A stretch of DNA of 64,000 nucleotides from Flavobacteriales bacterium (GTDB lineage Bacteria; Bacteroidota; Bacteroidia; Flavobacteriales; Flavobacteriaceae), in NCBI GenBank assembly GCA_027066365.1, contig JAMONV010000004.1, positions 62,001 through 126,000 on the forward strand, written 5' to 3'. Under the pieces are notes generated by a model. That model was not told where the DNA came from. It saw nothing but the letters and a program-made list of their open reading frames with translations, and did not search any database. Positions 1 through 64,000 of this stretch are shown here, piece by piece. The position numbers were made by a program, and so were the translations under genes. Numbering within the stretch: position 1 is the stretch's first letter; each line of letters starts with the position of its first letter.

Positions 1-609
1 ACCGGTTTTAAATGGATTGCTCAATTGATTCGCGAAAATGAGGGAAAACTGAAATTTATCGGTGGCGGCGAAGAAAGTTTCGGTTATATGGTGGGCGACT
101 TTGTACGCGACAAAGACAGTATTACTTCCGGTTTACTGGCTGCTGAAATAGCGTCATACACCAAGGCGCAAGGTTCGTCGTTCTATGATTTTTTGACCGG
201 AATTTATTTGAAACACGGATTTTACAAGGAAAAATTGGTCGCTTTGGTCAAAAAAGGCCTGGAAGGCAAAGCCGAAATAGACCGGATGATGGTGGAATTC
301 AGAGAAAACCCGCCGGTTTATATAGACGGGAACAGGGTAATTAGAATCGAAGATTATTTAAAATCAGAAATTAAACATCTCGAAACAGGGGCAATAGAAA
401 AAATCCAAGATATTCCCAAGTCAAACGTTTTGATATTTTATGCCGAAGATCGTACCAAAGTGGCATTGCGGCCGAGTGGAACGGAACCGAAAATCAAATT
501 CTATATAAGCGTTCGCTTTCCTATGACGAATAAATCCGAATTGCCCGCCGTGGAGGTGCAAGCGGATAGGAAAATCGACAGAATAATTCAAGAACTTAAA
601 ATCGGATGA
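1..609 (+). CDS. Phospho-sugar mutase (phosphoglucomutase/phosphomannomutase family), C-terminal part
   Basis: This is the 3' end of a gene that enters from the left; the frame is open from base 1. The family moves a phosphate between C1 and C6 (or C2/C4) of hexoses through a phosphoserine, feeding nucleotide-sugar synthesis. Visible signs are the sugar-binding loop GGGEESFGY near the start and, close to the C-terminus, RPSGTEPKIKFY, the phosphate-binding loop of domain 4. The catalytic serine and the metal loop would lie upstream, outside the window. The stop overlaps the start of the ABC exporter (ATGA at 606-609), so the two are probably co-transcribed. The exact sugar cannot be told from this fragment. 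Confidence 0.9.
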   Translation, partial: TGFKWIAQLIRENEGKLKFIGGGEESFGYMVGDFVRDKDSITSGLLAAEIASYTKAQGSSFYDFLTGIYLKHGFYKEKLVALVKKGLEGKAEIDRMMVEFRENPPVYIDGNRVIRIEDYLKSEIKHLETGAIEKIQDIPKSNVLIFYAEDRTKVALRPSGTEPKIKFYISVRFPMTNKSELPAVEVQADRKIDRIIQELKIG

Positions 610-2456
610 TGGATCCGCAATTGAAACGTTTGTTGGGCTATACGAAGCCTTATAAATGGTATGTTTTCTTGAATGTTTTCAACAATGCCCTGTATTCGTT
701 TTTCGGCATGTTGACATTTTTGGTTTTAAAACCCATGTTGGATGTATTATTCGGCGCTACCGTGCCTGGGGACGTTAAAAAACCGGTTTGGGAAGGTTTG
801 AAGCATATCAAAACCTATTTATCCGATTGGATGACTTATTATTGGAGCGGATATTTGCAAAGCCATACGGCGGGTGATGCGTTAAAATTGGTGATAATAA
901 CGGTAATCGGATTGGTTTTTTTGAAGAATTTTTTCGGATATACAGGTTTGTTTTTCGGCACCTTGCTTCGCAATGGAATGTTGCGGGATTTGCGTTTGGA
1001 ATTATATCAAAAAATAGAACATTTGCCGGTGGGCTTTTTTACGGACCGGCGCAAGGGAGACATTTTGACCCGGATCACGGGAGATGTGAATCAAGTGAAA
1101 AACGCGGCATTGGTGATTTTGGAAATGTTAGTGCGCGATCCGTTAACGATTGTGTTCACTTTGGGCGCCATGTGGTTTTTGAATACTCAATTAACGATAT
1201 TTATTTTGATTTTTGTTCCTGTGAGCGGAGCGGTTATTTCTTTGATAGGGAAAAAATTGAAGCAACAAAATATTGAGCAACAGCGTTTGGCTTCGGAATT
1301 TTTGAGTCATACGGAAGAAACCCTCACGGGAATCAAGGTGATAAAAAGTTTTAATGCCGAAGATTTGTTTTATACGAAATTTAAAAACATTATGCAAAGG
1401 CTTTATCGTTCGATGAACCGTTTGGCAAACCGTCAGAATTTGGCATCGCCGTTGAGTGAGTTACTGGGCGTGATGGTTATAGCCGGAATTATCGGTTATG
1501 GTGGTCATTTGGTGTTGATCAAACATTCGTTGTCGGCTTCGGCGTTTGTGACTTTTATAGGATTGGCTTATAATATTCTGACGCCTGCCAAAAATATCGC
1601 CCGGGCGGGTTATGCGGTTCGCCGGGGAATGGGTTCGGCACAGCGGGTTTTTGAAATATTGGACATGCCGGTTTCGATTAAAGACAAACCGAATGCGGTT
1701 TCCAAGAAATCATTCGACAGTGAAGTGAAGTTTGAAAGGGTCTATTTCAAATATGAAGCGGATGAAGTGTTGAAAGATGTTTCGTTTACTATTCCCAAGG
1801 GTTCCACGGTGGCATTAGTGGGGCAATCGGGAAGCGGGAAGACGACTTTGGCCAATTTGCTGATAAGATTTTATGATGTGACGGGCGGTAGTATTAAGAT
1901 GGACGGAATGGATATTCGCGATATAAAAATCAAAGATTTGCGAAGTTTGATGGCAATTGTCACGCAAGAGTCCCTTTTATTTAATGATACGGTCCGGAAT
2001 AATATTGCTATAGCCAAGCCGGATGCTACGGATGATGAGATTATCAGAGCGGCAAAAATTGCCAATGCTCACGATTTTATCATGCAATTACCGCAGGCTT
2101 ATGAAACCCAAATAGGTGAGGGAGGAAACAAGCTGTCCGGAGGACAAAAGCAAAGGATTAATATTGCCAGAGCCGTATTGAAAAATCCGCCGTTAATGAT
2201 TTTGGACGAGGCGACCAGCGCATTGGACACCGAGTCGGAGCGGTTGGTTCAGGAAGCCTTGGATAAATTGATGAAAAATCATACTTCATTGGTTATTGCT
2301 CACCGTCTTTCCACCATTAAAAACGCCGATTTGATTATTGTCATGGAACACGGGCGCGTGAAAGAATCGGGAACACATGCGGAATTGATGCAAAAGAAAG
2401 GTATTTACCATAAGTTGGTGATGTTGCAATCATTTGACGATTGGACGGCGGATTGA
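606..2456 (+). CDS. ABC exporter, fused permease and ATPase (MsbA-like)
   Basis: 616-residue half-transporter with an N-terminal six-helix membrane domain (about residues 15-335) and a C-terminal ATPase. ATPase motifs: Walker A GQSGSGKTT near 405, signature LSGGQKQR near 509, Walker B LMILDEATSALD near 530, switch histidine in IAHRLS near 564. The length and order fit homodimeric type IV exporters such as MsbA, which flips lipid A or other lipids across the inner membrane. The substrate is inferred only from family resemblance. The start overlaps the preceding mutase stop by four bases; a second ATG directly follows (609), so either could be used. Confidence 0.9.
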   Translation: MMDPQLKRLLGYTKPYKWYVFLNVFNNALYSFFGMLTFLVLKPMLDVLFGATVPGDVKKPVWEGLKHIKTYLSDWMTYYWSGYLQSHTAGDALKLVIITVIGLVFLKNFFGYTGLFFGTLLRNGMLRDLRLELYQKIEHLPVGFFTDRRKGDILTRITGDVNQVKNAALVILEMLVRDPLTIVFTLGAMWFLNTQLTIFILIFVPVSGAVISLIGKKLKQQNIEQQRLASEFLSHTEETLTGIKVIKSFNAEDLFYTKFKNIMQRLYRSMNRLANRQNLASPLSELLGVMVIAGIIGYGGHLVLIKHSLSASAFVTFIGLAYNILTPAKNIARAGYAVRRGMGSAQRVFEILDMPVSIKDKPNAVSKKSFDSEVKFERVYFKYEADEVLKDVSFTIPKGSTVALVGQSGSGKTTLANLLIRFYDVTGGSIKMDGMDIRDIKIKDLRSLMAIVTQESLLFNDTVRNNIAIAKPDATDDEIIRAAKIANAHDFIMQLPQAYETQIGEGGNKLSGGQKQRINIARAVLKNPPLMILDEATSALDTESERLVQEALDKLMKNHTSLVIAHRLSTIKNADLIIVMEHGRVKESGTHAELMQKKGIYHKLVMLQSFDDWTAD

Positions 2457-3467
2457 TCACTTGGTTTTTCGACCGAAGATCAATATAATCACAAGCGGTG
2501 CACCGATTAAGGCGGTAATGCTATTGACCGGTAAGATGCCTTCATGTCCCGGGAGTTGCGAAATCCAATCGGCGAAAACCATGAGGATGGAACCGGACAG
2601 GATAGTTGCGGGAATCATGTGTTGATACATGCGTTTCTGGAAAATGAGCATAGCCAAATGCGGTGCCGTGAGTCCTACAAAAGCCAAAGGACCGGTAAAA
2701 GCGGTTACGGTACCGGCAACGATTCCCGTTAATAGTATTAATGTTAAATGGATGCGATGCACAGGAATACCCATTGATAGGGCATAATCGTCACCGAGAA
2801 GAAGGGCATTCAAAGATTTTATCTGCCCGATGGAGATAATGATACTTGCAAGAATAATAACGGCCATGATGACGAGACCGTCTCGCCAGCCCAATTGTAG
2901 ATTTCCCATTGACCAAAAGACGTATTTTTGAAGTTTTTTGGCCGGGGCTAAAAACGATAAAATGCTTAACAAACTTCCGGAAAAAGCACCTATCATGATA
3001 CCGGCTACCAGCAATGCCACCGGGTCGTGTAATTTCCGGTAAAGCCACAAATCCAACAACAAAACGCTCATACTGCCCAGGGCCGCCGCTATGGTCAAGG
3101 AAAGATTTCCGGCATAAAAACCCAATCCCGAGCTTCCCAAGAGAATCAAAGCAACACCCATGCCGGCACCACCGCTTAACCCCAAAACATAAGGTCCTGC
3201 AATGGGATTACGAAATAAGCCTTGCACCCATAAACCGGAAAGGCCCAAACCGGTTCCCGCTAAAACGGCTGTTAAAATTCGGGGTATTCGCATTTTCCAG
3301 ATGATGATGCTTTCGGTGGTGGCGGAAAAGGGGTGCAGAAGTGCCTGAAGGAATTTTTCTCCTTCGATAAATACGGACCCCCAGCGTAAATCAAAAAAAA
3401 TCAATACTCCAAAAAACGCAAGTAAAACTGTCCATTTTATGCCGTAAGACCATTTTTTCCTAATCAT
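2457..3467 (-). CDS. FecCD/BtuC-family ABC transporter permease (iron siderophore or cobalamin type)
   Basis: 336-residue polytopic membrane protein of the BtuC/FecCD family, the inner-membrane channel for siderophore, heme or vitamin B12 uptake. Family features seen: RIPRILTAVLAGTGLGLSG near residue 60, the motif NPIAGPYVLGLSGGAG near 85, and GPLAFVGLTAPHLA in the C-terminal third, which docks the ATPase. No ATPase or binding protein gene lies beside it, so it must work with partners encoded elsewhere. It converges on the ABC exporter with directly abutting stop codons (2456/2457). Its ATG sits in the T-run of a strong hairpin that follows the upstream surface-protein gene, leaving almost no leader. 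Confidence 0.88.
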   Translation of the reverse strand: MIRKKWSYGIKWTVLLAFFGVLIFFDLRWGSVFIEGEKFLQALLHPFSATTESIIIWKMRIPRILTAVLAGTGLGLSGLWVQGLFRNPIAGPYVLGLSGGAGMGVALILLGSSGLGFYAGNLSLTIAAALGSMSVLLLDLWLYRKLHDPVALLVAGIMIGAFSGSLLSILSFLAPAKKLQKYVFWSMGNLQLGWRDGLVIMAVIILASIIISIGQIKSLNALLLGDDYALSMGIPVHRIHLTLILLTGIVAGTVTAFTGPLAFVGLTAPHLAMLIFQKRMYQHMIPATILSGSILMVFADWISQLPGHEGILPVNSITALIGAPLVIILIFGRKTK

Positions 3468-3499
3468 AAAAAATCCCGCATTGCTAACAATACGGGATT
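3467..3499 (-). terminator. Rho-independent terminator behind the T9SS protein, touching the permease start codon
   Basis: The 12-base arms at 3472-3483 and 3488-3499 pair with one mismatch around a 4-base loop. Read on the minus strand the hairpin is followed by a run of T that runs directly into the ATG at 3467. It would end transcription from the surface-protein gene. Confidence 0.75.
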
Positions 3500-3522
3500 A
3501 AAGGTAAAAAGAATTTCTCGAA

Positions 3523-5523
3523 TTATTCTACAAGGAATTTTACGGCCGACCGGCTTGTTCCCGATTGGATGTCGGCGATGTAAATGCCGGTGGCTGCATG
3601 AACCGGAATTTCGATTCGTGTGCCGTTGACGTTTCTACGACTGATTATGGCTTTTCCGCTTAAGTCGTAAACATTGATTTGATCCAATGTGAGATTGTCG
3701 GGATTGAGAATAATCACAGTGTTTTCGTTATAAAATACATCCAAGCGGGTAGTTATGTTTTCTTCGGTTTTCAGGTCGTCGGCGGGGCGAAATACAAGAT
3801 AGAAACGGTCGGGATAATCGCCTGCGGACAAGTTAAGTGTGAAATCGGAGGTCAAATCGATTTGATAAGTTTGGCCGGCCTGTGTGTCTTCAATGTAAAT
3901 ATTCGTTTGGGCGGGGAAATTGAGCAATTCGTCCAATCCGAAGGAAACGGTTCCGTCTTCGGTGGTGATGACGTGCAAGGGGATGCGTGTGTTGCGGTCT
4001 ATGGACGGAATGGCTTGGATGACGAAATCGCGATTCCCGATTTTGAAGAACATATCGCCGTGATAAATGGTTGCTTTTGCATAAGCGTCCCAACCCCAAT
4101 CGAAGTCGAAGGTGGCTTGTGGTCGAATGCCGAGCAACAATTGGCGTTTTCCTCCGGCGGGGTCGATGAAGTGGAGGCGTAAATCGGTTAACCCGTTTCG
4201 CATAAATACACTGTTGTTTCCGTCTTCTTTGATGAAAGCTCTTTGGGAGTTTTGAAGGGTTACGGTGCCTGAGCCACTGCTGCTGCTTTCGCGAATGACG
4301 AAGAAGCCTTGTGCTACGGGCACATAAGGGCTGGGGGTTTTGGTTCCTACGGTAGTGGTATTGGTTTGCCAGTCTTTGGCGGGAACACCACCGGTCAAGT
4401 TTCGTACGGCATATCCGCCGGTATAATCGTCGAGATAGTGGCTACTGCCGTTGACATGTTCCCAAAAATACAATGCGCCGTTGAATTGGTTTGTATTATC
4501 ATTGATGAAATTGTCCACGCTCAATGCACTGGGATAAGGGTTCCCGATTAGGTAATCGTTACCGGCATCGATGGTAAAGCTGAAGCTTCCGTTATTGGGT
4601 AATCCGGCGAAAGTGTAGGCTTTAAATTCGGTGTTGCTTCCACCGGTTCCGGGGCGCGTGGCATTGAAAATATCGGGTCCTTTCATGGTATAACCGACTC
4701 CGGTGTTAATGGCATTCGAACTTCCGACATAGGTCCAGTAGCTATAGTCGCCGTCGGGGGAGTTTTCGAATTTCCAGATCCAGTATTCGTTCAGGTGTGC
4801 CGGATTTTGGCTTGAGTTTACATTGGCGGATCCGTCAGCGGTTTCGTCGTGTTCGAAGACGATGGCTTGGGGATTGTTGGGATCGCGACCGTCCATGAGG
4901 TTGTTAACTGTCCATGTGCCGCCGTTGTTTACCGGAGCGCACCAGAGGTTATACCAGTATTTATTTCCCGTTCCTATTTGATCGCGATATAATTTTCCCG
5001 AACCGGTAGGTGCCGTCGTGGCGGTTTGCAATAGTTGGGAATCGTCGTAGAGGCGAAGGTTTCCGTTCAGGGTTAATGTGTTGTTTACGTCCAATTCCAA
5101 TCCTGATCCGGCGGGGTCTTTCACTTTGTATTCAAATTGCGAGGCATTATCGTTTACTTGCATGTTTTGTGCTATGGTTTTTACTTCTTGAATCACCGAT
5201 GAAGAAGCTGAAGCGGGTTGATCAATTACGAGTGTTCCGTATTGATGTTCGTTATTGCCGCGTATATATTGATCATTGTTTCCCGTATAGTGGGTTTCTG
5301 CGGTGTTGCCGGGTGTCATGGTTCCGTCGTTGACGAATTGGGAACCGCCGAAATATACTTTTCCGCTTTCGTTTTTCCATACGGCTCCGCTGTTGTTTTG
5401 AATGTCCAAGCCATTGATCACCAAATAAGCGCCGTTGGTGATAACCACTTGTCCCGTGTTTGTCAATTGTGCATGGAGGATGCCGCCGATAATCAAGCCT
5501 AAAGGAAGAAACAATTTTTTCAT
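3523..5523 (-). CDS. Secreted surface protein with C-terminal type IX secretion sorting domain
   Basis: 666 residues from the chosen start at 5523, where MKKLFLPLGLIIGGILHAQ gives a clean Sec signal peptide; the open frame runs 90 bases further upstream but that part does not look like a signal. The middle is rich in Asn, Gly, Thr and aromatic residues and looks like repeated beta structure, with no enzyme motif I recognise. The last 75 residues (NVYDLSGKAIISRRNV... ending VKFLVE) have the form of a T9SS type A sorting domain, which directs the protein through the outer membrane to the cell surface. Function is otherwise unknown; adhesin-like or structural roles are possible. A terminator lies just behind it. 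Confidence 0.85.
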   Translation of the reverse strand: MKKLFLPLGLIIGGILHAQLTNTGQVVITNGAYLVINGLDIQNNSGAVWKNESGKVYFGGSQFVNDGTMTPGNTAETHYTGNNDQYIRGNNEHQYGTLVIDQPASASSSVIQEVKTIAQNMQVNDNASQFEYKVKDPAGSGLELDVNNTLTLNGNLRLYDDSQLLQTATTAPTGSGKLYRDQIGTGNKYWYNLWCAPVNNGGTWTVNNLMDGRDPNNPQAIVFEHDETADGSANVNSSQNPAHLNEYWIWKFENSPDGDYSYWTYVGSSNAINTGVGYTMKGPDIFNATRPGTGGSNTEFKAYTFAGLPNNGSFSFTIDAGNDYLIGNPYPSALSVDNFINDNTNQFNGALYFWEHVNGSSHYLDDYTGGYAVRNLTGGVPAKDWQTNTTTVGTKTPSPYVPVAQGFFVIRESSSSGSGTVTLQNSQRAFIKEDGNNSVFMRNGLTDLRLHFIDPAGGKRQLLLGIRPQATFDFDWGWDAYAKATIYHGDMFFKIGNRDFVIQAIPSIDRNTRIPLHVITTEDGTVSFGLDELLNFPAQTNIYIEDTQAGQTYQIDLTSDFTLNLSAGDYPDRFYLVFRPADDLKTEENITTRLDVFYNENTVIILNPDNLTLDQINVYDLSGKAIISRRNVNGTRIEIPVHAATGIYIADIQSGTSRSAVKFLVE

Positions 5524-5711
5524 AGCTTCTGGCTGTTTTATCATGTAAAGGTATAAAAAAATAAAGAAATAATAAAAATGTCCGGTTGATATTTCTAAAC
5601 TTTTGAAACTCAAATCTTTGGTTGCGGCCGGTTGGTATTGAACGGGAGCGGTTTTTTGATTACCGGGGAGTTATTTCGCTTGTTTTTTTGTAAATTCGTC
5701 GAAAAAATTGC

Positions 5712-6224
5712 ATGGAAAAGCAGGCGGAAAGTTGGAAATCGAAGTTGACGAAAATTAAGGTTTTTGTTTTTGATATCGACGGTGTGATTACGGACGGAAA
5801 GGTGTATGTGATGCCGGATGGTCAATTGACGCGGACGATTAATACCAAAGATGGTATGGCGCTGAAGCACGCCGTGAAGAAGGGTTATAAAGTGGCTGTC
5901 ATAAGCGGGGGAAATTCCGGGAGTATCAAGGACAGATTGGCTTATTTGGGTATTACGGATGTATTTTTGAAAAAGGATGACAAGTTGCCTGTTTTCGAAC
6001 AATATTTGAAGGATCATAATATGAAGGCTGATGAAACGCTATATATGGGCGACGATATCTTCGATATTCCTGTTTTGAAAAGAGCGGGTTTGGCATGTGC
6101 TCCTTCGGATGCTGCATGGGAAGTGTTGCAAGTAGCCGAATTTATTTCTTCCAAGAAAGGTGGCGAGGGGGCTGTCAGAGAAATTATCGAACAGGTTTTG
6201 CGTGCTCGCGGCGATTGGTTTTAG
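5712..6224 (+). CDS. kdsC: KdsC-type HAD phosphatase (Kdo-8-phosphate phosphatase)
   Basis: 170 residues, the usual size for stand-alone KdsC, which releases phosphate from 3-deoxy-manno-octulosonate 8-phosphate in lipid A inner-core synthesis. HAD motifs are complete: VFDIDGVITDG with nucleophile D21 and D23, the VISGGNS motif near residue 65, a lysine in KKDDKLP near 90, and MGDDIFD near 113. There is no cap domain, as in KdsC tetramers. It opens a run with the prenyltransferase and maf (gaps of 9 and 1 bases), an order I know from flavobacteria. Kdo specificity is inferred from family and context. Confidence 0.88.
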   Translation: MEKQAESWKSKLTKIKVFVFDIDGVITDGKVYVMPDGQLTRTINTKDGMALKHAVKKGYKVAVISGGNSGSIKDRLAYLGITDVFLKKDDKLPVFEQYLKDHNMKADETLYMGDDIFDIPVLKRAGLACAPSDAAWEVLQVAEFISSKKGGEGAVREIIEQVLRARGDWF

Positions 6225-6233
6225 CTCATACAA

Positions 6234-7079
6234 ATGGAATTCGTTTTCAGATTTTTGTCGGCGGTTAGGTGGAAAAATCTCTTGATGATTTTTTTGCTTT
6301 ATGTCGTGTTTTATGAAAAATTCCTCAAACAATACGAGCGTTTTTCGGTTTTTGTATGGTTGATGCTTGCCGTAGTTTTGATTGCGGCTGCCGGTAATTT
6401 GGAAAACGATTTGTTTGATGTTCATACGGATTATTTTAACGGAAAAAACAATTTTTATCATGGGGAAAATGCTTTTTTACATAAAATCTTACCTTATATC
6501 ATATACGCTTTAGGGCTTGGTTCGGCGACGATTTTTTTGGTATTGAAGCACAAAACTTTTTATGTCTGGTATTTTTTGGCGGTAATTATGTTGCTTTTTA
6601 ATTATAATCACAGTGTTAAGAAAATGCCGGTTATTGGAAATTTGATTGTATCGGCGTTGTTGATGTTGTCGGTGTTAAATATTCCCGTGTTTTATGTTTT
6701 GCATTATAAGGCTCAGGTGGAATTATTGTTTTTGGCAATGTTGGTATTTCCGGTAAATATGAATCGTGAGTTGGCCAAGGATTTTGTGGATAGGAAAGGT
6801 GATTCCATGATGCAATATGAAACTTTGGCGGTGATTTCGCCTTCCAAAGCATTGCGTTTGATGTTTTTTCATTTGATTTTATGGTTCATGCTTTTTATTT
6901 TGTTTTTGTTGAATAAATACATTGCTGTTGAAGCCAAAATATTTTATTCGGTTTCGGTTGCCATGCCGTTGTTTGTGCATTTGATTCGTTTTGCGGGATC
7001 GCCTTGGTATTTTGAAAGATATGTGAAATTTTACAAGATGATTTTATTATTGGGTTTATTCGGAATAATTTTGATGTGA
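6234..7079 (+). CDS. UbiA-family prenyltransferase
   Basis: 281-residue membrane protein with about eight hydrophobic helices. Both aspartate-rich motifs of UbiA prenyltransferases are present: NDLFDVHTD near residue 60 (the NDxxDxxxD magnesium-diphosphate site) and RELAKDFVDRKGD near 180. The enzyme would join a polyprenyl diphosphate to an acceptor in the inner membrane. Relatives in flavobacteria are often labelled geranylgeranylglycerol-phosphate geranylgeranyltransferase, but a menaquinone or other quinone acceptor cannot be excluded. It lies between kdsC and maf in one run. Confidence 0.85.
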   Translation: MEFVFRFLSAVRWKNLLMIFLLYVVFYEKFLKQYERFSVFVWLMLAVVLIAAAGNLENDLFDVHTDYFNGKNNFYHGENAFLHKILPYIIYALGLGSATIFLVLKHKTFYVWYFLAVIMLLFNYNHSVKKMPVIGNLIVSALLMLSVLNIPVFYVLHYKAQVELLFLAMLVFPVNMNRELAKDFVDRKGDSMMQYETLAVISPSKALRLMFFHLILWFMLFILFLLNKYIAVEAKIFYSVSVAMPLFVHLIRFAGSPWYFERYVKFYKMILLLGLFGIILM

Positions 7080-7080
7080 T

Positions 7081-7671
7081 ATGGCGACGGAAGCTTTTCA
7101 ATTTGAGAAAATGTTATTGTTGGGTTCGCAATCGCCGCGACGCAGGGAGTTATTGGAAAAAATGCAGCTGCCGTTTCGTCCGGTTTCCCTTATTTTTGAC
7201 GAACCGCCGGGGATTGACAATCCGTTGGAAATGGCACGCCGAAAAGCCTTGGCTTATAGTGCGGTATTGAAGGAAGATGAGGTATTGCTGACGGCCGACA
7301 CGATGGTTTTTACGGATGGTAAAAAATTGGGGAAGCCAGCCAATCAATATGAAGCGCTGGATATGTTGGAAGGACTTTCGGGGCGGTGGCATAAGGTTGT
7401 AACGGGGGTTTGTTTGCGCACCAGGGATGATTTGCGTTGTTTCGAGGAGCAAACGCGCATTTTGTTTGGTGAATTGTCGAAGGAAGAAATGAATTTTTAT
7501 GTATGCCGGTTTATGCCCTTGGATAAAGCGGGGGCTTATGGTATTCAGGAATGGATTGGGTTGATTGGCGTGGAACGCATCGAAGGCTCTTTTTATAATG
7601 TGATGGGCTTACCGACGAAAAAACTTTGGCGGGAATGGCTTAAAATTAATGATTATCCGCTTTCGCTCTGA
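7081..7671 (+). CDS. maf: Maf-family nucleotide pyrophosphatase
   Basis: 196 residues. Maf proteins hydrolyse non-canonical or pyrimidine nucleoside triphosphates (dTTP/UTP type) to monophosphates and limit mutagenic nucleotides. Conserved parts: the N-terminal substrate loop LLGSQSPRRRELL, the central TADTMV with the catalytic aspartate, GRWHKVVTGVC, and DKAGAYGIQ. The start follows the prenyltransferase stop by one base. The 3' end overlaps the convergent lipoprotein gene by 26 bases. Confidence 0.9.
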   Translation: MATEAFQFEKMLLLGSQSPRRRELLEKMQLPFRPVSLIFDEPPGIDNPLEMARRKALAYSAVLKEDEVLLTADTMVFTDGKKLGKPANQYEALDMLEGLSGRWHKVVTGVCLRTRDDLRCFEEQTRILFGELSKEEMNFYVCRFMPLDKAGAYGIQEWIGLIGVERIEGSFYNVMGLPTKKLWREWLKINDYPLSL

Positions 7672-8098
7672 CGATAGGCACTTTGAATTGAACCGCTACG
7701 GGAAGACCTTTTTGAAGTGCCGGATCCACGGGGGGGAATAAATGAAAAATCGAATCGAATTTTTGAAGAAAGTTACCGGTTTGTTCGGGCAAAACGGAAA
7801 GTAGGCTGTCGGCGTGGAAATAACCGGCCGTATCGATTTTGATTCGGAGCCAAATTGTGTCGCCGGTGCTACTGTTCAAAAGGTCGGCTTTCCAGTCGTT
7901 AGTGGCGAGCTTGCGGGCTAATTCGTCGGTGAATTTTTTTTTGAAGCACCATTTTTGCATTTCGGGGGTGTAGTAATTTTCGCATCCGGGATAGAGTGGG
8001 AATTGCACATGAGAAGGGTTTTTGGCCTCATGTTTTTTGGGATTGGCATGAGAACAAGCCAGAAGAATAAAGACTGAAAAAAAAGCGATATATCGCAT
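7646..8098 (-). CDS. Small lipoprotein with TonB C-terminal-like (PGCE) region
   Basis: 150 residues. The N-terminus MRYIAFFSVFILLAC is a lipoprotein signal with cysteine at residue 15. The mature part has FPLYPGCEN followed by a second cysteine in the WCFKKKF segment and then a strand-rich stretch with IDTAGYFH. This matches the Bacteroidota family of small proteins that resemble the TonB C-terminal domain (pattern PGCE...C...F). A role in outer-membrane energy coupling is only a guess, since there is no transmembrane anchor or proline-rich spacer. The last bases overlap maf on the other strand. Confidence 0.7.
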   Translation of the reverse strand: MRYIAFFSVFILLACSHANPKKHEAKNPSHVQFPLYPGCENYYTPEMQKWCFKKKFTDELARKLATNDWKADLLNSSTGDTIWLRIKIDTAGYFHADSLLSVLPEQTGNFLQKFDSIFHLFPPVDPALQKGLPVAVQFKVPIVRAKADNH

Positions 8099-8265
8099 GA
8101 GAAAGTGGGCTTCAATCGGGATTTCAAAAATAGAGAATTTTCGTGGAATCGTGATACACTTTGTTATGATAACGATAATACGGATTTAGTTGTTATTTTT
8201 TTTGTGTTATGGATATATTCCATATACCTTTTTATTTATTTCGTATTTTTGACCAAAAGAACGGA

Positions 8266-8493
8266 ATGAATCGTATGGCATCGGTGTTGATAGGAATGGG
8301 TTTGTTGCTTATATTTCTCGGGCTGCTCTGGTGGGCCTTCGGAGGTTTGTTTTCTTGGTTCGGCCGTTTGCCGGGCGATATTCGTATCGAAAGAGGTAAC
8401 TTTTCATTGTATTTTCCGTTGACCAGCATGTTATTAATCAGCTTGATTTTGAATTTAATCGTTTATCTAATTTCAAAAATTTTTAACGGATGA
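8266..8493 (+). CDS. DUF2905-family small membrane protein
   Basis: About 75 residues from ATG 8266; the frame is open from 8209, but the extra N-terminus is not typical of the family. A TAnnTTTG box (TATTTTTG, 8244-8251) also lies between the two starts, which favours the later one. Two hydrophobic helices flank the conserved block GRLPGDIRIERGNFSLYFPLTS, the hallmark of DUF2905. The function of this family is not known. The last four bases overlap the PASTA gene, indicating translational coupling. Confidence 0.8.
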   Translation: MNRMASVLIGMGLLLIFLGLLWWAFGGLFSWFGRLPGDIRIERGNFSLYFPLTSMLLISLILNLIVYLISKIFNG

Positions 8494-9101
8494 GTTTAAT
8501 TCGATTTTTATTCAGTAAGGTATTTTGGAAACATTTGTTGCTTATGATTGTGCTGACATTGTTTTTGGTGGTGGGAGTATATTTTTGGTTATTGTCTTAT
8601 ACACGTCATGGAGAGAAAGTGGAGGTGCCGGATTTGTCGGGTATGAAAGTGGAAAAGGCCGGGAAAATCTTGAAGAAGCGTCACATGAAATTGGTGGTAT
8701 TGGATACGCTGGAGTATGATCCGGATTTGCCTGCGTTTTCGGTGCGGGATCAAAATCCTTCACCCGGGTCGGGGGTGAAAGAAGGGCGTAAGATCTATGT
8801 CAAAATCAATGCGGGAAAATATCGGATGGTTACACTTCCCAAATTACGCGGCATTACGTTGCGTCAGGCTAGAGCAACCTTGCACGCCATGGGATTGAAA
8901 GTGGGAAAAGTGGAGGAGAAACCGTATTTTGCTGAAGTGGTTTTGGATATAATCCGGGGAAAAGATACGTTGCGATCGGGTGATCGCGTGCCAAAAAATT
9001 CGGTGATAAAAATAGTGGTGGGATCCGGAGAAGAAGAATTTGAAACCGACACACTTCGGTCATCGACTGACAGTTTGCAAACCGGTGAAGAACAGCCATG
9101 A
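8490..9101 (+). CDS. PASTA-domain membrane protein
   Basis: 203 residues with one N-terminal transmembrane helix (about 14-35) followed by two PASTA repeats in the periplasm: VEVPDLSGMKVEKAGKIL and VTLPKLRGITLRQARATL, with a third weaker unit in the C-terminal part. PASTA repeats bind peptidoglycan fragments or act as spacers in penicillin-binding proteins and Ser/Thr kinases. No catalytic domain is attached, so this is probably a wall-sensing or scaffold protein. It is coupled by ATGA overlap to the pseudouridine synthase downstream, an arrangement common in flavobacteria. Confidence 0.82.
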   Translation: MSLIRFLFSKVFWKHLLLMIVLTLFLVVGVYFWLLSYTRHGEKVEVPDLSGMKVEKAGKILKKRHMKLVVLDTLEYDPDLPAFSVRDQNPSPGSGVKEGRKIYVKINAGKYRMVTLPKLRGITLRQARATLHAMGLKVGKVEEKPYFAEVVLDIIRGKDTLRSGDRVPKNSVIKIVVGSGEEEFETDTLRSSTDSLQTGEEQP

Positions 9102-10129
9102 GTAATTTAGATGTGGATAAGGAACAGGAGCGGGACGATTTATATGAACATTATCGTTTTGAGGTGAGTGCCAGTCAATCGCCGGTGCGCATAGACCGAT
9201 ATTTGACGGCTAAATTGGAAGGGGTTTCGCGTAACAAAGTGCAAAATGCCGTAAAAGCCGGCAATGTGGTAGTGAACGACAAGCCGGTGAAGGTTAATTA
9301 TAAGGTTAGGCCGGGCGATATAATCCGTTTGTTGTTGCCGTATGCGCCCTATCGCGAACTTTTGAAGCCCGAGCCGATGGATTTGGACATTGTTTATGAA
9401 GACAATGATGTGTTGGTGGTAAACAAACCTCCGGGTCTTGTGGTGCATCCCGCCCACGGGCATTATAGCGGAACATTGATCAACGGTATTATTCATCACG
9501 TGGAAAACCTTCCGCAATCCGGCGATGATGTAAGGCCGGGATTGGTGCATCGTATCGATAAAGATACGTCGGGATTATTGGTGGTGGCCAAAAACGAAAC
9601 GTCCATGAACAAATTGGCCAAGCAGTTTGCCGAAAAAACCACCGAGCGAAAGTATATTGCTTTGGTTTGGGGAGATTTGGAACAAGACGAAGGAACCATT
9701 AGGGGGCATGTAGGCAGGCATCCGAAAAACCGTATTATGATGCATGTTTTTCCCGAAGGATCCCAAGGGAAGCATGCCGTAACTCACTACAAGGTATTGG
9801 AGCGGTTTCATTATGTGACATTAGTGGAAGTGACTTTGGAAACCGGACGTACGCATCAAATACGTGTGCACTTCAAGCATATCGGTCATCCGCTTTTCAA
9901 TGACGCTGTTTATGGCGGTGATAAAATTTTGAAAGGAAGTACTTTTGCCAAATACAAACAATTCGTGGAAAATACTTTCAAGGTGCTACCACGTCAGGCA
10001 TTGCATGCCAAAACGCTGGGTTTTACGCATCCTACCACCGGCCTGCGCATGCGCTTCGATTCGCCTGTCCCCAACGATATTCAAGCGGCCATTGAGCGTT
10101 GGAGACGATACGTATCGCAACGAACCTGA
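9098..10129 (+). CDS. rluD: Ribosomal large-subunit pseudouridine synthase (RluA/RluD family)
   Basis: 343 residues: an N-terminal S4 RNA-binding domain (about 25-85, IDRYLTAKLEGVSRNKVQ) followed by the RluA-type catalytic domain. The catalytic motif HRIDKDTSGLLV lies near residue 151, with the conserved VVNKPPGLVVHPA and GRTHQIRVH blocks in place. RluD converts uridines in helix 69 of 23S rRNA to pseudouridine; the RluD rather than RluC/RluA label rests on domain order. Overlaps the PASTA gene start-to-stop. Confidence 0.88.
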   Translation: MSNLDVDKEQERDDLYEHYRFEVSASQSPVRIDRYLTAKLEGVSRNKVQNAVKAGNVVVNDKPVKVNYKVRPGDIIRLLLPYAPYRELLKPEPMDLDIVYEDNDVLVVNKPPGLVVHPAHGHYSGTLINGIIHHVENLPQSGDDVRPGLVHRIDKDTSGLLVVAKNETSMNKLAKQFAEKTTERKYIALVWGDLEQDEGTIRGHVGRHPKNRIMMHVFPEGSQGKHAVTHYKVLERFHYVTLVEVTLETGRTHQIRVHFKHIGHPLFNDAVYGGDKILKGSTFAKYKQFVENTFKVLPRQALHAKTLGFTHPTTGLRMRFDSPVPNDIQAAIERWRRYVSQRT

Positions 10130-10186
10130 TGATTTTCCGTCGCTTCAAGTATTTTTTCTAACTTTACTTTTTAAAATCAACCAACC

Positions 10187-12196
10187 ATGTTCGACCGCCT
10201 GTTTATGAATATCCTTCGTCGAAGCGGGGATTTTTACAAGGTATTATTGGTATTGACTGCGGCGGCAATTTTGACGTATTTTTTTCCGGATAAATCCCGT
10301 TTCCCTTACCGTTATTCCGAAGAAAAACCTTGGGTTTATTCCGATTTGTATGCACCGTTTGATTTTGCCGTAAAAAAAAGTCCGGAACAATGGCAAAAGG
10401 AAGTGGATTCGGTAATAGCTTCGGCGCCGGTGATTTATGATCGATTTCCGGTAGATACGGCGGCTTTGATTAACCGGTTTTTTGCGCAAACGGCAAGTGA
10501 AGGAATCTTTTTGAATATCCAAGAAAAAAAACGAATAGCTAATAAGTTAAAAGAAATATACCGTCGCGGCTTAACCGATGCCGCCCCCGGTGAAAAGCCG
10601 GTTTTTGTTTTGCAAAACAAGCATTTGATAAGGACGGTGCAATATCCGTTTAGCATTCATAGCTTGAAACGTCAATGGATGACCAATTCCGTTGTTGATA
10701 GGCAGAAGGCAGAAAAATTATGGCCTGTTTTATTGGCTACGTTAAAACCCAATCTTAGAATCAATGTTCGATATACCGAAAAATACAAGCAAAATCTTTT
10801 GGAAAAGCTCAGCCCATACGAACGCATCGTTTATAAAGGCGAACGGATTGTTTCCAAAGGCGAAAAAATAAGGAAAGATCAGCTGAAAGTATTGGATTCG
10901 TTGAAGCAATTATTTGGAAAGGACATGCGAAACCGCCGGGTAATGTTAGCCGGTTTCGGGCTGTTGAGTGTTTTTTTATTCGGGCTCTTGATTTTTTATT
11001 TGCGAATTTTTAAAAAAGAGATTTATTATAATAATTCCGAATTGAGTTTAATTATCATTAATGTTTTACTGATCGGTTCGGTTTTATTTGTAATGCAACG
11101 TTATTTTCCGCAATATATATACGTTATTCCTTTTGTCGTATTACCGGTGATTATCAAAAGTTTTTTCGATTGGGAAGTGGCAATGGTGGTGTTGGGTATT
11201 TCGATTATGCTGATCGCCCCGGGAATGGGTTCGCCGTATGAATATGCTTTTTTACAAAGTTTGGCCGGACTGACCGCTATTTTGACCGTAACGGATTTGA
11301 CCAAACGAAGCCGTTTGTTTATGTCTATGGCCAAAATTATTTTAACTTATTTTTTCGGATACATGGCCTTTATTTTTATTGTTTACGGCGAATGGAAATT
11401 ATTTGATCCGTCTTATGCCGTGATGTTTTTGATTAACGGATTGTTGGCCGTGGCTTTGGTGCATGAGTTGATTTTGTTGTTTGAGAAAATATTCGATATC
11501 CCTTCGGATGTAGCGTATTTGGAATTGCTAAATACGGACAATAAATTACTCAAGGAATTGGCAGCTAAAGCGCCCGGAACATTTCAGCATTCGCTTCAGG
11601 TGGGCAATTTGGCCGAAGCCATTGCCAAAGAAATCGGAGCCAATGCATTGCTGGTAAGAGTGGCGGCCTTATACCACGATATTGGAAAAATGAAAAATCC
11701 CAAGTATTTTACTGAGAACCAAATTTCGGATTATAATCCGCATGATAATTTGAAACCTTCCGAAAGTGCAAAAATTATTATTAATCACGTGATTGACGGC
11801 ATTGAAATAGCCCGGAAAAACAATATTCCGGAGCGTATTATCGATTTTATCAGGACTCATCACGGAACCGGACTGGTGAAATATTTTTTCCATAAAGCGC
11901 AAGAAGCAGGCGAAGGTCCCGATCCGGCCGATTATCGTTATCCCGGACCCAATCCTTTTTCCAAGGAAACGGCTATTTTGATGATGGCCGATTCCGTGGA
12001 AGCGGCTTCCAAGAGTTTGCAACAACCCACGGCAGCGCAATTGGACGATTTGGTGGATAAAATCATTGACGGACAATTGCACGACGGACTTTTTAATAAT
12101 GCCGATATAACCTTGAAGGAAATCAATAAAGCCAAGAAGGTACTCAAAAACAAATTGCGAAGTGTTTATCATTTACGTGTGGAATATCCCGAATAA
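10187..12196 (+). CDS. 7TM-HD phosphohydrolase (PgpH/YqfF family, cyclic-di-AMP phosphodiesterase)
   Basis: 669 residues with the full PgpH architecture: one N-terminal helix (about 15-35), an extracellular 7TMR-HDED domain to about residue 245, a block of about seven helices to about 440, then a cytosolic HD domain. HD residues: H in GTFQHSLQVGNLAEAIA and the metal pair in LYHDIGKMKNPKYF, then HHGT further on. PgpH proteins hydrolyse cyclic di-AMP and thereby affect osmotic and wall homeostasis. A weak -7 box (TAACTTTA) lies in the 57-base gap in front. The substrate is inferred from the family. Confidence 0.87.
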   Translation: MFDRLFMNILRRSGDFYKVLLVLTAAAILTYFFPDKSRFPYRYSEEKPWVYSDLYAPFDFAVKKSPEQWQKEVDSVIASAPVIYDRFPVDTAALINRFFAQTASEGIFLNIQEKKRIANKLKEIYRRGLTDAAPGEKPVFVLQNKHLIRTVQYPFSIHSLKRQWMTNSVVDRQKAEKLWPVLLATLKPNLRINVRYTEKYKQNLLEKLSPYERIVYKGERIVSKGEKIRKDQLKVLDSLKQLFGKDMRNRRVMLAGFGLLSVFLFGLLIFYLRIFKKEIYYNNSELSLIIINVLLIGSVLFVMQRYFPQYIYVIPFVVLPVIIKSFFDWEVAMVVLGISIMLIAPGMGSPYEYAFLQSLAGLTAILTVTDLTKRSRLFMSMAKIILTYFFGYMAFIFIVYGEWKLFDPSYAVMFLINGLLAVALVHELILLFEKIFDIPSDVAYLELLNTDNKLLKELAAKAPGTFQHSLQVGNLAEAIAKEIGANALLVRVAALYHDIGKMKNPKYFTENQISDYNPHDNLKPSESAKIIINHVIDGIEIARKNNIPERIIDFIRTHHGTGLVKYFFHKAQEAGEGPDPADYRYPGPNPFSKETAILMMADSVEAASKSLQQPTAAQLDDLVDKIIDGQLHDGLFNNADITLKEINKAKKVLKNKLRSVYHLRVEYPE

Positions 12197-12202
12197 AATC
12201 TC

Positions 12203-12233
12203 TTGACCGGATGAAAAAATTATTATAACTTTG
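12203..12233 (+). promoter_or_regulatory. Bacteroidota-type promoter for the tRNA genes
   Basis: TTG at 12203-12205 and TAACTTTG at 12226-12233 are separated by 20 bases, matching the -33/-7 pattern of the primary sigma factor of Bacteroidota. The tRNA-Ser gene begins 12 bases downstream. Confidence 0.7.
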
Positions 12234-12244
12234 CAATCTGAAAA

Positions 12245-12328
12245 GGAGAGGTGCCGGAGTGGTAACGGAGCGGATTGCTAATCCGTGACCTCGCAAGGGG
12301 TCCCAGGGTTCGAATCCCTGTCTCTCCG
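12245..12328 (+). tRNA. tRNA-Ser (anticodon GCT)
   Basis: Cloverleaf of 84 nucleotides with a 7-pair acceptor stem (one G-T pair), the long variable arm typical of serine tRNAs, the T-loop GGTTCGAATCC and anticodon GCT at 12277-12279. It reads AGC/AGU codons. No CCA is encoded. Confidence 0.95.
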
Positions 12329-12333
12329 CAAGA

Positions 12334-12361
12334 AAAACCGCCATAACGGCCGGTTTTTTTT
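12334..12361 (+). terminator. Probable terminator between the two tRNA genes
   Basis: An interrupted GC-rich hairpin (AAACCG against CGGTTT with an inner CC/GG pair) is followed by seven or more T. It lies directly behind tRNA-Ser. Confidence 0.55.
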
Positions 12362-12384
12362 ATAAAAGATTCATTGAAACAGAG

Positions 12385-12461
12385 GGTCGCGTAGCTCAGC
12401 CGGATAGAGCATCGGATTTCTAATCCGACGGTCGCAGGTTCGAGTCCTGCCGCGATCGCCA
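12385..12461 (+). tRNA. tRNA-Arg (anticodon TCT)
   Basis: 77 nucleotides including an encoded CCA at 12459-12461. The acceptor arm GGTCGCG pairs with CGCGATC (one G-T), the D-arm is GCTCAGCCGGATAGAGC, the anticodon TCT is at 12419-12421, and the T-loop is GGTTCGAGTCC. It reads AGA. Confidence 0.95.
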
Positions 12462-12480
12462 AAATAACTGAAGTCATATT

Positions 12481-12816
12481 ATGCATTATCATTTTGCGGA
12501 ATCTTTGGAAGAAGCGCAGCGATTTTTACGTGAAAATCCCGCGGTTATGGTCTTTTTTTCCGATGAATCGTGTAATGTGGGCGATGCTTTGTCGCCAAAG
12601 TTGCAAGCTTTGTTGAAGGAACATTTTCCCGAAATGCGTTTTTTGGAAATCAACGTTCAAATGATTCCAGCGGCGCGCGGGTATTTCAATATTTTTGTGA
12701 TTCCTTCGGTTCTTGTTTATTTCGACGGGCGCGAAACTTTGCGTTATGCACGCCATATTAATGTTTCGCAAATGGCCCCGGAGATCGACCGGGTTTATGA
12801 TTTGATGTTCGGTTGA
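12481..12816 (+). CDS. Thioredoxin-fold protein with a single active-site-position cysteine
   Basis: 111 residues with a thioredoxin-like pattern: a strand (AVMVFFSDESC), a helix, the strand MRFLEINVQ, and the cis-proline segment IPSVLVYFDG. Only one cysteine is present, where the CxxC of thioredoxin would be (residue 31 region, ESCNVG). Classic disulfide exchange is therefore unlikely, while a monothiol or binding role is possible. The gene starts 20 bases after tRNA-Arg. Function not known. Confidence 0.7.
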   Translation: MHYHFAESLEEAQRFLRENPAVMVFFSDESCNVGDALSPKLQALLKEHFPEMRFLEINVQMIPAARGYFNIFVIPSVLVYFDGRETLRYARHINVSQMAPEIDRVYDLMFG

Positions 12817-12858
12817 ATCGCTACGCATTTGTTATATTTGCCTAAAAAAACCGATGTT

Positions 12859-13137
12859 ATGATTACGAAAGATATCACCATAGAAGATTTGGTGGAAGAT
12901 TATCCTTTTGCCGAAGAATATTTGCGTGTGCGCGGGATAAAATGCATTCGCTGCGGTGAACCGATTTGGGGCACCTTGGAAACAGCCTGCAAAGAGAAGA
13001 ATTTCAGCGATGAAGAAATCGAAAAAATCGTAGAAGAACTTAATAAGATTGCCGCCGACCCTTCCGTTTATACTGCAGACGAACCCGATACGCCGAAAAT
13101 CGAAACCCGGAAAATCGACAGGGCTAAAGAAAATTGA
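12859..13137 (+). CDS. DUF1858-type small protein
   Basis: 92 residues from ATG 12859. The frame is open from 12829, but a -7 box (TATATTTG, 12833-12840) lies in that stretch, so the later start is preferred. The N-terminal half (ITIEDLVEDYPFAEEYLRVRGIKCIRCGEPIWGTLETAC) is a DUF1858 domain, with three cysteines that could bind metal or form a redox pair. Members often sit beside, or are fused to, iron-sulfur or nitrogen-oxide proteins; no direct function is established. Confidence 0.72.
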   Translation: MITKDITIEDLVEDYPFAEEYLRVRGIKCIRCGEPIWGTLETACKEKNFSDEEIEKIVEELNKIAADPSVYTADEPDTPKIETRKIDRAKEN

Positions 13138-13164
13138 CATTTTCCCGGAAATTGATTACATTTG
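13134..13164 (+). promoter_or_regulatory. Promoter for the TerB-like gene
   Basis: TTG at 13134-13136, 20-base spacer, TACATTTG at 13157-13164; the ATG follows at 13182. This decides against the upstream in-frame start at 13134. Confidence 0.65.
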
Positions 13165-13181
13165 TAAAAACCCCAGGAAGT

Positions 13182-13616
13182 ATGAGTATTTTTGACGCGC
13201 TTGGCAGTGCCGAATATAAGCAACATGTCAGTTTGTTGGCCACGTTGATAAAAATGTCGGCTGCGGACGGAAGAATAGACGATTCCGAATGGAAAATTAT
13301 CGAAAAGGTAGCCGAAAAATACGGATTTAACGAAGAAGCCGTTAAATATTTGAAGAAAAATTTCGATCGATATTCTTTGGATACGCCTTTTTCTTTGGAA
13401 GAACGGATTCAACAACTTTATGATTTGACCCGTTTGGCTTTTGCGGACGGTCATTTGGATTTTAAGGAATTGCGTATATTATTGCGATCGGTTTTGGGAT
13501 TGGGATTTCCGCCGGATAAGGCCGAGTTGATTTTTGAAACCGCCGTGAATTCCGTTAAAAACAACGATTCCAAAGAGCAATTTTTTGCGTTGGTAAAAGA
13601 TATTGTTAGTTCGTAG
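13182..13616 (+). CDS. TerB-family (tellurite resistance type) helical protein
   Basis: 144 residues, all-helical, with two acidic loops of the TerB kind: KMSAADGRIDDSEW near residue 22 and RLAFADGHLDFKEL near 89, each like a DGxxDxxE metal-binding loop. TerB domains occur in stress and phage-defence modules and as solitary proteins in Bacteroidota. No other ter genes are nearby. The start is set by the promoter just upstream. Confidence 0.75.
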   Translation: MSIFDALGSAEYKQHVSLLATLIKMSAADGRIDDSEWKIIEKVAEKYGFNEEAVKYLKKNFDRYSLDTPFSLEERIQQLYDLTRLAFADGHLDFKELRILLRSVLGLGFPPDKAELIFETAVNSVKNNDSKEQFFALVKDIVSS

Positions 13617-13622
13617 CGGCGG

Positions 13623-14345
13623 ATGAGAGGAATTGTTTTGTTGATTGTTTTTTCTTTGGTTTTTTCTTGTAAATCTCATTCGGATTATGTTGCTGAGGCT
13701 TTACAACCGGCGGAAAAAGGTGATAGAATTTCGAGAGATTCGCTTGAAGCCTATTATCAGCGTTATATTTCGGCCGTTTCGCCGGGAAAGACTTTCAAGC
13801 ATTACAGTGGTTTAATTCGTAAGGGAATTTTGTTTGATGGGGGCGATCGTTTGCCTGTGGAAATTACTGTAAATAAACGTCCCGTTTATTTTTCCGTTGT
13901 GGTAAAATTACAAGGAGCGAACCGGAAAATTGTGGAATATTCGGTTGATAGTTTGATTCATCCGCAAGGATTGAAGAACGAAGATCGGAAAAATATCAAA
14001 CAAATGATTGTGCGGATAGCACAATGTCCCGTAGCGGGAATTTTTGTATATTTCGTTCAAAATCATTATACGTTTTTTAAGAAAGATAATCAATTGGCAG
14101 GTGATATCGAGACTACCGATTTATATACTTTTGACGGTGACTACCGGTGGGATTTTTATTTGGACAAAAAAACGGGATTATTGGTGAGATTGACGAAATC
14201 GGACAAAAACGGCATGCTATTTGCGATTGATTTTATGGATTTTCGAAACAAAAACGGATTGATGTTGTCTTATCATATGATTGTGCACGATAAAACGAAT
14301 AATAAAAAATCTTATATTTGGAAAAAAATAACATTAAAACCATAA
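13623..14345 (+). CDS. Lipoprotein, LolA/LolB-like fold suspected
   Basis: 240 residues with a lipoprotein signal MRGIVLLIVFSLVFSC (cysteine 16). The rest is a strand-rich sequence with a C-terminal pattern (LYTFDGDYRWDFYLDKKTGLLVRL, then MLFAIDFMDFRNKNGLMLSYHM) like the incomplete beta barrel of LolA-type proteins, which carry lipids or lipoproteins. The start lies 6 bases after the TerB stop and the downstream neighbour has the same kind of pattern. I do not recognise a precise family. Confidence 0.6.
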   Translation: MRGIVLLIVFSLVFSCKSHSDYVAEALQPAEKGDRISRDSLEAYYQRYISAVSPGKTFKHYSGLIRKGILFDGGDRLPVEITVNKRPVYFSVVVKLQGANRKIVEYSVDSLIHPQGLKNEDRKNIKQMIVRIAQCPVAGIFVYFVQNHYTFFKKDNQLAGDIETTDLYTFDGDYRWDFYLDKKTGLLVRLTKSDKNGMLFAIDFMDFRNKNGLMLSYHMIVHDKTNNKKSYIWKKITLKP

Positions 14346-14357
14346 ATTTATTTATCT

Positions 14358-15059
14358 ATGAAAAAAACATTGATAGTTTTATTGGGATTGGTTATTAGTT
14401 TTGGCTTTGCTCAAGACAAAAAAGCCGAAAAAATTTTTAACCAATATGTTGAAGCCATTGGCGGTAAAGCCAAAATGGAAAAAGTTCAATCCATACTCAA
14501 GAAGTTTACTGCCAAGCAAATGGGGCAGGAAATTCCAATGGAAATGTATGCGAGCCGAAAAGGTGAAATGTATCAGAAAATGAGCATGATGGGTATGGAA
14601 ATGGTGGTTATGGCCATTAAAGACGGAAAAGGTTTTGTTTTGAATCAGCAAATGGGGTATGACGATTTGGATGAAGAAAAGCTCAAGGAATTTACCCAAA
14701 ACATTTCCTTATTCGATATGGCCGAGAAGTATGATAACATGAAATTGGAATATGTGGGTCAAAAAGAAAAGGACGGGAAAAAGTACGAAGTGATAAAAGC
14801 CGTTTCCGATAAAGGGGATGAATCTTTCCTTTATTTTGATTCCGGGACACATTTGTTGAGATATGTTATAGTCAAAAGCGATCAAGGCGAAGTGGAAACC
14901 GAATTGAGCGATTATAAAGAAATCGACGGGATTAAGATTCCAATGAAGACGACCGTTAGAATGGGCGGACAGGTGGTTTCGGAAATTACAACGACGGAAG
15001 TGATTTTCAATCCCGGTAAAGATCAAATTGACGAAAATGCTTTTGTAAAGCCCGAATAA
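14358..15059 (+). CDS. Periplasmic outer-membrane lipoprotein-sorting-like protein (LolA-like)
   Basis: 233 residues with a Sec signal (MKKTLIVLLGLVISFGFAQ) and then KAEKIFNQYVEAIGGKAKMEKVQSI, the usual beginning of Bacteroidota LolA-like proteins. The C-terminal half alternates strands ending in LSDYKEIDGIKIPMKTTVRMGGQ. It probably binds a hydrophobic ligand in the periplasm. A terminator follows at 15090. Confidence 0.68.
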   Translation: MKKTLIVLLGLVISFGFAQDKKAEKIFNQYVEAIGGKAKMEKVQSILKKFTAKQMGQEIPMEMYASRKGEMYQKMSMMGMEMVVMAIKDGKGFVLNQQMGYDDLDEEKLKEFTQNISLFDMAEKYDNMKLEYVGQKEKDGKKYEVIKAVSDKGDESFLYFDSGTHLLRYVIVKSDQGEVETELSDYKEIDGIKIPMKTTVRMGGQVVSEITTTEVIFNPGKDQIDENAFVKPE

Positions 15060-15089
15060 TCCGTTTAGAAACCTTTTGCGATGAAAATT

Positions 15090-15115
15090 CCCGGTCATTT
15101 CGACCGGGATTTTTT
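15090..15115 (+). terminator. Rho-independent terminator
   Basis: Perfect 7-pair stem (CCCGGTC with GACCGGG, 5-base loop) followed by six T, behind the LolA-like gene. Confidence 0.85.
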
Positions 15116-15145
15116 AAAAAATTTTTTAAATCCGAAATTAATGCC

Positions 15146-15153
15146 TACCTTTG
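15146..15153 (+). promoter_or_regulatory. -7 promoter element for the RRM gene
   Basis: TACCTTTG matches TAnnTTTG and lies 28 bases before the ATG at 15182; I see no clear -33 TTG at the right distance. Confidence 0.45.
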
Positions 15154-15181
15154 GCACAGATTAATTTTTATTTTTAGTATT

Positions 15182-15430
15182 ATGAACATTTATGTGGGGA
15201 ATATCCCTTATCGCTTAGGCGAAGAAGATTTGAGAGAAATCTTTGAAGAGTACGGAACGGTTGAATCCGTAAAAATCATTACCGATAAATTTTCGGGACG
15301 CAGTAAAGGTTTCGGTTTTATAGAAATGCCGGATGCAGAGGAAGCGAAAAAAGCTATCGAGGAGCTTAATGAAGCGGAAGTTGATGGACGTAATTTGCGA
15401 GTAAACGAAGCCAAACCGAGGGAATATTAA
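15182..15430 (+). CDS. RRM-domain RNA-binding protein
   Basis: 82 residues that are almost entirely one RNA recognition motif. RNP2 is IYVGNI (residues 3-8) and RNP1 is KGFGFIEM (near 41-48), the aromatic residues that stack on RNA. It lacks the glycine-rich tail of cold-inducible relatives. Such single-RRM proteins are common in Bacteroidota and probably act as RNA chaperones. Monocistronic, with a -7 box upstream and a terminator downstream. Confidence 0.9.
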   Translation: MNIYVGNIPYRLGEEDLREIFEEYGTVESVKIITDKFSGRSKGFGFIEMPDAEEAKKAIEELNEAEVDGRNLRVNEAKPREY

Positions 15431-15454
15431 TCATTTCCTTTTGAGAACGAGATG

Positions 15455-15482
15455 AAGCTTCGCCAAAGGCGGAGCTTTTTTT
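15455..15482 (+). terminator. Rho-independent terminator of the RRM gene
   Basis: AAGCTTCGCC pairs with GGCGGAGCTT (one T-G) around AAA, then a run of T. Confidence 0.85.
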
Positions 15483-15522
15483 ATAGGGAAAATTGCCGGA
15501 ATAAACCTACCTTTGCAAATCC

Positions 15523-16893
15523 ATGAAGATTGAGGTTTATAAACAGGAGTTTAAGACCACCTTTCGTTTGGCATGGCCGGTGATGGTAGGCTATGTGGGT
15601 CAAGTTTTGGTCGGTTTGGCGGATAATATCATGGTGGGGAAATTGGGTCCGGTAGCATTGGCTTCCATTTCGTTGGCCAATAGTACGATTTTCTTTGTAA
15701 TGTCGTTCGGAATCGGTTTTTCGGCGGGGATTACGCCATTGGTATCGGAAGCTTTGGGGTTAAACGACCGGCAACGGTTACACAAGATTTATTGGAACGG
15801 TTTGTTGTTGAATATGATTATGGGTTTGGTTTTGGTGATTTTGATTTACGGGCTTATTCCCGTATTGAAGCATGCGCACCAACCGCCCGAAGTGCTGAAA
15901 ACGGCGATACCTTATATTAAAATCGTAGCGACTTCGGTGTTGTTTGTGATGATTTTTCAGGCGATGAAGCAATTTGCCGACGGGATGGGTTATACGCGAA
16001 TTTCGATGCATGCTATATTGGTGACCAATTTGATTAACATTCCGTTGAGTTATGTTTTGATATACGGTGTTTGGATTTTTCCCCGGTTGGAAGTGTTGGG
16101 TGCCGGTTTGGGGACATGGTTGGCGCGGTTGCTAATCATTCCTGTTTTCTGGTATTTTTTGGTCCGTGATAAGCGCACGCGTGCATATGTTATCAAGCGA
16201 GTGAAGCCGTTGTGGGACGGAGAACTTTTGAAGAAGATTTTTTCGTTGGGTTTTCCTTCGGGTTTTCAATCTGTTTTCGAGATGGGGATTTTTACGGCGA
16301 GTGTATGGTTGGCCGGCACTTTGGGAGCCAAGGCGCAAGCGGCCAATCAAATTGCTTTGCAGTTGGTTTCGTTGACCTATATGGTTTTTATTGGGTTGGG
16401 TGTAGCGGCGACAGTCAGGACGGGTTATCGTTTCGGAAAGAAAGATTTTAAGGGCTTGCGATTTGTGGTGAAAACTTTATTGGTACAAGCGGCATTAACC
16501 GGGTTTTTGCTATCCTTTGTATTTATTGCTTTTCGTCAAGTGTTGCCATGGATTTATTTAAGCAAGCGACATGGAGGCATGGATGTGCATGAAGTGGCGG
16601 AATTGGCGGCGGGATTGTTGATTGTGGCGGGAATTTTTCAAATAAGCGACAGTTTGCAAGTGAGTTTGCAGGGGGCATTGCGCGGAATGCAGGATATGAA
16701 AATTCCCGTGATGTTGGTGTTTGTTTCTTATTGGTTAATTGGTTTTCCCGTGGCATGGATGTCCGTTCGTTATTGGGGAGTTTATGGAATTTGGGCGGGA
16801 TTGTTAACCGGATTAACCGTTGCTGCGTTTTTATTATTCCTGCGGTTTAATTATCTTTCCAAAAAATTTATTCGCTATGAAACAATTGCCTGA
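15523..16893 (+). CDS. MATE-family multidrug/cation efflux protein (NorM type)
   Basis: 456 residues with twelve predicted membrane helices in two related halves. The first half starts TFRLAWPVMVGYVGQVLVGLADNIMVGKLG, the family's first-helix pattern; the second starts LKKIFSLGFPSGFQSVFEMG. MATE proteins export cationic drugs in exchange for Na+ or H+. A -7 box (TACCTTTG, 15508-15515) lies just upstream of the ATG. The last 17 bases overlap the next gene. Confidence 0.88.
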   Translation: MKIEVYKQEFKTTFRLAWPVMVGYVGQVLVGLADNIMVGKLGPVALASISLANSTIFFVMSFGIGFSAGITPLVSEALGLNDRQRLHKIYWNGLLLNMIMGLVLVILIYGLIPVLKHAHQPPEVLKTAIPYIKIVATSVLFVMIFQAMKQFADGMGYTRISMHAILVTNLINIPLSYVLIYGVWIFPRLEVLGAGLGTWLARLLIIPVFWYFLVRDKRTRAYVIKRVKPLWDGELLKKIFSLGFPSGFQSVFEMGIFTASVWLAGTLGAKAQAANQIALQLVSLTYMVFIGLGVAATVRTGYRFGKKDFKGLRFVVKTLLVQAALTGFLLSFVFIAFRQVLPWIYLSKRHGGMDVHEVAELAAGLLIVAGIFQISDSLQVSLQGALRGMQDMKIPVMLVFVSYWLIGFPVAWMSVRYWGVYGIWAGLLTGLTVAAFLLFLRFNYLSKKFIRYETIA

Positions 16894-17116
16894 ATTTCTC
16901 ATTGCCGACAACAGCGATTATCCCGATGAAATTTATGTATTTCATACGCAATATCCGCGTTTTTTGCTTAATATCGTGACGGAAGAAGTGGAATGGATAG
17001 ACGATATTTCAGAGAAGGAAGTGCAAGAAAACAAAGATGCTTTGATTGATTTGATTAACCGGGCGTTTTTGTTTTATGATCGGGAAATGGAGAAATACGA
17101 AAAAAATGCGGATTAA
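16877..17116 (+). CDS. Small acidic cytosolic protein, unknown function
   Basis: 79 residues from ATG 16877. The sequence is acidic (DNSDYPDEIYVFHTQYPRFLLNIVTEEVEWID) and has no motif I recognise. It overlaps the MATE stop by 17 bases and the next gene's start by 11, so it belongs to a translationally coupled run, which supports it being a real gene. The open frame extends upstream inside the MATE gene but that part is a shadow. Confidence 0.7.
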   Translation: MKQLPEFLIADNSDYPDEIYVFHTQYPRFLLNIVTEEVEWIDDISEKEVQENKDALIDLINRAFLFYDREMEKYEKNAD

Positions 17117-17474
17117 AACGGTGATTGTTTTAGGTGCAAGTTCCCGTCCCGAACGTTATTCGAATAAAGCCGTTCGCATGCTGAAGCGATATGGTCACAG
17201 GGTGATTGCGGTGGGGATCAGGAAGGGAGAAATCGACGGGATTCCCTTGCGCCGGGCAGGGGATGTGGAGGAAGAAAAAGTGCATACCGTCAGCGTTTAT
17301 TTATCGCCGCCACGTCAGAAGGAATACCGAAAATATTTGAAAAAATGGAAGCCGGAAAGGGTAATTTTTAATCCGGGGACGGAAAACGATGAGTGGAAAA
17401 AAGTTTTAAACGAAGAAGGGGTTGAAGTGGTGGACAATTGCACATTGGTGATGTTGCAAACGGGATTATTTTAA
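17106..17474 (+). CDS. CoA-binding (Rossmann-fold) protein, YccU-like
   Basis: 122 residues from ATG 17106. The N-terminus TVIVLGASSRPERYSNKA is the nucleotide-binding loop of the CoA_binding domain, followed by VIAVGIRKGEIDGIP and, near the end, NPGTENDEW and VDNCTLVML. These proteins resemble the N-terminal domain of succinyl-CoA synthetase alpha; what they do in cells is not well known. It overlaps the preceding small gene by 11 bases. Confidence 0.85.
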   Translation: MRIKTVIVLGASSRPERYSNKAVRMLKRYGHRVIAVGIRKGEIDGIPLRRAGDVEEEKVHTVSVYLSPPRQKEYRKYLKKWKPERVIFNPGTENDEWKKVLNEEGVEVVDNCTLVMLQTGLF

Positions 17475-17494
17475 ATAACAATCATATCATAATC

Positions 17495-17836
17495 ATGGGT
17501 GGAAAAAAGAAATTCAACAGTTTGGAGGAATTGGGCGGCTTGGTCTATTCTACCGGCATGGAAATCCGGGAAAATATCCGGAGGGAAGCCGAGAAAAATA
17601 CGGTGATTAAAGCATATTATTCCAAGAAAGGCCGGGGCGGAAAAACGGCAACCGTTTTGAAAGGTTTTCGCATGCCCGACCATGAATTGAAGATTTTGGC
17701 CAAGCGTTTGAAACAAAAATTGGGGACGGGAGGCAGTGTCAAAAACGGCGAAATCATAATTCAAGGCGATATTCGGGATAAGGTAATACGGCTATTGGAA
17801 TCGGAAGGATATACAGTGAAAAAAGCGGGCGGATAA
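17495..17836 (+). CDS. SUI1/eIF1-like translation factor (YciH family)
   Basis: 113 residues from ATG 17495. The core GRGGKTATVLKGF followed by LAKRLKQKLGTGGSVKNGEIIIQGD is the signature of SUI1/eIF1 proteins, which in bacteria bind the 30S subunit and influence start-codon choice. The N-terminal 50 residues are variable in the family. Confidence 0.87.
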   Translation: MGGKKKFNSLEELGGLVYSTGMEIRENIRREAEKNTVIKAYYSKKGRGGKTATVLKGFRMPDHELKILAKRLKQKLGTGGSVKNGEIIIQGDIRDKVIRLLESEGYTVKKAGG

Positions 17837-17850
17837 GAAAACGGAATTTT

Positions 17851-18990
17851 ATGTTGTCGAAACCCAGTGTGGCTTTTCTCTATTTGGATGATATTCATAT
17901 CATTCCTCATTTTATTATGCCGTTGAAACGTTTGTATGAAAGCGGAGAGGTAGAGGTAATATTATATACCTATCGGGGAAAGCACGATTATTTATTGGCT
18001 CTATTTAATCGATTGAAGATTTCACCTCAAATTATCAGGTATTTGGATACTTTTGCATACCGGAAATTACTCAATCGTATCAAAAAACGGAAATATCCGA
18101 GTCATTATTATTTAATAAGGAAGCATTGGAAAGAATTGCTGGATCATGACGTTTTGGTTTTCAATGATTTAATTGAAGATTATTTATACGAAAAACGAAA
18201 GCAGAAAAGGCCTCGTTTTGTGATGCTTATGCATGGTGCCGGCGATAGGGCCTATATGATTGGCGAGGCTTATTCCCACCGGATGCGGCACTTTGATCTG
18301 ATCAGTGCGCAAGGGGAAAAAATCAAGGAATTTTATTACCGGATGGGTATTGACGCCGGGCGTATTGCATTATGCGGTTATACCAAATTCGAACTGTTGC
18401 AGTATTTACCTCGAAAAACATTTTTTGAAAAATCCCGTCCTACGGTTTTGTACAATCCGCATTTTTCAAGGGATTTATCCTCATGGTATGATTGGGGGAG
18501 AGAGATATTGGATTTTTTTTACCGGAATAAACGGTTTAATTTGATTTTTGCGCCGCACATCAATTTGTTTAATAAAAGAGGTTTTTTGAATCCGTCGGTT
18601 ATATCCGGGCATTATTGGGATGCGGAAAACATTTTAATCGATTTGGGAAGTCCTGCAGCGGTTCAGATGGATTATACACGCATAGCCGATATATATTTGG
18701 GTGATGTATCCAGCCAGGTTTATGAATTTTATTTTAATCCCCGTCCGGCTATTTTTTTAAATCCGCACCGGGTCGATTGGCGAAATGATATACATTACCG
18801 TGTTTGGCATTCGGGACCGGTGATAGACGAAATCGAATCGCTTGAGCATTTATTGAATACGGCAGGACGGTGGCATAAGGACTATTTGCTCGTGCAACGG
18901 GAACTTTTTGCATTCACTTTTTCCGAACCTCGTGAGGGGACGGCATCCGAATGTATAAGTAACAAAATATTGGATTTGATAGACGGGTAA
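17851..18990 (+). CDS. CDP-glycerol glycerophosphotransferase-like protein, copy 1
   Basis: 379 residues. Key stretches: LMHGAGDR near residue 130, YNPHFSRDLSSW near 200, NLIFAPHINLF near 230 and DIYLGDVSSQVYEF near 285. They line up with the HG, RPH and (D)YSS-type motifs of the TagB/TagF family, a GT-B fold that transfers glycerol- or ribitol-phosphate to surface glycans. It begins a block of four surface-polymer and translation genes. The next gene is a paralogue with the same motifs. Gram-negative capsule or O-antigen synthesis is the likely setting; the donor is not known. Confidence 0.65.
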   Translation: MLSKPSVAFLYLDDIHIIPHFIMPLKRLYESGEVEVILYTYRGKHDYLLALFNRLKISPQIIRYLDTFAYRKLLNRIKKRKYPSHYYLIRKHWKELLDHDVLVFNDLIEDYLYEKRKQKRPRFVMLMHGAGDRAYMIGEAYSHRMRHFDLISAQGEKIKEFYYRMGIDAGRIALCGYTKFELLQYLPRKTFFEKSRPTVLYNPHFSRDLSSWYDWGREILDFFYRNKRFNLIFAPHINLFNKRGFLNPSVISGHYWDAENILIDLGSPAAVQMDYTRIADIYLGDVSSQVYEFYFNPRPAIFLNPHRVDWRNDIHYRVWHSGPVIDEIESLEHLLNTAGRWHKDYLLVQRELFAFTFSEPREGTASECISNKILDLIDG

Positions 18991-19044
18991 GTTTAAGTTA
19001 GAATAAAATGGTTATTTTAGTGCCGTTTTTTAAGTAATCGACGA

Positions 19045-20193
19045 ATGAGTGTAAAAATAGGTTTTGTTTATTTTGACAGTCCTCATATCGTTCCGCATTT
19101 TATCGGGACAGTAGCCGAATTGGTTCATCATTTTCCGGATGTAGACGTGAAAATATTGGTTCCCGAGATAAAACACGATTATTTGGAGAAAAAAATGAAG
19201 GAATTGGATATTCCTTCTTCGGTTATGAAGCCTTTGTCAACGTATTGGTGGAAAAAAATCGCCTATAGCATTCAAGGAAGAACCAAACCGTCCAATCGCT
19301 TTATTTTTTATAAGCATAAGGATTATTTAAGAAGTTTTGATTTGCTTGCTTTTAATGTTTTTAATCACATGCATATCAAGGAGATAAAAAATGACGGTGT
19401 AAAGTTTGTTTTTTTGATGCATGGAGCCGGTGACAGGCACTATCCGTTTGCACCGGAATACAAACCGTTTATCGAGCAATTTGATTTGGTGACGACGGCC
19501 GGTCCGAAAATAAACAGGATGTTTAAAGCCATGGGTGCGTTTCCTCACACCGAATTTAAAATTTGCGGTTATCCGAAATTGGACGTGGTTTCGGCCAAAC
19601 GGGAAAAGTTTTTCGAAAACAATAACCCGGTGGTGGTTTACAATCCTCATTTTGAAAGGAATTTTTCTTCTTTTGAAGACTGGGGTTTGAAAGTTTTGGA
19701 GTTTTTTGCCGCCCATAAGCAATATAATTTGATTTTTGCCCCGCATATCAATCTTTTTAATCCCGAAAAACGGCTGGCTTTGAGCAGGGATACAATACCT
19801 GCCCGGTTTTTCGACAAAAAAAACATTCTTATTGATTTCGGAAGTGAGAAATCGGTAGATATGACCTATTTAAAATCTTCGGATATTTATTTGGGCGATA
19901 TGTCCAGTCAGATTTACGAATTTTTATTGACCGGGATTGAGAAACCATCTATTTTTTTAAATTCCAAGCGGGTTTCTTGGGAAGGTAATCCGTTTTTTAA
20001 TCATTGGCAACTGGGAAAAGTGATAGATGATTTTGAACAATTGGGGTCTGTTTTGGAAAAGGCGGAAAAATGGGTCGGAGATTATAAGGAAATACGGAAG
20101 CAAATGCTTGATGATACTTTTGATGTGAATCCGGGAAAGAAAGCGACAAGAAGAGTTGCAGAGACGTTATATGAGTTAGCACGAAGCCGATGA
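19045..20193 (+). CDS. CDP-glycerol glycerophosphotransferase-like protein, copy 2
   Basis: 382 residues, a tandem paralogue of the preceding gene. It shares LMHGAGDR, YNPHFERNFSS, NLIFAPHINLF, NILIDFGS and DIYLGDMSSQIYEF at matching positions, but the sequence between motifs has diverged, so the duplication is old. It overlaps the two-domain glycosyltransferase by four bases. Two such transferases with different acceptor-side sequences could act in order on one glycan (primer and polymerase, or two linkages). Confidence 0.65.
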   Translation: MSVKIGFVYFDSPHIVPHFIGTVAELVHHFPDVDVKILVPEIKHDYLEKKMKELDIPSSVMKPLSTYWWKKIAYSIQGRTKPSNRFIFYKHKDYLRSFDLLAFNVFNHMHIKEIKNDGVKFVFLMHGAGDRHYPFAPEYKPFIEQFDLVTTAGPKINRMFKAMGAFPHTEFKICGYPKLDVVSAKREKFFENNNPVVVYNPHFERNFSSFEDWGLKVLEFFAAHKQYNLIFAPHINLFNPEKRLALSRDTIPARFFDKKNILIDFGSEKSVDMTYLKSSDIYLGDMSSQIYEFLLTGIEKPSIFLNSKRVSWEGNPFFNHWQLGKVIDDFEQLGSVLEKAEKWVGDYKEIRKQMLDDTFDVNPGKKATRRVAETLYELARSR

Positions 20194-21782
20194 AGTTTTC
20201 CGCAAAACATAAGGTTCGTCCTTCTTTGATTATTTCCACCTACAATTGGCCCGAGGCGTTGAATTTGGTTTTGCGTTCGGTATTGCGGCAAAGTATTATG
20301 CCGCTTGAAGTGATAATAGCGGATGACGGTTCCGGCAAAGAAACTGCGGATTTGATCGAAAAATATAAACGCATTTTCCCCGTTCCGTTAAAACATATTT
20401 GGCACGAAGACCGGGGATTCCGGTTGGCGGCCATCCGCAACAAAGCCATAGGTGAAGCCGAAGGAAACTATATTATTCAAATCGACGGAGACACTTTCTT
20501 GCACAAGCATTTTATCAAAGACCATATCCGTTTTGCTCGACCGGGCGTTTTTGTATCCGGTTCAAGGGTTTTATTGGGAGAGAAATTATCTTCCGAGCTA
20601 TTAAAATCCGGCAAAACAGACTTTTGTTTTTTTAATCCCGATTTGCGTAACCGTCATTATCAGTTACACCTGCCTTTTTTGACCGGGAAGTTGCTCCGTC
20701 CTTCGCGAGACATTAAAAAGGTTATCAAGTCGGTGCGCGGTTGTAATATGGGTTTCTGGAAAAATGATTTGTTGGCGGTCAACGGTTATAATGAAAAAAT
20801 TACGGGCTGGGGAAGGGAAGATTCCGAGCTCAGTGCCAGATTGGTGAATCTCGGTTTGACCAAGATAAATTTAAAATTTTCGGCCATTCAATATCATATT
20901 TTTCATCCCGAAAACGATAAAACCAGTTTGAAAACCAACGATCAATATCTATGGAATGCAATAGAAAATAAGCAAATTTATGTTCCCATCGGTATTTATA
21001 AAAATCAAAAAGCAATCAACATAAATGATGCAAAGATTACCGCTATCATTCCAACCTTAAATGAAGAAGACCGTATCGAAAAAGTAATTCGATCGGTGCA
21101 GTGGGCGGATGAAATCCTGATCATAGATTCGTTTTCTTCAGATAAAACCTTGGAATTGGCCAGACAATACGGGGTTAGGATTCTTCAACGGGGTTTTGAT
21201 AATTTTTCAGCCCAAAAAAATCATGCTATCGAACAAGCTTCTCACGATTGGATTTTTCTCTTGGATGCCGATGAACTTCCTACTTCGGAATTAATCAAGG
21301 AAATAAAAAATATATTACGCGTGGGCACCGAATGCTCCGCATTTTGGATTAGGCGGATTAATTTTATAGGGAAAAAGCGAATCCGCTTTAGTGGCTGGCA
21401 AAATGATAAATGTATCCGTTTGTTTAACAAGAAGAATGCCCGTTATAACGGTCGCTACGTGCATGAAGAAATTGAAACCGCCGGCCGGATATGTTCATTG
21501 AAAAACCCGATTCTTCATTATACCTATAAAAATAAGAAGCATTTTGAGCAAAAATTGGATTTGTATGCTCGGTTGAAAGCGAAAGAATGGGCGTTGAAAG
21601 GAAAAAAATACTGCTTTTTTCAACAATTGTTTCATTCATTATATCGATTTTTCAAACACTATATTTTGCATTTCGGTTTTTTGGACGGAAAATCGGGTTG
21701 GTTAATTGCCAATCACTACAGGATGACGATTTGGAAACGGTATGAATATTTAAAGCGGATAAGAAAAGAAGATAAAAAATGA
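20190..21782 (+). CDS. Bifunctional glycosyltransferase: two GT2 domains fused
   Basis: 530 residues. Domain 1 (about 1-265) is a GT-A enzyme with IISTYNWPEALNLVL, the metal motif QIDGDTF near 98 and a galactosyltransferase-type C-terminal motif GWGREDSEL near 208. Domain 2 (about 277-530) starts ITAIIPTLNEEDRIEKV and has LLDADELPTSE near 358 and YVHEEI, as in the WaaE/KdtX lipopolysaccharide-core family. Normally these are separate proteins. The ATGA overlap with the preceding transferase and the next gene shows tight coupling. It probably adds two successive sugars to a cell-surface glycan. Confidence 0.82.
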   Translation: MKFSAKHKVRPSLIISTYNWPEALNLVLRSVLRQSIMPLEVIIADDGSGKETADLIEKYKRIFPVPLKHIWHEDRGFRLAAIRNKAIGEAEGNYIIQIDGDTFLHKHFIKDHIRFARPGVFVSGSRVLLGEKLSSELLKSGKTDFCFFNPDLRNRHYQLHLPFLTGKLLRPSRDIKKVIKSVRGCNMGFWKNDLLAVNGYNEKITGWGREDSELSARLVNLGLTKINLKFSAIQYHIFHPENDKTSLKTNDQYLWNAIENKQIYVPIGIYKNQKAININDAKITAIIPTLNEEDRIEKVIRSVQWADEILIIDSFSSDKTLELARQYGVRILQRGFDNFSAQKNHAIEQASHDWIFLLDADELPTSELIKEIKNILRVGTECSAFWIRRINFIGKKRIRFSGWQNDKCIRLFNKKNARYNGRYVHEEIETAGRICSLKNPILHYTYKNKKHFEQKLDLYARLKAKEWALKGKKYCFFQQLFHSLYRFFKHYILHFGFLDGKSGWLIANHYRMTIWKRYEYLKRIRKEDKK

Positions 21783-22324
21783 CGATATTGGATATTATCA
21801 AAACAGGCGGAGTTATTCTTTATCCTTCCGACACTTTGTGGGGATTGGGAGGCGATGCCACGCAAGATAAACCGGCTTTGCGCATCCGGCAAATCAAGGG
21901 TAGGGAAGCGGACAAACCTTTTATTGTTTTGGTCAGTGATTTGGATATGCTCCGGTCTTTGGTGGGAGAGATTCCTCCGGCGGTAATGAATGAAATGGAA
22001 AAAAGTATTCGTCCGTTGACCGTGATTTATCCACGTGGGTATGGAGTGAGTGCCCATGTGAAAGCCGCAGACGGTTCGCTGGCCGTGAGGGTTGTGAAAA
22101 AGGGTTTTGCGCGTGATTTGATTAGGGTGGTAAACCGTCCTTTGATTTCCACTTCGGCCAATTTATCGGGTCAACCGGCGCCGGCGTCTTTTGAAGAAAT
22201 CCCCGAAGACATTTTGCGAAGCGTTGATTATGTCGTAAATTTGCACCGCTCAAAAACCGGCGCCCGGCCATCGCGAATAATCCGCTTCGACGAACAAGGG
22301 CGTATTCAAGTAATTCGTGAGTGA
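21779..22324 (+). CDS. tsaC: Sua5/YciO/YrdC-family protein (threonylcarbamoyl-AMP synthase)
   Basis: 181 residues, single YrdC domain. ILYPSDTLWGLGGDAT and IRQIKGREADKPFIVLV form the ATP/threonine/bicarbonate pocket; STSANLSGQPA is the conserved later loop. The family makes the precursor for the t6A modification at position 37 of ANN-reading tRNAs. It is coupled to the glycosyltransferase by ATGA and directly abuts the CCA-adding enzyme, another tRNA enzyme. Confidence 0.88.
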   Translation: MTILDIIKTGGVILYPSDTLWGLGGDATQDKPALRIRQIKGREADKPFIVLVSDLDMLRSLVGEIPPAVMNEMEKSIRPLTVIYPRGYGVSAHVKAADGSLAVRVVKKGFARDLIRVVNRPLISTSANLSGQPAPASFEEIPEDILRSVDYVVNLHRSKTGARPSRIIRFDEQGRIQVIRE

Positions 22325-23764
22325 ATGACGCTAGATTTGACCATCGTGGAAAGTGCCGTCGACCGCCCGCTTTTTCATAGCGTTATGCAAGTGGCGGAAC
22401 GGCAGAACGTGAAGGTTTATGTAATCGGCGGGTTTGTTAGGGATTTGTTTTTGACGGGTATGATCAAAAAAGATATTGATTTTACTGTGGTCGGTGACGG
22501 CCCGGCTTTTGCCAAGGCGCTGGCGGAGGAATTGAAAGGCACGTCCAAAGTGGTCGTTTATCGCAATTTCGGAACGGCAATGTTTAAGCACGGCGATACC
22601 GTTTTGGAATTTGTGGGGGCGCGCAAGGAATCATACAACCGAAACAGCCGCAAACCGAAGGTGGAGCCCGGGACATTGGAAGATGATCTTAAACGGCGTG
22701 ATTTTACGATTAACACATTGGCCGTCAGCTTAAATCGTGAGGATTTCGGCACTCTAATTGATTATTTTAACGGGTTGGAAGATATCAAGCGGCGAAATAT
22801 CCGAACACCCTTGGATCCGGATATTACTTTTTCGGATGATCCTTTGCGTATGATGCGGGCCGTTCGGTTTGTGGCGCAACTGCATTTTAAATTGGATCCG
22901 TCGACCAAGCAAGCCATAAGCCGCAATAAGGCACGAATCCGGATTGTATCGCCCGAAAGGATTGTGGACGAATTGAATAAAATTTTGATGGCCGAAAAAC
23001 CTTCCGAAGGATTGATGCCGATGTATGAAACGGGATTAATGGAAGAAATTTTGCCGGAGGTTTCGCGATTGCAAGGAGTGGAGGAAGTGGACGGAAAAAC
23101 CCACAAGGATAATTTTTATCATACCTTGGAAGTGGTGGATAATATAGCCCGTGCCGATAAGGAAGGAAATCTATGGCTTCGCTGGGCGGCATTGTTACAT
23201 GATATAGGAAAACCCGCAACCAAGCGTTATCACCCCAAAAACGGCTGGTCGTTTCACGGACATGAATTGGTGGGTGCCCGGATGATTCCAAAAATTTTTA
23301 AACGTTTACATTTGCCGTTGGACAGGCGGATGAAATATGTGCAAAAATTAGTGCGAATGAGTTCGCGTCCCATCGCTTTGACCGAAGAGGGCGTCACCGA
23401 TTCGGCCATTCGACGCCTCGTGCATGACGCCGGAGAAGAACTCGATGATTTAATGACTTTGTGCGAAGCGGATATTACGACCAAAAATCCCTATCGCCAA
23501 AAACTTTATAAGAACAATTTGAAAAAGGTAAAAACCAAAATCATTGAAGTGGAGGAACGTGACAGGATTCGTAATTTTCAACCCCCCGTTTCCGGAGAAC
23601 TGATTATGGAAACTTTCGGAATTCCTCCTTCGAAAACCGTCGGTGAAATCAAAGAAGCCATCAAAGAAGCGATTTTGGAAGGCGAAATCAAGAATGATTT
23701 TGAGGAAGCATTTCAATATATGTTGCGCTTGGGAAGGAAAAAGGGTTTGACACCCGAAAAATAA
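22325..23764 (+). CDS. cca: CCA tRNA nucleotidyltransferase with HD domain
   Basis: 479 residues. The nucleotidyltransferase head has YVIGGFVRDLFL, the carboxylate pair KDIDFTVVGDG and RRDFTINTLAVSL. The poly(A)-polymerase-like RNA-binding part follows (DDPLRMMRAVRFVAQL), then an HD domain with HTLEVVDNIA and ALLHDIGKPAT. It restores or adds the CCA end of tRNAs; tRNA-Ser here lacks an encoded CCA. The start codon directly follows the tsaC stop. Confidence 0.92.
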   Translation: MTLDLTIVESAVDRPLFHSVMQVAERQNVKVYVIGGFVRDLFLTGMIKKDIDFTVVGDGPAFAKALAEELKGTSKVVVYRNFGTAMFKHGDTVLEFVGARKESYNRNSRKPKVEPGTLEDDLKRRDFTINTLAVSLNREDFGTLIDYFNGLEDIKRRNIRTPLDPDITFSDDPLRMMRAVRFVAQLHFKLDPSTKQAISRNKARIRIVSPERIVDELNKILMAEKPSEGLMPMYETGLMEEILPEVSRLQGVEEVDGKTHKDNFYHTLEVVDNIARADKEGNLWLRWAALLHDIGKPATKRYHPKNGWSFHGHELVGARMIPKIFKRLHLPLDRRMKYVQKLVRMSSRPIALTEEGVTDSAIRRLVHDAGEELDDLMTLCEADITTKNPYRQKLYKNNLKKVKTKIIEVEERDRIRNFQPPVSGELIMETFGIPPSKTVGEIKEAIKEAILEGEIKNDFEEAFQYMLRLGRKKGLTPEK

Positions 23765-24062
23765 TTTCCCGGCTATGATGCGATAGCTTTTCGTGGGCGT
23801 TTTTTTGAAATTCAATCGCGAATCTTTTTAATGCGATACCGGGCAAGTGAGAATTTTTTGCCTTTGTTCATCTGTCTTATCGAGTGGGTTTACATCCGCA
23901 ACGGTTTCCGCTATCGAATGGTTCCGGCTATGCATAAAGCATGCAAGATATCGGGGTAACGGTATATCAAAGAATAGGTTGCGAGAAAAATCAAAATTAA
24001 ACTAAAATTATTTCTTTTAATTAAAAAAATAATTAAATTTGCATCAAAGTTATTGGCGCGAT
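23765..24062. other. Intergenic region of about 300 bases, mostly featureless
   Basis: No open frame I believe in. It holds short palindromic stretches (for example around 23935-23945) and, at its right end, the -7 box TAAATTTG (24034-24041) for the M50 protease gene. Confidence 0.5.
24034..24041 (+). promoter_or_regulatory. -7 promoter element for the M50 protease gene
   Basis: TAAATTTG matches TAnnTTTG and places transcription start near 24048, which excludes the upstream TTG start at 24039. Confidence 0.5.
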
Positions 24063-24731
24063 ATGATTGTATCGAATTTGTTGAGCTTATTGGCAAACAT
24101 ACTATGGCTTAAAGTATTCGGGCTTACAAGCGGTGCGGCACTGATTCTTTCCATTTACACACATGAATACGGGCATTATATCATGGCGAAACTTGCGGGG
24201 TTAAATCCTAGTAGACCGGGATTGATTCCCTATTTGGGCGGATATGTTTTGTTTGATGAACCGAATAATCAAAACGAATTGTTTAAAGTGGCGATAATGG
24301 GACCTGTTTTCGGCGGTGTGCTGGGTATAATAAGTTTATATTTATATTTGGTTTTTGATGGAGTATTTTTTTATCGATTGGCAATAATTTCATTGATTTT
24401 GAACTTGTTCAACCTTCTACCTTTTTCCATTTTAGATGGCGCCAAAGTCTTTATGGCTTTGGGTTATAATAAATTGGTCTTATTGGTGAACACCGGGTTG
24501 TTTGTATACTTTGTTTTAAAAAAAGAATATTTGCTTGTGGTATTTGGGGTATTAGGATTTATATCTTTTTATTATTACCGTTTAATTAGGGCGGAAATAA
24601 AACCCGTAAGAAAGGAAAACAGGCGGTTGGGTTTGCTTATTTATGTGCTTTTGGTTATTATTTTAATAATTCATTTTTGTTTTTTGGTGAGCGAAAACAA
24701 ATATATTTTCCTTAGTTGCGAATTCGGGTGA
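24063..24731 (+). CDS. M50-family (site-2-protease-like) membrane metalloprotease
   Basis: 222 residues from ATG 24063, about six membrane helices. The zinc motif HEYGH (H34, E35, H38) lies in the second helix, and the second metal motif NLLPFSILDG is in the right place about 100 residues later. There is no PDZ domain, so it is a minimal S2P like the sporulation protease SpoIVFB group. It may cut an anti-sigma factor or a membrane protein. The substrate is unknown and no anti-sigma gene is adjacent. Confidence 0.8.
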   Translation: MIVSNLLSLLANILWLKVFGLTSGAALILSIYTHEYGHYIMAKLAGLNPSRPGLIPYLGGYVLFDEPNNQNELFKVAIMGPVFGGVLGIISLYLYLVFDGVFFYRLAIISLILNLFNLLPFSILDGAKVFMALGYNKLVLLVNTGLFVYFVLKKEYLLVVFGVLGFISFYYYRLIRAEIKPVRKENRRLGLLIYVLLVIILIIHFCFLVSENKYIFLSCEFG

Positions 24732-24948
24732 AAATCTTCGGATAACATCCGAGAAATCGTACGTTTTGCGTCGAATCTCTTCGTTTGAATCGGGGTTTAT
24801 TTGTAATATTGTTGTGGATTTTGTATTTTTTTTATTTTTGATTATAAGCGCTGGGATTATTGTGAATTTAAACCCGAGCAGCAGCACGTTCGGTTGTTTT
24901 TTCTCTCGTAGAAAATCTTTAATATTGCAATAGATTAAGTCAAAATAC

Positions 24949-25869
24949 ATGAAGTTCAAAATATCGAGAGAGTTAAAGAGTGCCGTATTTGCCATATTGG
25001 CGCTGATATTGTTTTTATGGGGATATAACTTTTTGAAAGGCAAGGATTTGTTGAAAAAATATCATACATATTATGCGGTTTTTGATGATGTGAATGGTAT
25101 TGATAACTCAACTCCCGTAAAATTGCAAGGCTTGCCGGTGGGAAGTATTCAAAGGATGAAATTCAGGGAAAAAGATCATAAAATCGTATTGACCTTGAAT
25201 ATTGACAGCGAGTATTTTATTCCGAAAGACAGTAAAATCAAAATCGAAGGGAGCGGGGTTTTGGGCGGCCGCGATATGGTGCTTTCGCTGGGTTTTTCGC
25301 CGGAAGCGGCCAAAGACGGTGACACTTTGCAATCCGTTAAGGCGGGTGGATTTTCGGAGCTTATCGGAAATGCACAGCAACAGCTTGAGGAATTGGTTTT
25401 TAATACCAATAAACTTATCAAGAATCTGAATGAAATATTCAATGAAGCCAATAAGGCCAATTTATCCGCCACTTTGCTCAATGTAAAACAATTGACAATG
25501 GAATTGCGTTCGTTGACGCGTGAGAGTAAAATTTTGATTTCGGAGAACCGGTCAAGTATTCGCCGGACGATGCAGTCATTGGAAGCGACGGGAAAAAATG
25601 CGGAGGAAATTACGACTCAATTGAAGGAAGCGGATTATCGAAAACTGCTGGAAAACCTGACGAAAAGCACCGAAAATTTGAATAAAATTTTGCAAGATTT
25701 GCAAGCCGGCAAGGGAAGTTTGGGCAAATTGACCAAGGACGAAGCGCTCTATGAAAATTTGAATAAGACGACGCAAAGCTTGAATGCGCTTTTGGAAGAT
25801 TTGAAGCGGAATCCGAGGCGTTATGTCCACTTTTCGTTATTCGGCAAGAAGGATAAGAAAAAAGAATAA
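24949..25869 (+). CDS. MCE/MlaD-family periplasmic lipid-transport protein
   Basis: 306 residues with an N-terminal helix (about 11-28), an MCE domain (about 38-115: YYAVFDDVNGIDNSTPVKLQGLPVGSI, then GVLGGRDMVLSLG) and a long helical C-terminal part rich in Leu, Asn and Glu, likely a coiled coil. MlaD-type hexamers form a channel for phospholipids between the membranes. No Mla ATPase or permease is adjacent. The Fe-S protein gene follows after two bases, an order I know from flavobacteria. Confidence 0.85.
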   Translation: MKFKISRELKSAVFAILALILFLWGYNFLKGKDLLKKYHTYYAVFDDVNGIDNSTPVKLQGLPVGSIQRMKFREKDHKIVLTLNIDSEYFIPKDSKIKIEGSGVLGGRDMVLSLGFSPEAAKDGDTLQSVKAGGFSELIGNAQQQLEELVFNTNKLIKNLNEIFNEANKANLSATLLNVKQLTMELRSLTRESKILISENRSSIRRTMQSLEATGKNAEEITTQLKEADYRKLLENLTKSTENLNKILQDLQAGKGSLGKLTKDEALYENLNKTTQSLNALLEDLKRNPRRYVHFSLFGKKDKKKE

Positions 25870-25871
25870 TC

Positions 25872-27203
25872 ATGCAATATTGGGATAATCTGATTTTTAT
25901 TGCGGTTTTGGCGGCCGGAGCGGGTTATTTCGTTTATCATTTGAAGAAAACCGTTCGTAACATAAAATTGGGAAAGCCCTATGATCGTTCGGATCGCCCC
26001 CGGGAGCGATGGCGCAATATGTTGTTGAAAGCCTTCGGGCAGAAGAAAATGTTTAAGCGTCCGGTTCCGGCATTGTTGCATTTGGCGGTTTATTCGGGTT
26101 TTATCATTATCAATATCGAAGTAATCGAAATAATTATTGACGGGATTTTCGGGACACACCGGGTTTTGAAATTCCTTGGCGGTTTTTATAAATTTCTAAT
26201 CGCTTCGTTTGAGATTCTGGCCCTATTGGTAATTATTGCCGTGACGGTTTTTTGGATTAGGCGTAATGTTATCAAGTTATGGCGTTTTCAAATGCCCGAG
26301 ATGGAGGGTTGGCCAAAACGTGACGCCAATATGATTTTATATTTCGAATTTATTTTGATGACGGCATTTCTGACGATGAACGCCGCCGATTATAAATTGC
26401 AGTTATTGAAATACGGGCATTATTTTTCGCCGGAGGGTATAACCGGAAGTTTTCCGGTGAGTCGCTTTCTGGTAGATGTTTTGCCGCAGGATCCGTCCTC
26501 GTTGGTATGGATAGAGCGAAGCATGTGGTGGTTGCATATTGTGGGCATTTTGGTGTTTTTGAATTACCTGTATATTTCGAAACATTATCATATTTTATTG
26601 GCATTTCCCAATACGTATTACGCCAAATTACCGCCTTTGGGTAAATCAGATGTGTTGGAAAGTGTTAAACGTGAAGTGGAATTGATGTTGGATCCCAATG
26701 CCGACCCTTATGCATCACCGGAAGGAGAAGAGACGGCGGAGCCGGAACGTTTCGGTGCCAAGGACATTTTCGACTTGAAATGGATCAATATATTAAATGC
26801 ATATACATGCACCGAATGCGGACGTTGTTCGGATGTTTGTCCGGCCAATAGCACCGGGAAAAAATTATCGCCGCGCAAAATCATGATGGACGTACGCGAC
26901 CGCGTTGAGGAAGTGGGTCGTAATATCGATATCAATGGCGGTGTTTTCAAAGACGACGGAAAATCTTTGTTCGATTATATTACGAAGGAAGAGATTTGGG
27001 CCTGCACGACTTGCAATGCATGTGTCGAGGAATGTCCGGTGGAAAACGATCCTTTGGATGTAATTATCCAACTTCGCCAATATTTGGTGATGGAAAAAAG
27101 TGCTGCGCCGGCGGAATTGAACATGATGTTTACGAATGTGGAAAATAACGGAGCACCTTGGCAATATAGTCAAGCGGACAGATTAAATTGGGCGAACGAA
27201 TAA
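25872..27203 (+). CDS. Membrane-anchored 4Fe-4S oxidoreductase subunit (HdrC/GlpC-like)
   Basis: 443 residues. The first 260 residues carry about five membrane helices with several histidines that could bind heme (DsrM/NarI-like). The C-terminal part holds two clusters: CTECGRCSDVCP near 315 and CTTCNACVEECP near 378. This matches the membrane half of the (Fe-S)-binding pair that in Bacteroidota works with a CCG-domain protein, here encoded at 27707. The pair probably exchanges electrons with menaquinone; the redox partner is not established. Confidence 0.83.
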   Translation: MQYWDNLIFIAVLAAGAGYFVYHLKKTVRNIKLGKPYDRSDRPRERWRNMLLKAFGQKKMFKRPVPALLHLAVYSGFIIINIEVIEIIIDGIFGTHRVLKFLGGFYKFLIASFEILALLVIIAVTVFWIRRNVIKLWRFQMPEMEGWPKRDANMILYFEFILMTAFLTMNAADYKLQLLKYGHYFSPEGITGSFPVSRFLVDVLPQDPSSLVWIERSMWWLHIVGILVFLNYLYISKHYHILLAFPNTYYAKLPPLGKSDVLESVKREVELMLDPNADPYASPEGEETAEPERFGAKDIFDLKWINILNAYTCTECGRCSDVCPANSTGKKLSPRKIMMDVRDRVEEVGRNIDINGGVFKDDGKSLFDYITKEEIWACTTCNACVEECPVENDPLDVIIQLRQYLVMEKSAAPAELNMMFTNVENNGAPWQYSQADRLNWANE

Positions 27204-27216
27204 ATAAGAGGGAAAT

Positions 27217-27690
27217 ATGCTAAAACGAATTAGGAAATTCGGCAGAAAGATTATTTATCGCTATAAAAAACGTTATGAATTGAATGATGTGGTGGATGCG
27301 TCGGGTAAGCATTTGAGTCCTGTTTTACCGAAGGAAATCATGAATTTTTTGATCGACATTGACGGAACCATTTGCGATGACGTCCCTAACGAAGAACCGG
27401 AACGCATGAAAACGGTGGAACCTTATCCGGATGCATTGGAAACGATAAACAAATGGTATGATCAAGGGCACATTATTACCTTTTTTACGGCACGCACGGA
27501 AGCACACCGGAAAATAACAGAAGATTGGTTGAAGAAACATGGATTTAAATATCACGGAATCATTTTCGGAAAACCGCGTGGCGGAAATTATCATATTATC
27601 GATAACCATATTGTTAGGGCGACGAGATATAAAGGAAAATTCACCGAATTGGTGGAAAAAGAGGTGAAAATTAAAGTGTTTAAAGAATAA
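27217..27690 (+). CDS. HAD-like phosphatase, small
   Basis: 157 residues. The motif FLIDIDGTICDD near residue 46 has the two HAD aspartates; FFTARTEAHR near 88 is the threonine motif, and YHIIDNH near 125 carries the last acidic residue. It resembles proteins sometimes mislabelled phosphoheptose isomerase in flavobacteria. It sits between the two halves of an Fe-S oxidoreductase with short gaps on both sides (13 and 16 bases), so it is probably co-transcribed. The substrate is unknown. Confidence 0.78.
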   Translation: MLKRIRKFGRKIIYRYKKRYELNDVVDASGKHLSPVLPKEIMNFLIDIDGTICDDVPNEEPERMKTVEPYPDALETINKWYDQGHIITFFTARTEAHRKITEDWLKKHGFKYHGIIFGKPRGGNYHIIDNHIVRATRYKGKFTELVEKEVKIKVFKE

Positions 27691-27706
27691 AAAAAAATCG
27701 AGAACA

Positions 27707-28489
27707 ATGGCGGAAATTCAAGTCAAAACCATGGCCGAATGGGCGACGGAAGGAAGAACACCGGAATATTTATATTGGGTGGGATGTATGGGCAGTTATG
27801 ACGACCGCGCCAAGAAAATTACGCGTAGCTTTGTCCGTTTACTTAATGAAGCGGGTGTGGAATTCGGGGTGTTGGGAGAGGAAGAAACCTGCTCGGGTGA
27901 TCCGGCAAAGCGAGCCGGAAACGAATTTTTGTTTCAGATGCAAGCCAAGATGAATATCGAAACGATGAATGCTTACGGTGTAAAGAAAATTATTACCACT
28001 TGTCCGCATTGCTACAATACTTTCAAAAACGAATATCCGGAGTTGGGCGGAAAATATGAAGTGGTGCATCATTCGGAATTACTTGAACGGCTTTTGGCAG
28101 ACGGAAAAATCAAACGTGAAAAAAATCCGTTTGCTTCAAAAGCAATAACTTACCACGATCCTTGTTATTTGGGACGCGCCAACGGGCAATTCGATGCGCC
28201 GCGTAATACTTTAAAATCGGTGGGAATTGAGATTCGGGAAATGAAACATAACCGCGAAAATGCCGTTTGTTGCGGGGCCGGCGGGGCACAAATGTTTAAG
28301 GAAGCCGAAAACCAACGAGAAGAAATTTTTGTTTATCGAACACGCGAAGCGCTTGAAACCGAACCGGATGTTATCGTAACGGCATGTGCCTTTTGCAATA
28401 CCATGATATCAGACGGAGTGAAGCATTTTAATAAGGAACACGAAATTAAAGTTTTGGATTTGGCTGAGATTTTGACTGAAGGAAAATAA
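27707..28489 (+). CDS. CCG-domain Fe-S oxidoreductase subunit (HdrB/GlpC C-half-like)
   Basis: 260 residues with two CCG-type cysteine sets. The first is YWVGCMGSYDDR, ETCSGDPAKRAG, TTCPHCYNTFKNEYP. The second is YHDPCYLGR, NAVCCGAGGAQMF, ACAFCNTM. In HdrB these cysteines bind the non-cubane 4Fe-4S clusters that reduce disulfides. It completes the membrane subunit at 25872. In flavobacteria the two are usually adjacent; here a HAD gene separates them. Confidence 0.85.
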   Translation: MAEIQVKTMAEWATEGRTPEYLYWVGCMGSYDDRAKKITRSFVRLLNEAGVEFGVLGEEETCSGDPAKRAGNEFLFQMQAKMNIETMNAYGVKKIITTCPHCYNTFKNEYPELGGKYEVVHHSELLERLLADGKIKREKNPFASKAITYHDPCYLGRANGQFDAPRNTLKSVGIEIREMKHNRENAVCCGAGGAQMFKEAENQREEIFVYRTREALETEPDVIVTACAFCNTMISDGVKHFNKEHEIKVLDLAEILTEGK

Positions 28490-28716
28490 TTCACATCTTA
28501 ATTTTTCCCGGAAATAGTGAAGAAAAAAGCCGGGAGCTGTTTTTATCAAACCGCATAATTGCGAAATTATTGTCTTTACAAACCAAAAGTGATACTATGG
28601 TAATATCCCCAAAAGTGTGTAAAGTGGCTACCGTAAAAGCGATAGGCAGGCAACGAAACGAGTGATTGTTGAGAGGTTTTTTTTGTTAAACTTCATGGAA
28701 ATAATATAATCTTGGC

Positions 28717-28965
28717 TTATTTTTTAAAAAAAATAGAATGTAAAAAATAATAAAGCATCAAAACTAAAGCCATTAGATAAAATGAATATTTTAATAGTTT
28801 TTTTCTGTAGGATTTTATTTTTTTCTTTTTTTTTTCGCCATCAGGTAAATTATTATTTTCTATAGTTTCAATTTTTTTGTTAATTTTTATATTTAATAGA
28901 AATCCTCCTACAAGGTAAACTAACACAGTAAATAATGCTAAAAAAAACTCTTTATTTTCATCCAT
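28717..28965 (-). CDS. Small two-helix membrane protein, possible immunity protein
   Basis: 82 residues, AT-rich. Two membrane helices (about 9-26 and 59-78) flank a lysine-rich stretch (GEKKKKKIKSYRKKL). It lies 11 bases downstream of the end of the Rhs C-terminal tip, the position where polymorphic-toxin immunity genes sit, and its composition differs from the housekeeping genes nearby. No family recognised. Immunity function is inference from position only. Confidence 0.5.
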   Translation of the reverse strand: MDENKEFFLALFTVLVYLVGGFLLNIKINKKIETIENNNLPDGEKKKKKIKSYRKKLLKYSFYLMALVLMLYYFLHSIFFKK

Positions 28966-28976
28966 ATCTTTATTTT

Positions 28977-29711
28977 TTAATCATCGGTTAAATAATCCTT
29001 AAAATCATCAATCATATTAATTATTTGTGATGTTTTTTCTATTTCTTCCTGAATTTCAGACTGTTGATTGTTTATTTCTTTTAGTTTATCTTCGTCTTTA
29101 ATTCCAGACTTCATTTTTTCTAAATTTCCATATTGTTTAGTCAAATCCAAAAGCTTATTTTGATTTTCTTTCAAATTATTATCCAAAATATTCATAATCT
29201 TTTTTTGGTCATTTTCATCCATCATATTATATATTAATTTTGCTAATGGCTTTCCGGAAGTAGCCCATGTATATGAACCTTCCATAGCAAGAACTGCTTC
29301 TGCTCCAATGCCTACATTAGCGGATGCTCCGGTTTGATCTAATTTATAAGTCTCTACATTTATGGTTCTATGTATGGAACCCGAATATTTTAAGCCAGGA
29401 GTTATTGATCCAACATATGAAAATCCCCAACCTTTCACATCATCTATACTTGCCGTAGGATAGAAAGTGCCTCCAACACTTGCAGAAGCACCAATAGCCA
29501 ATCCGGCACCACCGCTCACTGAACCGAATACTCCAATATCATTATTTTTAAAGTCCAAATAAATGCCGGATGAACCGGAAATGGTCAAAAGTAATGAACC
29601 TCTCACACCTCCATTCAATAAAAGAACTTCCAACCCTTCCAATTCCCTTGCATCAATCACCCTGTTCTCACTGTAATTATACACGCCGTTATACGGATAC
29701 TTCTCCGCCAA
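28977..29711 (-). CDS. Rhs/YD-repeat protein, C-terminal tip cut off by a frameshift
   Basis: Reading frame of 244 residues with no start of its own (the first codon is TTG). It begins AEKYPYNGVYNYSENRVIDARELEG, the conserved sequence just after the RFMSVDPL hyperconserved motif of Rhs proteins. The core gene reaches that point in another frame, so this is the broken-off C-terminal tip. After residue 25 the sequence is glycine-rich with alternating hydrophobic residues (GSVSGGAGLAIGASASVGG), then a charged helical tail (140-244) rich in Lys, Glu and Asn. No toxin family recognised. Confidence 0.7.
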   Translation of the reverse strand: MAEKYPYNGVYNYSENRVIDARELEGLEVLLLNGGVRGSLLLTISGSSGIYLDFKNNDIGVFGSVSGGAGLAIGASASVGGTFYPTASIDDVKGWGFSYVGSITPGLKYSGSIHRTINVETYKLDQTGASANVGIGAEAVLAMEGSYTWATSGKPLAKLIYNMMDENDQKKIMNILDNNLKENQNKLLDLTKQYGNLEKMKSGIKDEDKLKEINNQQSEIQEEIEKTSQIINMIDDFKDYLTDD

Positions 29712-32452
29712 AGGTCCACACTCATAAACCGCCCGATGGCGTAATTATAATTGCGGTATTTAAAGCTGTCCCAATTTAAATCCAAGTCCGTTTGGCGCTC
29801 TTGTTCTTGATACCAATACTTATACCGCCCCGCCACCACTTGGGGTGTAAAGATTTTGTCTTCTTCGGCTTCGGTGTATTGGATTTCGTGTTTTTCTTCG
29901 TTGTAGCCGCGGTGCAGGAGGCCGAAGGGGTAGTAGTGGCGTTCTTGTAAAATTACGGCTTGTCCGTTGTCGCGGGTGAGGCTCATACGGAGGTTGCCCA
30001 AGTGGTCGCGTATGTTGGTTACGTAGGCGAACTTGGGCGGGTCGCCGCTTGTGATGCCTTCGGGATATACTGCGCTTACGTAACCTTCGGCGGTGGGGAT
30101 GAACATGAGCTTCCAATCGTATTGCACCTCACCAATATAATCAAATTCGTATTGATATCCAAACAGGTAGGCGGTGCCTTTTTTGCCGGTGGGAGTTTCC
30201 ACGTATTTATACCATTTGTTGCCGAGGGCGTCGTAGGTGAAGGAAATTTCTCCGTTATTAAATCTTACCTGTGTAGGCAGGTTCATGTGGTTGTAGCGGA
30301 TTTCGGTGATGCCCTTGTTGTTGTCCGTAATCATATTACCGTCGGTATCGTAGGTGTAGTCGTTGAGGCTGTGGTTGGGGTCGTCTTTGAATCCGAACTC
30401 GTTGGCGGTGTGGTCGCGTACGCCGAGGAGGCGGTTGGGGTTGGCGGGGTCGTATTTGTATTGCAAGTTGTCGATGTCAATGGTTTGGTTTTGCAGTTCG
30501 AACAATCCCCATCGTTCCACGTCCTGTATGTTGCCTTGCTTGTCGTAGGAGAGGGCCACGTCGTAGGATCCTTGAAGGTTGCGGTTTTCGTTGGTGAACT
30601 CGGCGCTTGTGAGGCGGTTCAATTTGTCGTATTGATAGTCGTATCGCCGGGTTTGGTTGTCGGACGCGCTCCACCAACGTTGGGCGGAGATGTTACCGTT
30701 ATACAGGGGTGTTTGTCCGTTGTCGTAGAGCAGTTCGAGTTCGAACATTTGGCTTTGCTGACGGGTAAGCCATCCGCGGATATTGTATTGGAAAGAGACG
30801 GATTGGAGGTTGTTGTCGATATTTTTTTGGCGGATTTTACCGAGTTCGTCGTAGGAGAATTCGGCCAGTATGGTTTCCACATGATTTTCCACCCTGTGGC
30901 GGTGGCGTAGCAGACGTCCTTGAGGGGTGTATTCCAAGTCTTCTACGGTTACGATTTCGTTCAGTTCCGGTGTCATTCGGTGGCAGGTTTTGGTTTGAAG
31001 GATTTTTCCTTCAAAGTCGGTGGCGTGATGTTGTTTGTGGTATAGGTTGCCCCGGTGTTTTTCCGTTCCTATTACGGCTGCGGTGGGGTCGTCTTTGTAG
31101 AAGGTGAGTTCGGTGTAATGATCGGTACTATATGCGGATTTCAAAATCCTTACCCATTGCCCGGTGGTTAGGCCTTTGAGATTTCCGTTTGCTCCGGTGC
31201 GGACGGGTTGGTTAAGGATTTGGGCGGGGATTTGGTTTTGCGGCCAAAAGCGGTAATCGTCATAATAGGTTATAGTCAAAATATAATAATCCTTATCGGG
31301 GAAAGATTCGGAGGTATAATAGAAATCAATATTTTTTTCTTGCATGGGGTCCGATACGGGGGCTTCCGATATCTCATGGTTGTTGATCGTGCGCTGGATT
31401 TCCATTCGGGTTCGGGCGTTTACCGTGGCGGGTTTGAACACGGTCATAATGGGGCGGTTGAGTCCGTCGTATTTGGTGATCAACCAGCCTTCGTTGGAGG
31501 TATTGGTAAAAGGTGATTTCACCGGCCCTGTGGCGCGCAGGCGGTCTAATTTGTCATAGGCCATATATTGCCAACGTATGCCGGGTAGTTTTTTGGCCAC
31601 GAGTCGGTTACGGCTGTCATACACATATTGGTAGCAGAGGTTATCCAGCACGCTTTGGGTTATGTTGCCTTCGGCTGCCAAGGGCGGGATGACATAAGTG
31701 AGGTTTCCGTATCGGTCATATACGTAGTAGGTATCCACGTTACCCTGTGCGGTGGTTTGTCGTTTGAGGACGATTCGCCCGTCTTTGTCTTTGAATTCGA
31801 TGGAGTTTCCGGTTCCGCCCAAGTTGTTGTTTTCGTCGGCGGTGACGAATTTGTAGAGGCTTTGCGGGGGGTAATATCCGCGGTCGATGAGGGTGGGGAT
31901 GTATCGGTCGGTGGCGGCGTTGTATGTTTGGCTGACGTCGAACATTCGGACTTCGTTGGCGGTATTGGTGTCGTACCGGTATTTGATTTCGTGTCCGTTG
32001 CCCAAGGCCCAGGTGTCGCCGGGTGCGGCTTGGAGGAGCGGTCGGTTCAGGGGTGAATTTTCCAAGAGGGTTTCGGTATAGCAGACGGAAGTTCCGAAAC
32101 GGTTTTGGTAGTAATTTTGAGTTTGGATTCCGGCATTCGGCACAAAATCCAATCCGGGTGTGGGGTCGGGATAGGGGAGGAATTTTTTGGTTTCGCGGCC
32201 GTATGCATCATATTCGTGATGCAGGACGATGTTGTGTCCCGAGGCGCTCATGCTTTGTTGGATTTCCTGTTCGGGGCGTCCCAAGCCGTCGTAGTATTTG
32301 ACGGTAACGAAGGCTTGGTTTACGGATGGCGAAGCAATGGGTTGCGTGGTGGGGACGCGATAGATTTTTTCCTTGATCCAGTTGTGGTCGGGGGATTGGG
32401 CGTGCAGGAAAATCGAAAGAAAAACAAACGAAATGATAGCTGTGGTTTTCAT
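29657..32452 (-). CDS. YD-repeat/Rhs-family secreted protein core (DUF6443 type), frameshifted at its 3' end
   Basis: 931 residues with a Sec signal (MKTTAIISFVFLSIFLHAQ) and a DUF6443-like N-terminal region (VTVKYYDGLGRPEQEIQQS). YD repeats follow throughout, such as YDRYGNLTYV, YDKLDRL and YDTDGNMITD. The C-terminal Rhs core ends NYAIGRFMSVD. After D the natural sequence should read PLAEKYP, but one C is missing from a CCC run (+ strand 29713-29714), giving LWRRSIRI and an early stop. Rhs cores form a cocoon that encloses a C-terminal tip, which may be toxic; here core and tip are in different frames. Confidence 0.85.
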   Translation of the reverse strand: MKTTAIISFVFLSIFLHAQSPDHNWIKEKIYRVPTTQPIASPSVNQAFVTVKYYDGLGRPEQEIQQSMSASGHNIVLHHEYDAYGRETKKFLPYPDPTPGLDFVPNAGIQTQNYYQNRFGTSVCYTETLLENSPLNRPLLQAAPGDTWALGNGHEIKYRYDTNTANEVRMFDVSQTYNAATDRYIPTLIDRGYYPPQSLYKFVTADENNNLGGTGNSIEFKDKDGRIVLKRQTTAQGNVDTYYVYDRYGNLTYVIPPLAAEGNITQSVLDNLCYQYVYDSRNRLVAKKLPGIRWQYMAYDKLDRLRATGPVKSPFTNTSNEGWLITKYDGLNRPIMTVFKPATVNARTRMEIQRTINNHEISEAPVSDPMQEKNIDFYYTSESFPDKDYYILTITYYDDYRFWPQNQIPAQILNQPVRTGANGNLKGLTTGQWVRILKSAYSTDHYTELTFYKDDPTAAVIGTEKHRGNLYHKQHHATDFEGKILQTKTCHRMTPELNEIVTVEDLEYTPQGRLLRHRHRVENHVETILAEFSYDELGKIRQKNIDNNLQSVSFQYNIRGWLTRQQSQMFELELLYDNGQTPLYNGNISAQRWWSASDNQTRRYDYQYDKLNRLTSAEFTNENRNLQGSYDVALSYDKQGNIQDVERWGLFELQNQTIDIDNLQYKYDPANPNRLLGVRDHTANEFGFKDDPNHSLNDYTYDTDGNMITDNNKGITEIRYNHMNLPTQVRFNNGEISFTYDALGNKWYKYVETPTGKKGTAYLFGYQYEFDYIGEVQYDWKLMFIPTAEGYVSAVYPEGITSGDPPKFAYVTNIRDHLGNLRMSLTRDNGQAVILQERHYYPFGLLHRGYNEEKHEIQYTEAEEDKIFTPQVVAGRYKYWYQEQERQTDLDLNWDSFKYRNYNYAIGRFMSVDLWRRSIRITACIITVRTG

Positions 32453-32474
32453 ACTCGTTTATTCTGTGATTATG

Positions 32475-34046
32475 TTAGTTTTTGATGATTTTAATGCTGT
32501 TTTCCATGTCGTCGGCAGTGACTTTTACGATGTAGATTCCGGGCCGGAGTCCTGTCGTTTTCAGGGGGATGATGCGTTGGCGCCGGATGTTGAATTCATC
32601 CAAAATATGTCCGTCCAAATCGCTCAGGATGAGGTGTCCTTTTTGGTATTTTCGTCCGATGACGATGCGTGTGTAATCTCCCGCCGGGTTGGGTACGGCT
32701 TCCAAGGGCAGGGGTTTGCGCAGCGGTTTTTCCGGGTCGGCAATTTTCATAATCAGGAAGTCGGCATCGGCCGTAGGGCTGTTCCACGGTTTGGTGGTGC
32801 CCGTCAGGACGTATCCGCCGTCGCGTAGGGCTATTATGCGTTGCAACACATCCTTGCCCGGCGTTCCGAAGAACTTTTCCCAACGTTTTTTTCCCTCGGC
32901 ACCGGTTTTGAGGAGCCAAAAGTCGTCGTTACCTTTACCGCCGGGTGTTTTGATTTTTTTCAACGGGCTGCCGGTTCGTGTGGCATATCCGCCCAGAATG
33001 AGGCTTCCGTCGTCGTTGACCAGGATGTCTTGTAATATGTCTTTGTGCGAGCGGTCGAAAGTCTTTTTCCAAAGCAGGTTTCCCCGTTCATCCCATTTGA
33101 CCAATGCCATGTCGGTTTGGGATTTGCCTTGGTTTTCTTTGGTTACAAACCCTCCGGCGAGTATTCGGCCGTCTTTGGATACGGCCAAGGCGTAGAGTTC
33201 ATCGTTTCCTTCGCCTCCGAATTGCCGTTGCCACAGTATGTTGCCTCCGGGTGACAGTGCGATGATCCACCAATCGTTGGCGCCTTGGGTATCATACGTT
33301 TTGTTGTCTCCGGCCTGTGAATTGGAATAACCGGCAAGGATGATTTGTCCGCCGGGCAGTTCCACCAATCCGGTGAGTATATCGGCCTGCTTGCCACCCA
33401 GGGTTTTTTCCCATTGTAGCCGGTAATTCGCATCTAATTTGATGATCCAATAATCGGCATTGCCGTAGGAGGGGCTGTGTTTGAGTATAACGCCGGGCAT
33501 ACGTGCCAGGCTGTCGGCACTTTGAATGCTGTCGGAATAGCTTACGGCACCAATCAGGTATCCGCCGTCGCGAGTGCGTAGCACCTTGACGGGATAATCG
33601 TTGGCTGCGCCGCCCAATACGAGTTGCTTGGTTTCCTTGCCGGTGATGTCTATTTGTATGAGCCAAATGTCGTCTTGGCCGATGTGCGGCACTTTTTTGT
33701 ATTTTCCTTGTCCGCTACTGCTGGATGCCGCCAGCATATAGCCGCCGTCTTGTGTGTTGGCAATGCAGCGGAAGATGTCATTTCCTTTGCCGCCCCATAC
33801 GCGCGTCCATTCTTTGCGGCCGTCTTCGTCGATTTTGGTTACAAAGGCATCGAACATGCCCAAATGTTCCGGCACGTCACCCGAAGCGGAAAAACTGCCG
33901 CCCACCATCAGGAATCCGTAGTCCAGGGTATATAATCCGTCGTAGAGGTATTCGGCGTGTTTGCCGCCCGTTTGGGTTTGCCATATTTTTTGCTGGGCGG
34001 GGAGCGGGGTCGTCATTAGCAAGAGAATCCAAAATATTTTTTTCAT
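32475..34046 (-). CDS. T9SS-sorted protein with propeller-like W/GG repeats
   Basis: 523 residues: Sec signal (MKKIFWILLLMTTPLPAQQ), then about seven repeats built on WxxxxGGxxxD and DGGYxxxG (for example WGGKGNDIFRCIANTQDGGYMLA), which suggest a beta-propeller-like surface domain. The last 75 residues (AVPNPAGDYTRIVIG... PGIYIVKV) form a T9SS type A sorting domain. It sits between the two YD-repeat proteins, 22 bases from one and 18 from the other, so it is part of the same operon. It may be a surface partner of the Rhs system. Confidence 0.8.
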   Translation of the reverse strand: MKKIFWILLLMTTPLPAQQKIWQTQTGGKHAEYLYDGLYTLDYGFLMVGGSFSASGDVPEHLGMFDAFVTKIDEDGRKEWTRVWGGKGNDIFRCIANTQDGGYMLAASSSSGQGKYKKVPHIGQDDIWLIQIDITGKETKQLVLGGAANDYPVKVLRTRDGGYLIGAVSYSDSIQSADSLARMPGVILKHSPSYGNADYWIIKLDANYRLQWEKTLGGKQADILTGLVELPGGQIILAGYSNSQAGDNKTYDTQGANDWWIIALSPGGNILWQRQFGGEGNDELYALAVSKDGRILAGGFVTKENQGKSQTDMALVKWDERGNLLWKKTFDRSHKDILQDILVNDDGSLILGGYATRTGSPLKKIKTPGGKGNDDFWLLKTGAEGKKRWEKFFGTPGKDVLQRIIALRDGGYVLTGTTKPWNSPTADADFLIMKIADPEKPLRKPLPLEAVPNPAGDYTRIVIGRKYQKGHLILSDLDGHILDEFNIRRQRIIPLKTTGLRPGIYIVKVTADDMENSIKIIKN

Positions 34047-34064
34047 AGCGAGATTTTTACGGAT

Positions 34065-36686
34065 TTATTGGTCTTTGTAATGATATTCGTATTCTTTGAT
34101 GATGTTTCCGTTGCTGTCTTTGATGAATTTGAGGCGGTTGAAGGCGTCGTATTCGTAGTAGAAAATGTCTCCTTTTTCATCTACCGAAATGCTCAATCCT
34201 ACCAAGGGTTTATGAACATATAGTTCAATCGATAGTCCCTTATGGTTTGTTATGAGGATGTCGCGTAATTGTAAAAGTAAGTTTAACACCTCGTTGTTTG
34301 AAACGGTTTCCCAATTTAAACGGTTTATTTGATTTATAATTCCGGCGGGTAATTGTTCGTAGGAAATTCCTTTAATTTTTGCAACGGGCAAGCTTTGTTT
34401 ATATCCCCATATATATACCAAAGGAGTGCCGTTTCCCAATTTCATTTCAAGAGGATTGCCTTTAGCGTCGTACCGGGTAAATCTTGCTCTGACTTCCAAG
34501 GGATTATTTCCTTTGGAAAGTTCGATTCGTTCTGGAACTACAATTTGATTGAATGGTAAGTAAGGAGGAGAAATGTTTTGAAAAAAGTTTTTCTTTGTGG
34601 AAAGCAACCTATTGTCCACAAATGTTTTGCTGACTATTGGGGTACTAATTTTATGTTGACGTAACATTACACAAATTGGGTCGTTTTCATTGCCCGGTGT
34701 CCTGCAATAATTAATGTTATTAGGCGAATGAATATATTCCGTTTCGGTTATGCGGGTTGTGGGATCGTGTAGTATTTCTTTTTCGATTCTCGACGGCAAA
34801 CCGGCCGAACCGTTATCATAATAATAACGTTCTATGGTTTCGATATTACCATTTGAAAAATATTCAACTGTACGCTTTTCTTTAATATTAAACCAGTATG
34901 AACCTGTAGAATATATTCCTATTTCTTTATGAAATGATACAGGATCATTTGCGCAACTTCTCGCTCTGATTTTTTGTCTGTGTAAGTAATTATATGTAAC
35001 ATGTGATTTTAACGTATCTAAAAAATAAGAATATGATTTTTTTTGAAGTATATTTAAGTTAGAATCGAAAACCCGCTCTTGCAATAAGGTGCCGGCATTC
35101 CAATCGTTATTTGTAGAAGTTCTTGTTCCAAATTCAAACAATGGAAAAATATTACGCTTTATAAACCTTTTTTCCACGCCTCCTTGTTCAAAATGATCTC
35201 CTCCGTAACTTATGGTTACATATTCGTAATTTTGTCTATCGATGGTATATTTGGTATCCGTTAGTCCTGAAAGATATACATCTGTGTAAGCCACGTCAAC
35301 GGAACAAACAGTGCCGGGACAAGTCAAATACTGCACACTTGTGTTTTCAAGTAGTAAAGGTATGGGCCTTACCAAATTAATGGATTGAGACCGGTTAATA
35401 TTTGGCAAGTCGGTATAATAGTATCGTTTTACACGTGGCGAGGTGTCGGAAGAATTTTTATAAGTATAAATACGCTTGATGCGTAGCGGTACCTTTTCAT
35501 ATTCAAATTCATCGATGCCGCCGGTGGGATAAATGATTTTCCGAAGCGCACCTTTCACCGCATAATTAAAATCACTGCTGCGATCAACAATCCTGTCGGG
35601 AAAAAAATTTTCCAACCCCGGAATTAAACCGTTGTTATCTAATTTCCCGTTGTAATATCCGTAAACATCAACGGCGTAAAATCCATGGGTTGGTATCGGG
35701 AATCCTTGCATGTCATAATACTCGAAACGGTAGGCATTGTCGCCGAAATTAACTTCCGTTAGAAATCTGTTGTCATAATATGAAAACGTGATTTCTTTAA
35801 CCAATGTCCCTTGAAAATTATAAACTTTCATTAAGCTCAGTTTCCCGGCATTGTTATAAATAAATCTTATGCTATCACCGCGAGAGGACGTAATTCTTTT
35901 GACTCTTAGATAGAAATCTTGTTCTACTTCAATATTTTCTCTGGGTATAAACCGATTCCATATTACTCGCTTCAATTGGTATTCACAAACATCGGATGAT
36001 GGATTTATTCCGACTTTTTCTTTTATTTCCGAACGTGAAAAGCCTTCAATACTATTATAAACTTGATGAAGCTGAGGATTTACAATGACAGTATCGTAAT
36101 CAAAAATTAAAAAATTTCCTTTAGTGTCTCTAACTTCTCTCAAGTAAAATTCTCGAGGATATATGCGAAATCCTATAATTTTATAATTTCCAAAGCCAGT
36201 ATAACCGGTACCTCCAAATGTAAATTTTGTCCCGATTTCATCGAATAAAGTAATTTCTCCAATCGTATCATTCAAATTATTGTAATTAATTTTTAAAGTT
36301 CTATTTTGCTTCACTAACCGTGCTTGAAAATTTTCATCCAGAAAAAAATTTCCCGTAAAGCCGAACGATTTACACCTGAATAGATCCACTTCGGAATCAT
36401 TTCCTACCAGCGTTATATTCCTCACGATTTCTTCGTAAGTTGCCGAATCGGAAATAGCGGAATGATACCAATTCGCATCATAATGTATGGCTTGACCCGG
36501 AGTTAATTCATCCGGCATATCATTTAACTCTCTTACAATCAGTCCTCCCGCTTCCAATTGCCAATTATACCCTGTTAGGCCGGAAGGCTGACCTACTTTT
36601 ATTCCGTTTCCTTGGTAAGTCAAAGTAATAGGCAATGTTATTTCACCTATGCTTAACGTAAATAAATTTATACCCGGCATAATCAA
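34065..36686 (-). CDS. YD-repeat protein of the Rhs locus, main reading frame
   Basis: 873 residues read from a TTG at 36686. Conserved pattern LTYQGNGIKVGQPSGLTGYNWQLEAGGLIVRE near the start, then strand-rich YD-like units (VREVRDTKGNFLIFDYD, FFYYEYDAFNRLKFIKD) and the end NIIKEYEYHYKDQ. Proteins of this kind lie upstream of DUF6443 Rhs proteins in flavobacteria. The natural N-terminus continues upstream in the same frame to about 36900, including SKAQ of a signal peptide, but no start codon is available there because of a frameshift. See the separate 5' feature. Confidence 0.78.
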   Translation of the reverse strand: MIMPGINLFTLSIGEITLPITLTYQGNGIKVGQPSGLTGYNWQLEAGGLIVRELNDMPDELTPGQAIHYDANWYHSAISDSATYEEIVRNITLVGNDSEVDLFRCKSFGFTGNFFLDENFQARLVKQNRTLKINYNNLNDTIGEITLFDEIGTKFTFGGTGYTGFGNYKIIGFRIYPREFYLREVRDTKGNFLIFDYDTVIVNPQLHQVYNSIEGFSRSEIKEKVGINPSSDVCEYQLKRVIWNRFIPRENIEVEQDFYLRVKRITSSRGDSIRFIYNNAGKLSLMKVYNFQGTLVKEITFSYYDNRFLTEVNFGDNAYRFEYYDMQGFPIPTHGFYAVDVYGYYNGKLDNNGLIPGLENFFPDRIVDRSSDFNYAVKGALRKIIYPTGGIDEFEYEKVPLRIKRIYTYKNSSDTSPRVKRYYYTDLPNINRSQSINLVRPIPLLLENTSVQYLTCPGTVCSVDVAYTDVYLSGLTDTKYTIDRQNYEYVTISYGGDHFEQGGVEKRFIKRNIFPLFEFGTRTSTNNDWNAGTLLQERVFDSNLNILQKKSYSYFLDTLKSHVTYNYLHRQKIRARSCANDPVSFHKEIGIYSTGSYWFNIKEKRTVEYFSNGNIETIERYYYDNGSAGLPSRIEKEILHDPTTRITETEYIHSPNNINYCRTPGNENDPICVMLRQHKISTPIVSKTFVDNRLLSTKKNFFQNISPPYLPFNQIVVPERIELSKGNNPLEVRARFTRYDAKGNPLEMKLGNGTPLVYIWGYKQSLPVAKIKGISYEQLPAGIINQINRLNWETVSNNEVLNLLLQLRDILITNHKGLSIELYVHKPLVGLSISVDEKGDIFYYEYDAFNRLKFIKDSNGNIIKEYEYHYKDQ

Positions 36687-36915
36687 ACCCGAAGATTCAT
36701 TGACGGGAACATCCGTATGTTTTGTAAATTCAAATGCGATGGGGTTAGGAGGCGTATGATTGGGTAAAAAATCTTCAAATGATGAAATTCCGTTCCCTCC
36801 GCCACCCGGCGGAACATCCCTCGATGATGTATTCTGATTGGAACCGGTATTTTGAGCTTTTGATGAAAAAACAACGAATAAGCTAAAAGGCCAAAATACG
36901 TACTAACTTTATCAT
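36687..36915 (-). pseudogene. Detached 5' end (signal peptide region) of the YD-repeat gene
   Basis: ATG at 36915 reads MIKLVRILAF and then hits TAG. In the neighbouring frame the sequence continues SLFVVFSSKAQNTGSNQ and runs on into the 34065-36686 frame. Removing one T from the TTTT run (+ strand 36885-36888) would join the two into an intact signal peptide MIKLVRILAFSLFVVFSSKAQ. A -7 box TATTTTTG lies just upstream of the ATG on the minus strand. Confidence 0.65.
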
Positions 36916-37225
36916 TTTTTTTACAAAAATAACTATTTTTATGTATATTTTGACTTGAACAACACATTGAATTTTCAACAAAATTTTAATATTTTGTGTT
37001 TATATCCCTGCTTTTGTCAAAAAATTTAACGTCTGGGGAATTAATGAATTCCCTGTCTTCTTCCAATTTTAACAAATCAAAAAGCTAACCAATAGCTTAG
37101 CAACCGATTGTATTTCGGGCAAATTCTGCACTTTTTCCACCAAACCAACAAAAAGTGCTTTATCGACAGGCATTTATAAAGAAAAATAAATAAAAAACCG
37201 CGGTTATTTTGTTAAAATCGGAGCA
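36916..37225. other. Intergenic, AT-rich, no gene seen
   Basis: About 310 bases between the YD-repeat gene and the next minus-strand gene. It contains the probable promoter of the YD gene near its left end. Nothing else supported. Confidence 0.5.
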
Positions 37226-37999
37226 TTACTCCCGCTTGTCTTCTTCCTTCGTATTTTCCTTTTGACTGCGTATTTTGGTGTATTCCAAAACGTATTCACT
37301 AAAATAACGCCATTTGGCCTTATCGGCGGGATATTTTTTGATGAACTCCTTACAATCTCCGAATAATTTGACATAATCTTTTTTGAAATCTTTCTTTCTA
37401 ATGTAATAGATTTTATCTCCTTTTTTTACATAATAAGATTTTTCAAGGCCTCCCGCCACGGTCATCATCCCGAATTGAACGCTGGCGGTTTTATGGGCGT
37501 GCGGATCACCGTACACTTCCAAATAACGGTCAAATCCGGGATTTAGCAATTGAACCAAATAATATTTCGGGGACTTTTTGTTTTTTAACGATATCTTCAA
37601 ACCGCGCAGCAATACCGCCCCATTTTTCAGCATACTGTATTGGGTATCTTTTCGTTGGATTTTATAATAATTGGTTACAAGATCCAAAGTTTTCATCGCT
37701 TTATCAAAACCATGCGGATAAGCATACATTTCTTTTATTTTACTAGCGGGAAACTCCAATACCTTGCCGGATTTTTTTTCCTTTAAAAATACGGTTTGAA
37801 TAATCAATCCTTTTCTTTTCAATTTCTTTAAAGTTCCTTCCACCTTCGTGCCGTCGTTTAATATTAATAATACCGGCTTTTTCCTCGAGAAGGTTACGTA
37901 ATTGCTTTGAAACAAATCTTTTCCCGCTCCCGTCATTTTCTGAGCCGATGCACTGTAATACAGCAAAAATAAAATGGAAGTAATAAATAATTTTTTCAT
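37226..37999 (-). CDS. Secreted protein of unknown function
   Basis: 257 residues from ATG 37999, chosen because MKKLFITSILFLLYYSASAQ is a clean signal peptide (five codons of open frame lie upstream). The mature part starts with an Sm-like strand pattern (KPVLLILNDGTKVEGTLKKLKRKGLIIQ), common in Bacteroidota proteins of unknown role, and ends in a lysine-rich tail. No catalytic motif seen. It stands alone between two long gaps. Confidence 0.65.
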   Translation of the reverse strand: MKKLFITSILFLLYYSASAQKMTGAGKDLFQSNYVTFSRKKPVLLILNDGTKVEGTLKKLKRKGLIIQTVFLKEKKSGKVLEFPASKIKEMYAYPHGFDKAMKTLDLVTNYYKIQRKDTQYSMLKNGAVLLRGLKISLKNKKSPKYYLVQLLNPGFDRYLEVYGDPHAHKTASVQFGMMTVAGGLEKSYYVKKGDKIYYIRKKDFKKDYVKLFGDCKEFIKKYPADKAKWRYFSEYVLEYTKIRSQKENTKEEDKRE

Positions 38000-38380
38000 A
38001 TAATTTTTTTCCAAAAATAAAAAAAATTTATTTTAGTCACACTTTAAAACTTTACTTTAATCCCGGTTTAATATTTTCGCTAAAGAATTTTTTCGCAATA
38101 TCTATTACCAACCCCAAATAACAGGGGGCAAAAAACACTTTTTTTTGAGTTCTTTTTTAATTTTTTTTGAATTAGTTTAAAATTGGTGGCTTGCACGGTG
38201 ATTTTGGCAATAAATTTTTTTCCCGGCTTGTTTGTCGTGTATTTTCCCCGAATATGCAAAAATTTTCTCCGTCCTTTCTTTTCCGGGCAAGCTTGCAAAA
38301 AATCAACGTTTTACTTCGTATTTTCAGTAGAAGAAAGAGTTTTTAATGAAGTCCTCATCATCTATAATGAACATAAAAAA
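38000..38380. other. Intergenic, AT-rich, no gene seen
   Basis: About 380 bases without a credible reading frame; short frames on both strands are low-complexity. It ends at the terminator of the peptidase gene. Confidence 0.5.
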
Positions 38381-38414
38381 AAAGAGCTGTCCGTAAACCT
38401 TCAGACAGCTCTTT
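38381..38414 (-). terminator. Terminator behind the M16 peptidase gene
   Basis: Arms AAAGAGCTGTC (38381-38391) and GACAGCTCTTT (38404-38414) pair perfectly over 11 bases around a 12-base loop. A-runs on one side and T-runs on the other would let it work in both directions; the peptidase gene ends 18 bases away. Confidence 0.85.
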
Positions 38415-38432
38415 TTTGGGAATAGGCGCATT

Positions 38433-41330
38433 TTATTTCTTCTCTTTATATCCTTCAGGAAACTGGATGGCCAATACGCGGTTTTTCGGCTTGGCTAAAT
38501 ATTTTTTTGCAACTTCCTGAATATCTGATGTTTTCATTCTTTTTACTTCGGTTTCATATTCAAATATACGGCCGGGATCCAGGTTCAAATAATCCGTATC
38601 GGACAAATAATCCGTCCAAAAGCTATTGGTTTGTTTGTCTTCTTCAAACTTCACCAGCCAGCTTTTTTTGATTTTATCCAAATCTTCTTGCGTAGGGCCG
38701 TTATCGATAATTTTTTGCAGTTCTTCCATGGAATGAGCGGCCAATGTACGCGCATTATCCGGTCCGCAGGGAAAGGTAATACTGAAACCGAAAGTTTCGT
38801 GTGGTAATTTATTCATTCTTCCGCTTGCACGAATTCCGTAAACGCCGCTCTCCGCCTCACGAATGCGTTCAATCAATTTATTGGTCATGATTTCACCTAA
38901 GGCTTTCAAATACATCTTTTCGCGCGGTGAATATTTCGTGGAGCCGTAGTAGTTGATAATCACCATACTTTTGGGATCTTTTCCGGCATGGAAAATAAAT
39001 TCATTGATACCTTTACGTTTATAATCCGGATAAGTTTTAAACTTGGACGGCAATTTTGAGGAAGGCAACGAAGCGATATACGTTTTGATATAATTTTCCA
39101 ATTGAGCTTCGTCGAAGTTTCCTACGATATAATAAAAGAATCCTCCGGCACCGTCAAACAGCTCGCGGAATTTGTCATATGCCAGTGAATAATCCTGAAT
39201 GTCGGCGATTTCTTTGGTGGGCAATGGAGGAATATAACGCGGATCTTTTCCGTTTAAATATTCATTGTAGGCCATGATAAATTTCATTTGCGGCGAATTG
39301 GCAAAATTCATCATGAAAAGAACATTGCGATTAAACCAACTTCCGAAGGCTTTTTCGTCTTTATTCGGTTTTGTAAAATACAGATATTGCAATTGCATCC
39401 AAGTTTCCAAATCCTTCGGGCGTGTTTCTCCTTGAAATCCTTGGCTCGTATTATCGACAAAGAAATGAATATCGGCTTTTTTTCCGGTCAAAACTTTCTT
39501 CAATTCGCTATTGCTCAATCCGTTAACTCCGGTTTCGGGCACGCCTCGAATGGCCAAAACCGTTTTCTTCAATTCTTCATTCGAAAAAACGGAATTGCCA
39601 CCGAATTTAAAAGCCAAAATCCGCACTTCGTCTTCTTTGAAATCGGTTTTTTTTGCGGTGACTATGGCGCCGTTATCCAAATAATAGGTTTTGGTTCCCA
39701 AAGCTTCGTTTGTTTCGGTGCGAATGATTTTTCCCGGCTGTGGTTTTGCCTTCATTAAGGCCAAAGCGGCTTTTTCTTCTTTTTGTTGCGCTACTTTCTC
39801 GGCATCAATACGGTCGATTATTTGTTTGACTTCCGTTTCTTTTACGGGCGGGTTGTCCGCTTCGCCTTTGCCCGTGATAATCACCACCCGATTGTCGTCA
39901 TGGATAAATTCTTTGGATAGCGCATTGACATCGCTTAGTTTGATTTGAGGCAGGAAATATTTATACATATCATATTCCCATTGCACGGAAGGAATGGGTT
40001 CGCCTTTGGTAAAATGATTGATATATTGCCAGACTAAATTTCTCGATTCGGTGGTATTACGGTTATTGTATGCTTCCTCAACATTGGCAAGCATTTGTTT
40101 TTTGGCGCGCTCCAATTCCTGTTGTGTAAAGCCGAATTCCTTAATTTTCTTATGTTCACGCAAAATGGTTTCCAGAGCTTGTGTTAATTGATCCGTATTC
40201 TGTGTCAGGGCTGTAGTGGAAAAGACTTCTTTCGTTACTCCGATAAACAAACCGTGATCCACAAATGCAAAGGAAAACGGTGGGTTGTCGCTTTCTTTAA
40301 TTTCGTCCAATCGGTTTTGCAACATGGTGGAAAACAAGCGTGTTTTGAGATAATTCACGTAATCCTCCACCGTTTCGTCTTTCTTATAATCGTCCCTGTC
40401 CTTATAAATCACCTGAACTGTATTTATGTTAGCTTCGGGATCGGCGGCGGTGGCGATTAAAGTTTCCTTATGATTGGGCACAGGGTAATATGGGCGCTTG
40501 CGCGGATTTTCCGCAGCGGGAATATCGGAGAACATTTTTTTGATTTTTCGCTCCACTTCGTCCGGATCGATATCGCCCACAACGAAAATCGCTTCCAAAT
40601 CGGGGCGATACCAATCTTTATGAAAGCGTTTCAGAGCGGAATAGGGGAAAGTTTCCAAAATTTCTTTTTTTCCGATAGGCAATCGTTTGGCATATTTCGA
40701 ATCTTTTAAAGCCACGGGGAGCCATTTTTGCATCATTCGCTTCGAAGCTCCCAATCGCATACGCAATTCTTCCAACACCACGCCGCGTTCTTTGTCGATT
40801 TCTTCGGGGGTGAGATTGGCAAAATAGGCCCAGTCGTGAATCACCAAAAGACCTTTATCCAAATTTTCCGGTTTGTCCAAGGGAATAGGCAGCATATAAA
40901 CGGTTCGGTCGAATGAAGTGAATGCGTTTAAATCGGCACCGAACCGGACACCCATTTTTTGAAGAAAATCCACCAATTCGTTCTTGGGAAAATGCTTCAA
41001 TCCGTTGAAATTCATATGTTCCATAAAATGTGCCAAACCTTGCTGATCGTCATCTTCCAAAATCGATCCCACTTTCAATGCCAAACGTAATTCCACTTTG
41101 TTTGCGGGCTTTTTATTTTTCCTAATGTAATAGGTCATGCCGTTTGGTAATTTCCCGATTTTCACTTGATCGTCTACGGGAATATAATCCTTCCCTGGAC
41201 GCTGAACCGGAGACTTCGTTTCCTGAACGGTTTCTGTCGTTTCTACAACGGTTTTCCGTTTCGATTTACATTGGGTCATAAACATTGCAATTGATAGCAT
41301 TAAAAAAGAATAAGCGAATAATTTTTTCAT
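38433..41330 (-). CDS. M16-family zinc metallopeptidase, lipoprotein
   Basis: 965 residues, a fused two-half M16 protein. The inverted zinc motif HFMEH (H101, E104, H105) is intact, with the distal glutamate in VVLEELRMRLG about 75 residues later. The second, non-catalytic half starts near residue 540. Signal MKKLFAYSFLMLSIAMFMTQC suggests a lipoprotein anchored at Cys21. Such proteins degrade peptides in the periplasm. Single gene with its own terminator. Confidence 0.88.
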   Translation of the reverse strand: MKKLFAYSFLMLSIAMFMTQCKSKRKTVVETTETVQETKSPVQRPGKDYIPVDDQVKIGKLPNGMTYYIRKNKKPANKVELRLALKVGSILEDDDQQGLAHFMEHMNFNGLKHFPKNELVDFLQKMGVRFGADLNAFTSFDRTVYMLPIPLDKPENLDKGLLVIHDWAYFANLTPEEIDKERGVVLEELRMRLGASKRMMQKWLPVALKDSKYAKRLPIGKKEILETFPYSALKRFHKDWYRPDLEAIFVVGDIDPDEVERKIKKMFSDIPAAENPRKRPYYPVPNHKETLIATAADPEANINTVQVIYKDRDDYKKDETVEDYVNYLKTRLFSTMLQNRLDEIKESDNPPFSFAFVDHGLFIGVTKEVFSTTALTQNTDQLTQALETILREHKKIKEFGFTQQELERAKKQMLANVEEAYNNRNTTESRNLVWQYINHFTKGEPIPSVQWEYDMYKYFLPQIKLSDVNALSKEFIHDDNRVVIITGKGEADNPPVKETEVKQIIDRIDAEKVAQQKEEKAALALMKAKPQPGKIIRTETNEALGTKTYYLDNGAIVTAKKTDFKEDEVRILAFKFGGNSVFSNEELKKTVLAIRGVPETGVNGLSNSELKKVLTGKKADIHFFVDNTSQGFQGETRPKDLETWMQLQYLYFTKPNKDEKAFGSWFNRNVLFMMNFANSPQMKFIMAYNEYLNGKDPRYIPPLPTKEIADIQDYSLAYDKFRELFDGAGGFFYYIVGNFDEAQLENYIKTYIASLPSSKLPSKFKTYPDYKRKGINEFIFHAGKDPKSMVIINYYGSTKYSPREKMYLKALGEIMTNKLIERIREAESGVYGIRASGRMNKLPHETFGFSITFPCGPDNARTLAAHSMEELQKIIDNGPTQEDLDKIKKSWLVKFEEDKQTNSFWTDYLSDTDYLNLDPGRIFEYETEVKRMKTSDIQEVAKKYLAKPKNRVLAIQFPEGYKEKK

Positions 41331-41394
41331 ATATCGAATTTTTAAAAATTTTCACTGTGAAATATAACGATTTTTTGCAAAACATATTTCCCGG

Positions 41395-42627
41395 TTAATC
41401 CCATTTAATTGCTCTCACGGGACTGATACGGGTAATTATCGCCACAGGCAACAACATTAAGATCAAAACGGATACCAAAACCAACAAATTCAATTCCAAC
41501 CAATGCGTCCATGTTAAAAAAAGCGGGGCGATTTTTACGTAATAAATTTCGGGGTTTAATCGAATAAATCCGAAGCGATTTTGTAAATAAACGATAGCCA
41601 AGCCCAAAATATTCCCGAAAAACAGCCCGGAAACAATCAAATAGGCTGCTTTTAAGAGGAAAATCTTGCGCAGCGAATTGTCTTGGGCGCCCAAGGTTTT
41701 CATAATACCTATGAATCGTGTTCGTTCCATAATCATTACCAGCACCACCGTAGCCATGTTTAATGCCGAGACAAAAATTAAAATGACAATAATAATTATG
41801 ATATTAAAATCAAACATATCCAACCAATCGAATAAATAAGGATTGAGATCCTTCAAACTCATGGCGATTAATTCGGGATCCAACGCTTCGTTTAAGCGGT
41901 CGACCGTATTTTGCACTTGATTGAAATCCGGGGTCATTATTTCAAAACCACCGGTCAATGTATCGTTCCAGCCGTAAAGTTTTCGAACCCGGCGCAAATC
42001 GCCGATAACATAATTCCTGTCGTAATCTTCAAATCCCGTCTCATAAATTCCCGCCACAAAAAAGCGCCTCACCAGCGGATGCGAAGCATTTCGGCGAATA
42101 AAATAAGCCAAAACCTTATCACCGGTTTTCAGCTTCAGCCGGTTAGCCAGCCATTGAGAAATCAGGATGCTGTCCGCTGATTTGCCTCGCCCGAAAGCGG
42201 GGATTTTCCCGGTTTTCAAATAAGGTTTAAACAATCTCCAGTCATAAGCCGAATCAACTCCTTTTAAAATAATACCTTCAAAATCATCACCCTTTTTCAA
42301 CAAACCTCCTATGGTGGCGAAAGGAGCAATATGCCGAACCCCTTCCACATACCAGTTTTTATATCCGTTACCGGGAATGCGAACCGGTTCCAAGGTTAAT
42401 TGCGAATGATTGTTATTGTATGGCAAAATCAATGCGTGCCCCGAAAATGCCGCTACCTTTTCCTTAATTTTACGTTGCAAACCTTTCCCCGCCGCCACCG
42501 ATAGCAACATCACCAAAATACTCAACGCGATGGAACCTATGGCAATTTTTACAATCGGGCCGGAAAGCTTATCTTTGTTTCCGTGAGCTTTAATCAATCG
42601 TTTGGCAATGAAAAATTCGTATTGCAA
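41395..42627 (-). CDS. LolC/LolE (FtsX/MacB)-family ABC permease
   Basis: About 410 residues. The start is uncertain. Family proteins begin with a motif like YEFFIAKRL, and the nearest start before it is TTG at 42627; an ATG lies at 42684. Four membrane helices: one at about 30-50, a periplasmic domain, then three in the last 150 residues, with the coupling motif MERTRFIGIMKTLGAQ. LolCE extract lipoproteins for transport to the outer membrane. The ATPase is not adjacent. Its 5' end overlaps the divergent NamZ-like gene. Confidence 0.8.
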   Translation of the reverse strand: MQYEFFIAKRLIKAHGNKDKLSGPIVKIAIGSIALSILVMLLSVAAGKGLQRKIKEKVAAFSGHALILPYNNNHSQLTLEPVRIPGNGYKNWYVEGVRHIAPFATIGGLLKKGDDFEGIILKGVDSAYDWRLFKPYLKTGKIPAFGRGKSADSILISQWLANRLKLKTGDKVLAYFIRRNASHPLVRRFFVAGIYETGFEDYDRNYVIGDLRRVRKLYGWNDTLTGGFEIMTPDFNQVQNTVDRLNEALDPELIAMSLKDLNPYLFDWLDMFDFNIIIIIVILIFVSALNMATVVLVMIMERTRFIGIMKTLGAQDNSLRKIFLLKAAYLIVSGLFFGNILGLAIVYLQNRFGFIRLNPEIYYVKIAPLFLTWTHWLELNLLVLVSVLILMLLPVAIITRISPVRAIKWD

Positions 42628-43843
42628 GGTGTCCGTTTTTCCGTTTCTCAAAATTACGATTTTCTTGTGGATTGTTTCCTTCATTTTCCATGCATGCAGT
42701 AGTACGAAAAAACAATCGGCGAAATCTGGCCGGCCATTCATCGAAGCACGGGATACGGTGATCCTTCCGGGCATTTTTCAAACCGAAAAATATTTCCCGC
42801 TTTTGCGGAATAAGTCCGTCGCCATTGTTGCCAATCAAACTTCGCGCAACGATACGGTTCACTTGGTGGATTTATTGCTGAAAAACGGCTTTGAGGTGGT
42901 GAAAGTTTTTGCCCCCGAACACGGTTTTCGCGGACGCCACGATGCCGGCGAAAAAGTGGAAAACGTGCGCGATCCGAAAACCGGCCTGCCGATAATTTCC
43001 CTCTACGGCAAACACAAGAAACCCACCCCTGCTGACCTAAAAGACGTGGAAGTTATTCTGTTTGACATTCAAGACGTTGGCGTGCGGTTCTATACTTATC
43101 TTTCCACCTTGCATTACGTTATGGAAGCCGCCGCCGAAAACCATATTCCCGTTATCGTCCTTGATCGCCCCAATCCTCACATCGCCGAAGTGGACGGTCC
43201 TGTAATGAAACCCGAGTATTATTCGTTTGTGGGCATGCACCCCGTTCCTATCCTCTATGGGATGACCATCGGCGAATATGCCCGCATGATCAACGGCGAA
43301 GGCTGGCTCAAAAACCGAATCCGGGCGGATTTGACCGTTATTCCCGTTAAAAACTATACACGCCGAAGCACCTACGTTTTGCCCGTTAAACCATCGCCCA
43401 ATTTACCCAACCGTCAAGCGGTTATGTTGTATCCGTCGCTTTGCTTGTTCGAACCCACGGATATCAGTATAGGCCGCGGCACCGATTGGCCTTTTCAACT
43501 TTACGGTTCGCCCGAACTCTGTCCGTCGGATTTCAGTTTTACGCCCCGGCCCGATGCCGGCGCCAAATATCCCAAACATCAAGGTGAAAAATGTTGCGGG
43601 AACGACCTGAGAAATATCCAACCGCCACACGGAATTTATTTGGGTTGGATTATAGAAGCCTATGCCAAATATAAAAACAAAGAAAAATTTTTCCGCAAAG
43701 GATTTGAACGTATCGCCGGAACAGTCGAACTACGCAAACAAATTCAAGCCGGATTATCCGCCGGCGAAATCAAAAAAACCTGGCAAAAAGACTTGCAACA
43801 ATTCATGAAAATCAGGGAAAAATATTTGATTTACGAAGAATAA
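42608..43843 (+). CDS. DUF1343/NamZ-like exo-N-acetylmuramidase, lipoprotein
   Basis: 411 residues from ATG 42608. Lipoprotein signal ending SFIFHAC, then the DUF1343 core: SVAIVANQTSRN, FAPEHGFRG with the catalytic-region histidine, LFDIQDVGVRFYTYLSTLHYVME, VLDRPNPH and EPTDISIGRGTDWPFQ. NamZ releases N-acetylmuramic acid from the non-reducing end of peptidoglycan fragments, so this is probably a wall-recycling enzyme. It is followed by aroQ after 12 bases. The 5' end overlaps the divergent permease gene. Confidence 0.85.
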   Translation: MKNSYCKVSVFPFLKITIFLWIVSFIFHACSSTKKQSAKSGRPFIEARDTVILPGIFQTEKYFPLLRNKSVAIVANQTSRNDTVHLVDLLLKNGFEVVKVFAPEHGFRGRHDAGEKVENVRDPKTGLPIISLYGKHKKPTPADLKDVEVILFDIQDVGVRFYTYLSTLHYVMEAAAENHIPVIVLDRPNPHIAEVDGPVMKPEYYSFVGMHPVPILYGMTIGEYARMINGEGWLKNRIRADLTVIPVKNYTRRSTYVLPVKPSPNLPNRQAVMLYPSLCLFEPTDISIGRGTDWPFQLYGSPELCPSDFSFTPRPDAGAKYPKHQGEKCCGNDLRNIQPPHGIYLGWIIEAYAKYKNKEKFFRKGFERIAGTVELRKQIQAGLSAGEIKKTWQKDLQQFMKIREKYLIYEE

Positions 43844-43855
43844 AAAAATCTTCCC

Positions 43856-44290
43856 ATGCAAAAAAAAATCCTTATCATCAACGGTCCCAACCTTAATTGG
43901 CTCGGCAAAAGAAATCCCGGAATCTACGGCAGCGAAACCTTTGACCGGATCCTTGAATGTTTACGGCAAACCTTTCGTGACATTCGCATCGATTATTTTC
44001 AATCGAATCACGAAGGCGATCTCATAGACCGTCTGCAAGAAGCGGAATTCCAAAATTATACAGGCATTGTTTTTAATCCGGCGGCCTACACACACACTTC
44101 CATTGCCTTGCGCGACACGGTGGAAGCCATGGATACACCCGTTGCCGAAGTACATATTTCGAACATATATAAGCGGGAAAAATTCCGTCGGATTTCTTAC
44201 CTCGCAGACGTTGCGGTTTTTTCCGTTATCGGACAAGGAACAGGCGGCTACAAAATAGCCATTGAAAAATTACTTCAAAGCCAATATTAA
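43856..44290 (+). CDS. aroQ: 3-dehydroquinate dehydratase, type II
   Basis: 144 residues, the usual length. IINGPNLNWLGKRNPGIYG carries the active-site loop with the catalytic arginine and tyrosine; QSNHEGDLIDRL, NPAAYTHTSIALRD (histidine) and EVHISNIYKREKFR complete the pocket. It makes 3-dehydroshikimate in the aromatic pathway. The usual L in GPNLNLLG is W here, a modest change. Confidence 0.93.
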   Translation: MQKKILIINGPNLNWLGKRNPGIYGSETFDRILECLRQTFRDIRIDYFQSNHEGDLIDRLQEAEFQNYTGIVFNPAAYTHTSIALRDTVEAMDTPVAEVHISNIYKREKFRRISYLADVAVFSVIGQGTGGYKIAIEKLLQSQY

Positions 44291-44329
44291 TTCTCCTCCT
44301 ATTGCTTACTCATGCCTTCGCCCGGTTGA

Positions 44330-44992
44330 TCAAATCTCTTCTTCGTTATATTCACCTTTAAGCTTCAAATAAACCAAGGTTTGTGAGAATAAGATCAACG
44401 GATATGCTACAAAAATACCCGCAAAAAACGCCACTATGCCAGCAAGCATTATAACGGCGGCCAAAATAATAAATAAAATCAATTGCAGAACGTGAGGTTG
44501 TGTTAACTTCCAGCTATGTTCGATGGCTTCTATGAAATTATCACCGTCCAAAATAAAGTATGCTACAAACATCAAGCGAATAGCCAAATAAAGTAGGGCA
44601 ACCAAAAAAAGCAAGAATAACATCTTTCCCATCGAAGAGGCAAAACCGAAAATGGATAACGACAAAACACCCAATACGGCAGCAGATAGCATAAGCGAAT
44701 ATAAAACATAATTAAGGATCACCCCGATCGTAACATATTCCGAAAAAATGCCTTCAAAAGATAATTTCTGCCCCCTGAAAACAGCCAAAGAATAACCGAT
44801 TAAAAATAAAGCCAGAATAAAATTCAATACATTAACCGTTAATTGAGCAAGCATACCTTTGTGACCGGTTAGTGGGATTAGAAACATAATAACGATAAAA
44901 ACCGCACCGGTAACCAAAATGTGTTTCAAAAAATCTTCTTTTAATTTTTCCCAGGCTTCCCGGATAATGTCAATTGCATAAATTTTTTTCAT
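44330..44992 (-). CDS. Polytopic membrane protein, unknown function
   Basis: 220 residues from ATG 44992 with about six hydrophobic helices and few charged residues. A conserved-looking stretch is DGDNFIEAIEHSWKLTQPHVLQL, similar to the DUF4013/DUF975 type of membrane protein in which this amphipathic segment follows a helix. No transport or enzyme motif seen. The frame upstream of 44992 is not membrane-like and was not used. Confidence 0.65.
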   Translation of the reverse strand: MKKIYAIDIIREAWEKLKEDFLKHILVTGAVFIVIMFLIPLTGHKGMLAQLTVNVLNFILALFLIGYSLAVFRGQKLSFEGIFSEYVTIGVILNYVLYSLMLSAAVLGVLSLSIFGFASSMGKMLFLLFLVALLYLAIRLMFVAYFILDGDNFIEAIEHSWKLTQPHVLQLILFIILAAVIMLAGIVAFFAGIFVAYPLILFSQTLVYLKLKGEYNEEEI

Positions 44993-45082
44993 AATCTGAA
45001 ATTTTTTGTTTATTGAAAGATATAATTCTTTTTCGAATTTTACATGCAAAATTAAAAAGCACACGCATTCGTTTGGTTTCAT

Positions 45083-45090
45083 TAATTTTG
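45083..45090 (+). promoter_or_regulatory. -7 promoter element for the PLP-dependent deaminase gene
   Basis: TAATTTTG fits TAnnTTTG and lies four bases before the ATG at 45095, which would give a very short leader. Confidence 0.4.
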
Positions 45091-45094
45091 TATC

Positions 45095-46033
45095 ATGTTA
45101 GAAGCTAAAAAATCAACCGTTCAACCCGTTTTACTCCCCGTTTTGCAAGAAAAACAAGTGCAATTGTTCGTCAAACGGGAAGATTTATTACACCCCCATA
45201 TTTCCGGTAATAAATATAGAAAATTATTTTACAATTTGATTGAAGCCCGCAAGCTTGGCCACGACACGTTGCTTACTTTTGGCGGTGCATTCTCCAATCA
45301 CATTGCCGCAACGGCAGCGGCAGGAAAAGAATTCGGCTTTAAAACCATAGGTGTTATTCGTGGAGAAGAATTCTCCGAAAAACCGGAACTAATCCGCCTG
45401 AATCCCACGTTAAGCTTCGCCCAAAACCAAGGAATGCAATTGTTTTTTGTTCCCAGAAAAACCTATCGACAACGCAATACGAAACCATTTCAAACGCAAT
45501 TAAAACAAAAATTCGGACGATTCTATCCGATTCCCCAAGGAGGCACCAATCTTTTAGGCGTCAAAGGCGCTAAGGAAATTCTTCAAAATACGGACATCAA
45601 CTATCATTTTATTACCGTTGCCGTGGGAACCGGCGGAACCATGGCGGGATTAATTGAAGCAAGCCGTATCGGGCAAACCGTTCTCGGATTTCCCGCACTC
45701 AAAGAAAATTTTCTGCATCACGAAATTAAAAAGTTTACCCCCAAACAAAATGGGCAACTCATTCGTGATTATCATTTCGGAGGCTTTGCCAAAATCAACC
45801 GGGAACTGATCGATTTTATCAATGTATTTTATGAACAAACACACATCCCCCTCGACCCGGTTTACACCGGAAAAATGCTTTACGGCGTTTTGGACATGAT
45901 AAACAAAAATTATTTTCGTCCCGGAACCCGTATTTTGGCTGTCCACACGGGCGGACTCCAAGGAAACGACGGCATGAATTTCCGGTTAAAAAAGAAAAAC
46001 CTTCCGCCGCTTCAAATTCCTTCTTTCTATTGA
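45095..46033 (+). CDS. PLP-dependent ACC deaminase/D-cysteine desulfhydrase family protein
   Basis: 312 residues. LFVKREDLLHPHISGNKYRKL contains the pyridoxal-phosphate lysine (SGNKYRK), and GGAFSNH and AVGTGGTMAGL are the phosphate-binding loops. The family opens aminocyclopropane-carboxylate or desulfhydrates D-cysteine. Residues that separate the two are not clear to me, so the substrate is open. The 3' end overlaps the convergent TPR gene by 7 bases. Confidence 0.85.
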   Translation: MLEAKKSTVQPVLLPVLQEKQVQLFVKREDLLHPHISGNKYRKLFYNLIEARKLGHDTLLTFGGAFSNHIAATAAAGKEFGFKTIGVIRGEEFSEKPELIRLNPTLSFAQNQGMQLFFVPRKTYRQRNTKPFQTQLKQKFGRFYPIPQGGTNLLGVKGAKEILQNTDINYHFITVAVGTGGTMAGLIEASRIGQTVLGFPALKENFLHHEIKKFTPKQNGQLIRDYHFGGFAKINRELIDFINVFYEQTHIPLDPVYTGKMLYGVLDMINKNYFRPGTRILAVHTGGLQGNDGMNFRLKKKNLPPLQIPSFY

Positions 46034-46782
46034 TTCGGCTTGGATTTTTCTTCGTTTTTATTCGCCGTTCCCTTCTTCTTCGATTGCAATTTCGCTTTCA
46101 TTAATTTTACCGCCTCTTTATTTTGTTTGGCCCCCGAAAAATCGGGATAAACTTTCAATGCTTCGTCGAAATATTTCATGGCTAAGTCCAAATTATGCAA
46201 GTCATACGTCACCAATCCTAATAAATTGTAATATGCCGCCTTCAAAGGAACCTGTTCAAATTGATTGTTTGTTGTCGGGAAACGAACGACCAGGTCCGCC
46301 GGAAATTTTTGATCCTTAAACGAGATTAAGGTTGTGTAAGCCTCTTCGATACGTTTTAACAAATATTGATTCCATGCCAGACGATAACCCACAGCGGCAT
46401 TTCCGGGCATTAATTCGAATAACTTTTCCAAACTCGCAATCGCTTTCTTTTGATCTCCCAATTTCTCATAAGCCGTTGCTTGCATTTCCAAATAACGCTT
46501 ATTTTCGGGCTGTGTGCTCAATAATTCGTCGATTAACGGTAAAAGCGAAATATATTCTCCCGTTCTGAAATACAATTCCGCCAAAGTGTCCTTGTATGTA
46601 GAATGCTCCCCTTCCAGTGCAATCAAATGAAATAGAGCCGTTTTATATGCTCCTATGTCATTGTATGAAGCCGCTTCTTTCAAAATTTTTTTCTCCAATT
46701 CGATCATTTTATCCTTGGTCATCTTTTGGGACCAAAGCGTTGAAAAACCTAATACCAAAAAAACGAAAATCACTTTTTTCAT
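46027..46782 (-). CDS. Secreted tetratricopeptide-repeat protein
   Basis: 251 residues from ATG 46782 (signal MKKVIFVFLVLGFSTLWSQ). About five TPR units, for example RYLEMQATAYEKLGDQKKAIASLEKLFELMPGNA, and a lysine-rich C-terminus. Periplasmic TPR proteins act as scaffolds; the partner is unknown. Confidence 0.75.
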   Translation of the reverse strand: MKKVIFVFLVLGFSTLWSQKMTKDKMIELEKKILKEAASYNDIGAYKTALFHLIALEGEHSTYKDTLAELYFRTGEYISLLPLIDELLSTQPENKRYLEMQATAYEKLGDQKKAIASLEKLFELMPGNAAVGYRLAWNQYLLKRIEEAYTTLISFKDQKFPADLVVRFPTTNNQFEQVPLKAAYYNLLGLVTYDLHNLDLAMKYFDEALKVYPDFSGAKQNKEAVKLMKAKLQSKKKGTANKNEEKSKPNQ

Positions 46783-47020
46783 AGCTAATAATTTTATTTT
46801 GTCCCAAAGATAACTATTTATCGGTAGATAAACTGCCGGTTTCCGCGATTTCTTCGAATAACGAACAGTGAATGAAATTTTGATTAAAAACAAAAGGAAT
46901 TATTTCAAAACAGTTATTTGAAATAGGTATATCAGTTGGTTTCATTATGGAATTTTTACCGATTTTGATATTTTAATTAAAAAACTTATTTTTATCCCCC
47001 GGTAATAAAAATCAAAATTT

Positions 47021-48172
47021 ATGGACTTTACACTAAGCGAAGAACATATCATGATACGTGACGCCGCTCGAGATTTTGCCCGGGCGGAACTACTTCCCGA
47101 TGTAATCGAACGCGATATTCATGCCAAATTTCCCGCTCGCCAAATAAAATTGATGGGCGAGATGGGCTTTATGGGCATGATGGTTTCGCCCGAATACGGC
47201 GGTAGCGGAATGGATACGCTGGCATACGTTTTAGCTATGGAAGAAATCGCCAAAGTGGATGCGTCCGCCGCCGTGATTATGAGTGTGAACAATTCTTTGG
47301 TTACATGGGGATTGGAAAAATTCGGCGCCGAAGAACAAAAACAAAAATATCTTGTGCCTCTTGCAACCGGTGAAAAATTGGGCGCTTTCGCATTGAGTGA
47401 ACCCGAAGCCGGAAGTGATGCCACCCACCAAAGGACAACCGCTATCGATAAAGGTGATTATTATTTGCTCAATGGCGTTAAAAATTGGATTACCAATGCC
47501 GGCCATGCCGATATTTTCCTCGTGATCGCCCAAACCCATCCCGAAAAAGGACACCACGGTATTAATGCTTTTATTGTGGAAAAAGGATGGGAAGGATTCG
47601 AAATAGGTCCCAAGGAAGATAAAATGGGAATACGAAGTTCCGATACTCATTCATTGATTTTTCAAGATGTAAAAGTACCTAAAGAAAACCGCATCGGAGA
47701 AGACGGTTTCGGATTTAAGTTTGCCATGAAAACCCTCGCCGGAGGACGTATCGGAATTGCCGCACAAGCACTGGGTATTGCACAAGGTTCCTTTGAGCGG
47801 GCGCTTCAATATGCCAAAGAACGCGAAGCCTTCGGTAAACCCATTATTCACCACCAAGCCATTGCCTTCAAACTGGCCGATATGAAAACCCGCATTGATG
47901 CCGCTCGCCATTTGGTATGGAAAGCCGCTTGGGACAAAGATCAAGGCAATGACTACAACCTCAGCAGTGCCATGGCTAAATATTATGCCGCCGAAACGGC
48001 CATGTGGGTAACCACCGAAGCCGTGCAAATCCACGGAGGTTACGGTTATGTGCGCGAATACCATGTAGAACGCATGATGCGTGACGCTAAAATTACACAG
48101 ATATATGAAGGAACCTCCGAAATACAACAAATCGTCATAGCTCGCGCAATAGCCAAAGAAAAAATTCGATAA
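47021..48172 (+). CDS. Acyl-CoA dehydrogenase
   Basis: 383 residues with the standard fold. FAD/substrate motifs: GAFALSEPEAGSDATHQRT near 125 and NGVKNWITNAGHADIFLV near 155, then GGRIGIAAQALGIAQGSFERAL near 245. The catalytic glutamate is near 367 in IYEGTSEIQ. This type oxidises short- or branched-chain acyl-CoA and passes electrons to ETF. Transcribed alone. Confidence 0.9.
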   Translation: MDFTLSEEHIMIRDAARDFARAELLPDVIERDIHAKFPARQIKLMGEMGFMGMMVSPEYGGSGMDTLAYVLAMEEIAKVDASAAVIMSVNNSLVTWGLEKFGAEEQKQKYLVPLATGEKLGAFALSEPEAGSDATHQRTTAIDKGDYYLLNGVKNWITNAGHADIFLVIAQTHPEKGHHGINAFIVEKGWEGFEIGPKEDKMGIRSSDTHSLIFQDVKVPKENRIGEDGFGFKFAMKTLAGGRIGIAAQALGIAQGSFERALQYAKEREAFGKPIIHHQAIAFKLADMKTRIDAARHLVWKAAWDKDQGNDYNLSSAMAKYYAAETAMWVTTEAVQIHGGYGYVREYHVERMMRDAKITQIYEGTSEIQQIVIARAIAKEKIR

Positions 48173-48377
48173 CCTTTGTCTTGCGGTGCGCTTGTAAGCC
48201 GGGGTTTCCGCTAAACCGTTTAATCGTGTAGCGAAGCCCCGTCCCGCCCGTGAATTTCCTTGAAGTGTGAAGAACGAAACCGGAAAATCCGGTGCGGGAT
48301 GGAATCGTTAAACCGTTGAACCGATTAATGACTTCGCCGCACTTTAACCTTTTTTCTTTTTCCTTCGAACGTTTATA
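48173..48377. other. GC-rich intergenic segment with internal inverted repeats
   Basis: About 200 bases, visibly more GC-rich than other gaps in the window. GCGAAGCCCCG opposes GGGGTTTCCGC, and two related elements CTAAACCGTTTAATCG and GTTAAACCGTTGAACCGATTAATG occur in the same orientation, so it could fold or be a degenerate repeat. No reading frame supported. Confidence 0.35.
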
Positions 48378-49733
48378 TCAATATTCTTCCTCTACGGGTT
48401 TTAATTCGAATTCTTCCAAGAACTTGGTAGTGTAATCACCCGAACGAAAACGCGGATCCTCCATTAATTGGCGGTGAAAAGGAATTGTGGTTTTTACGCC
48501 TTCAATCACAAATTCATCCAATGCCCGTTTCATTTTGGCTATAGCTTCTTCCCGTGTTTGAGCCGTCACGATTAGCTTGGCGATCATCGAGTCATAATAA
48601 GGCGAAATCGTATAACCGGCATAGGCATGCGTATCAATCCTGACGCCATGTCCGCCCGGTGCATGAAACGAAGTGATCTTTCCCGGCGAAGGACGAAAGT
48701 CGTTAAAAGGATCTTCGGCATTGATACGGCATTCGATGGAATGCAATTTGGGGTAATAGTTTTTTCCGGTGATAGGGATTCCGGCTGCCACCTTGATTTG
48801 TTCGCGTATCAAATCGTAATCAATCACTTGTTCGGTAATGGGGTGTTCCACTTGAATACGCGTGTTCATTTCCATAAAGTAGAAATTTCGGTCCGCATCC
48901 ACCAAAAATTCCACTGTTCCCACTCCTTCGTAATTGATGGCTTCAGCCGCTTTAACGGCCGCTTGCCCCATATGTTCGCGCAATTCTTCGGTCATAAAAG
49001 GCGACGGCGTTTCTTCTAGCAATTTTTGATGGCGTCGTTGAATGGAACAATCCCGTTCGGATAAATGTGCCGCTTTCCCGAATTGATCGCCGATAATTTG
49101 AATTTCGATATGCCGGGGATTCACAATTAGTTTTTCCATATACATTCCGTCGTTCCCGAATGCCGCTTTAGCTTCTTGACGGGCTGTTTCCCAAGCTTTT
49201 TTCAGTTCTTTTTTCGACCAAATAGCGCGCATTCCTTTTCCGCCTCCTCCGGCAGTTGCTTTCAGCATTACGGGATAGCCGATTTCATCGGCTAATTTCT
49301 CGGCTTCTTCATAAGATTCAAGAATACCGTCGGAGCCGGGAACCACGGGAACGCCAGCGGCTTTCATCGTGGCTTTTGCCGTAGCCTTATCTCCCATTTT
49401 ATCTATCATCTCAGGCAGGGGGCCGATAAATTTGATGCCGTGATCCAAACAAATTTTGGCAAATTTGGAGTTTTCGGCCAAAAAACCGTATCCAGGGTGT
49501 ATGGCATCGGCGTTGGTAATTTCTGCTGCGGCAATGATATGCGGTATGTTTAAATATGATTCGTTGCTCGGTGCCGGCCCGATACAAACCGCTTCATCAG
49601 CAAAACGCACGTGTAGGTCGTTGGCATCGGCTTTGGAATATACCGCTACGGTTTTGATGCCCATTTCCTTGGCGGTGCGAATGATACGCAAAGCAATCTC
49701 ACCGCGATTGGCTATGAGTATTTTCTTAAACAT
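48378..49733 (-). CDS. accC: Biotin carboxylase subunit of acetyl-CoA carboxylase
   Basis: 451 residues from ATG 49733 (a second ATG lies two codons upstream). ATP-grasp enzyme that carboxylates biotin on AccB using ATP and bicarbonate. Seen: [24 protein letters not shown], the glycine-rich lid [12 protein letters not shown], the metal and catalytic region [25 protein letters not shown]. It follows accB after 12 bases. Confidence 0.93.
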
Positions 49734-49745
49734 AGGCATTACAAA

Positions 49746-50228
49746 TTACATGGGTTCTACCAAGAACAAAGGTTGATCATATTCCACCGGCGTAGCATCT
49801 TCCACTAAAACTTTGACGATTTTTCCGCTTACTTCCGATTCAATTTCATTAAACAATTTCATTGCTTCAATCAAACATACCGTATCACCCGGTTTTACAA
49901 TATCGCCCACTTCAACAAACGGTGGTTTATCCGGTGCCGGACGACGATAAAATGTGCCGATGATTGGTGCTTTTATTTCCACGTATTTGGAAGTATCTTG
50001 CTTGGCTTCTTGCTTAGGTTCGGTGGATGGGGCTTGCGCTTGAACCGGTTGAGGAGCCGCCACAGGCGGAACAACAGCAGCGGGTAATTCGGATTGTGCT
50101 ACCGTTGTTATTTTTACATCAGGCGTATTTTTTATGATTATTTTGAATTCTCCTGTCTCTAACTTTACTTCGCTAACGCCCGATTTGGAAACGAATTTTA
50201 TCAAATTTTGAATTTCTTTCAAGTCCAT
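49746..50228 (-). CDS. accB: Biotin carboxyl carrier protein of acetyl-CoA carboxylase
   Basis: 160 residues: N-terminal domain, a proline/alanine/glutamine-rich linker (about 48-75), and the biotinyl domain with CLIEAMKLFNEIE, biotin on K124. It forms the carrier arm of the carboxylase with accC just downstream. Confidence 0.93.
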   Translation of the reverse strand: MDLKEIQNLIKFVSKSGVSEVKLETGEFKIIIKNTPDVKITTVAQSELPAAVVPPVAAPQPVQAQAPSTEPKQEAKQDTSKYVEIKAPIIGTFYRRPAPDKPPFVEVGDIVKPGDTVCLIEAMKLFNEIESEVSGKIVKVLVEDATPVEYDQPLFLVEPM

Positions 50229-50545
50229 ATATCCTGTTTTTTGGGTGTTTCAACTGGCAAGGTAAAAAAAAAATCGCAATTTAAATATGAGAAACGGCTT
50301 ATTGATTGCGGTATAATGTATTGAAAATATCCGGTTATGATTTGTTCCGTCCGTATCTTTTTGATTTCCACCTTTCGAATGATTTGTCGTTTTTTCGCAA
50401 TGTGTAGCGAACCAACAAATATCTTCACCCTAAACCGCAATGGGTTTCTCGGGATAAATGCATTATAAAACAAAAAAGTTCAAATATAAAAATTCTTGCT
50501 CCGTGTAGTTACGGAACAAAACCGGGTATTGCCGCTTTGTTTTTA
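50229..50545. other. Intergenic region where fabH is often found
   Basis: About 317 bases between rpmF and accB with no credible reading frame on either strand. In many flavobacteria fabH (KAS III) lies here. I see no KAS III motifs or fragment. The stretch probably carries the accB promoter. Confidence 0.5.
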
Positions 50546-50740
50546 TTACTCCTGTCCTGCTTCGGGATCGTAGAGCACTTTACCGCGGTAATACAATTTG
50601 CCTTCATGCCAATGTGCACGGTGATACAAATGTGCTTCACCGGTTGTAGCGTCTATGGCGATTTGAGGTAACCGCAATTTGTAATGGGTTCTGCGCTTAT
50701 TTCTGCGCGCCCTGGATTGTCGTTTCTTAGGATGTGCCAT
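50546..50740 (-). CDS. rpmF: 50S ribosomal protein L32
   Basis: 64 residues: [20 protein letters not shown], basic, as in L32. The cysteines of the zinc-binding form are absent, so this is a zinc-independent type. Directly behind the DUF177 gene (2-base gap), the classic yceD-rpmF pair. Confidence 0.95.
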
Positions 50741-50742
50741 CG

Positions 50743-51243
50743 TTATATATTTTTATCGTTATCCAATAGTTTTTTTAATGCTTCCCATCGCGGGTCGATG
50801 AAAGTTTTATCATCGTTTTCCGGCTCTTGACGATTCGTATCCGGTGAAACATGCTTCATCGGAATACTCAATACGACCATTTCATAAATCGCTTGCGCTA
50901 AATTGTAAAACGGAGTTTGATACGGCAAAATAATCAATTCGTCGTTGTCATCATTATATTCCTCGCCGAATTTCAATACAAATGACAACTCACCGTCCAC
51001 CTGTTGCATATAAGGCAAGCCGGTTAAATCGTCGGGTAATTCCACTTGCCCCGTTGAACGCAAATGAAAATTGATCAGATGGCCTCTTTTCTCCGCCACT
51101 ACATTAACGTCAATTTCGGCGTTGTCGAATTCGTCATAATCGAACCGGTCAAAGAACGATTGATCCAAATGGTATTGAAACCGGTGCACTCCGTCTTCCA
51201 ATGCACTCAATTTAACGTCGTATGTGCGATCCGGCTTTTTCAT
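50743..51243 (-). CDS. DUF177/YceD-family protein
   Basis: 166 residues. The family lies before rpmF in most bacteria and is thought to act in 23S rRNA or ribosome metabolism. Features: [24 protein letters not shown], strand-rich middle with [33 protein letters not shown], and the end [10 protein letters not shown]...[10 protein letters not shown]. It lacks the two cysteines seen in many relatives. Confidence 0.85.
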
Positions 51244-51320
51244 TTATCTCTTCCGGTCTCTTTTCGAGCATGCAAAGTTACAAATTTTCCCTGAAAAAAT
51301 TGTCGAGCAGAACTCCTTTT

Positions 51321-52832
51321 TCAAACATTCATTTCCAATAGTTCCTCCAACACTTTTCTGTTATCGAGCAAGCGGGGAACTTTGTGTTGGCCGCCTAATT
51401 TTCCTTTCTTTTTGAGCCAGTCGTAAAACAGCCCGGGGCGGGCCAGATTTAATTTGAGCGGTTTCAAGGAAATATTGCCGTGACGTTTGGTATCATAGTC
51501 GGAATTGATTTGTCGCAAAAATGCATCCAAATCGGCGGCGAAACTTTCGGGATCGGAAGGATTTTGCACGAATTCAATCATCCATTCGTGATAGCCCGGT
51601 CCGTTGGCATCGGGAAAAACCGGAGCCACGGTATAATCTATGATTTCAACTCCATGTTTGGCGGCCGCCTTCGCTAAAGCTTTTTCGGCATTGTCTTGTA
51701 TGACTTCTTCGCCTACTATGTTCAAATAATATTTGGTGCGTCCGGTCAATTGAAAACGGTAGGGACGCATGGAAGTAAAACGAATGGTGTCGCCGATAAT
51801 ATATCGCCACAATCCGGATGAGGAACTGATCACCATGGCATAATTTGCACCGGTTTTCACTTCGGCTAAAGGAATTACTTCCGTGGAATTCAATTCGCGG
51901 AAATGTTCCATAGGAATGAATTCATAAAAAATATCATAATCAATCGTGAGGGCAAAATCCGGATTATCCTTTCTGTCCTGCAAGCCGAAGAAGCCTTCGG
52001 AAGCGTTATAAATATTCATGTATCGCAAAGGCTTGCCTATCAGGCGCTCGAATTGCTTCTTGTAGGGTTCAAAGCGAATACCTCCGTGAAAAAATACTTC
52101 CAAGCGCGGCCATAATTCCAATAAATTTTTCTTGCCCGTGAAATCCAAAATTTGCTTCAATAAAATCAAATACCACGAAGGAATTCCCAAAAAACCTCGA
52201 ATATCCTGTTGCGAAGCTATCCGAACGATTTTATCCAATTTTTCTTCCCATGCGGGAATGAGCGCGGTTTCTTCGTCGGGAATGGAGCGCATTTCAGCCC
52301 AAAACGGCAACAAATCAATCATAATTCCCGACAAATCGCCTACAATACTGCCTTGAGTCGTAGTTTGAACCGAGCCTCCCAATTTAATGACCTTTCCACT
52401 GAGTAATTTGCTATCGGGATAATTTTGCAAATAAAGCATCAGCATGTCTTTCCCGCCCCGGAAATGACAATTTTCCAAGATTTCAGGGGTAACGGGAATA
52501 TATTTATTTCTTGAAGAGGTGGTCCCGCTCGACTTGGCAAAATAGTGCACACTTCCGGGCCAAAGCACGTTTTCCTCGCCTTCCATCATCCGCTCGATAT
52601 AAGATTGTAAACCCGCATAGTCGGTCAACGGAACGATTCGGCGAAAATCTTCATAAGATTCGACTTGTGTTAATCCCGATTGCCGGCCGTAAACGGTTTG
52701 TTTTCCTCTTTCCAATAAATATTGAAATTGCTTATGTTGCAAAACCAACGGATCGCGTTCATATTTTTTCCATTCATTCTGACGTTTTATCAAAAACAAT
52801 CCGGCCAAACCATTCAATACGGGACTAAACAT
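51321..52832 (-). CDS. GH3-family acyl-adenylate/amide synthetase-like protein
   Basis: 503 residues. Adenylation motifs: YFAKSSGTTSSRNKYIPVT near 110 (P-loop), YNASEGFFGLQD near 275, and YRFQLTGRTKYYLNIVGEEV near 370. GH3 proteins in plants join amino acids to auxin or jasmonate; bacterial members are of unknown substrate. Transcribed alone, divergent from the DUF2797 gene by 36 bases. Confidence 0.87.
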   Translation of the reverse strand: MFSPVLNGLAGLFLIKRQNEWKKYERDPLVLQHKQFQYLLERGKQTVYGRQSGLTQVESYEDFRRIVPLTDYAGLQSYIERMMEGEENVLWPGSVHYFAKSSGTTSSRNKYIPVTPEILENCHFRGGKDMLMLYLQNYPDSKLLSGKVIKLGGSVQTTTQGSIVGDLSGIMIDLLPFWAEMRSIPDEETALIPAWEEKLDKIVRIASQQDIRGFLGIPSWYLILLKQILDFTGKKNLLELWPRLEVFFHGGIRFEPYKKQFERLIGKPLRYMNIYNASEGFFGLQDRKDNPDFALTIDYDIFYEFIPMEHFRELNSTEVIPLAEVKTGANYAMVISSSSGLWRYIIGDTIRFTSMRPYRFQLTGRTKYYLNIVGEEVIQDNAEKALAKAAAKHGVEIIDYTVAPVFPDANGPGYHEWMIEFVQNPSDPESFAADLDAFLRQINSDYDTKRHGNISLKPLKLNLARPGLFYDWLKKKGKLGGQHKVPRLLDNRKVLEELLEMNV

Positions 52833-52868
52833 TTTCTTATCTTTACCGCATAAAAGTAGGGAATTTTT

Positions 52869-53660
52869 ATGAAAATCGAAACCGTGTTAAAAAAAATGGA
52901 TAGTGAACCTGTCCAACCCGTTCGCTATTTCCTTGATTTGGGAGACGATTTCTTTATTCTCAATTCTGCAATAGGACACAAGATATTAATTCGTCACACG
53001 GGTTATCAGTGTAAAGCCTGCGGATCCGACGAACCGGTTTACCGGATGGGATTTTGCCGCAAGTGTTTTTTTGAACATCCCGCTGCCGGCGACTGGATTC
53101 TTCATCCCGAAAAAAGTACCGCCCATCTGGGCATCGCCGATCGTGATTTGGTATTCGAACAAAAAATGCAACTCCAACCGCACTTGGTTTATTTGGCCAA
53201 AACCTCCGGCGTAAAAGTCGGCGTAACGCGCAAGAGCCAAATGCCTACCCGTTGGATCGACCAGGGCGCCGAAGAAGCGCTCCCTTTCTTGGAAGTTCCC
53301 AACCGTTATTCGGCCGGAAAAGCGGAAGTAGCGCTCAAAGCTCATCTTGCCGACAAAACCTCCTGGCGCGAAATGTTAACCCCCAAGTCTCTAAAAATTA
53401 ATCTCTACGAAGTATTGGAAAAAATTCAACCGCTGATTCCGGCTGAACTCAAAGACTATCTTATAGAAGACCCGGATCTCTTCCGCTTCGAATATCCCGT
53501 GGAAAATTATCCCGAACGCTTGCATCAAATCAAATTGAATATGAACCGGTTTGAAGGGCGGCTAACCGGCATCAGAGGACAATACCTGATTTTTGAAAAC
53601 GGCGGAGTTCTGAATGTTCGTAATCATGAAGGATATATGGTTGAATGGGAAATTTTATAA
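52869..53660 (+). CDS. DUF2797-family protein with zinc-ribbon-like cysteines
   Basis: 263 residues. Four cysteines in CKACGSDEPVYRMGFCRKCF near 55-75 probably bind zinc. Then LVYLAKTSGVKVGVTRKSQMPTRWIDQGA near 115, the family's most conserved part and similar to a GIY-YIG nuclease-like fold. Function unknown. Confidence 0.82.
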   Translation: MKIETVLKKMDSEPVQPVRYFLDLGDDFFILNSAIGHKILIRHTGYQCKACGSDEPVYRMGFCRKCFFEHPAAGDWILHPEKSTAHLGIADRDLVFEQKMQLQPHLVYLAKTSGVKVGVTRKSQMPTRWIDQGAEEALPFLEVPNRYSAGKAEVALKAHLADKTSWREMLTPKSLKINLYEVLEKIQPLIPAELKDYLIEDPDLFRFEYPVENYPERLHQIKLNMNRFEGRLTGIRGQYLIFENGGVLNVRNHEGYMVEWEIL

Positions 53661-53767
53661 TATGCAAGACATTTTAAAAAAGCACGGTTTTTTTTATTTC
53701 ATCCACTTATGTATTTAAAATGTATTATGGAATTTTAAGCCCGGTATAAAATCTAAAAAATAAAATG

Positions 53768-53775
53768 TATTTTTG
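53768..53775 (+). promoter_or_regulatory. -7 promoter element for lepA
   Basis: TATTTTTG fits TAnnTTTG, 21 bases before the ATG at 53797, and excludes the in-frame start at 53773. Confidence 0.5.
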
Positions 53776-53796
53776 TCAAAATCCAAGATCCGGACT

Positions 53797-55602
53797 ATGG
53801 CCGTAATCGATCACATACGAAATTTTTCCATTATTGCGCATATTGACCACGGCAAAAGCACTTTGGCCGACCGCCTGCTGGAAATGACCGGTGCCGTATC
53901 CGATCGTGATATGAAAGCGCAAGTGCTGGACGACATGGAACTGGAAAGAGAGCGCGGAATCACCATCAAAAGTCACGCCGTTCAAATGGACTATGAATTC
54001 GAAGGAAAAAAATACAAACTCAATTTGATTGATACTCCCGGGCATGTGGATTTTTCCTACGAAGTTTCCCGGGCCATTGCCGCTTGTGAAGGCGCATTGC
54101 TCGTGGTGGACGCTTCGCAAAGCATTCAGGCGCAAACCATTTCCAATCTCTATTTGGCCTTGGAACACGACTTGGAAATCATTCCCATTGTCAATAAAGT
54201 GGATTTGCCCGGCGCCAAACCCGAAGAAGTAACCGACGATATAGTGGAATTAATCGGTTGTGATTATGAAGATGTCATTTGGGCTAGTGCCAAAACGGGC
54301 GAAGGAGTGGACAAAATCCTGGAAGCCATCGTTAAACGTATCCCGCCCCCGCAAGGCGATCCCCATGCTCCCTTGCAAGCCCTGATTTTCGATTCGGTGT
54401 ATAACCCCTATCGCGGCATTGAAGTGTATTTCCGTGTGTTTAACGGAAAAATCCGTAAAGGACAACATGTAAAATTTATGGCAACGGGTATCGAATACGA
54501 TGCCGAAGAAGTGGGTTTCCTCAAGCTCAAACAACAGCCTGCTCTTGAAATCGGAACCGGCGACGTGGGATATCTGATCTCCGGAATTAAAGACGCTCGC
54601 GAAGTGAAAGTGGGCGACACCATTACCGATGCCCGAAACCCCACGTCCAAACCCATTGAAGGCTTTGAAGAAGTCAAACCTATGGTATTTGCCGGTCTTT
54701 ATCCGGTGGACACGGACGATTACGAAGATTTGCGAACGGCTTTGGAAAAATTACAGCTCAACGACGCCAGCTTAACCTTCGAACCCGAATCTTCGGCGGC
54801 ATTGGGTTTCGGATTTCGTGCAGGATTCCTAGGCATGTTGCACATGGAAATTATCCAAGAACGATTGGAACGGGAATTTGATATGAATGTAATCATTACC
54901 GTGCCCAACGTCCCCTATCGTGCCTACACAAGAAAAGACCCCGAACGTGCCGTCGAAATTCACAATCCCTCCGACTTGCCCGATCCGGGGGTGCTGGACC
55001 GCGTGGAAGAACCCTACATACGCGCTACCATCATTACCAAAGCCGAATTTGTGGGCAACGTAATGAAACTCGCCATGGACAAACGCGGCGAAATAAAAAA
55101 CCAGGTTTATTTGACACCCGAACGGGTGGAACTGACCTTTGACATGCCGCTGGCCGAAATAGTCTTTGATTTCTACGACAAACTGAAAACCGTTTCACGC
55201 GGCTATGCCTCCTTCGATTATCACCAAATCGGATTTCGACCCTCCAAGCTCGTTAAAGTTGATATTTTGTTGAACGGCCAACCCGTGGACGCTTTGTCTG
55301 CCCTAGTGCACAAAGACCGGGCCTATGAAATCGGACGGAGAATGGTAAGCAAATTGCGAGAACTTATTCCCCGGCAGCAATTCGACGTGCCCATTCAGGC
55401 CGCCATCGGATCCCGCATTATCGCACGCGAAACCGTAAAAGCATTGCGTAAGGACGTCACCGCCAAATGCTACGGAGGCGATATATCCCGTAAACGAAAA
55501 CTTTTGGAAAAACAAAAGAAAGGAAAAAAACGCATGCGCCAAGTGGGGAAAGTGCAAATACCTCAATCCGCTTTCATGGCCGTTTTAAAGCTGAAAGATT
55601 GA
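53797..55602 (+). CDS. lepA: Elongation factor 4 (LepA)
   Basis: 601 residues from ATG 53797. GTPase motifs: [10 protein letters not shown] near 12, [10 protein letters not shown] (switch I), DTPGHVDF near 80, NKVDLPGA near 133, and SAKTGEG near 170. Domains II, III and V follow, and the LepA-specific C-terminal domain ends RRKRMRQ-like ([24 protein letters not shown]). LepA acts on stalled or back-translocated ribosomes. It is the last housekeeping gene before the nos cluster. Confidence 0.95.
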
Positions 55603-55626
55603 TTTTTAAACAATCTTGACAAAGCA

Positions 55627-55657
55627 TTTGGAATTTACGGATATTTGTTTAACTTTG
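55627..55657 (+). promoter_or_regulatory. Bacteroidota-type promoter upstream of the nos cluster (P1)
   Basis: TTTG at 55627-55630, 19-base spacer, TAACTTTG at 55650-55657. A transcript would begin near 55664, about 115 bases before the first nosZ-family start. Confidence 0.6.
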
Positions 55658-55705
55658 CAAGGAGTGAAGGGGTGAAAACCGCCTTAAAAAAAGCATAATC
55701 AAAAC

Positions 55706-55717
55706 TGACATATGTCA
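55706..55717. promoter_or_regulatory. Perfect 12-base palindrome, candidate Crp/FNR-family operator
   Basis: TGACATATGTCA reads the same on both strands and has the TGA-N6-TCA spacing of Crp/FNR-type sites. It is centred about 43 bases before the expected start set by the TATATTTA box at 55741-55748, close to the -41.5 of class II activator sites. The first nosZ-family ATG follows at 55780. Confidence 0.55.
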
Positions 55718-55740
55718 TATTTACGCGAAGGATATCTTTT

Positions 55741-55748
55741 TATATTTA
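55741..55748 (+). promoter_or_regulatory. Near-consensus -7 element (P2) for the nosZ pair
   Basis: TATATTTA differs from TAnnTTTG at one base and has no -33 TTG at the right distance, as expected for an activator-dependent promoter. Start near 55754. Confidence 0.4.
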
Positions 55749-55779
55749 CGACAACATTAAAGCTAAATACTATATTATT

Positions 55780-57999
55780 ATGAAACACTTGAAATGGTTA
55801 GCCCTCACAGTTGTGGGCGTGGCTGTTTTCCTGTTGGGAACACCACGATTGCAAGCCCAGAAGACGGTGGATGGCGTTATGAAAGAACGCGGTCTGACCG
55901 AGAAAGACAAGCTCGCCGCGGTTAAAACCTTCATGCCGCGTGGAGGTCGCGACGAGTATTTTGGTATCGTAGGAACGGGTAACTCCGGAACCATGATCGT
56001 TTACGGCGTTCCCTCCATGCGTATTTATAAATATGTGGGTGTGTTCTCACCCGAACCTTGGCAAGGTTATGGATATGACGACGAATCGCAATTGTTGTTG
56101 AAAAAATCCTCCTTGGATAACCGCATTCCTTGGTACGGTGACATGCGATTCCCCGCATTTTCCGAAACCAACGGAAAATATGACGGTAAATATGCATTCT
56201 TTACCGACGGTGCCAACGCACGTATTGCACTTTTGGGTTTGGATGACTTTGAAACCAAACAGGTTTTGTCCAACCCTATCATGAACAACCTCTTCCCTCA
56301 AGCAGTGGTAACGCCCAATACCGAATACGTAATCCAAACGGGTCAATATCCGCATCCTTGGGATAACCGCGTTACCGATATGGCTCAGGCCAAAAACGCA
56401 TTGACTTTCTGGAATGTTCACCGTATCGAAAAAGAAGGTGAACATAAAGGACGTATCATCAAAGAAAAATCCTTTGCAGTAGAATTTCCCGCCTATCAAT
56501 TGGATTACAACGATGTCGGAAAAGGCGATACCGACGGATTATTCTTCGGATTGGCATTCAAAGACGGCAAATCTTATGTATATGTGATTGACTACAAAAA
56601 AGCCGTTGCCGCCGCCAAAAAACAATTCAACGACTTTGACTATGTACCTTTCGACCAAATCAAAGGAGCGGTAAGCTTTATCGAACTGCCCGCCAAGGCC
56701 AATACCGTAAAAGCCAGCCCCGACGGAAAATATATCGTAGTGGCTGCCGATAACGTTTTGGTATTGGACGGTGCCAAAGTAAAATCCAATTTGGGCAAAA
56801 ACTATAAAGCAGCCGATGTAACCCACAAATCCATAGCTATCGGAAAAGGCGTGGTGGACGTAACTTTCGATTACCGCAAAAACATTGCTTACGCATCGGC
56901 ACACGACGACAGCAAAATCGTTCGTTTCGATTTTGATAAAGGAGTGAAAAAAGATGAAATAAAATTGGACTTCAAACCTTCCTACTTGACCACTCCGCAA
57001 GGTTTGTCCGGCGAACCTCATTCCAATTATTTGATTGCCGTTGACAAGGAAGCATACTTGAAAAATCTTCCGAAAACGGGTCCCGTTCGTCCGAGCATTC
57101 AACATTTGATCGATATTTCCGCCGACGACGAAATGGTCGACCTCTACACCATGACATTGCCGCAAGCTAATGTTTACGGCAACGTATTGATTTTACGTAC
57201 CACCATTAAGCCGATTATTCGTTATCCTACCGGAACCAACTCCCGTACGGGTGAACCTTCACCTTTCCGTGCATTCGCCGGTCAGGAAAAAGTGGAACGT
57301 AAAGGAAACCGCGTACACGTGTTCGGAACATTGATTCGTTCTCACATCACACCCGAAATCGTGGAAGTGAATGAAGGTGACATTGTAACCTTCCATTTGA
57401 CCAACCTCGAACGAGCCGAAGACGAAACTCACGGTTTCACTATCGATACATACGGTAAACACGGTTCATTTGAACCCGGTAAAACCGCTTCCTTGACGTT
57501 TGTAGCGGATCGTCCGGGCGTATTTCCTTATTACTGTACAGAATTCTGTTCGGCACTCCACCTGGAAATGGAAGGTATTCTGTTGGTTCGTCCTAAGAAT
57601 AAAAAAGTGGATTTGGGTAGTAAATTCAGCACTTTGCAAACCGGAACCGGTGGCAAAGAAGCTTTGACCAAAGAAGATTTGGCCAAGTATAAGAAAGACT
57701 ACGAAGAAAAAATCAAAGTTATTAAACAAACTGCCGATGTTATCAACGGTGTGGTTAAATACTTGAAAGAAAACCACTATGAAAAATATCCTTATGTAAA
57801 AGCTTTGGTTGAAGATGCCGTAGACCAGCTGAATAAAGGAAAATTTGCCGAAGAAAATTATAAGAAATACGCTAAAGAAGGCAAGTGGAAAGATGCTTTC
57901 CTCTGGGCGGAACAATATTGGCAATATCAAGTGAAAGCGGCCGACGTAGGTCTTCGTGCTAAGAAATTGTTAGACGAAAAATTAGGTAAAGAAGAATAA
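55780..57999 (+). CDS. NosZ-family protein with intact CuA site but no CuZ ligands (proposed CuA subunit)
   Basis: 739 residues. Sec signal to about residue 26 (FLLGTPRLQA/QK), a propeller-like domain (about 30-485), a cupredoxin domain (about 500-605) and a charged helical tail (625-739). The cupredoxin keeps every CuA ligand: H551, then C586, E588 (backbone), C590, H594 and M597 in YYCTEFCSALHLEM. The seven histidines that bind the catalytic CuZ cluster in NosZ are all replaced; aligned with the next gene the positions are R123, F124, F172, N308, D360, Y402 and Y466. Yet the frame, length and landmarks (VPSMR, NPI...TPNTEY, NYLIAVDK) are kept and nothing is frameshifted, so this does not look like decay. 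It cannot reduce N2O alone by the known mechanism. It most likely passes electrons to the neighbouring CuZ protein. The next gene starts 6 bases on. Confidence 0.88.
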   Translation: MKHLKWLALTVVGVAVFLLGTPRLQAQKTVDGVMKERGLTEKDKLAAVKTFMPRGGRDEYFGIVGTGNSGTMIVYGVPSMRIYKYVGVFSPEPWQGYGYDDESQLLLKKSSLDNRIPWYGDMRFPAFSETNGKYDGKYAFFTDGANARIALLGLDDFETKQVLSNPIMNNLFPQAVVTPNTEYVIQTGQYPHPWDNRVTDMAQAKNALTFWNVHRIEKEGEHKGRIIKEKSFAVEFPAYQLDYNDVGKGDTDGLFFGLAFKDGKSYVYVIDYKKAVAAAKKQFNDFDYVPFDQIKGAVSFIELPAKANTVKASPDGKYIVVAADNVLVLDGAKVKSNLGKNYKAADVTHKSIAIGKGVVDVTFDYRKNIAYASAHDDSKIVRFDFDKGVKKDEIKLDFKPSYLTTPQGLSGEPHSNYLIAVDKEAYLKNLPKTGPVRPSIQHLIDISADDEMVDLYTMTLPQANVYGNVLILRTTIKPIIRYPTGTNSRTGEPSPFRAFAGQEKVERKGNRVHVFGTLIRSHITPEIVEVNEGDIVTFHLTNLERAEDETHGFTIDTYGKHGSFEPGKTASLTFVADRPGVFPYYCTEFCSALHLEMEGILLVRPKNKKVDLGSKFSTLQTGTGGKEALTKEDLAKYKKDYEEKIKVIKQTADVINGVVKYLKENHYEKYPYVKALVEDAVDQLNKGKFAEENYKKYAKEGKWKDAFLWAEQYWQYQVKAADVGLRAKKLLDEKLGKEE

Positions 58000-58005
58000 T
58001 CCAAA

Positions 58006-60450
58006 ATGAAAATCATTATGAGAAACAAACATAAAATCTGGTTCCGTATTCTTCCGGTAACCATAAGCCTTTTGGCTCTTGCTTTCTTCGGCACTAGCTG
58101 TGAAAAAGGCAAGAAAGCCGAAGGCGGAAAAGAACAAACCAGCGCGGTGGGTGCTCCCCGCGGTAAAGAATCTTTCCAAGACGTGGTGAAACGTCGCGGG
58201 TTGACTGAAGACGACGTTTTGGCAGCCGTCCAAACCTATACACCCGATAACCTGAAAGACGAAGGTGTCGCTGCCAACTCGGGAGGTCAGGAAGGTAACT
58301 TGCCTACCTATGTTTTCCCTTCCATGCGTTTGGTGAAGTATACACCCATTAACACCCGCCAACCCTATGCAGGTTTCGGATTTTCGGAAGAAACCTATAA
58401 ATTATTGAAAGACGGTTTTATTGATGGAGCCGAAATATTGTGGGGTGATACCCACCATCCCGGATTCTCCGAAACCGACGGTGTTTATAACGGTAAATGG
58501 TTAGCAATTAACGATAAAGCCAATCCACGTGTTTATATTGTAGATTTGCGCGATTGGTATGTCAAACAAATCGTTCAAAACCCCATTTTCCGTTCCGATC
58601 ACGGTGGTTGCTTCTTTACACCCAATTCCGAATATATCATGGAAGCCTGCCAATATCCGGCGCCGTTTGACCGTAAATTCCACGAATTGACCGAAGAAAA
58701 TTTCAAGAAATATTGGCGAGGCGGTTTGACCTACTGGAAATTCGATAATGAAACCGGTAAGGTGGATTTGTCCAAATCCTTCACTTTTGAATTCCCGCCT
58801 TATACACAAGACCTTTCGGATGCCGGTAAGGCGATGTCGTATGGATGGGGCTTCACCAACTCCTTCTGTTCGGAAATGTATTTCGGTGGTATTGAAGCCG
58901 GACGTCCTCCGTTTGAAGCCGGATGTTCTTCTCGTGACGTGGACTACCTGCACGTGACCAACTGGAAAAAAGCCGAAGAACTCTTCAAAGCCGGTAAAAT
59001 CGGTAAGAAAGTTATCAACGGAATGCACGTAATTACCATTCCCGAAGCCGTTAAATACGGATTGCTCTACTTGATTCCCGAGCCCAAGTCGCCTCATGGT
59101 GTGGATGTGAGTCCTTGCGGTCAATACATCATTGTTGCCGGTAAATTGGATTCGCACGCTTGGGTGTATGACTTCAAGAAAATCCAAAAAGCCATCGAAG
59201 AAAAGAACTTTGAAGGCAAAGACGAATTCGGTATTCCCATTATTGCTTTGAAAGCCGCTTTGCATAAATCTGTAGAAGTGGGGCTCGGTCCTCTGCATAA
59301 CCAATTCGATAGCCGGGACGGCGTGGTTTATACTTCCATTTATGTGGATTCCCGTGTAACCAAATGGGATTATAAGAGTGACGACCCGGAAGGTAAAAAA
59401 TCGGTTTTGGCGTATGTTCCTTCTCACTATAACATTGGTCACTTGGTATCATATCACGGTGATACTAAGAAACCGCGCGGTAAATACTTAATCGCACTTA
59501 ACAAACTATCTATTGACCGTTTCAACCCGGTGGGTCCTTTGCATCCTCAAAACCATCAGTTGATTGATATCGCATCGGATCAACCGCGTATTATTTATGA
59601 CATGCCTTTGCCTATGGGTGAACCGCACTATACGGCTATGATCGGTCGTGATGTATATGAAGCCAATACATTGGATGTTTATCCGGTTGGAACCGACATT
59701 ACAACCATGAGCAAATCGCCGTATGCCGTGGGTGAAGGTGAAGAAAAGGTCGAAAATAAAGGCAATACGGTTGAAGTATTCGGTTATATTAAAGACGGAA
59801 AAGTAGTTCCCGGAGATATTAACGTAAAACAAGGACAAGATGTAATCATTCACTTAACCAACTTGGGACAAACCCCGTTTGATCATTACGTATACGAAAT
59901 AGCATCCTACGACAAGATGTATCCTTATGCGCCGGGTGAAACGGCAACATTGAAATTCAATGCCGAAAAGGCGGGTGTATATCCGATCTTGTTGGATGCA
60001 CAAAACAGCCCGAGCAAACGACAATTAGCCGGTTACTTGACGGTGAGCTTCGATCAAGCGGCCGAAGCCAAGCGAGTTCAAGCTTATGCTGACCGTATCA
60101 AGTGGGACCAAAAAGTTCAAGCCTTCAAACCTTCGTCCATCGAGCTTAAGAACATGCTTCCGGGTGAGATTGAATTCTTGAACTACGGATGTAATGCTTG
60201 TCACAAGTTCGGTGAAGACTTCAACGGTCCTGACCTGCTCATGGTTCACAAACGCCGTAGTAAAGAATGGTTGAAGGATTGGATTCTCCACACCAAAAAA
60301 CATTACAACGATCCCGATATCAAAGCTTTGGCTCAGAAATTCAAACTCTATATGCCTGATCAACATGTAGATCCGAAAGATGTGGATAAGCTTATCGAAT
60401 ACATGAAAGCTAAGTCCGAGCAATACGTAAAAGAACAATCCGGAAAATAA
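58006..60450 (+). CDS. nosZ: NosZ-family N2O reductase with all CuZ ligands, no CuA ligands, C-terminal cytochrome c (proposed catalytic subunit)
   Basis: 814 residues. Lipoprotein-type signal ending GTSC (C32); starts at 58006 and 58018 are both possible. All seven CuZ histidines are found: H150 and H151 (GDTHHPGFSET), H199 (SDHGG), H364 (SPHGVD), H431 (GPLHNQFD), H479 (NIGHLVSYHGD) and H541 (GEPHYT). The second-sphere K500 and E539 are also present. The cupredoxin domain (about 585-680) aligns with the preceding protein without gaps across the CuA loop, but C586, C590, H594 and M597 become L663, N667, K671 and L674; H551 aligns with Y628, next to H627. A class I cytochrome c domain follows: CNACH at 729-733, probable axial M783. 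It would receive electrons at the heme but lacks its own CuA relay. It depends on NosD-type assembly, encoded downstream. Confidence 0.9.
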   Translation: MKIIMRNKHKIWFRILPVTISLLALAFFGTSCEKGKKAEGGKEQTSAVGAPRGKESFQDVVKRRGLTEDDVLAAVQTYTPDNLKDEGVAANSGGQEGNLPTYVFPSMRLVKYTPINTRQPYAGFGFSEETYKLLKDGFIDGAEILWGDTHHPGFSETDGVYNGKWLAINDKANPRVYIVDLRDWYVKQIVQNPIFRSDHGGCFFTPNSEYIMEACQYPAPFDRKFHELTEENFKKYWRGGLTYWKFDNETGKVDLSKSFTFEFPPYTQDLSDAGKAMSYGWGFTNSFCSEMYFGGIEAGRPPFEAGCSSRDVDYLHVTNWKKAEELFKAGKIGKKVINGMHVITIPEAVKYGLLYLIPEPKSPHGVDVSPCGQYIIVAGKLDSHAWVYDFKKIQKAIEEKNFEGKDEFGIPIIALKAALHKSVEVGLGPLHNQFDSRDGVVYTSIYVDSRVTKWDYKSDDPEGKKSVLAYVPSHYNIGHLVSYHGDTKKPRGKYLIALNKLSIDRFNPVGPLHPQNHQLIDIASDQPRIIYDMPLPMGEPHYTAMIGRDVYEANTLDVYPVGTDITTMSKSPYAVGEGEEKVENKGNTVEVFGYIKDGKVVPGDINVKQGQDVIIHLTNLGQTPFDHYVYEIASYDKMYPYAPGETATLKFNAEKAGVYPILLDAQNSPSKRQLAGYLTVSFDQAAEAKRVQAYADRIKWDQKVQAFKPSSIELKNMLPGEIEFLNYGCNACHKFGEDFNGPDLLMVHKRRSKEWLKDWILHTKKHYNDPDIKALAQKFKLYMPDQHVDPKDVDKLIEYMKAKSEQYVKEQSGK

Positions 60451-60470
60451 GCCCGGAGTAGAATGAACGA

Positions 60471-60501
60471 AAAACCGCTCCGACCCGGAGCGGTTTTTTT
60501 T
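60471..60501 (+). terminator. Rho-independent terminator after the nosZ pair
   Basis: AAAACCGCTCCG pairs with CGGAGCGG and following T around loop ACC, then eight T. It separates the two reductase genes from the accessory nos genes. Confidence 0.88.
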
Positions 60502-60657
60502 GTAAAAGACATATTGCAAAGGGGTATAATGTATCGGAAATTACACGATATTTGGTAAAAAGGTGCGGTTGTAAAGGAAAATAAATGCGATAAAGCAGTT
60601 TATTAAAAAAAAATTTTGATTGGGCTTATTTTCGTATCTTTAAGGACCGATTAATCA

Positions 60658-60688
60658 TTGATATTTATCAGAAAATAAATCATATTTG
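60658..60688 (+). promoter_or_regulatory. Promoter and FNR-like box before the accessory nos genes
   Basis: TTGATATTTATCAG (60658-60671) matches the FNR consensus TTGAT-N4-ATCAA at nine of ten positions and has the TGA-N6-TCA spacing seen at 55706. The TTG also forms a -33 element with CATATTTG (60681-60688) after a 20-base spacer. Because the box overlaps the -33 it could repress or activate. Confidence 0.5.
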
Positions 60689-60703
60689 TAAAAAAATTTT
60701 AGT

Positions 60704-61603
60704 ATGAAAAATCAAAATAAAGTATTTGGAATTCTGTATCGTATTTTGGCTCTTATCGGGCTGGGTTTGATTATTGCGACTTATTTTGTTCCCGAATGGT
60801 GGGTGGCATTGCAAAGTCACCAATACCCCAAGTCGATGTATCCGAAGGGAATTCGGATTGAATTTCGTTACAATGGCGTTTATAACGGTTGCCAAGGCGT
60901 TCGTGAGCGTGAAGAGCTGGCTATGGATGCCGGTGCGGATTGTTTGATCGAGATGAATAAGATCAACCATTTTATCGGTATGTATCCTATCGTTCAAGGG
61001 GTAAACGATTGGTTGGAGGTTTCGGAGAATAGATTTACGTTTGAAGATACGCCTACGTTGGAAAAAATGCTCAAATTGAATCCCGGTATCATGAAAAAAG
61101 TGGATGACCATACGTTGGAATTAACCAACGATACCATTATGAAGATTCATGCGCCATATCCGCTGTACGCTGCCGATCGCATTCCCGATGCAAAAATTCC
61201 TGGCGCATTGAAGACCTTGGATAAAATTATGCGCATTTCTCATTATTTCTTTGTTCTTTTTGCCATTTTAGGGTTGGCGTTTATTTTCGTTGGCAAAAGA
61301 AAGCTGACTTGGGCGGCAGTTTTAGCGGCATTAGCTCCGATATATTTTCTGGCTATTTACATTTATTACCTTTGGTGGTATGGTCACCATTTGGGTTTGC
61401 ACGGAGGCGGTGCGTTTAGTGGTATCAAACCCTTTATGCCAACGGTTTTGGGAGAAGGAAAAGTGGCGCAGTTTACCACCGAATCTTATCCCGATATAGG
61501 GTTTTATTTGGGTATTGCAGGAATGATATTAATGTTTATTGCCATTGCATTCAAAACCAAATATGTCGGAAGTTCCCGCAATGAATCGGGTTTTAACAAT
61601 TAA
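60704..61603 (+). CDS. Membrane protein of the nos cluster (NosB position)
   Basis: 299 residues with four membrane helices: one at about 8-30, then a periplasmic domain of about 140 residues with two cysteines (C63, C80), and three helices at about 178-196, 203-226 and 265-283. A histidine-rich loop HHLGLH (H228, H229, H233) follows the third helix. In clade II nos clusters a polytopic protein called NosB lies between nosZ and nosD; I assign this by position, since I cannot compare the sequence. It may carry electrons or copper to the reductase. It has its own promoter. Confidence 0.7.
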   Translation: MKNQNKVFGILYRILALIGLGLIIATYFVPEWWVALQSHQYPKSMYPKGIRIEFRYNGVYNGCQGVREREELAMDAGADCLIEMNKINHFIGMYPIVQGVNDWLEVSENRFTFEDTPTLEKMLKLNPGIMKKVDDHTLELTNDTIMKIHAPYPLYAADRIPDAKIPGALKTLDKIMRISHYFFVLFAILGLAFIFVGKRKLTWAAVLAALAPIYFLAIYIYYLWWYGHHLGLHGGGAFSGIKPFMPTVLGEGKVAQFTTESYPDIGFYLGIAGMILMFIAIAFKTKYVGSSRNESGFNN

Positions 61604-61604
61604 A

Positions 61605-62924
61605 ATGAAAAAGGTTTTTACATACCTTATATTATTATTTGTATTGCGCATATCCGCCCAGGTGGGCGGATATGCGCCGGGATTAAAAGATAGTGTTCCG
61701 GGCGCACCGGAAGGTGCGCCCCGGATGGCTATCCAGCCATTGCTCGATAGTTTGAAACCGGGTGATACATTGAAATTGAAGCCCGGCTTTTATGAAGGGC
61801 CGGGGTTTATAACCGTCCCCAACGTGGTTATTGACGGCCAAGGTCATGCGACGGTTTCGGGTATGCATAAGCGTTCGGTTTTGTATATTAAAGCCGAAAA
61901 TGTAACCGTTAAAAATTTGCATTTGATTGATTCGGGCAATTCGCCCGACAAAATCGATTGCGGGGTGAAAGTGGTGAAATCAAACGGCTTTAAGGTCATA
62001 AACAATCGTATGGAAAATACATTATTCGGTGTGGATGTATATTGGTCGGAAGGTGGGGTAATTTGGCATAATGATATAACATCCATAGCTAAAAACACGA
62101 AAGGGATGAAGGGCGATGCCATTCGTTTGTGGTGGTCCAAGCATAATATGGTAAAAGAAAATTACTGGCATCAGGTGCGGGATATGGTGGTTTGGTATTC
62201 GGAAGATAATGACTTTATCGGAAATTATGGAGATGGGAATCGGTATAGCATTCATTTCATGTACTCCCATAACAACCGGATTTCGTTTAATTATTTTATT
62301 AATTCGTCGGTAGGTGTTTTCTTGATGTATAGCGAAGAGACCATTATGAACAATAATGTTATAGAAAATTCGCAAGGTGTAACGGGCATGTGCTTGGGAA
62401 TGAAAGAAACTTCGTCCAATCAGATTTTGGATAACCGTTTTTTATATTCCGCGCGGGGGATTTATATTGATGTTTCTCCGTTTGTTCCTTGGAAGAAAAA
62501 TACGATTACGGGAAATGAAATTGCCTTTTGCGGCACGGGTATAGAGTTTTTGAAAGATCAGGAGGGTAATTTGTTCAGTGACAACCTTTTTCATGATAAT
62601 TTACAACAGATTTATATCCAAGGAGGCGGCACCGCCAACCGTAACAAATGGATTCACAACTATTGGGACGATTATGAAGGATTTGATAAAGACGGTGATA
62701 ATATAGGTGATTTTCCATATCGATTATACGAGTATCACGCGCGTTTGTGGCGCTTCAATGAGAACGTGAAGTTTTTCTACGGCTCGCCTATTTTGTCCTT
62801 GTTGGATTATTTGGAGAAATTGGCACCGTTCTCAAAACCGCAATTTGTTTTGAAGGACAAAAAGCCGATTTTCAACATGGAAAAATATATGAAGGAGAAT
62901 AAGAAATTTGAAAAATTATATTGA
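61605..62924 (+). CDS. nosD: NosD, periplasmic copper-cluster assembly protein
   Basis: 439 residues from ATG 61605, one base after the previous stop; the frame is open 66 bases upstream but MKKVFTYLILLFVLRISAQ is the signal peptide. The rest is a right-handed beta-helix of short turns with Asn ladders (NRMENTLFGVDVYWSEGGVIWHND, NNNVIENSQGVTG), as in NosD/carbohydrate-binding-like proteins. C-terminal NKWIHNYWDDYEGFDKDGDNIGDFPY is typical of NosD. With NosF and NosY it is needed to build CuZ, and the neighbouring catalytic protein keeps the CuZ ligands. Confidence 0.9.
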   Translation: MKKVFTYLILLFVLRISAQVGGYAPGLKDSVPGAPEGAPRMAIQPLLDSLKPGDTLKLKPGFYEGPGFITVPNVVIDGQGHATVSGMHKRSVLYIKAENVTVKNLHLIDSGNSPDKIDCGVKVVKSNGFKVINNRMENTLFGVDVYWSEGGVIWHNDITSIAKNTKGMKGDAIRLWWSKHNMVKENYWHQVRDMVVWYSEDNDFIGNYGDGNRYSIHFMYSHNNRISFNYFINSSVGVFLMYSEETIMNNNVIENSQGVTGMCLGMKETSSNQILDNRFLYSARGIYIDVSPFVPWKKNTITGNEIAFCGTGIEFLKDQEGNLFSDNLFHDNLQQIYIQGGGTANRNKWIHNYWDDYEGFDKDGDNIGDFPYRLYEYHARLWRFNENVKFFYGSPILSLLDYLEKLAPFSKPQFVLKDKKPIFNMEKYMKENKKFEKLY

Positions 62925-62925
62925 T

Positions 62926-63741
62926 ATGTCCACCGGAAAACAACAATTGAACAGGCGTCAATTCCTGAAGGCATCGGCAGCGGCGGTGATTACGTTGTCG
63001 GCGGTAGGGAGCTTGGCGTTTTGGTTAAAAGACAAATCGGACGTAAAGGATAAGGGATTTTTGCGTCCGCCGGGAGCCATTCCCGAGGAAGATTTTCTAT
63101 TTGCCTGTATTAAATGCGGGTTGTGCGTTCAGATTTGCCCGGTTCATGCCGTGAAGTTAGCCGATTGGGATACGGGTTTGTCCTACGGCACACCGTATAT
63201 CGATCCCAACGTTCAAGCTTGTGATTTTTCATGTGATTCGATACAATGCGCGGAGACTTGTCCCACGTCGGCATTGCATTTTCCGGTGTTTCGCAGTGCC
63301 GGCGAAAAGGCGGTGGAAGAATTATATAAGCAATATCCCAATCGCAAATTACCGCCGAATGTAAATCCGTTTGTGGTGCAAATTCATGCCATGAAACGTG
63401 CCTACAAATTAGGGGTGGCTAAGGTAAATGTGCAACAATGTTTGGCATACCACGGTCAAGGTTATAAAGGTCCTTTAACCAAGCATAGAGCGAAGATGCG
63501 TCCTCCCGGAAAAGGCGACCGGATTTATACGGATGAAATCACCGTAGACAGGAAAATATGCGACCTTTGCGTGGTATATTGTCCGTTGCAAGAGGACGCC
63601 ATTGTATTGAAAGACCAAGGCGGAGGAAAATTCCTACCCGAAGTTTTGGACGGATGTGTAGGATGCGGTGTATGTCAAATGGTATGCCCTACGGAACCTA
63701 AAGCAATTGTGATAGAACCGGAAGAAAACCCTAAAGTTTGA
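62926..63741 (+). CDS. nosG: NosG-like ferredoxin with Tat signal
   Basis: 271 residues from ATG 62926; a TTG at 62908 gives six more residues and has a GGAG at 11 bases, so that start is possible. Twin-arginine motif NRRQFLKASAAA, then four cysteine clusters: CIKCGLCVQICP, CDFSC...CAETCP, CDLCVVYCP and CVGCGVCQMVCP. The order matches NapG/NosG electron-transfer subunits. It probably takes electrons from the quinol side through a NosH partner toward the reductase. Starts one base after nosD. Confidence 0.85.
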   Translation: MSTGKQQLNRRQFLKASAAAVITLSAVGSLAFWLKDKSDVKDKGFLRPPGAIPEEDFLFACIKCGLCVQICPVHAVKLADWDTGLSYGTPYIDPNVQACDFSCDSIQCAETCPTSALHFPVFRSAGEKAVEELYKQYPNRKLPPNVNPFVVQIHAMKRAYKLGVAKVNVQQCLAYHGQGYKGPLTKHRAKMRPPGKGDRIYTDEITVDRKICDLCVVYCPLQEDAIVLKDQGGGKFLPEVLDGCVGCGVCQMVCPTEPKAIVIEPEENPKV

Positions 63742-63745
63742 AATT

Positions 63746-64000
63746 ATGGCATTCATATATGATTTTTTACACGGAGATAAAAGGCGTAAACCCTTGCCTG
63801 CCAAGAAAAAAGACGAGCTTCCCCACGTGCGTCTGGGAATGACCTATAAAGAATGGCACGATCAAGCCAAAGGAAGACATACCTGGCGAAACCGCCGCTG
63901 GGCCTTTTTGATTTTTATCAATTTGTTATTTGTTGTTTCTTTTACGTTTGATTTGGGATTATTGGAAGGTTCATTGAGCGGGTCGCGTTTGCTGGGATTG
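63746..64000 (+). CDS. NosH-like membrane protein, N-terminal part (cut by window end)
   Basis: 85 residues are visible. The start ATG 63746 follows nosG by four bases. It begins MAFIYDFLHGDKRRKPLP, then KEWHDQAKGRHTWRNRRWAFLIFINLLFVVSFTFDLG, a first membrane helix. In clade II clusters the gene after nosG is the NapH-like quinol dehydrogenase nosH, which fits position, but the Fe-S motifs would lie beyond the window. Confidence 0.6.
   Translation, partial: MAFIYDFLHGDKRRKPLPAKKKDELPHVRLGMTYKEWHDQAKGRHTWRNRRWAFLIFINLLFVVSFTFDLGLLEGSLSGSRLLGL

Follow-up and report, generated by a model that had tools for sequence, protein, structure and literature searches.

Can the two copper centres of nitrous oxide reductase reside on two different proteins that together make one enzyme? 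In the known enzyme, a homodimer, as described in the available portion of PMC11573801, the cupredoxin domain of each chain rests against its partner's propeller, and CuA together with the partner's CuZ forms the active site. The clade II (Sec-type) NosZ proteins carry both sites in each chain, in 58 of 58 canonical rows from the source family and order and in 7 of 7 single-gene relatives. Unlike these, two neighbouring genes near the end of the window, i.e., the whole 64,000-nt stretch of DNA that was analysed, do not place the CuA and CuZ ligands in one polypeptide. The product of the first, here termed A, is without all seven CuZ histidines (7/7), and that of the second, Z, is without all five CuA side-chain ligands (5/5). 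A and Z are likely different subunits that make up a single nitrous oxide reductase; we infer their assembly into a complex, their copper loading and their activity. The genes and their parts are the following.

55780..57999, + strand: gene A, NosZ-fold protein of 739 aa with CuA only; complete open reading frame, no internal stop
57292..57591, + strand: cupredoxin domain of A, aa 505-604, from the CuA ligand columns and conservation
57670..57993, + strand: helical domain at the C-terminus of A, roughly aa 631-738; no CxxCH
58006..60450, + strand: gene Z, NosZ-fold protein of 814 aa with CuZ only and a C-terminal cytochrome c; complete open reading frame, no internal stop
58099..58101, + strand: Cys32 of Z, a lipobox-type cysteine, from column conservation
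58453..58458, + strand: H150 and H151, the first two CuZ histidines of Z, from the ligand-column alignment
59749..60045, + strand: cupredoxin domain of Z without copper, aa 582-680; the model retains the fold, and the CuA ligands are missing
60172..60423, + strand: c-type cytochrome domain of Z, aa 723-806; PF00034 at 26.2 bits, cut-off 21.3
60190-60204, + strand: CNACH haem motif of Z, aa 729-733, inside the c-type cytochrome domain

The genes are on the same strand with 6 bases between them, and both are complete, as in the initial annotation of this locus, which had described two intact genes 6 bases apart without a frameshift. It had also assigned all CuA ligands and none of the seven CuZ histidines to the first protein, and all seven CuZ histidines and no CuA ligands to the second. 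An alignment with 58 canonical NosZ sequences bears out both assignments. The CuZ columns correspond to H129, H130, H178, H326, H382, H433 and H494 of P. stutzeri, located from the titles of structure mutants and by counting along the alignment, and the CuA columns were placed by the ligand numbers and roles that we assume for known NosZ. A matches the CuA set H,C,E,C,H,M in full (HCECHM), with H551, C586, C590, H594 and M597, and E588 at the backbone position; the residues at its seven CuZ columns are, in order, R,F,F,N,D,Y,Y, with 0/7 His. In Z the CuZ columns read HHHHHHH; the five histidines that follow the first two are H199, H364, H431, H479 and H541 (the last at 59626-59628). The CuA columns of Z are Y,L,A,N,K,L, and no CuA ligand is found among them. 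A histidine at a CuZ position of the first protein, or a Cys, His or Met ligand at a CuA position of the second, had been named beforehand as evidence against a split enzyme, and neither is present. The two proteins share 31% identity over a 644-column alignment.

A consists of an N-terminal signal-type helix, a degenerate propeller, an intact CuA cupredoxin and a C-terminal helical domain. Pfam domains of Z are nos_propeller, Cupredoxin_1 and Cytochrom_C. Against TIGR04246, the clade II NosZ model, A scores 396 bits, below the cut-off of 625, and Z scores 643 bits, above it. AlphaFold2 models were made from input alignments of 42 rows for A and 43 for Z, 4 of each being single-gene relatives. 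Mean pLDDT is 82.1 for A and 81.8 for Z, and pTM is 0.74 for both; the CuA loop of A (aa 589-596) has pLDDT below 50. A seven-bladed propeller and a cupredoxin fold are found in both proteins, by AlphaFold2 and Foldseek and, for Z, also by VIA. In Foldseek all 50 matches listed for the A model, and all 50 listed for the Z model, are NosZ structures. VIA comparison of Z gives Z values of 46.8-49.8 to NosZ chains; the rows below the NosZ chains are other propellers, a likeness of fold only. A frameshift, or one gene split in two, is ruled out, as both chains are full-length NosZ folds. The C-terminal helical domain of A is shared with the two-site single-gene relatives (L133-L136, L138-L140), and Pfam gives only weak matches to it, far below cut-off. 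This domain, the cytochrome c domain and lipoprotein-type N-terminus of Z, and the nos operon downstream did not figure in the initial annotation.

Occurrence of the same pair in other genomes was assessed by a profile scan of GTDB representative contigs. The scan was seeded with A, which leaves Z genes without an A outside the sample, and the best 80 of 478 relatives were kept. These comprise 73 A-type loci in 71 genomes, all MAGs according to their record titles, and 7 single two-site NosZ genes, which are labelled Pseudomonadota, Myxococcota ('Deltaproteobacteria') or unplaced. Labels of the A-type loci include Flavobacteriales, Lutibacter, Saprospiraceae, Bacteroidales, Melioribacteraceae, 'Chlorobiota' and a 'Cloacimonetes' MAG. 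The pair that had been described from one genome thus recurs: a Z of at least 450 aa follows A in 67 of the 73 loci. At the remaining six (L077, L090, L107, L112, L114, L127) Z is cut short or lies beyond the available stretch. By reading of the rows, at least part of Z is found in all 71 genomes; in G713 this part is just 35 positions long and lies at the end of a contig. The ligand counts include only NosZ frames of 450 aa or more, and the Z rows therefore come from the 67 loci.

All six CuA-site positions are invariant in A (73/73). The CuZ columns of A hold no histidine in 60/73 loci, one in 13/73 and two in none, with all seven columns covered in 70/73 rows (L126, L128 and L131 are cut and miss two or three columns). 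Three of these former CuZ columns are near-fixed for other residues, R in 67/70, D in 73/73 and Y in 73/73. In Z, the seven CuZ histidines are present in 66/67 rows, the exception, L118, being gapped with undetermined bases, and 0 of the 5 CuA side-chain ligands are found in 67/67. A Glu two residues before the last CuZ histidine (E539) is present in 67/67 Z and is Asn in 73/73 A, and both proteins retain a Lys that is K500 in Z. The complementary pattern is neither chance nor an accident of a single assembly. It may be added that Z has a His at the column of the second CuA cysteine in 32/67 rows and a Cys at the backbone column in 5/67, and the full ligand set never.

The tree was built from 61 chosen rows (18 A, 18 Z, 7 single-gene relatives, 11 canonical, 6 clade I and 1 Thermomicrobium). 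It is a quick tree with ligand columns removed and with SH-aLRT support, no bootstrap, and Wolinella-type cNosZ and DPANN sequences are absent from it. A and Z each form one clade with support of 100, and the inner order of the two clades is largely alike by eye. Both fall, together with the Thermomicrobium NosZ and the seven single-gene relatives, in one Sec-type NosZ branch (support 99). Descent from the canonical flavobacterial NosZ is ruled out, as A and Z branch apart from canonical Bacteroidota NosZ. The initial annotation had proposed duplication followed by subfunctionalisation. It fits the placement of both clades in one Sec-type branch and the tree with A and Z constrained together, which has p-AU 0.583 and a log-likelihood 4.8 above that of the quick tree. 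On the other side, the quick tree sets A nearer to the two-site single-gene relatives, and constraining Z with these relatives gives p-AU 0.487. The sister group of A may be Z or the single-gene relatives; both topologies fit the tree and neither is rejected. The simplest account is that the pair probably arose within one Sec-type NosZ sub-branch by a single tandem duplication and complementary loss. Alternatively, two already diverged genes may have been joined. Transfer of the pair as a cassette is suggested by its spread over differently labelled phyla, the labels of MAGs being rough.

Both genes are under purifying selection. For A, dN/dS lies at 0.040-0.074, and for Z at 0.025-0.121, in nine close pairs with a distance of 1.5-8% in A; the ratios are rough for some pairs whose dS approaches or exceeds 1. 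Over the 67 pairs, the pairwise distances of A correlate with those of Z with r 0.895, a value that shared ancestry alone could give. In the same 67 pairs, mean column conservation in A is 0.929 for the cupredoxin versus 0.749 for the propeller, and in Z 0.819 for the propeller versus 0.753 for the cupredoxin. A similar asymmetry is seen at non-ligand columns that are conserved in two-site NosZ, counted on the 61 rows of the tree. At these columns A (18 rows) keeps 36/70 in the propeller and 16/17 in the cupredoxin, and Z (18 rows) keeps 60/70 and 9/17, respectively. When only the nearest two-site relatives are used as reference, A keeps 84/171 propeller and 33/36 cupredoxin columns, and Z keeps 130/171 and 14/36. 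Among the positions beside the CuA ligands, D548, Y585, F589, L593 and E596 are kept in A and lost in Z. Thus each protein best preserves the half with its own copper site, including the surrounding residues, and the other half is relaxed with its fold kept.

Z has a haem motif and a lipobox-type cysteine. The CxxCH haem motif occurs in 64/67 Z, in 11 of them twice, and the three remaining Z genes are truncated at contig ends; the motif occurs in 0/73 A, 0/7 single-gene relatives and 0/58 canonical NosZ. The lipobox-type cysteine is present in 67/67 Z, as is a loose lipobox-like pattern. From these residues, Z is probably a lipoprotein, lipid-anchored at its N-terminus. A NosZ fused to a cytochrome c domain, cNosZ, is known from Wolinella succinogenes, where it is encoded in the operon nosZBDGC1C2HFYL (PMC8139620, in the sections available). 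Z is like cNosZ in this fusion, and the operons are likewise of nosB/D/G/H/F/Y type. The Wolinella operon differs in having separate nosC1/C2 cytochromes, none of which are found in the A-Z operon. In Wolinella cNosZ both copper sites are in one chain. The haem is joined there to an ordinary NosZ chain, whereas here it is on a chain without CuA, and Z, with the haem domain present and the CuA site absent, is not a haem-fused two-site NosZ of the cNosZ kind.

The genes downstream of Z within the window are listed below.

60704..61603, + strand: hydrophobic protein of 299 aa at the position of Wolinella nosB; no family match, named from operon position only
61539..62924, + strand: NosD; TIGR04247 at 360 bits, cut-off 300; true start probably after the listed TTG
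62908..63741, + strand: NosG-like Fe-S protein of the NapG/MauM family with a Tat-type signal; NapG-type models below curated cut-offs
63746..64000, + strand, running past the window end: NosH-like protein of the NapH family; full-length NapH model at 233.6 bits, cut-off 213

Past the window end there follow an ABC ATPase, a lipoprotein that is NosL-like by motif only, an ABC-2 permease, a pentapeptide protein and YceI. The protein at L169:3343-3936 is presumably NosL-like, judging by a motif, and has no match in Pfam or NCBIfam. A nos maturation operon (NosD, ABC transporter) is therefore present downstream of the pair. A homologue of the 299-aa protein is found downstream of Z in 55/55 loci where 3.3 kb or more is available from the start of Z, and homologues of both this protein and NosD in 42/43 Z loci with at least 5.9 kb. 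The A-Z pair heads a clade-II-type nos operon. The likeness to clade II NosZ extends to the fold, the seven CuZ histidines (in Z), the full CuA set (in A) and the operon with nosD/G/H and an ABC transporter. A separate observation is that of L219, where a COX1-family gene has as neighbours a single-haem protein of 144 aa and a GvpN/CobS-like ATPase; the cluster has the look of a NO reductase cluster, an identity for which NCBIfam gave no confirmation.

A complete canonical nosZ elsewhere in the genome, combined with lack of expression of the pair, had been named as a finding that would speak against a split enzyme. The source genome is a draft of 2.03 Mb in 64 contigs, 98.99% complete, and in it a TIGR04246 profile search matches only A and Z. 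A clade I-type NosZ should have appeared in this search, since in other genomes TIGR04246 picks up, at 454-491 bits, NosZ whose CuA motifs are of the clade I type. The L-NosZ model NF052460 likewise gave no other locus in the source genome. A canonical NosZ hidden elsewhere in this genome is ruled out by these two profile searches. In a control, the TIGR04246 search gave matches in 6/14 well-known genomes, 0 of them above cut-off. Among the 71 A-bearing MAGs, no two-site NosZ was detected in 67, and a two-site NosZ of more than 900 bits is also present in 4 (G665, G667, G672, G714). The pair is infrequent in even genome samples, in which only a few candidates were scored per genome: it was found in 1/100 genomes of the family and 1/395 of the phylum (in both cases the source genome itself), in 2/196 of the order, in 1/149 of the class to which a Melioribacteraceae MAG belongs (the one being this same MAG), and in 1/2 of the phylum of the 'Cloacimonetes' MAG.

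The nearest precedent found for a split NosZ is that of the NosZ-like proteins of DPANN archaea from oxygen-deficient zones, in the available part of PMC10936187. These proteins keep CuA and lack CuZ, and in two MAGs they have an upstream neighbour with five histidines; they are shorter and branch between Cox2 and clade II NosZ (PMC10936187, same part). Three of the CuA-only genes, placed singly in a nosZ deletion strain without the five-histidine neighbour, gave no significant N2O consumption (PMC10936187, as there described). A is like these proteins in having CuA only, but is set apart by their description, being of full length and inside Sec-type NosZ. The neighbour, as that part of the paper has it, is short, with five histidines, and is known from only two MAGs, whereas Z is a full NosZ with seven. 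A second group is the NosZ-like clade with a lactonase-type propeller that lies beside nosDFLYX in Nitrospirota (PMC11033732, available portion), and which we infer to be L-NosZ ('clade III', NF052460). L-NosZ is similar to A as a diverged NosZ-like protein with a cupredoxin, but it differs from the pair in propeller type, and NF052460 scores A at 77 and Z at 89 bits, with a cut-off of 700. In 15 sludge MAGs with two nosZ genes, these are never within 45 genes of each other, according to the accessible text of PMC11409646. No published split NosZ was found in open-licence PMC, a scope that has subscription papers and bioRxiv outside it; a term search of PMC11148229 gave no match, and the portions of PMC10359470 and PMC10732223 that were available hold nothing of this kind. 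The pair probably has NosZ chemistry, in a subunit layout for which no description was found in open-licence PMC.

The pair is likely an asymmetric obligate heteromer of a CuA subunit and a lipid-anchored, haem-bearing CuZ subunit, with a single productive CuA-CuZ site per dimer and a permanently dead mirror half, and it would serve as the sole N2O reductase in uncultured, mostly Bacteroidota-related bacteria. A and Z would pair head to tail, as NosZ protomers do. Given the cross-chain layout of CuA and CuZ in the known enzyme, only the cupredoxin of A on the propeller of Z sets CuA beside CuZ, and this contact would form the one productive active site. The reverse contact, of the copper-less Z cupredoxin on the copper-less A propeller, would be structural. 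An N-terminal lipid would anchor Z. Electrons may pass from menaquinol to NosG/NosH, to haem c of Z, to CuA of A, to CuZ of Z and to N2O. The haem of Z is the likely point of electron entry and may feed CuA within the dimer, CuA of a neighbouring dimer, or CuZ directly. It should be noted that in a head-to-tail dimer the haem would be tethered to the cupredoxin of Z itself, away from CuA of A, and the proposed route thus requires either mobility of the haem domain or a second dimer. The pair may have spread as a two-gene cassette.

The position of the haem also allows for an enzyme that dispenses with A. Z alone, or a Z:Z dimer, could work with haem c replacing CuA as the direct donor to CuZ, and A would then be a separate soluble CuA carrier or a side protein. 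Haem gain does accompany CuA loss in the sample, with the motif in 64/67 Z (11 with two), in 0/7 of the nearest two-site relatives and in 0/58 canonical NosZ. However, a long Z adjoins A in 67/73 loci, the rest being cut or beyond the available stretch (in a sample seeded with A), and A is under purifying selection and retains the whole NosZ propeller and the conserved CuA surroundings, which would be needless in a free carrier. Such a Z-only enzyme, the foremost alternative, is considered unlikely. A role of A in support of Z is another alternative, whereby A would be a pseudo-NosZ regulator, scaffold or copper chaperone and its CuA would serve copper delivery rather than electron transfer. 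The degenerate propeller of A does have near-invariant residues of its own where three CuZ columns used to be, as expected of a domain put to a new use. This reading is nevertheless quite improbable: the cupredoxin is the best conserved part of A (0.929), with all six CuA-site positions invariant in 73/73, and Z would be left without a source of CuA, yet CuA adjoins CuZ in the known enzymes.

That the two genes are decaying duplicates or a MAG artefact, i.e., two broken and functionless NosZ copies, is hardly credible. The source genome is indeed a draft of 64 contigs, but dozens of MAGs have such long open frames, dN/dS stays below 0.13 in the nine close pairs, and the ligand losses are fixed and complementary.

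If A and Z are two subunits of one reductase, CuA and CuZ could be made, removed and titrated independently, and such independent centres bear on the maturation of copper sites and on CuA-CuZ electron transfer. Surveys that need both motifs in one chain, or a family cut-off, would miscall these organisms, as A scores too low for TIGR04246 and Z does not pass a check for CuA. Such miscalls would affect the counts of N2O sinks in marine and vent-like habitats, from which, at a guess from the isolate labels, many of the MAGs come.

Both copper sites are found together with the A-type C-terminal helical domain in single-gene NosZ at seven loci (L133-L136 and L138-L140) among the best 80 of 478 relatives of A, the CuA-only protein. 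Their labels are Sulfuricella, Bradyrhizobium, Alphaproteobacteria, Deltaproteobacteria and one bacterium without a name, and in the tree they form a Sec-type (clade II) sub-branch, with Thermomicrobium close by.

A second CxxCH is present near the C-terminus in 11 genes of the CuZ-only type, Z (L075, L079, L081, L082, L085, L088, L092, L109, L122, L126 and L128), which are approximately 895-917 aa in length. More than one A/Z set is found in some MAGs: two loci each in genomes G663 (L075 and L080) and G710 (L123 and L125), and additional pieces of A or Z in G661 and G662.

Two other NosZ homologues, L181 (genome G744) and G723:C170:15193-16956, are unusually long, with open frames of 1018-1028 aa that score 454-498 bits (model TIGR04246, cut-off 625). 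The Bacteroidota NosZ at G620:C144:4139-5957 extends across two overlapping reading frames; it is no A/Z-type split and is probably a single frameshifted gene, or a sequencing error.

Further features of the window and its genome are:
L219:555-3208, contig C58: COX1-family gene, 206 bits
L218: cbb3 oxidase subunit I/II fusion
Window 29657-36686, minus strand: large YD-repeat/RHS-looking and repeat-rich proteins in series, by eye

Next to the COX1-family gene lie genes for a protein of 144 aa with one haem and for an ATPase that resembles GvpN/CobS; the three may represent an NO reductase cluster. A search of the window genome for NirK gave none above the cut-off. The G+C of the window peaks at 30001-34000 (0.50-0.52).
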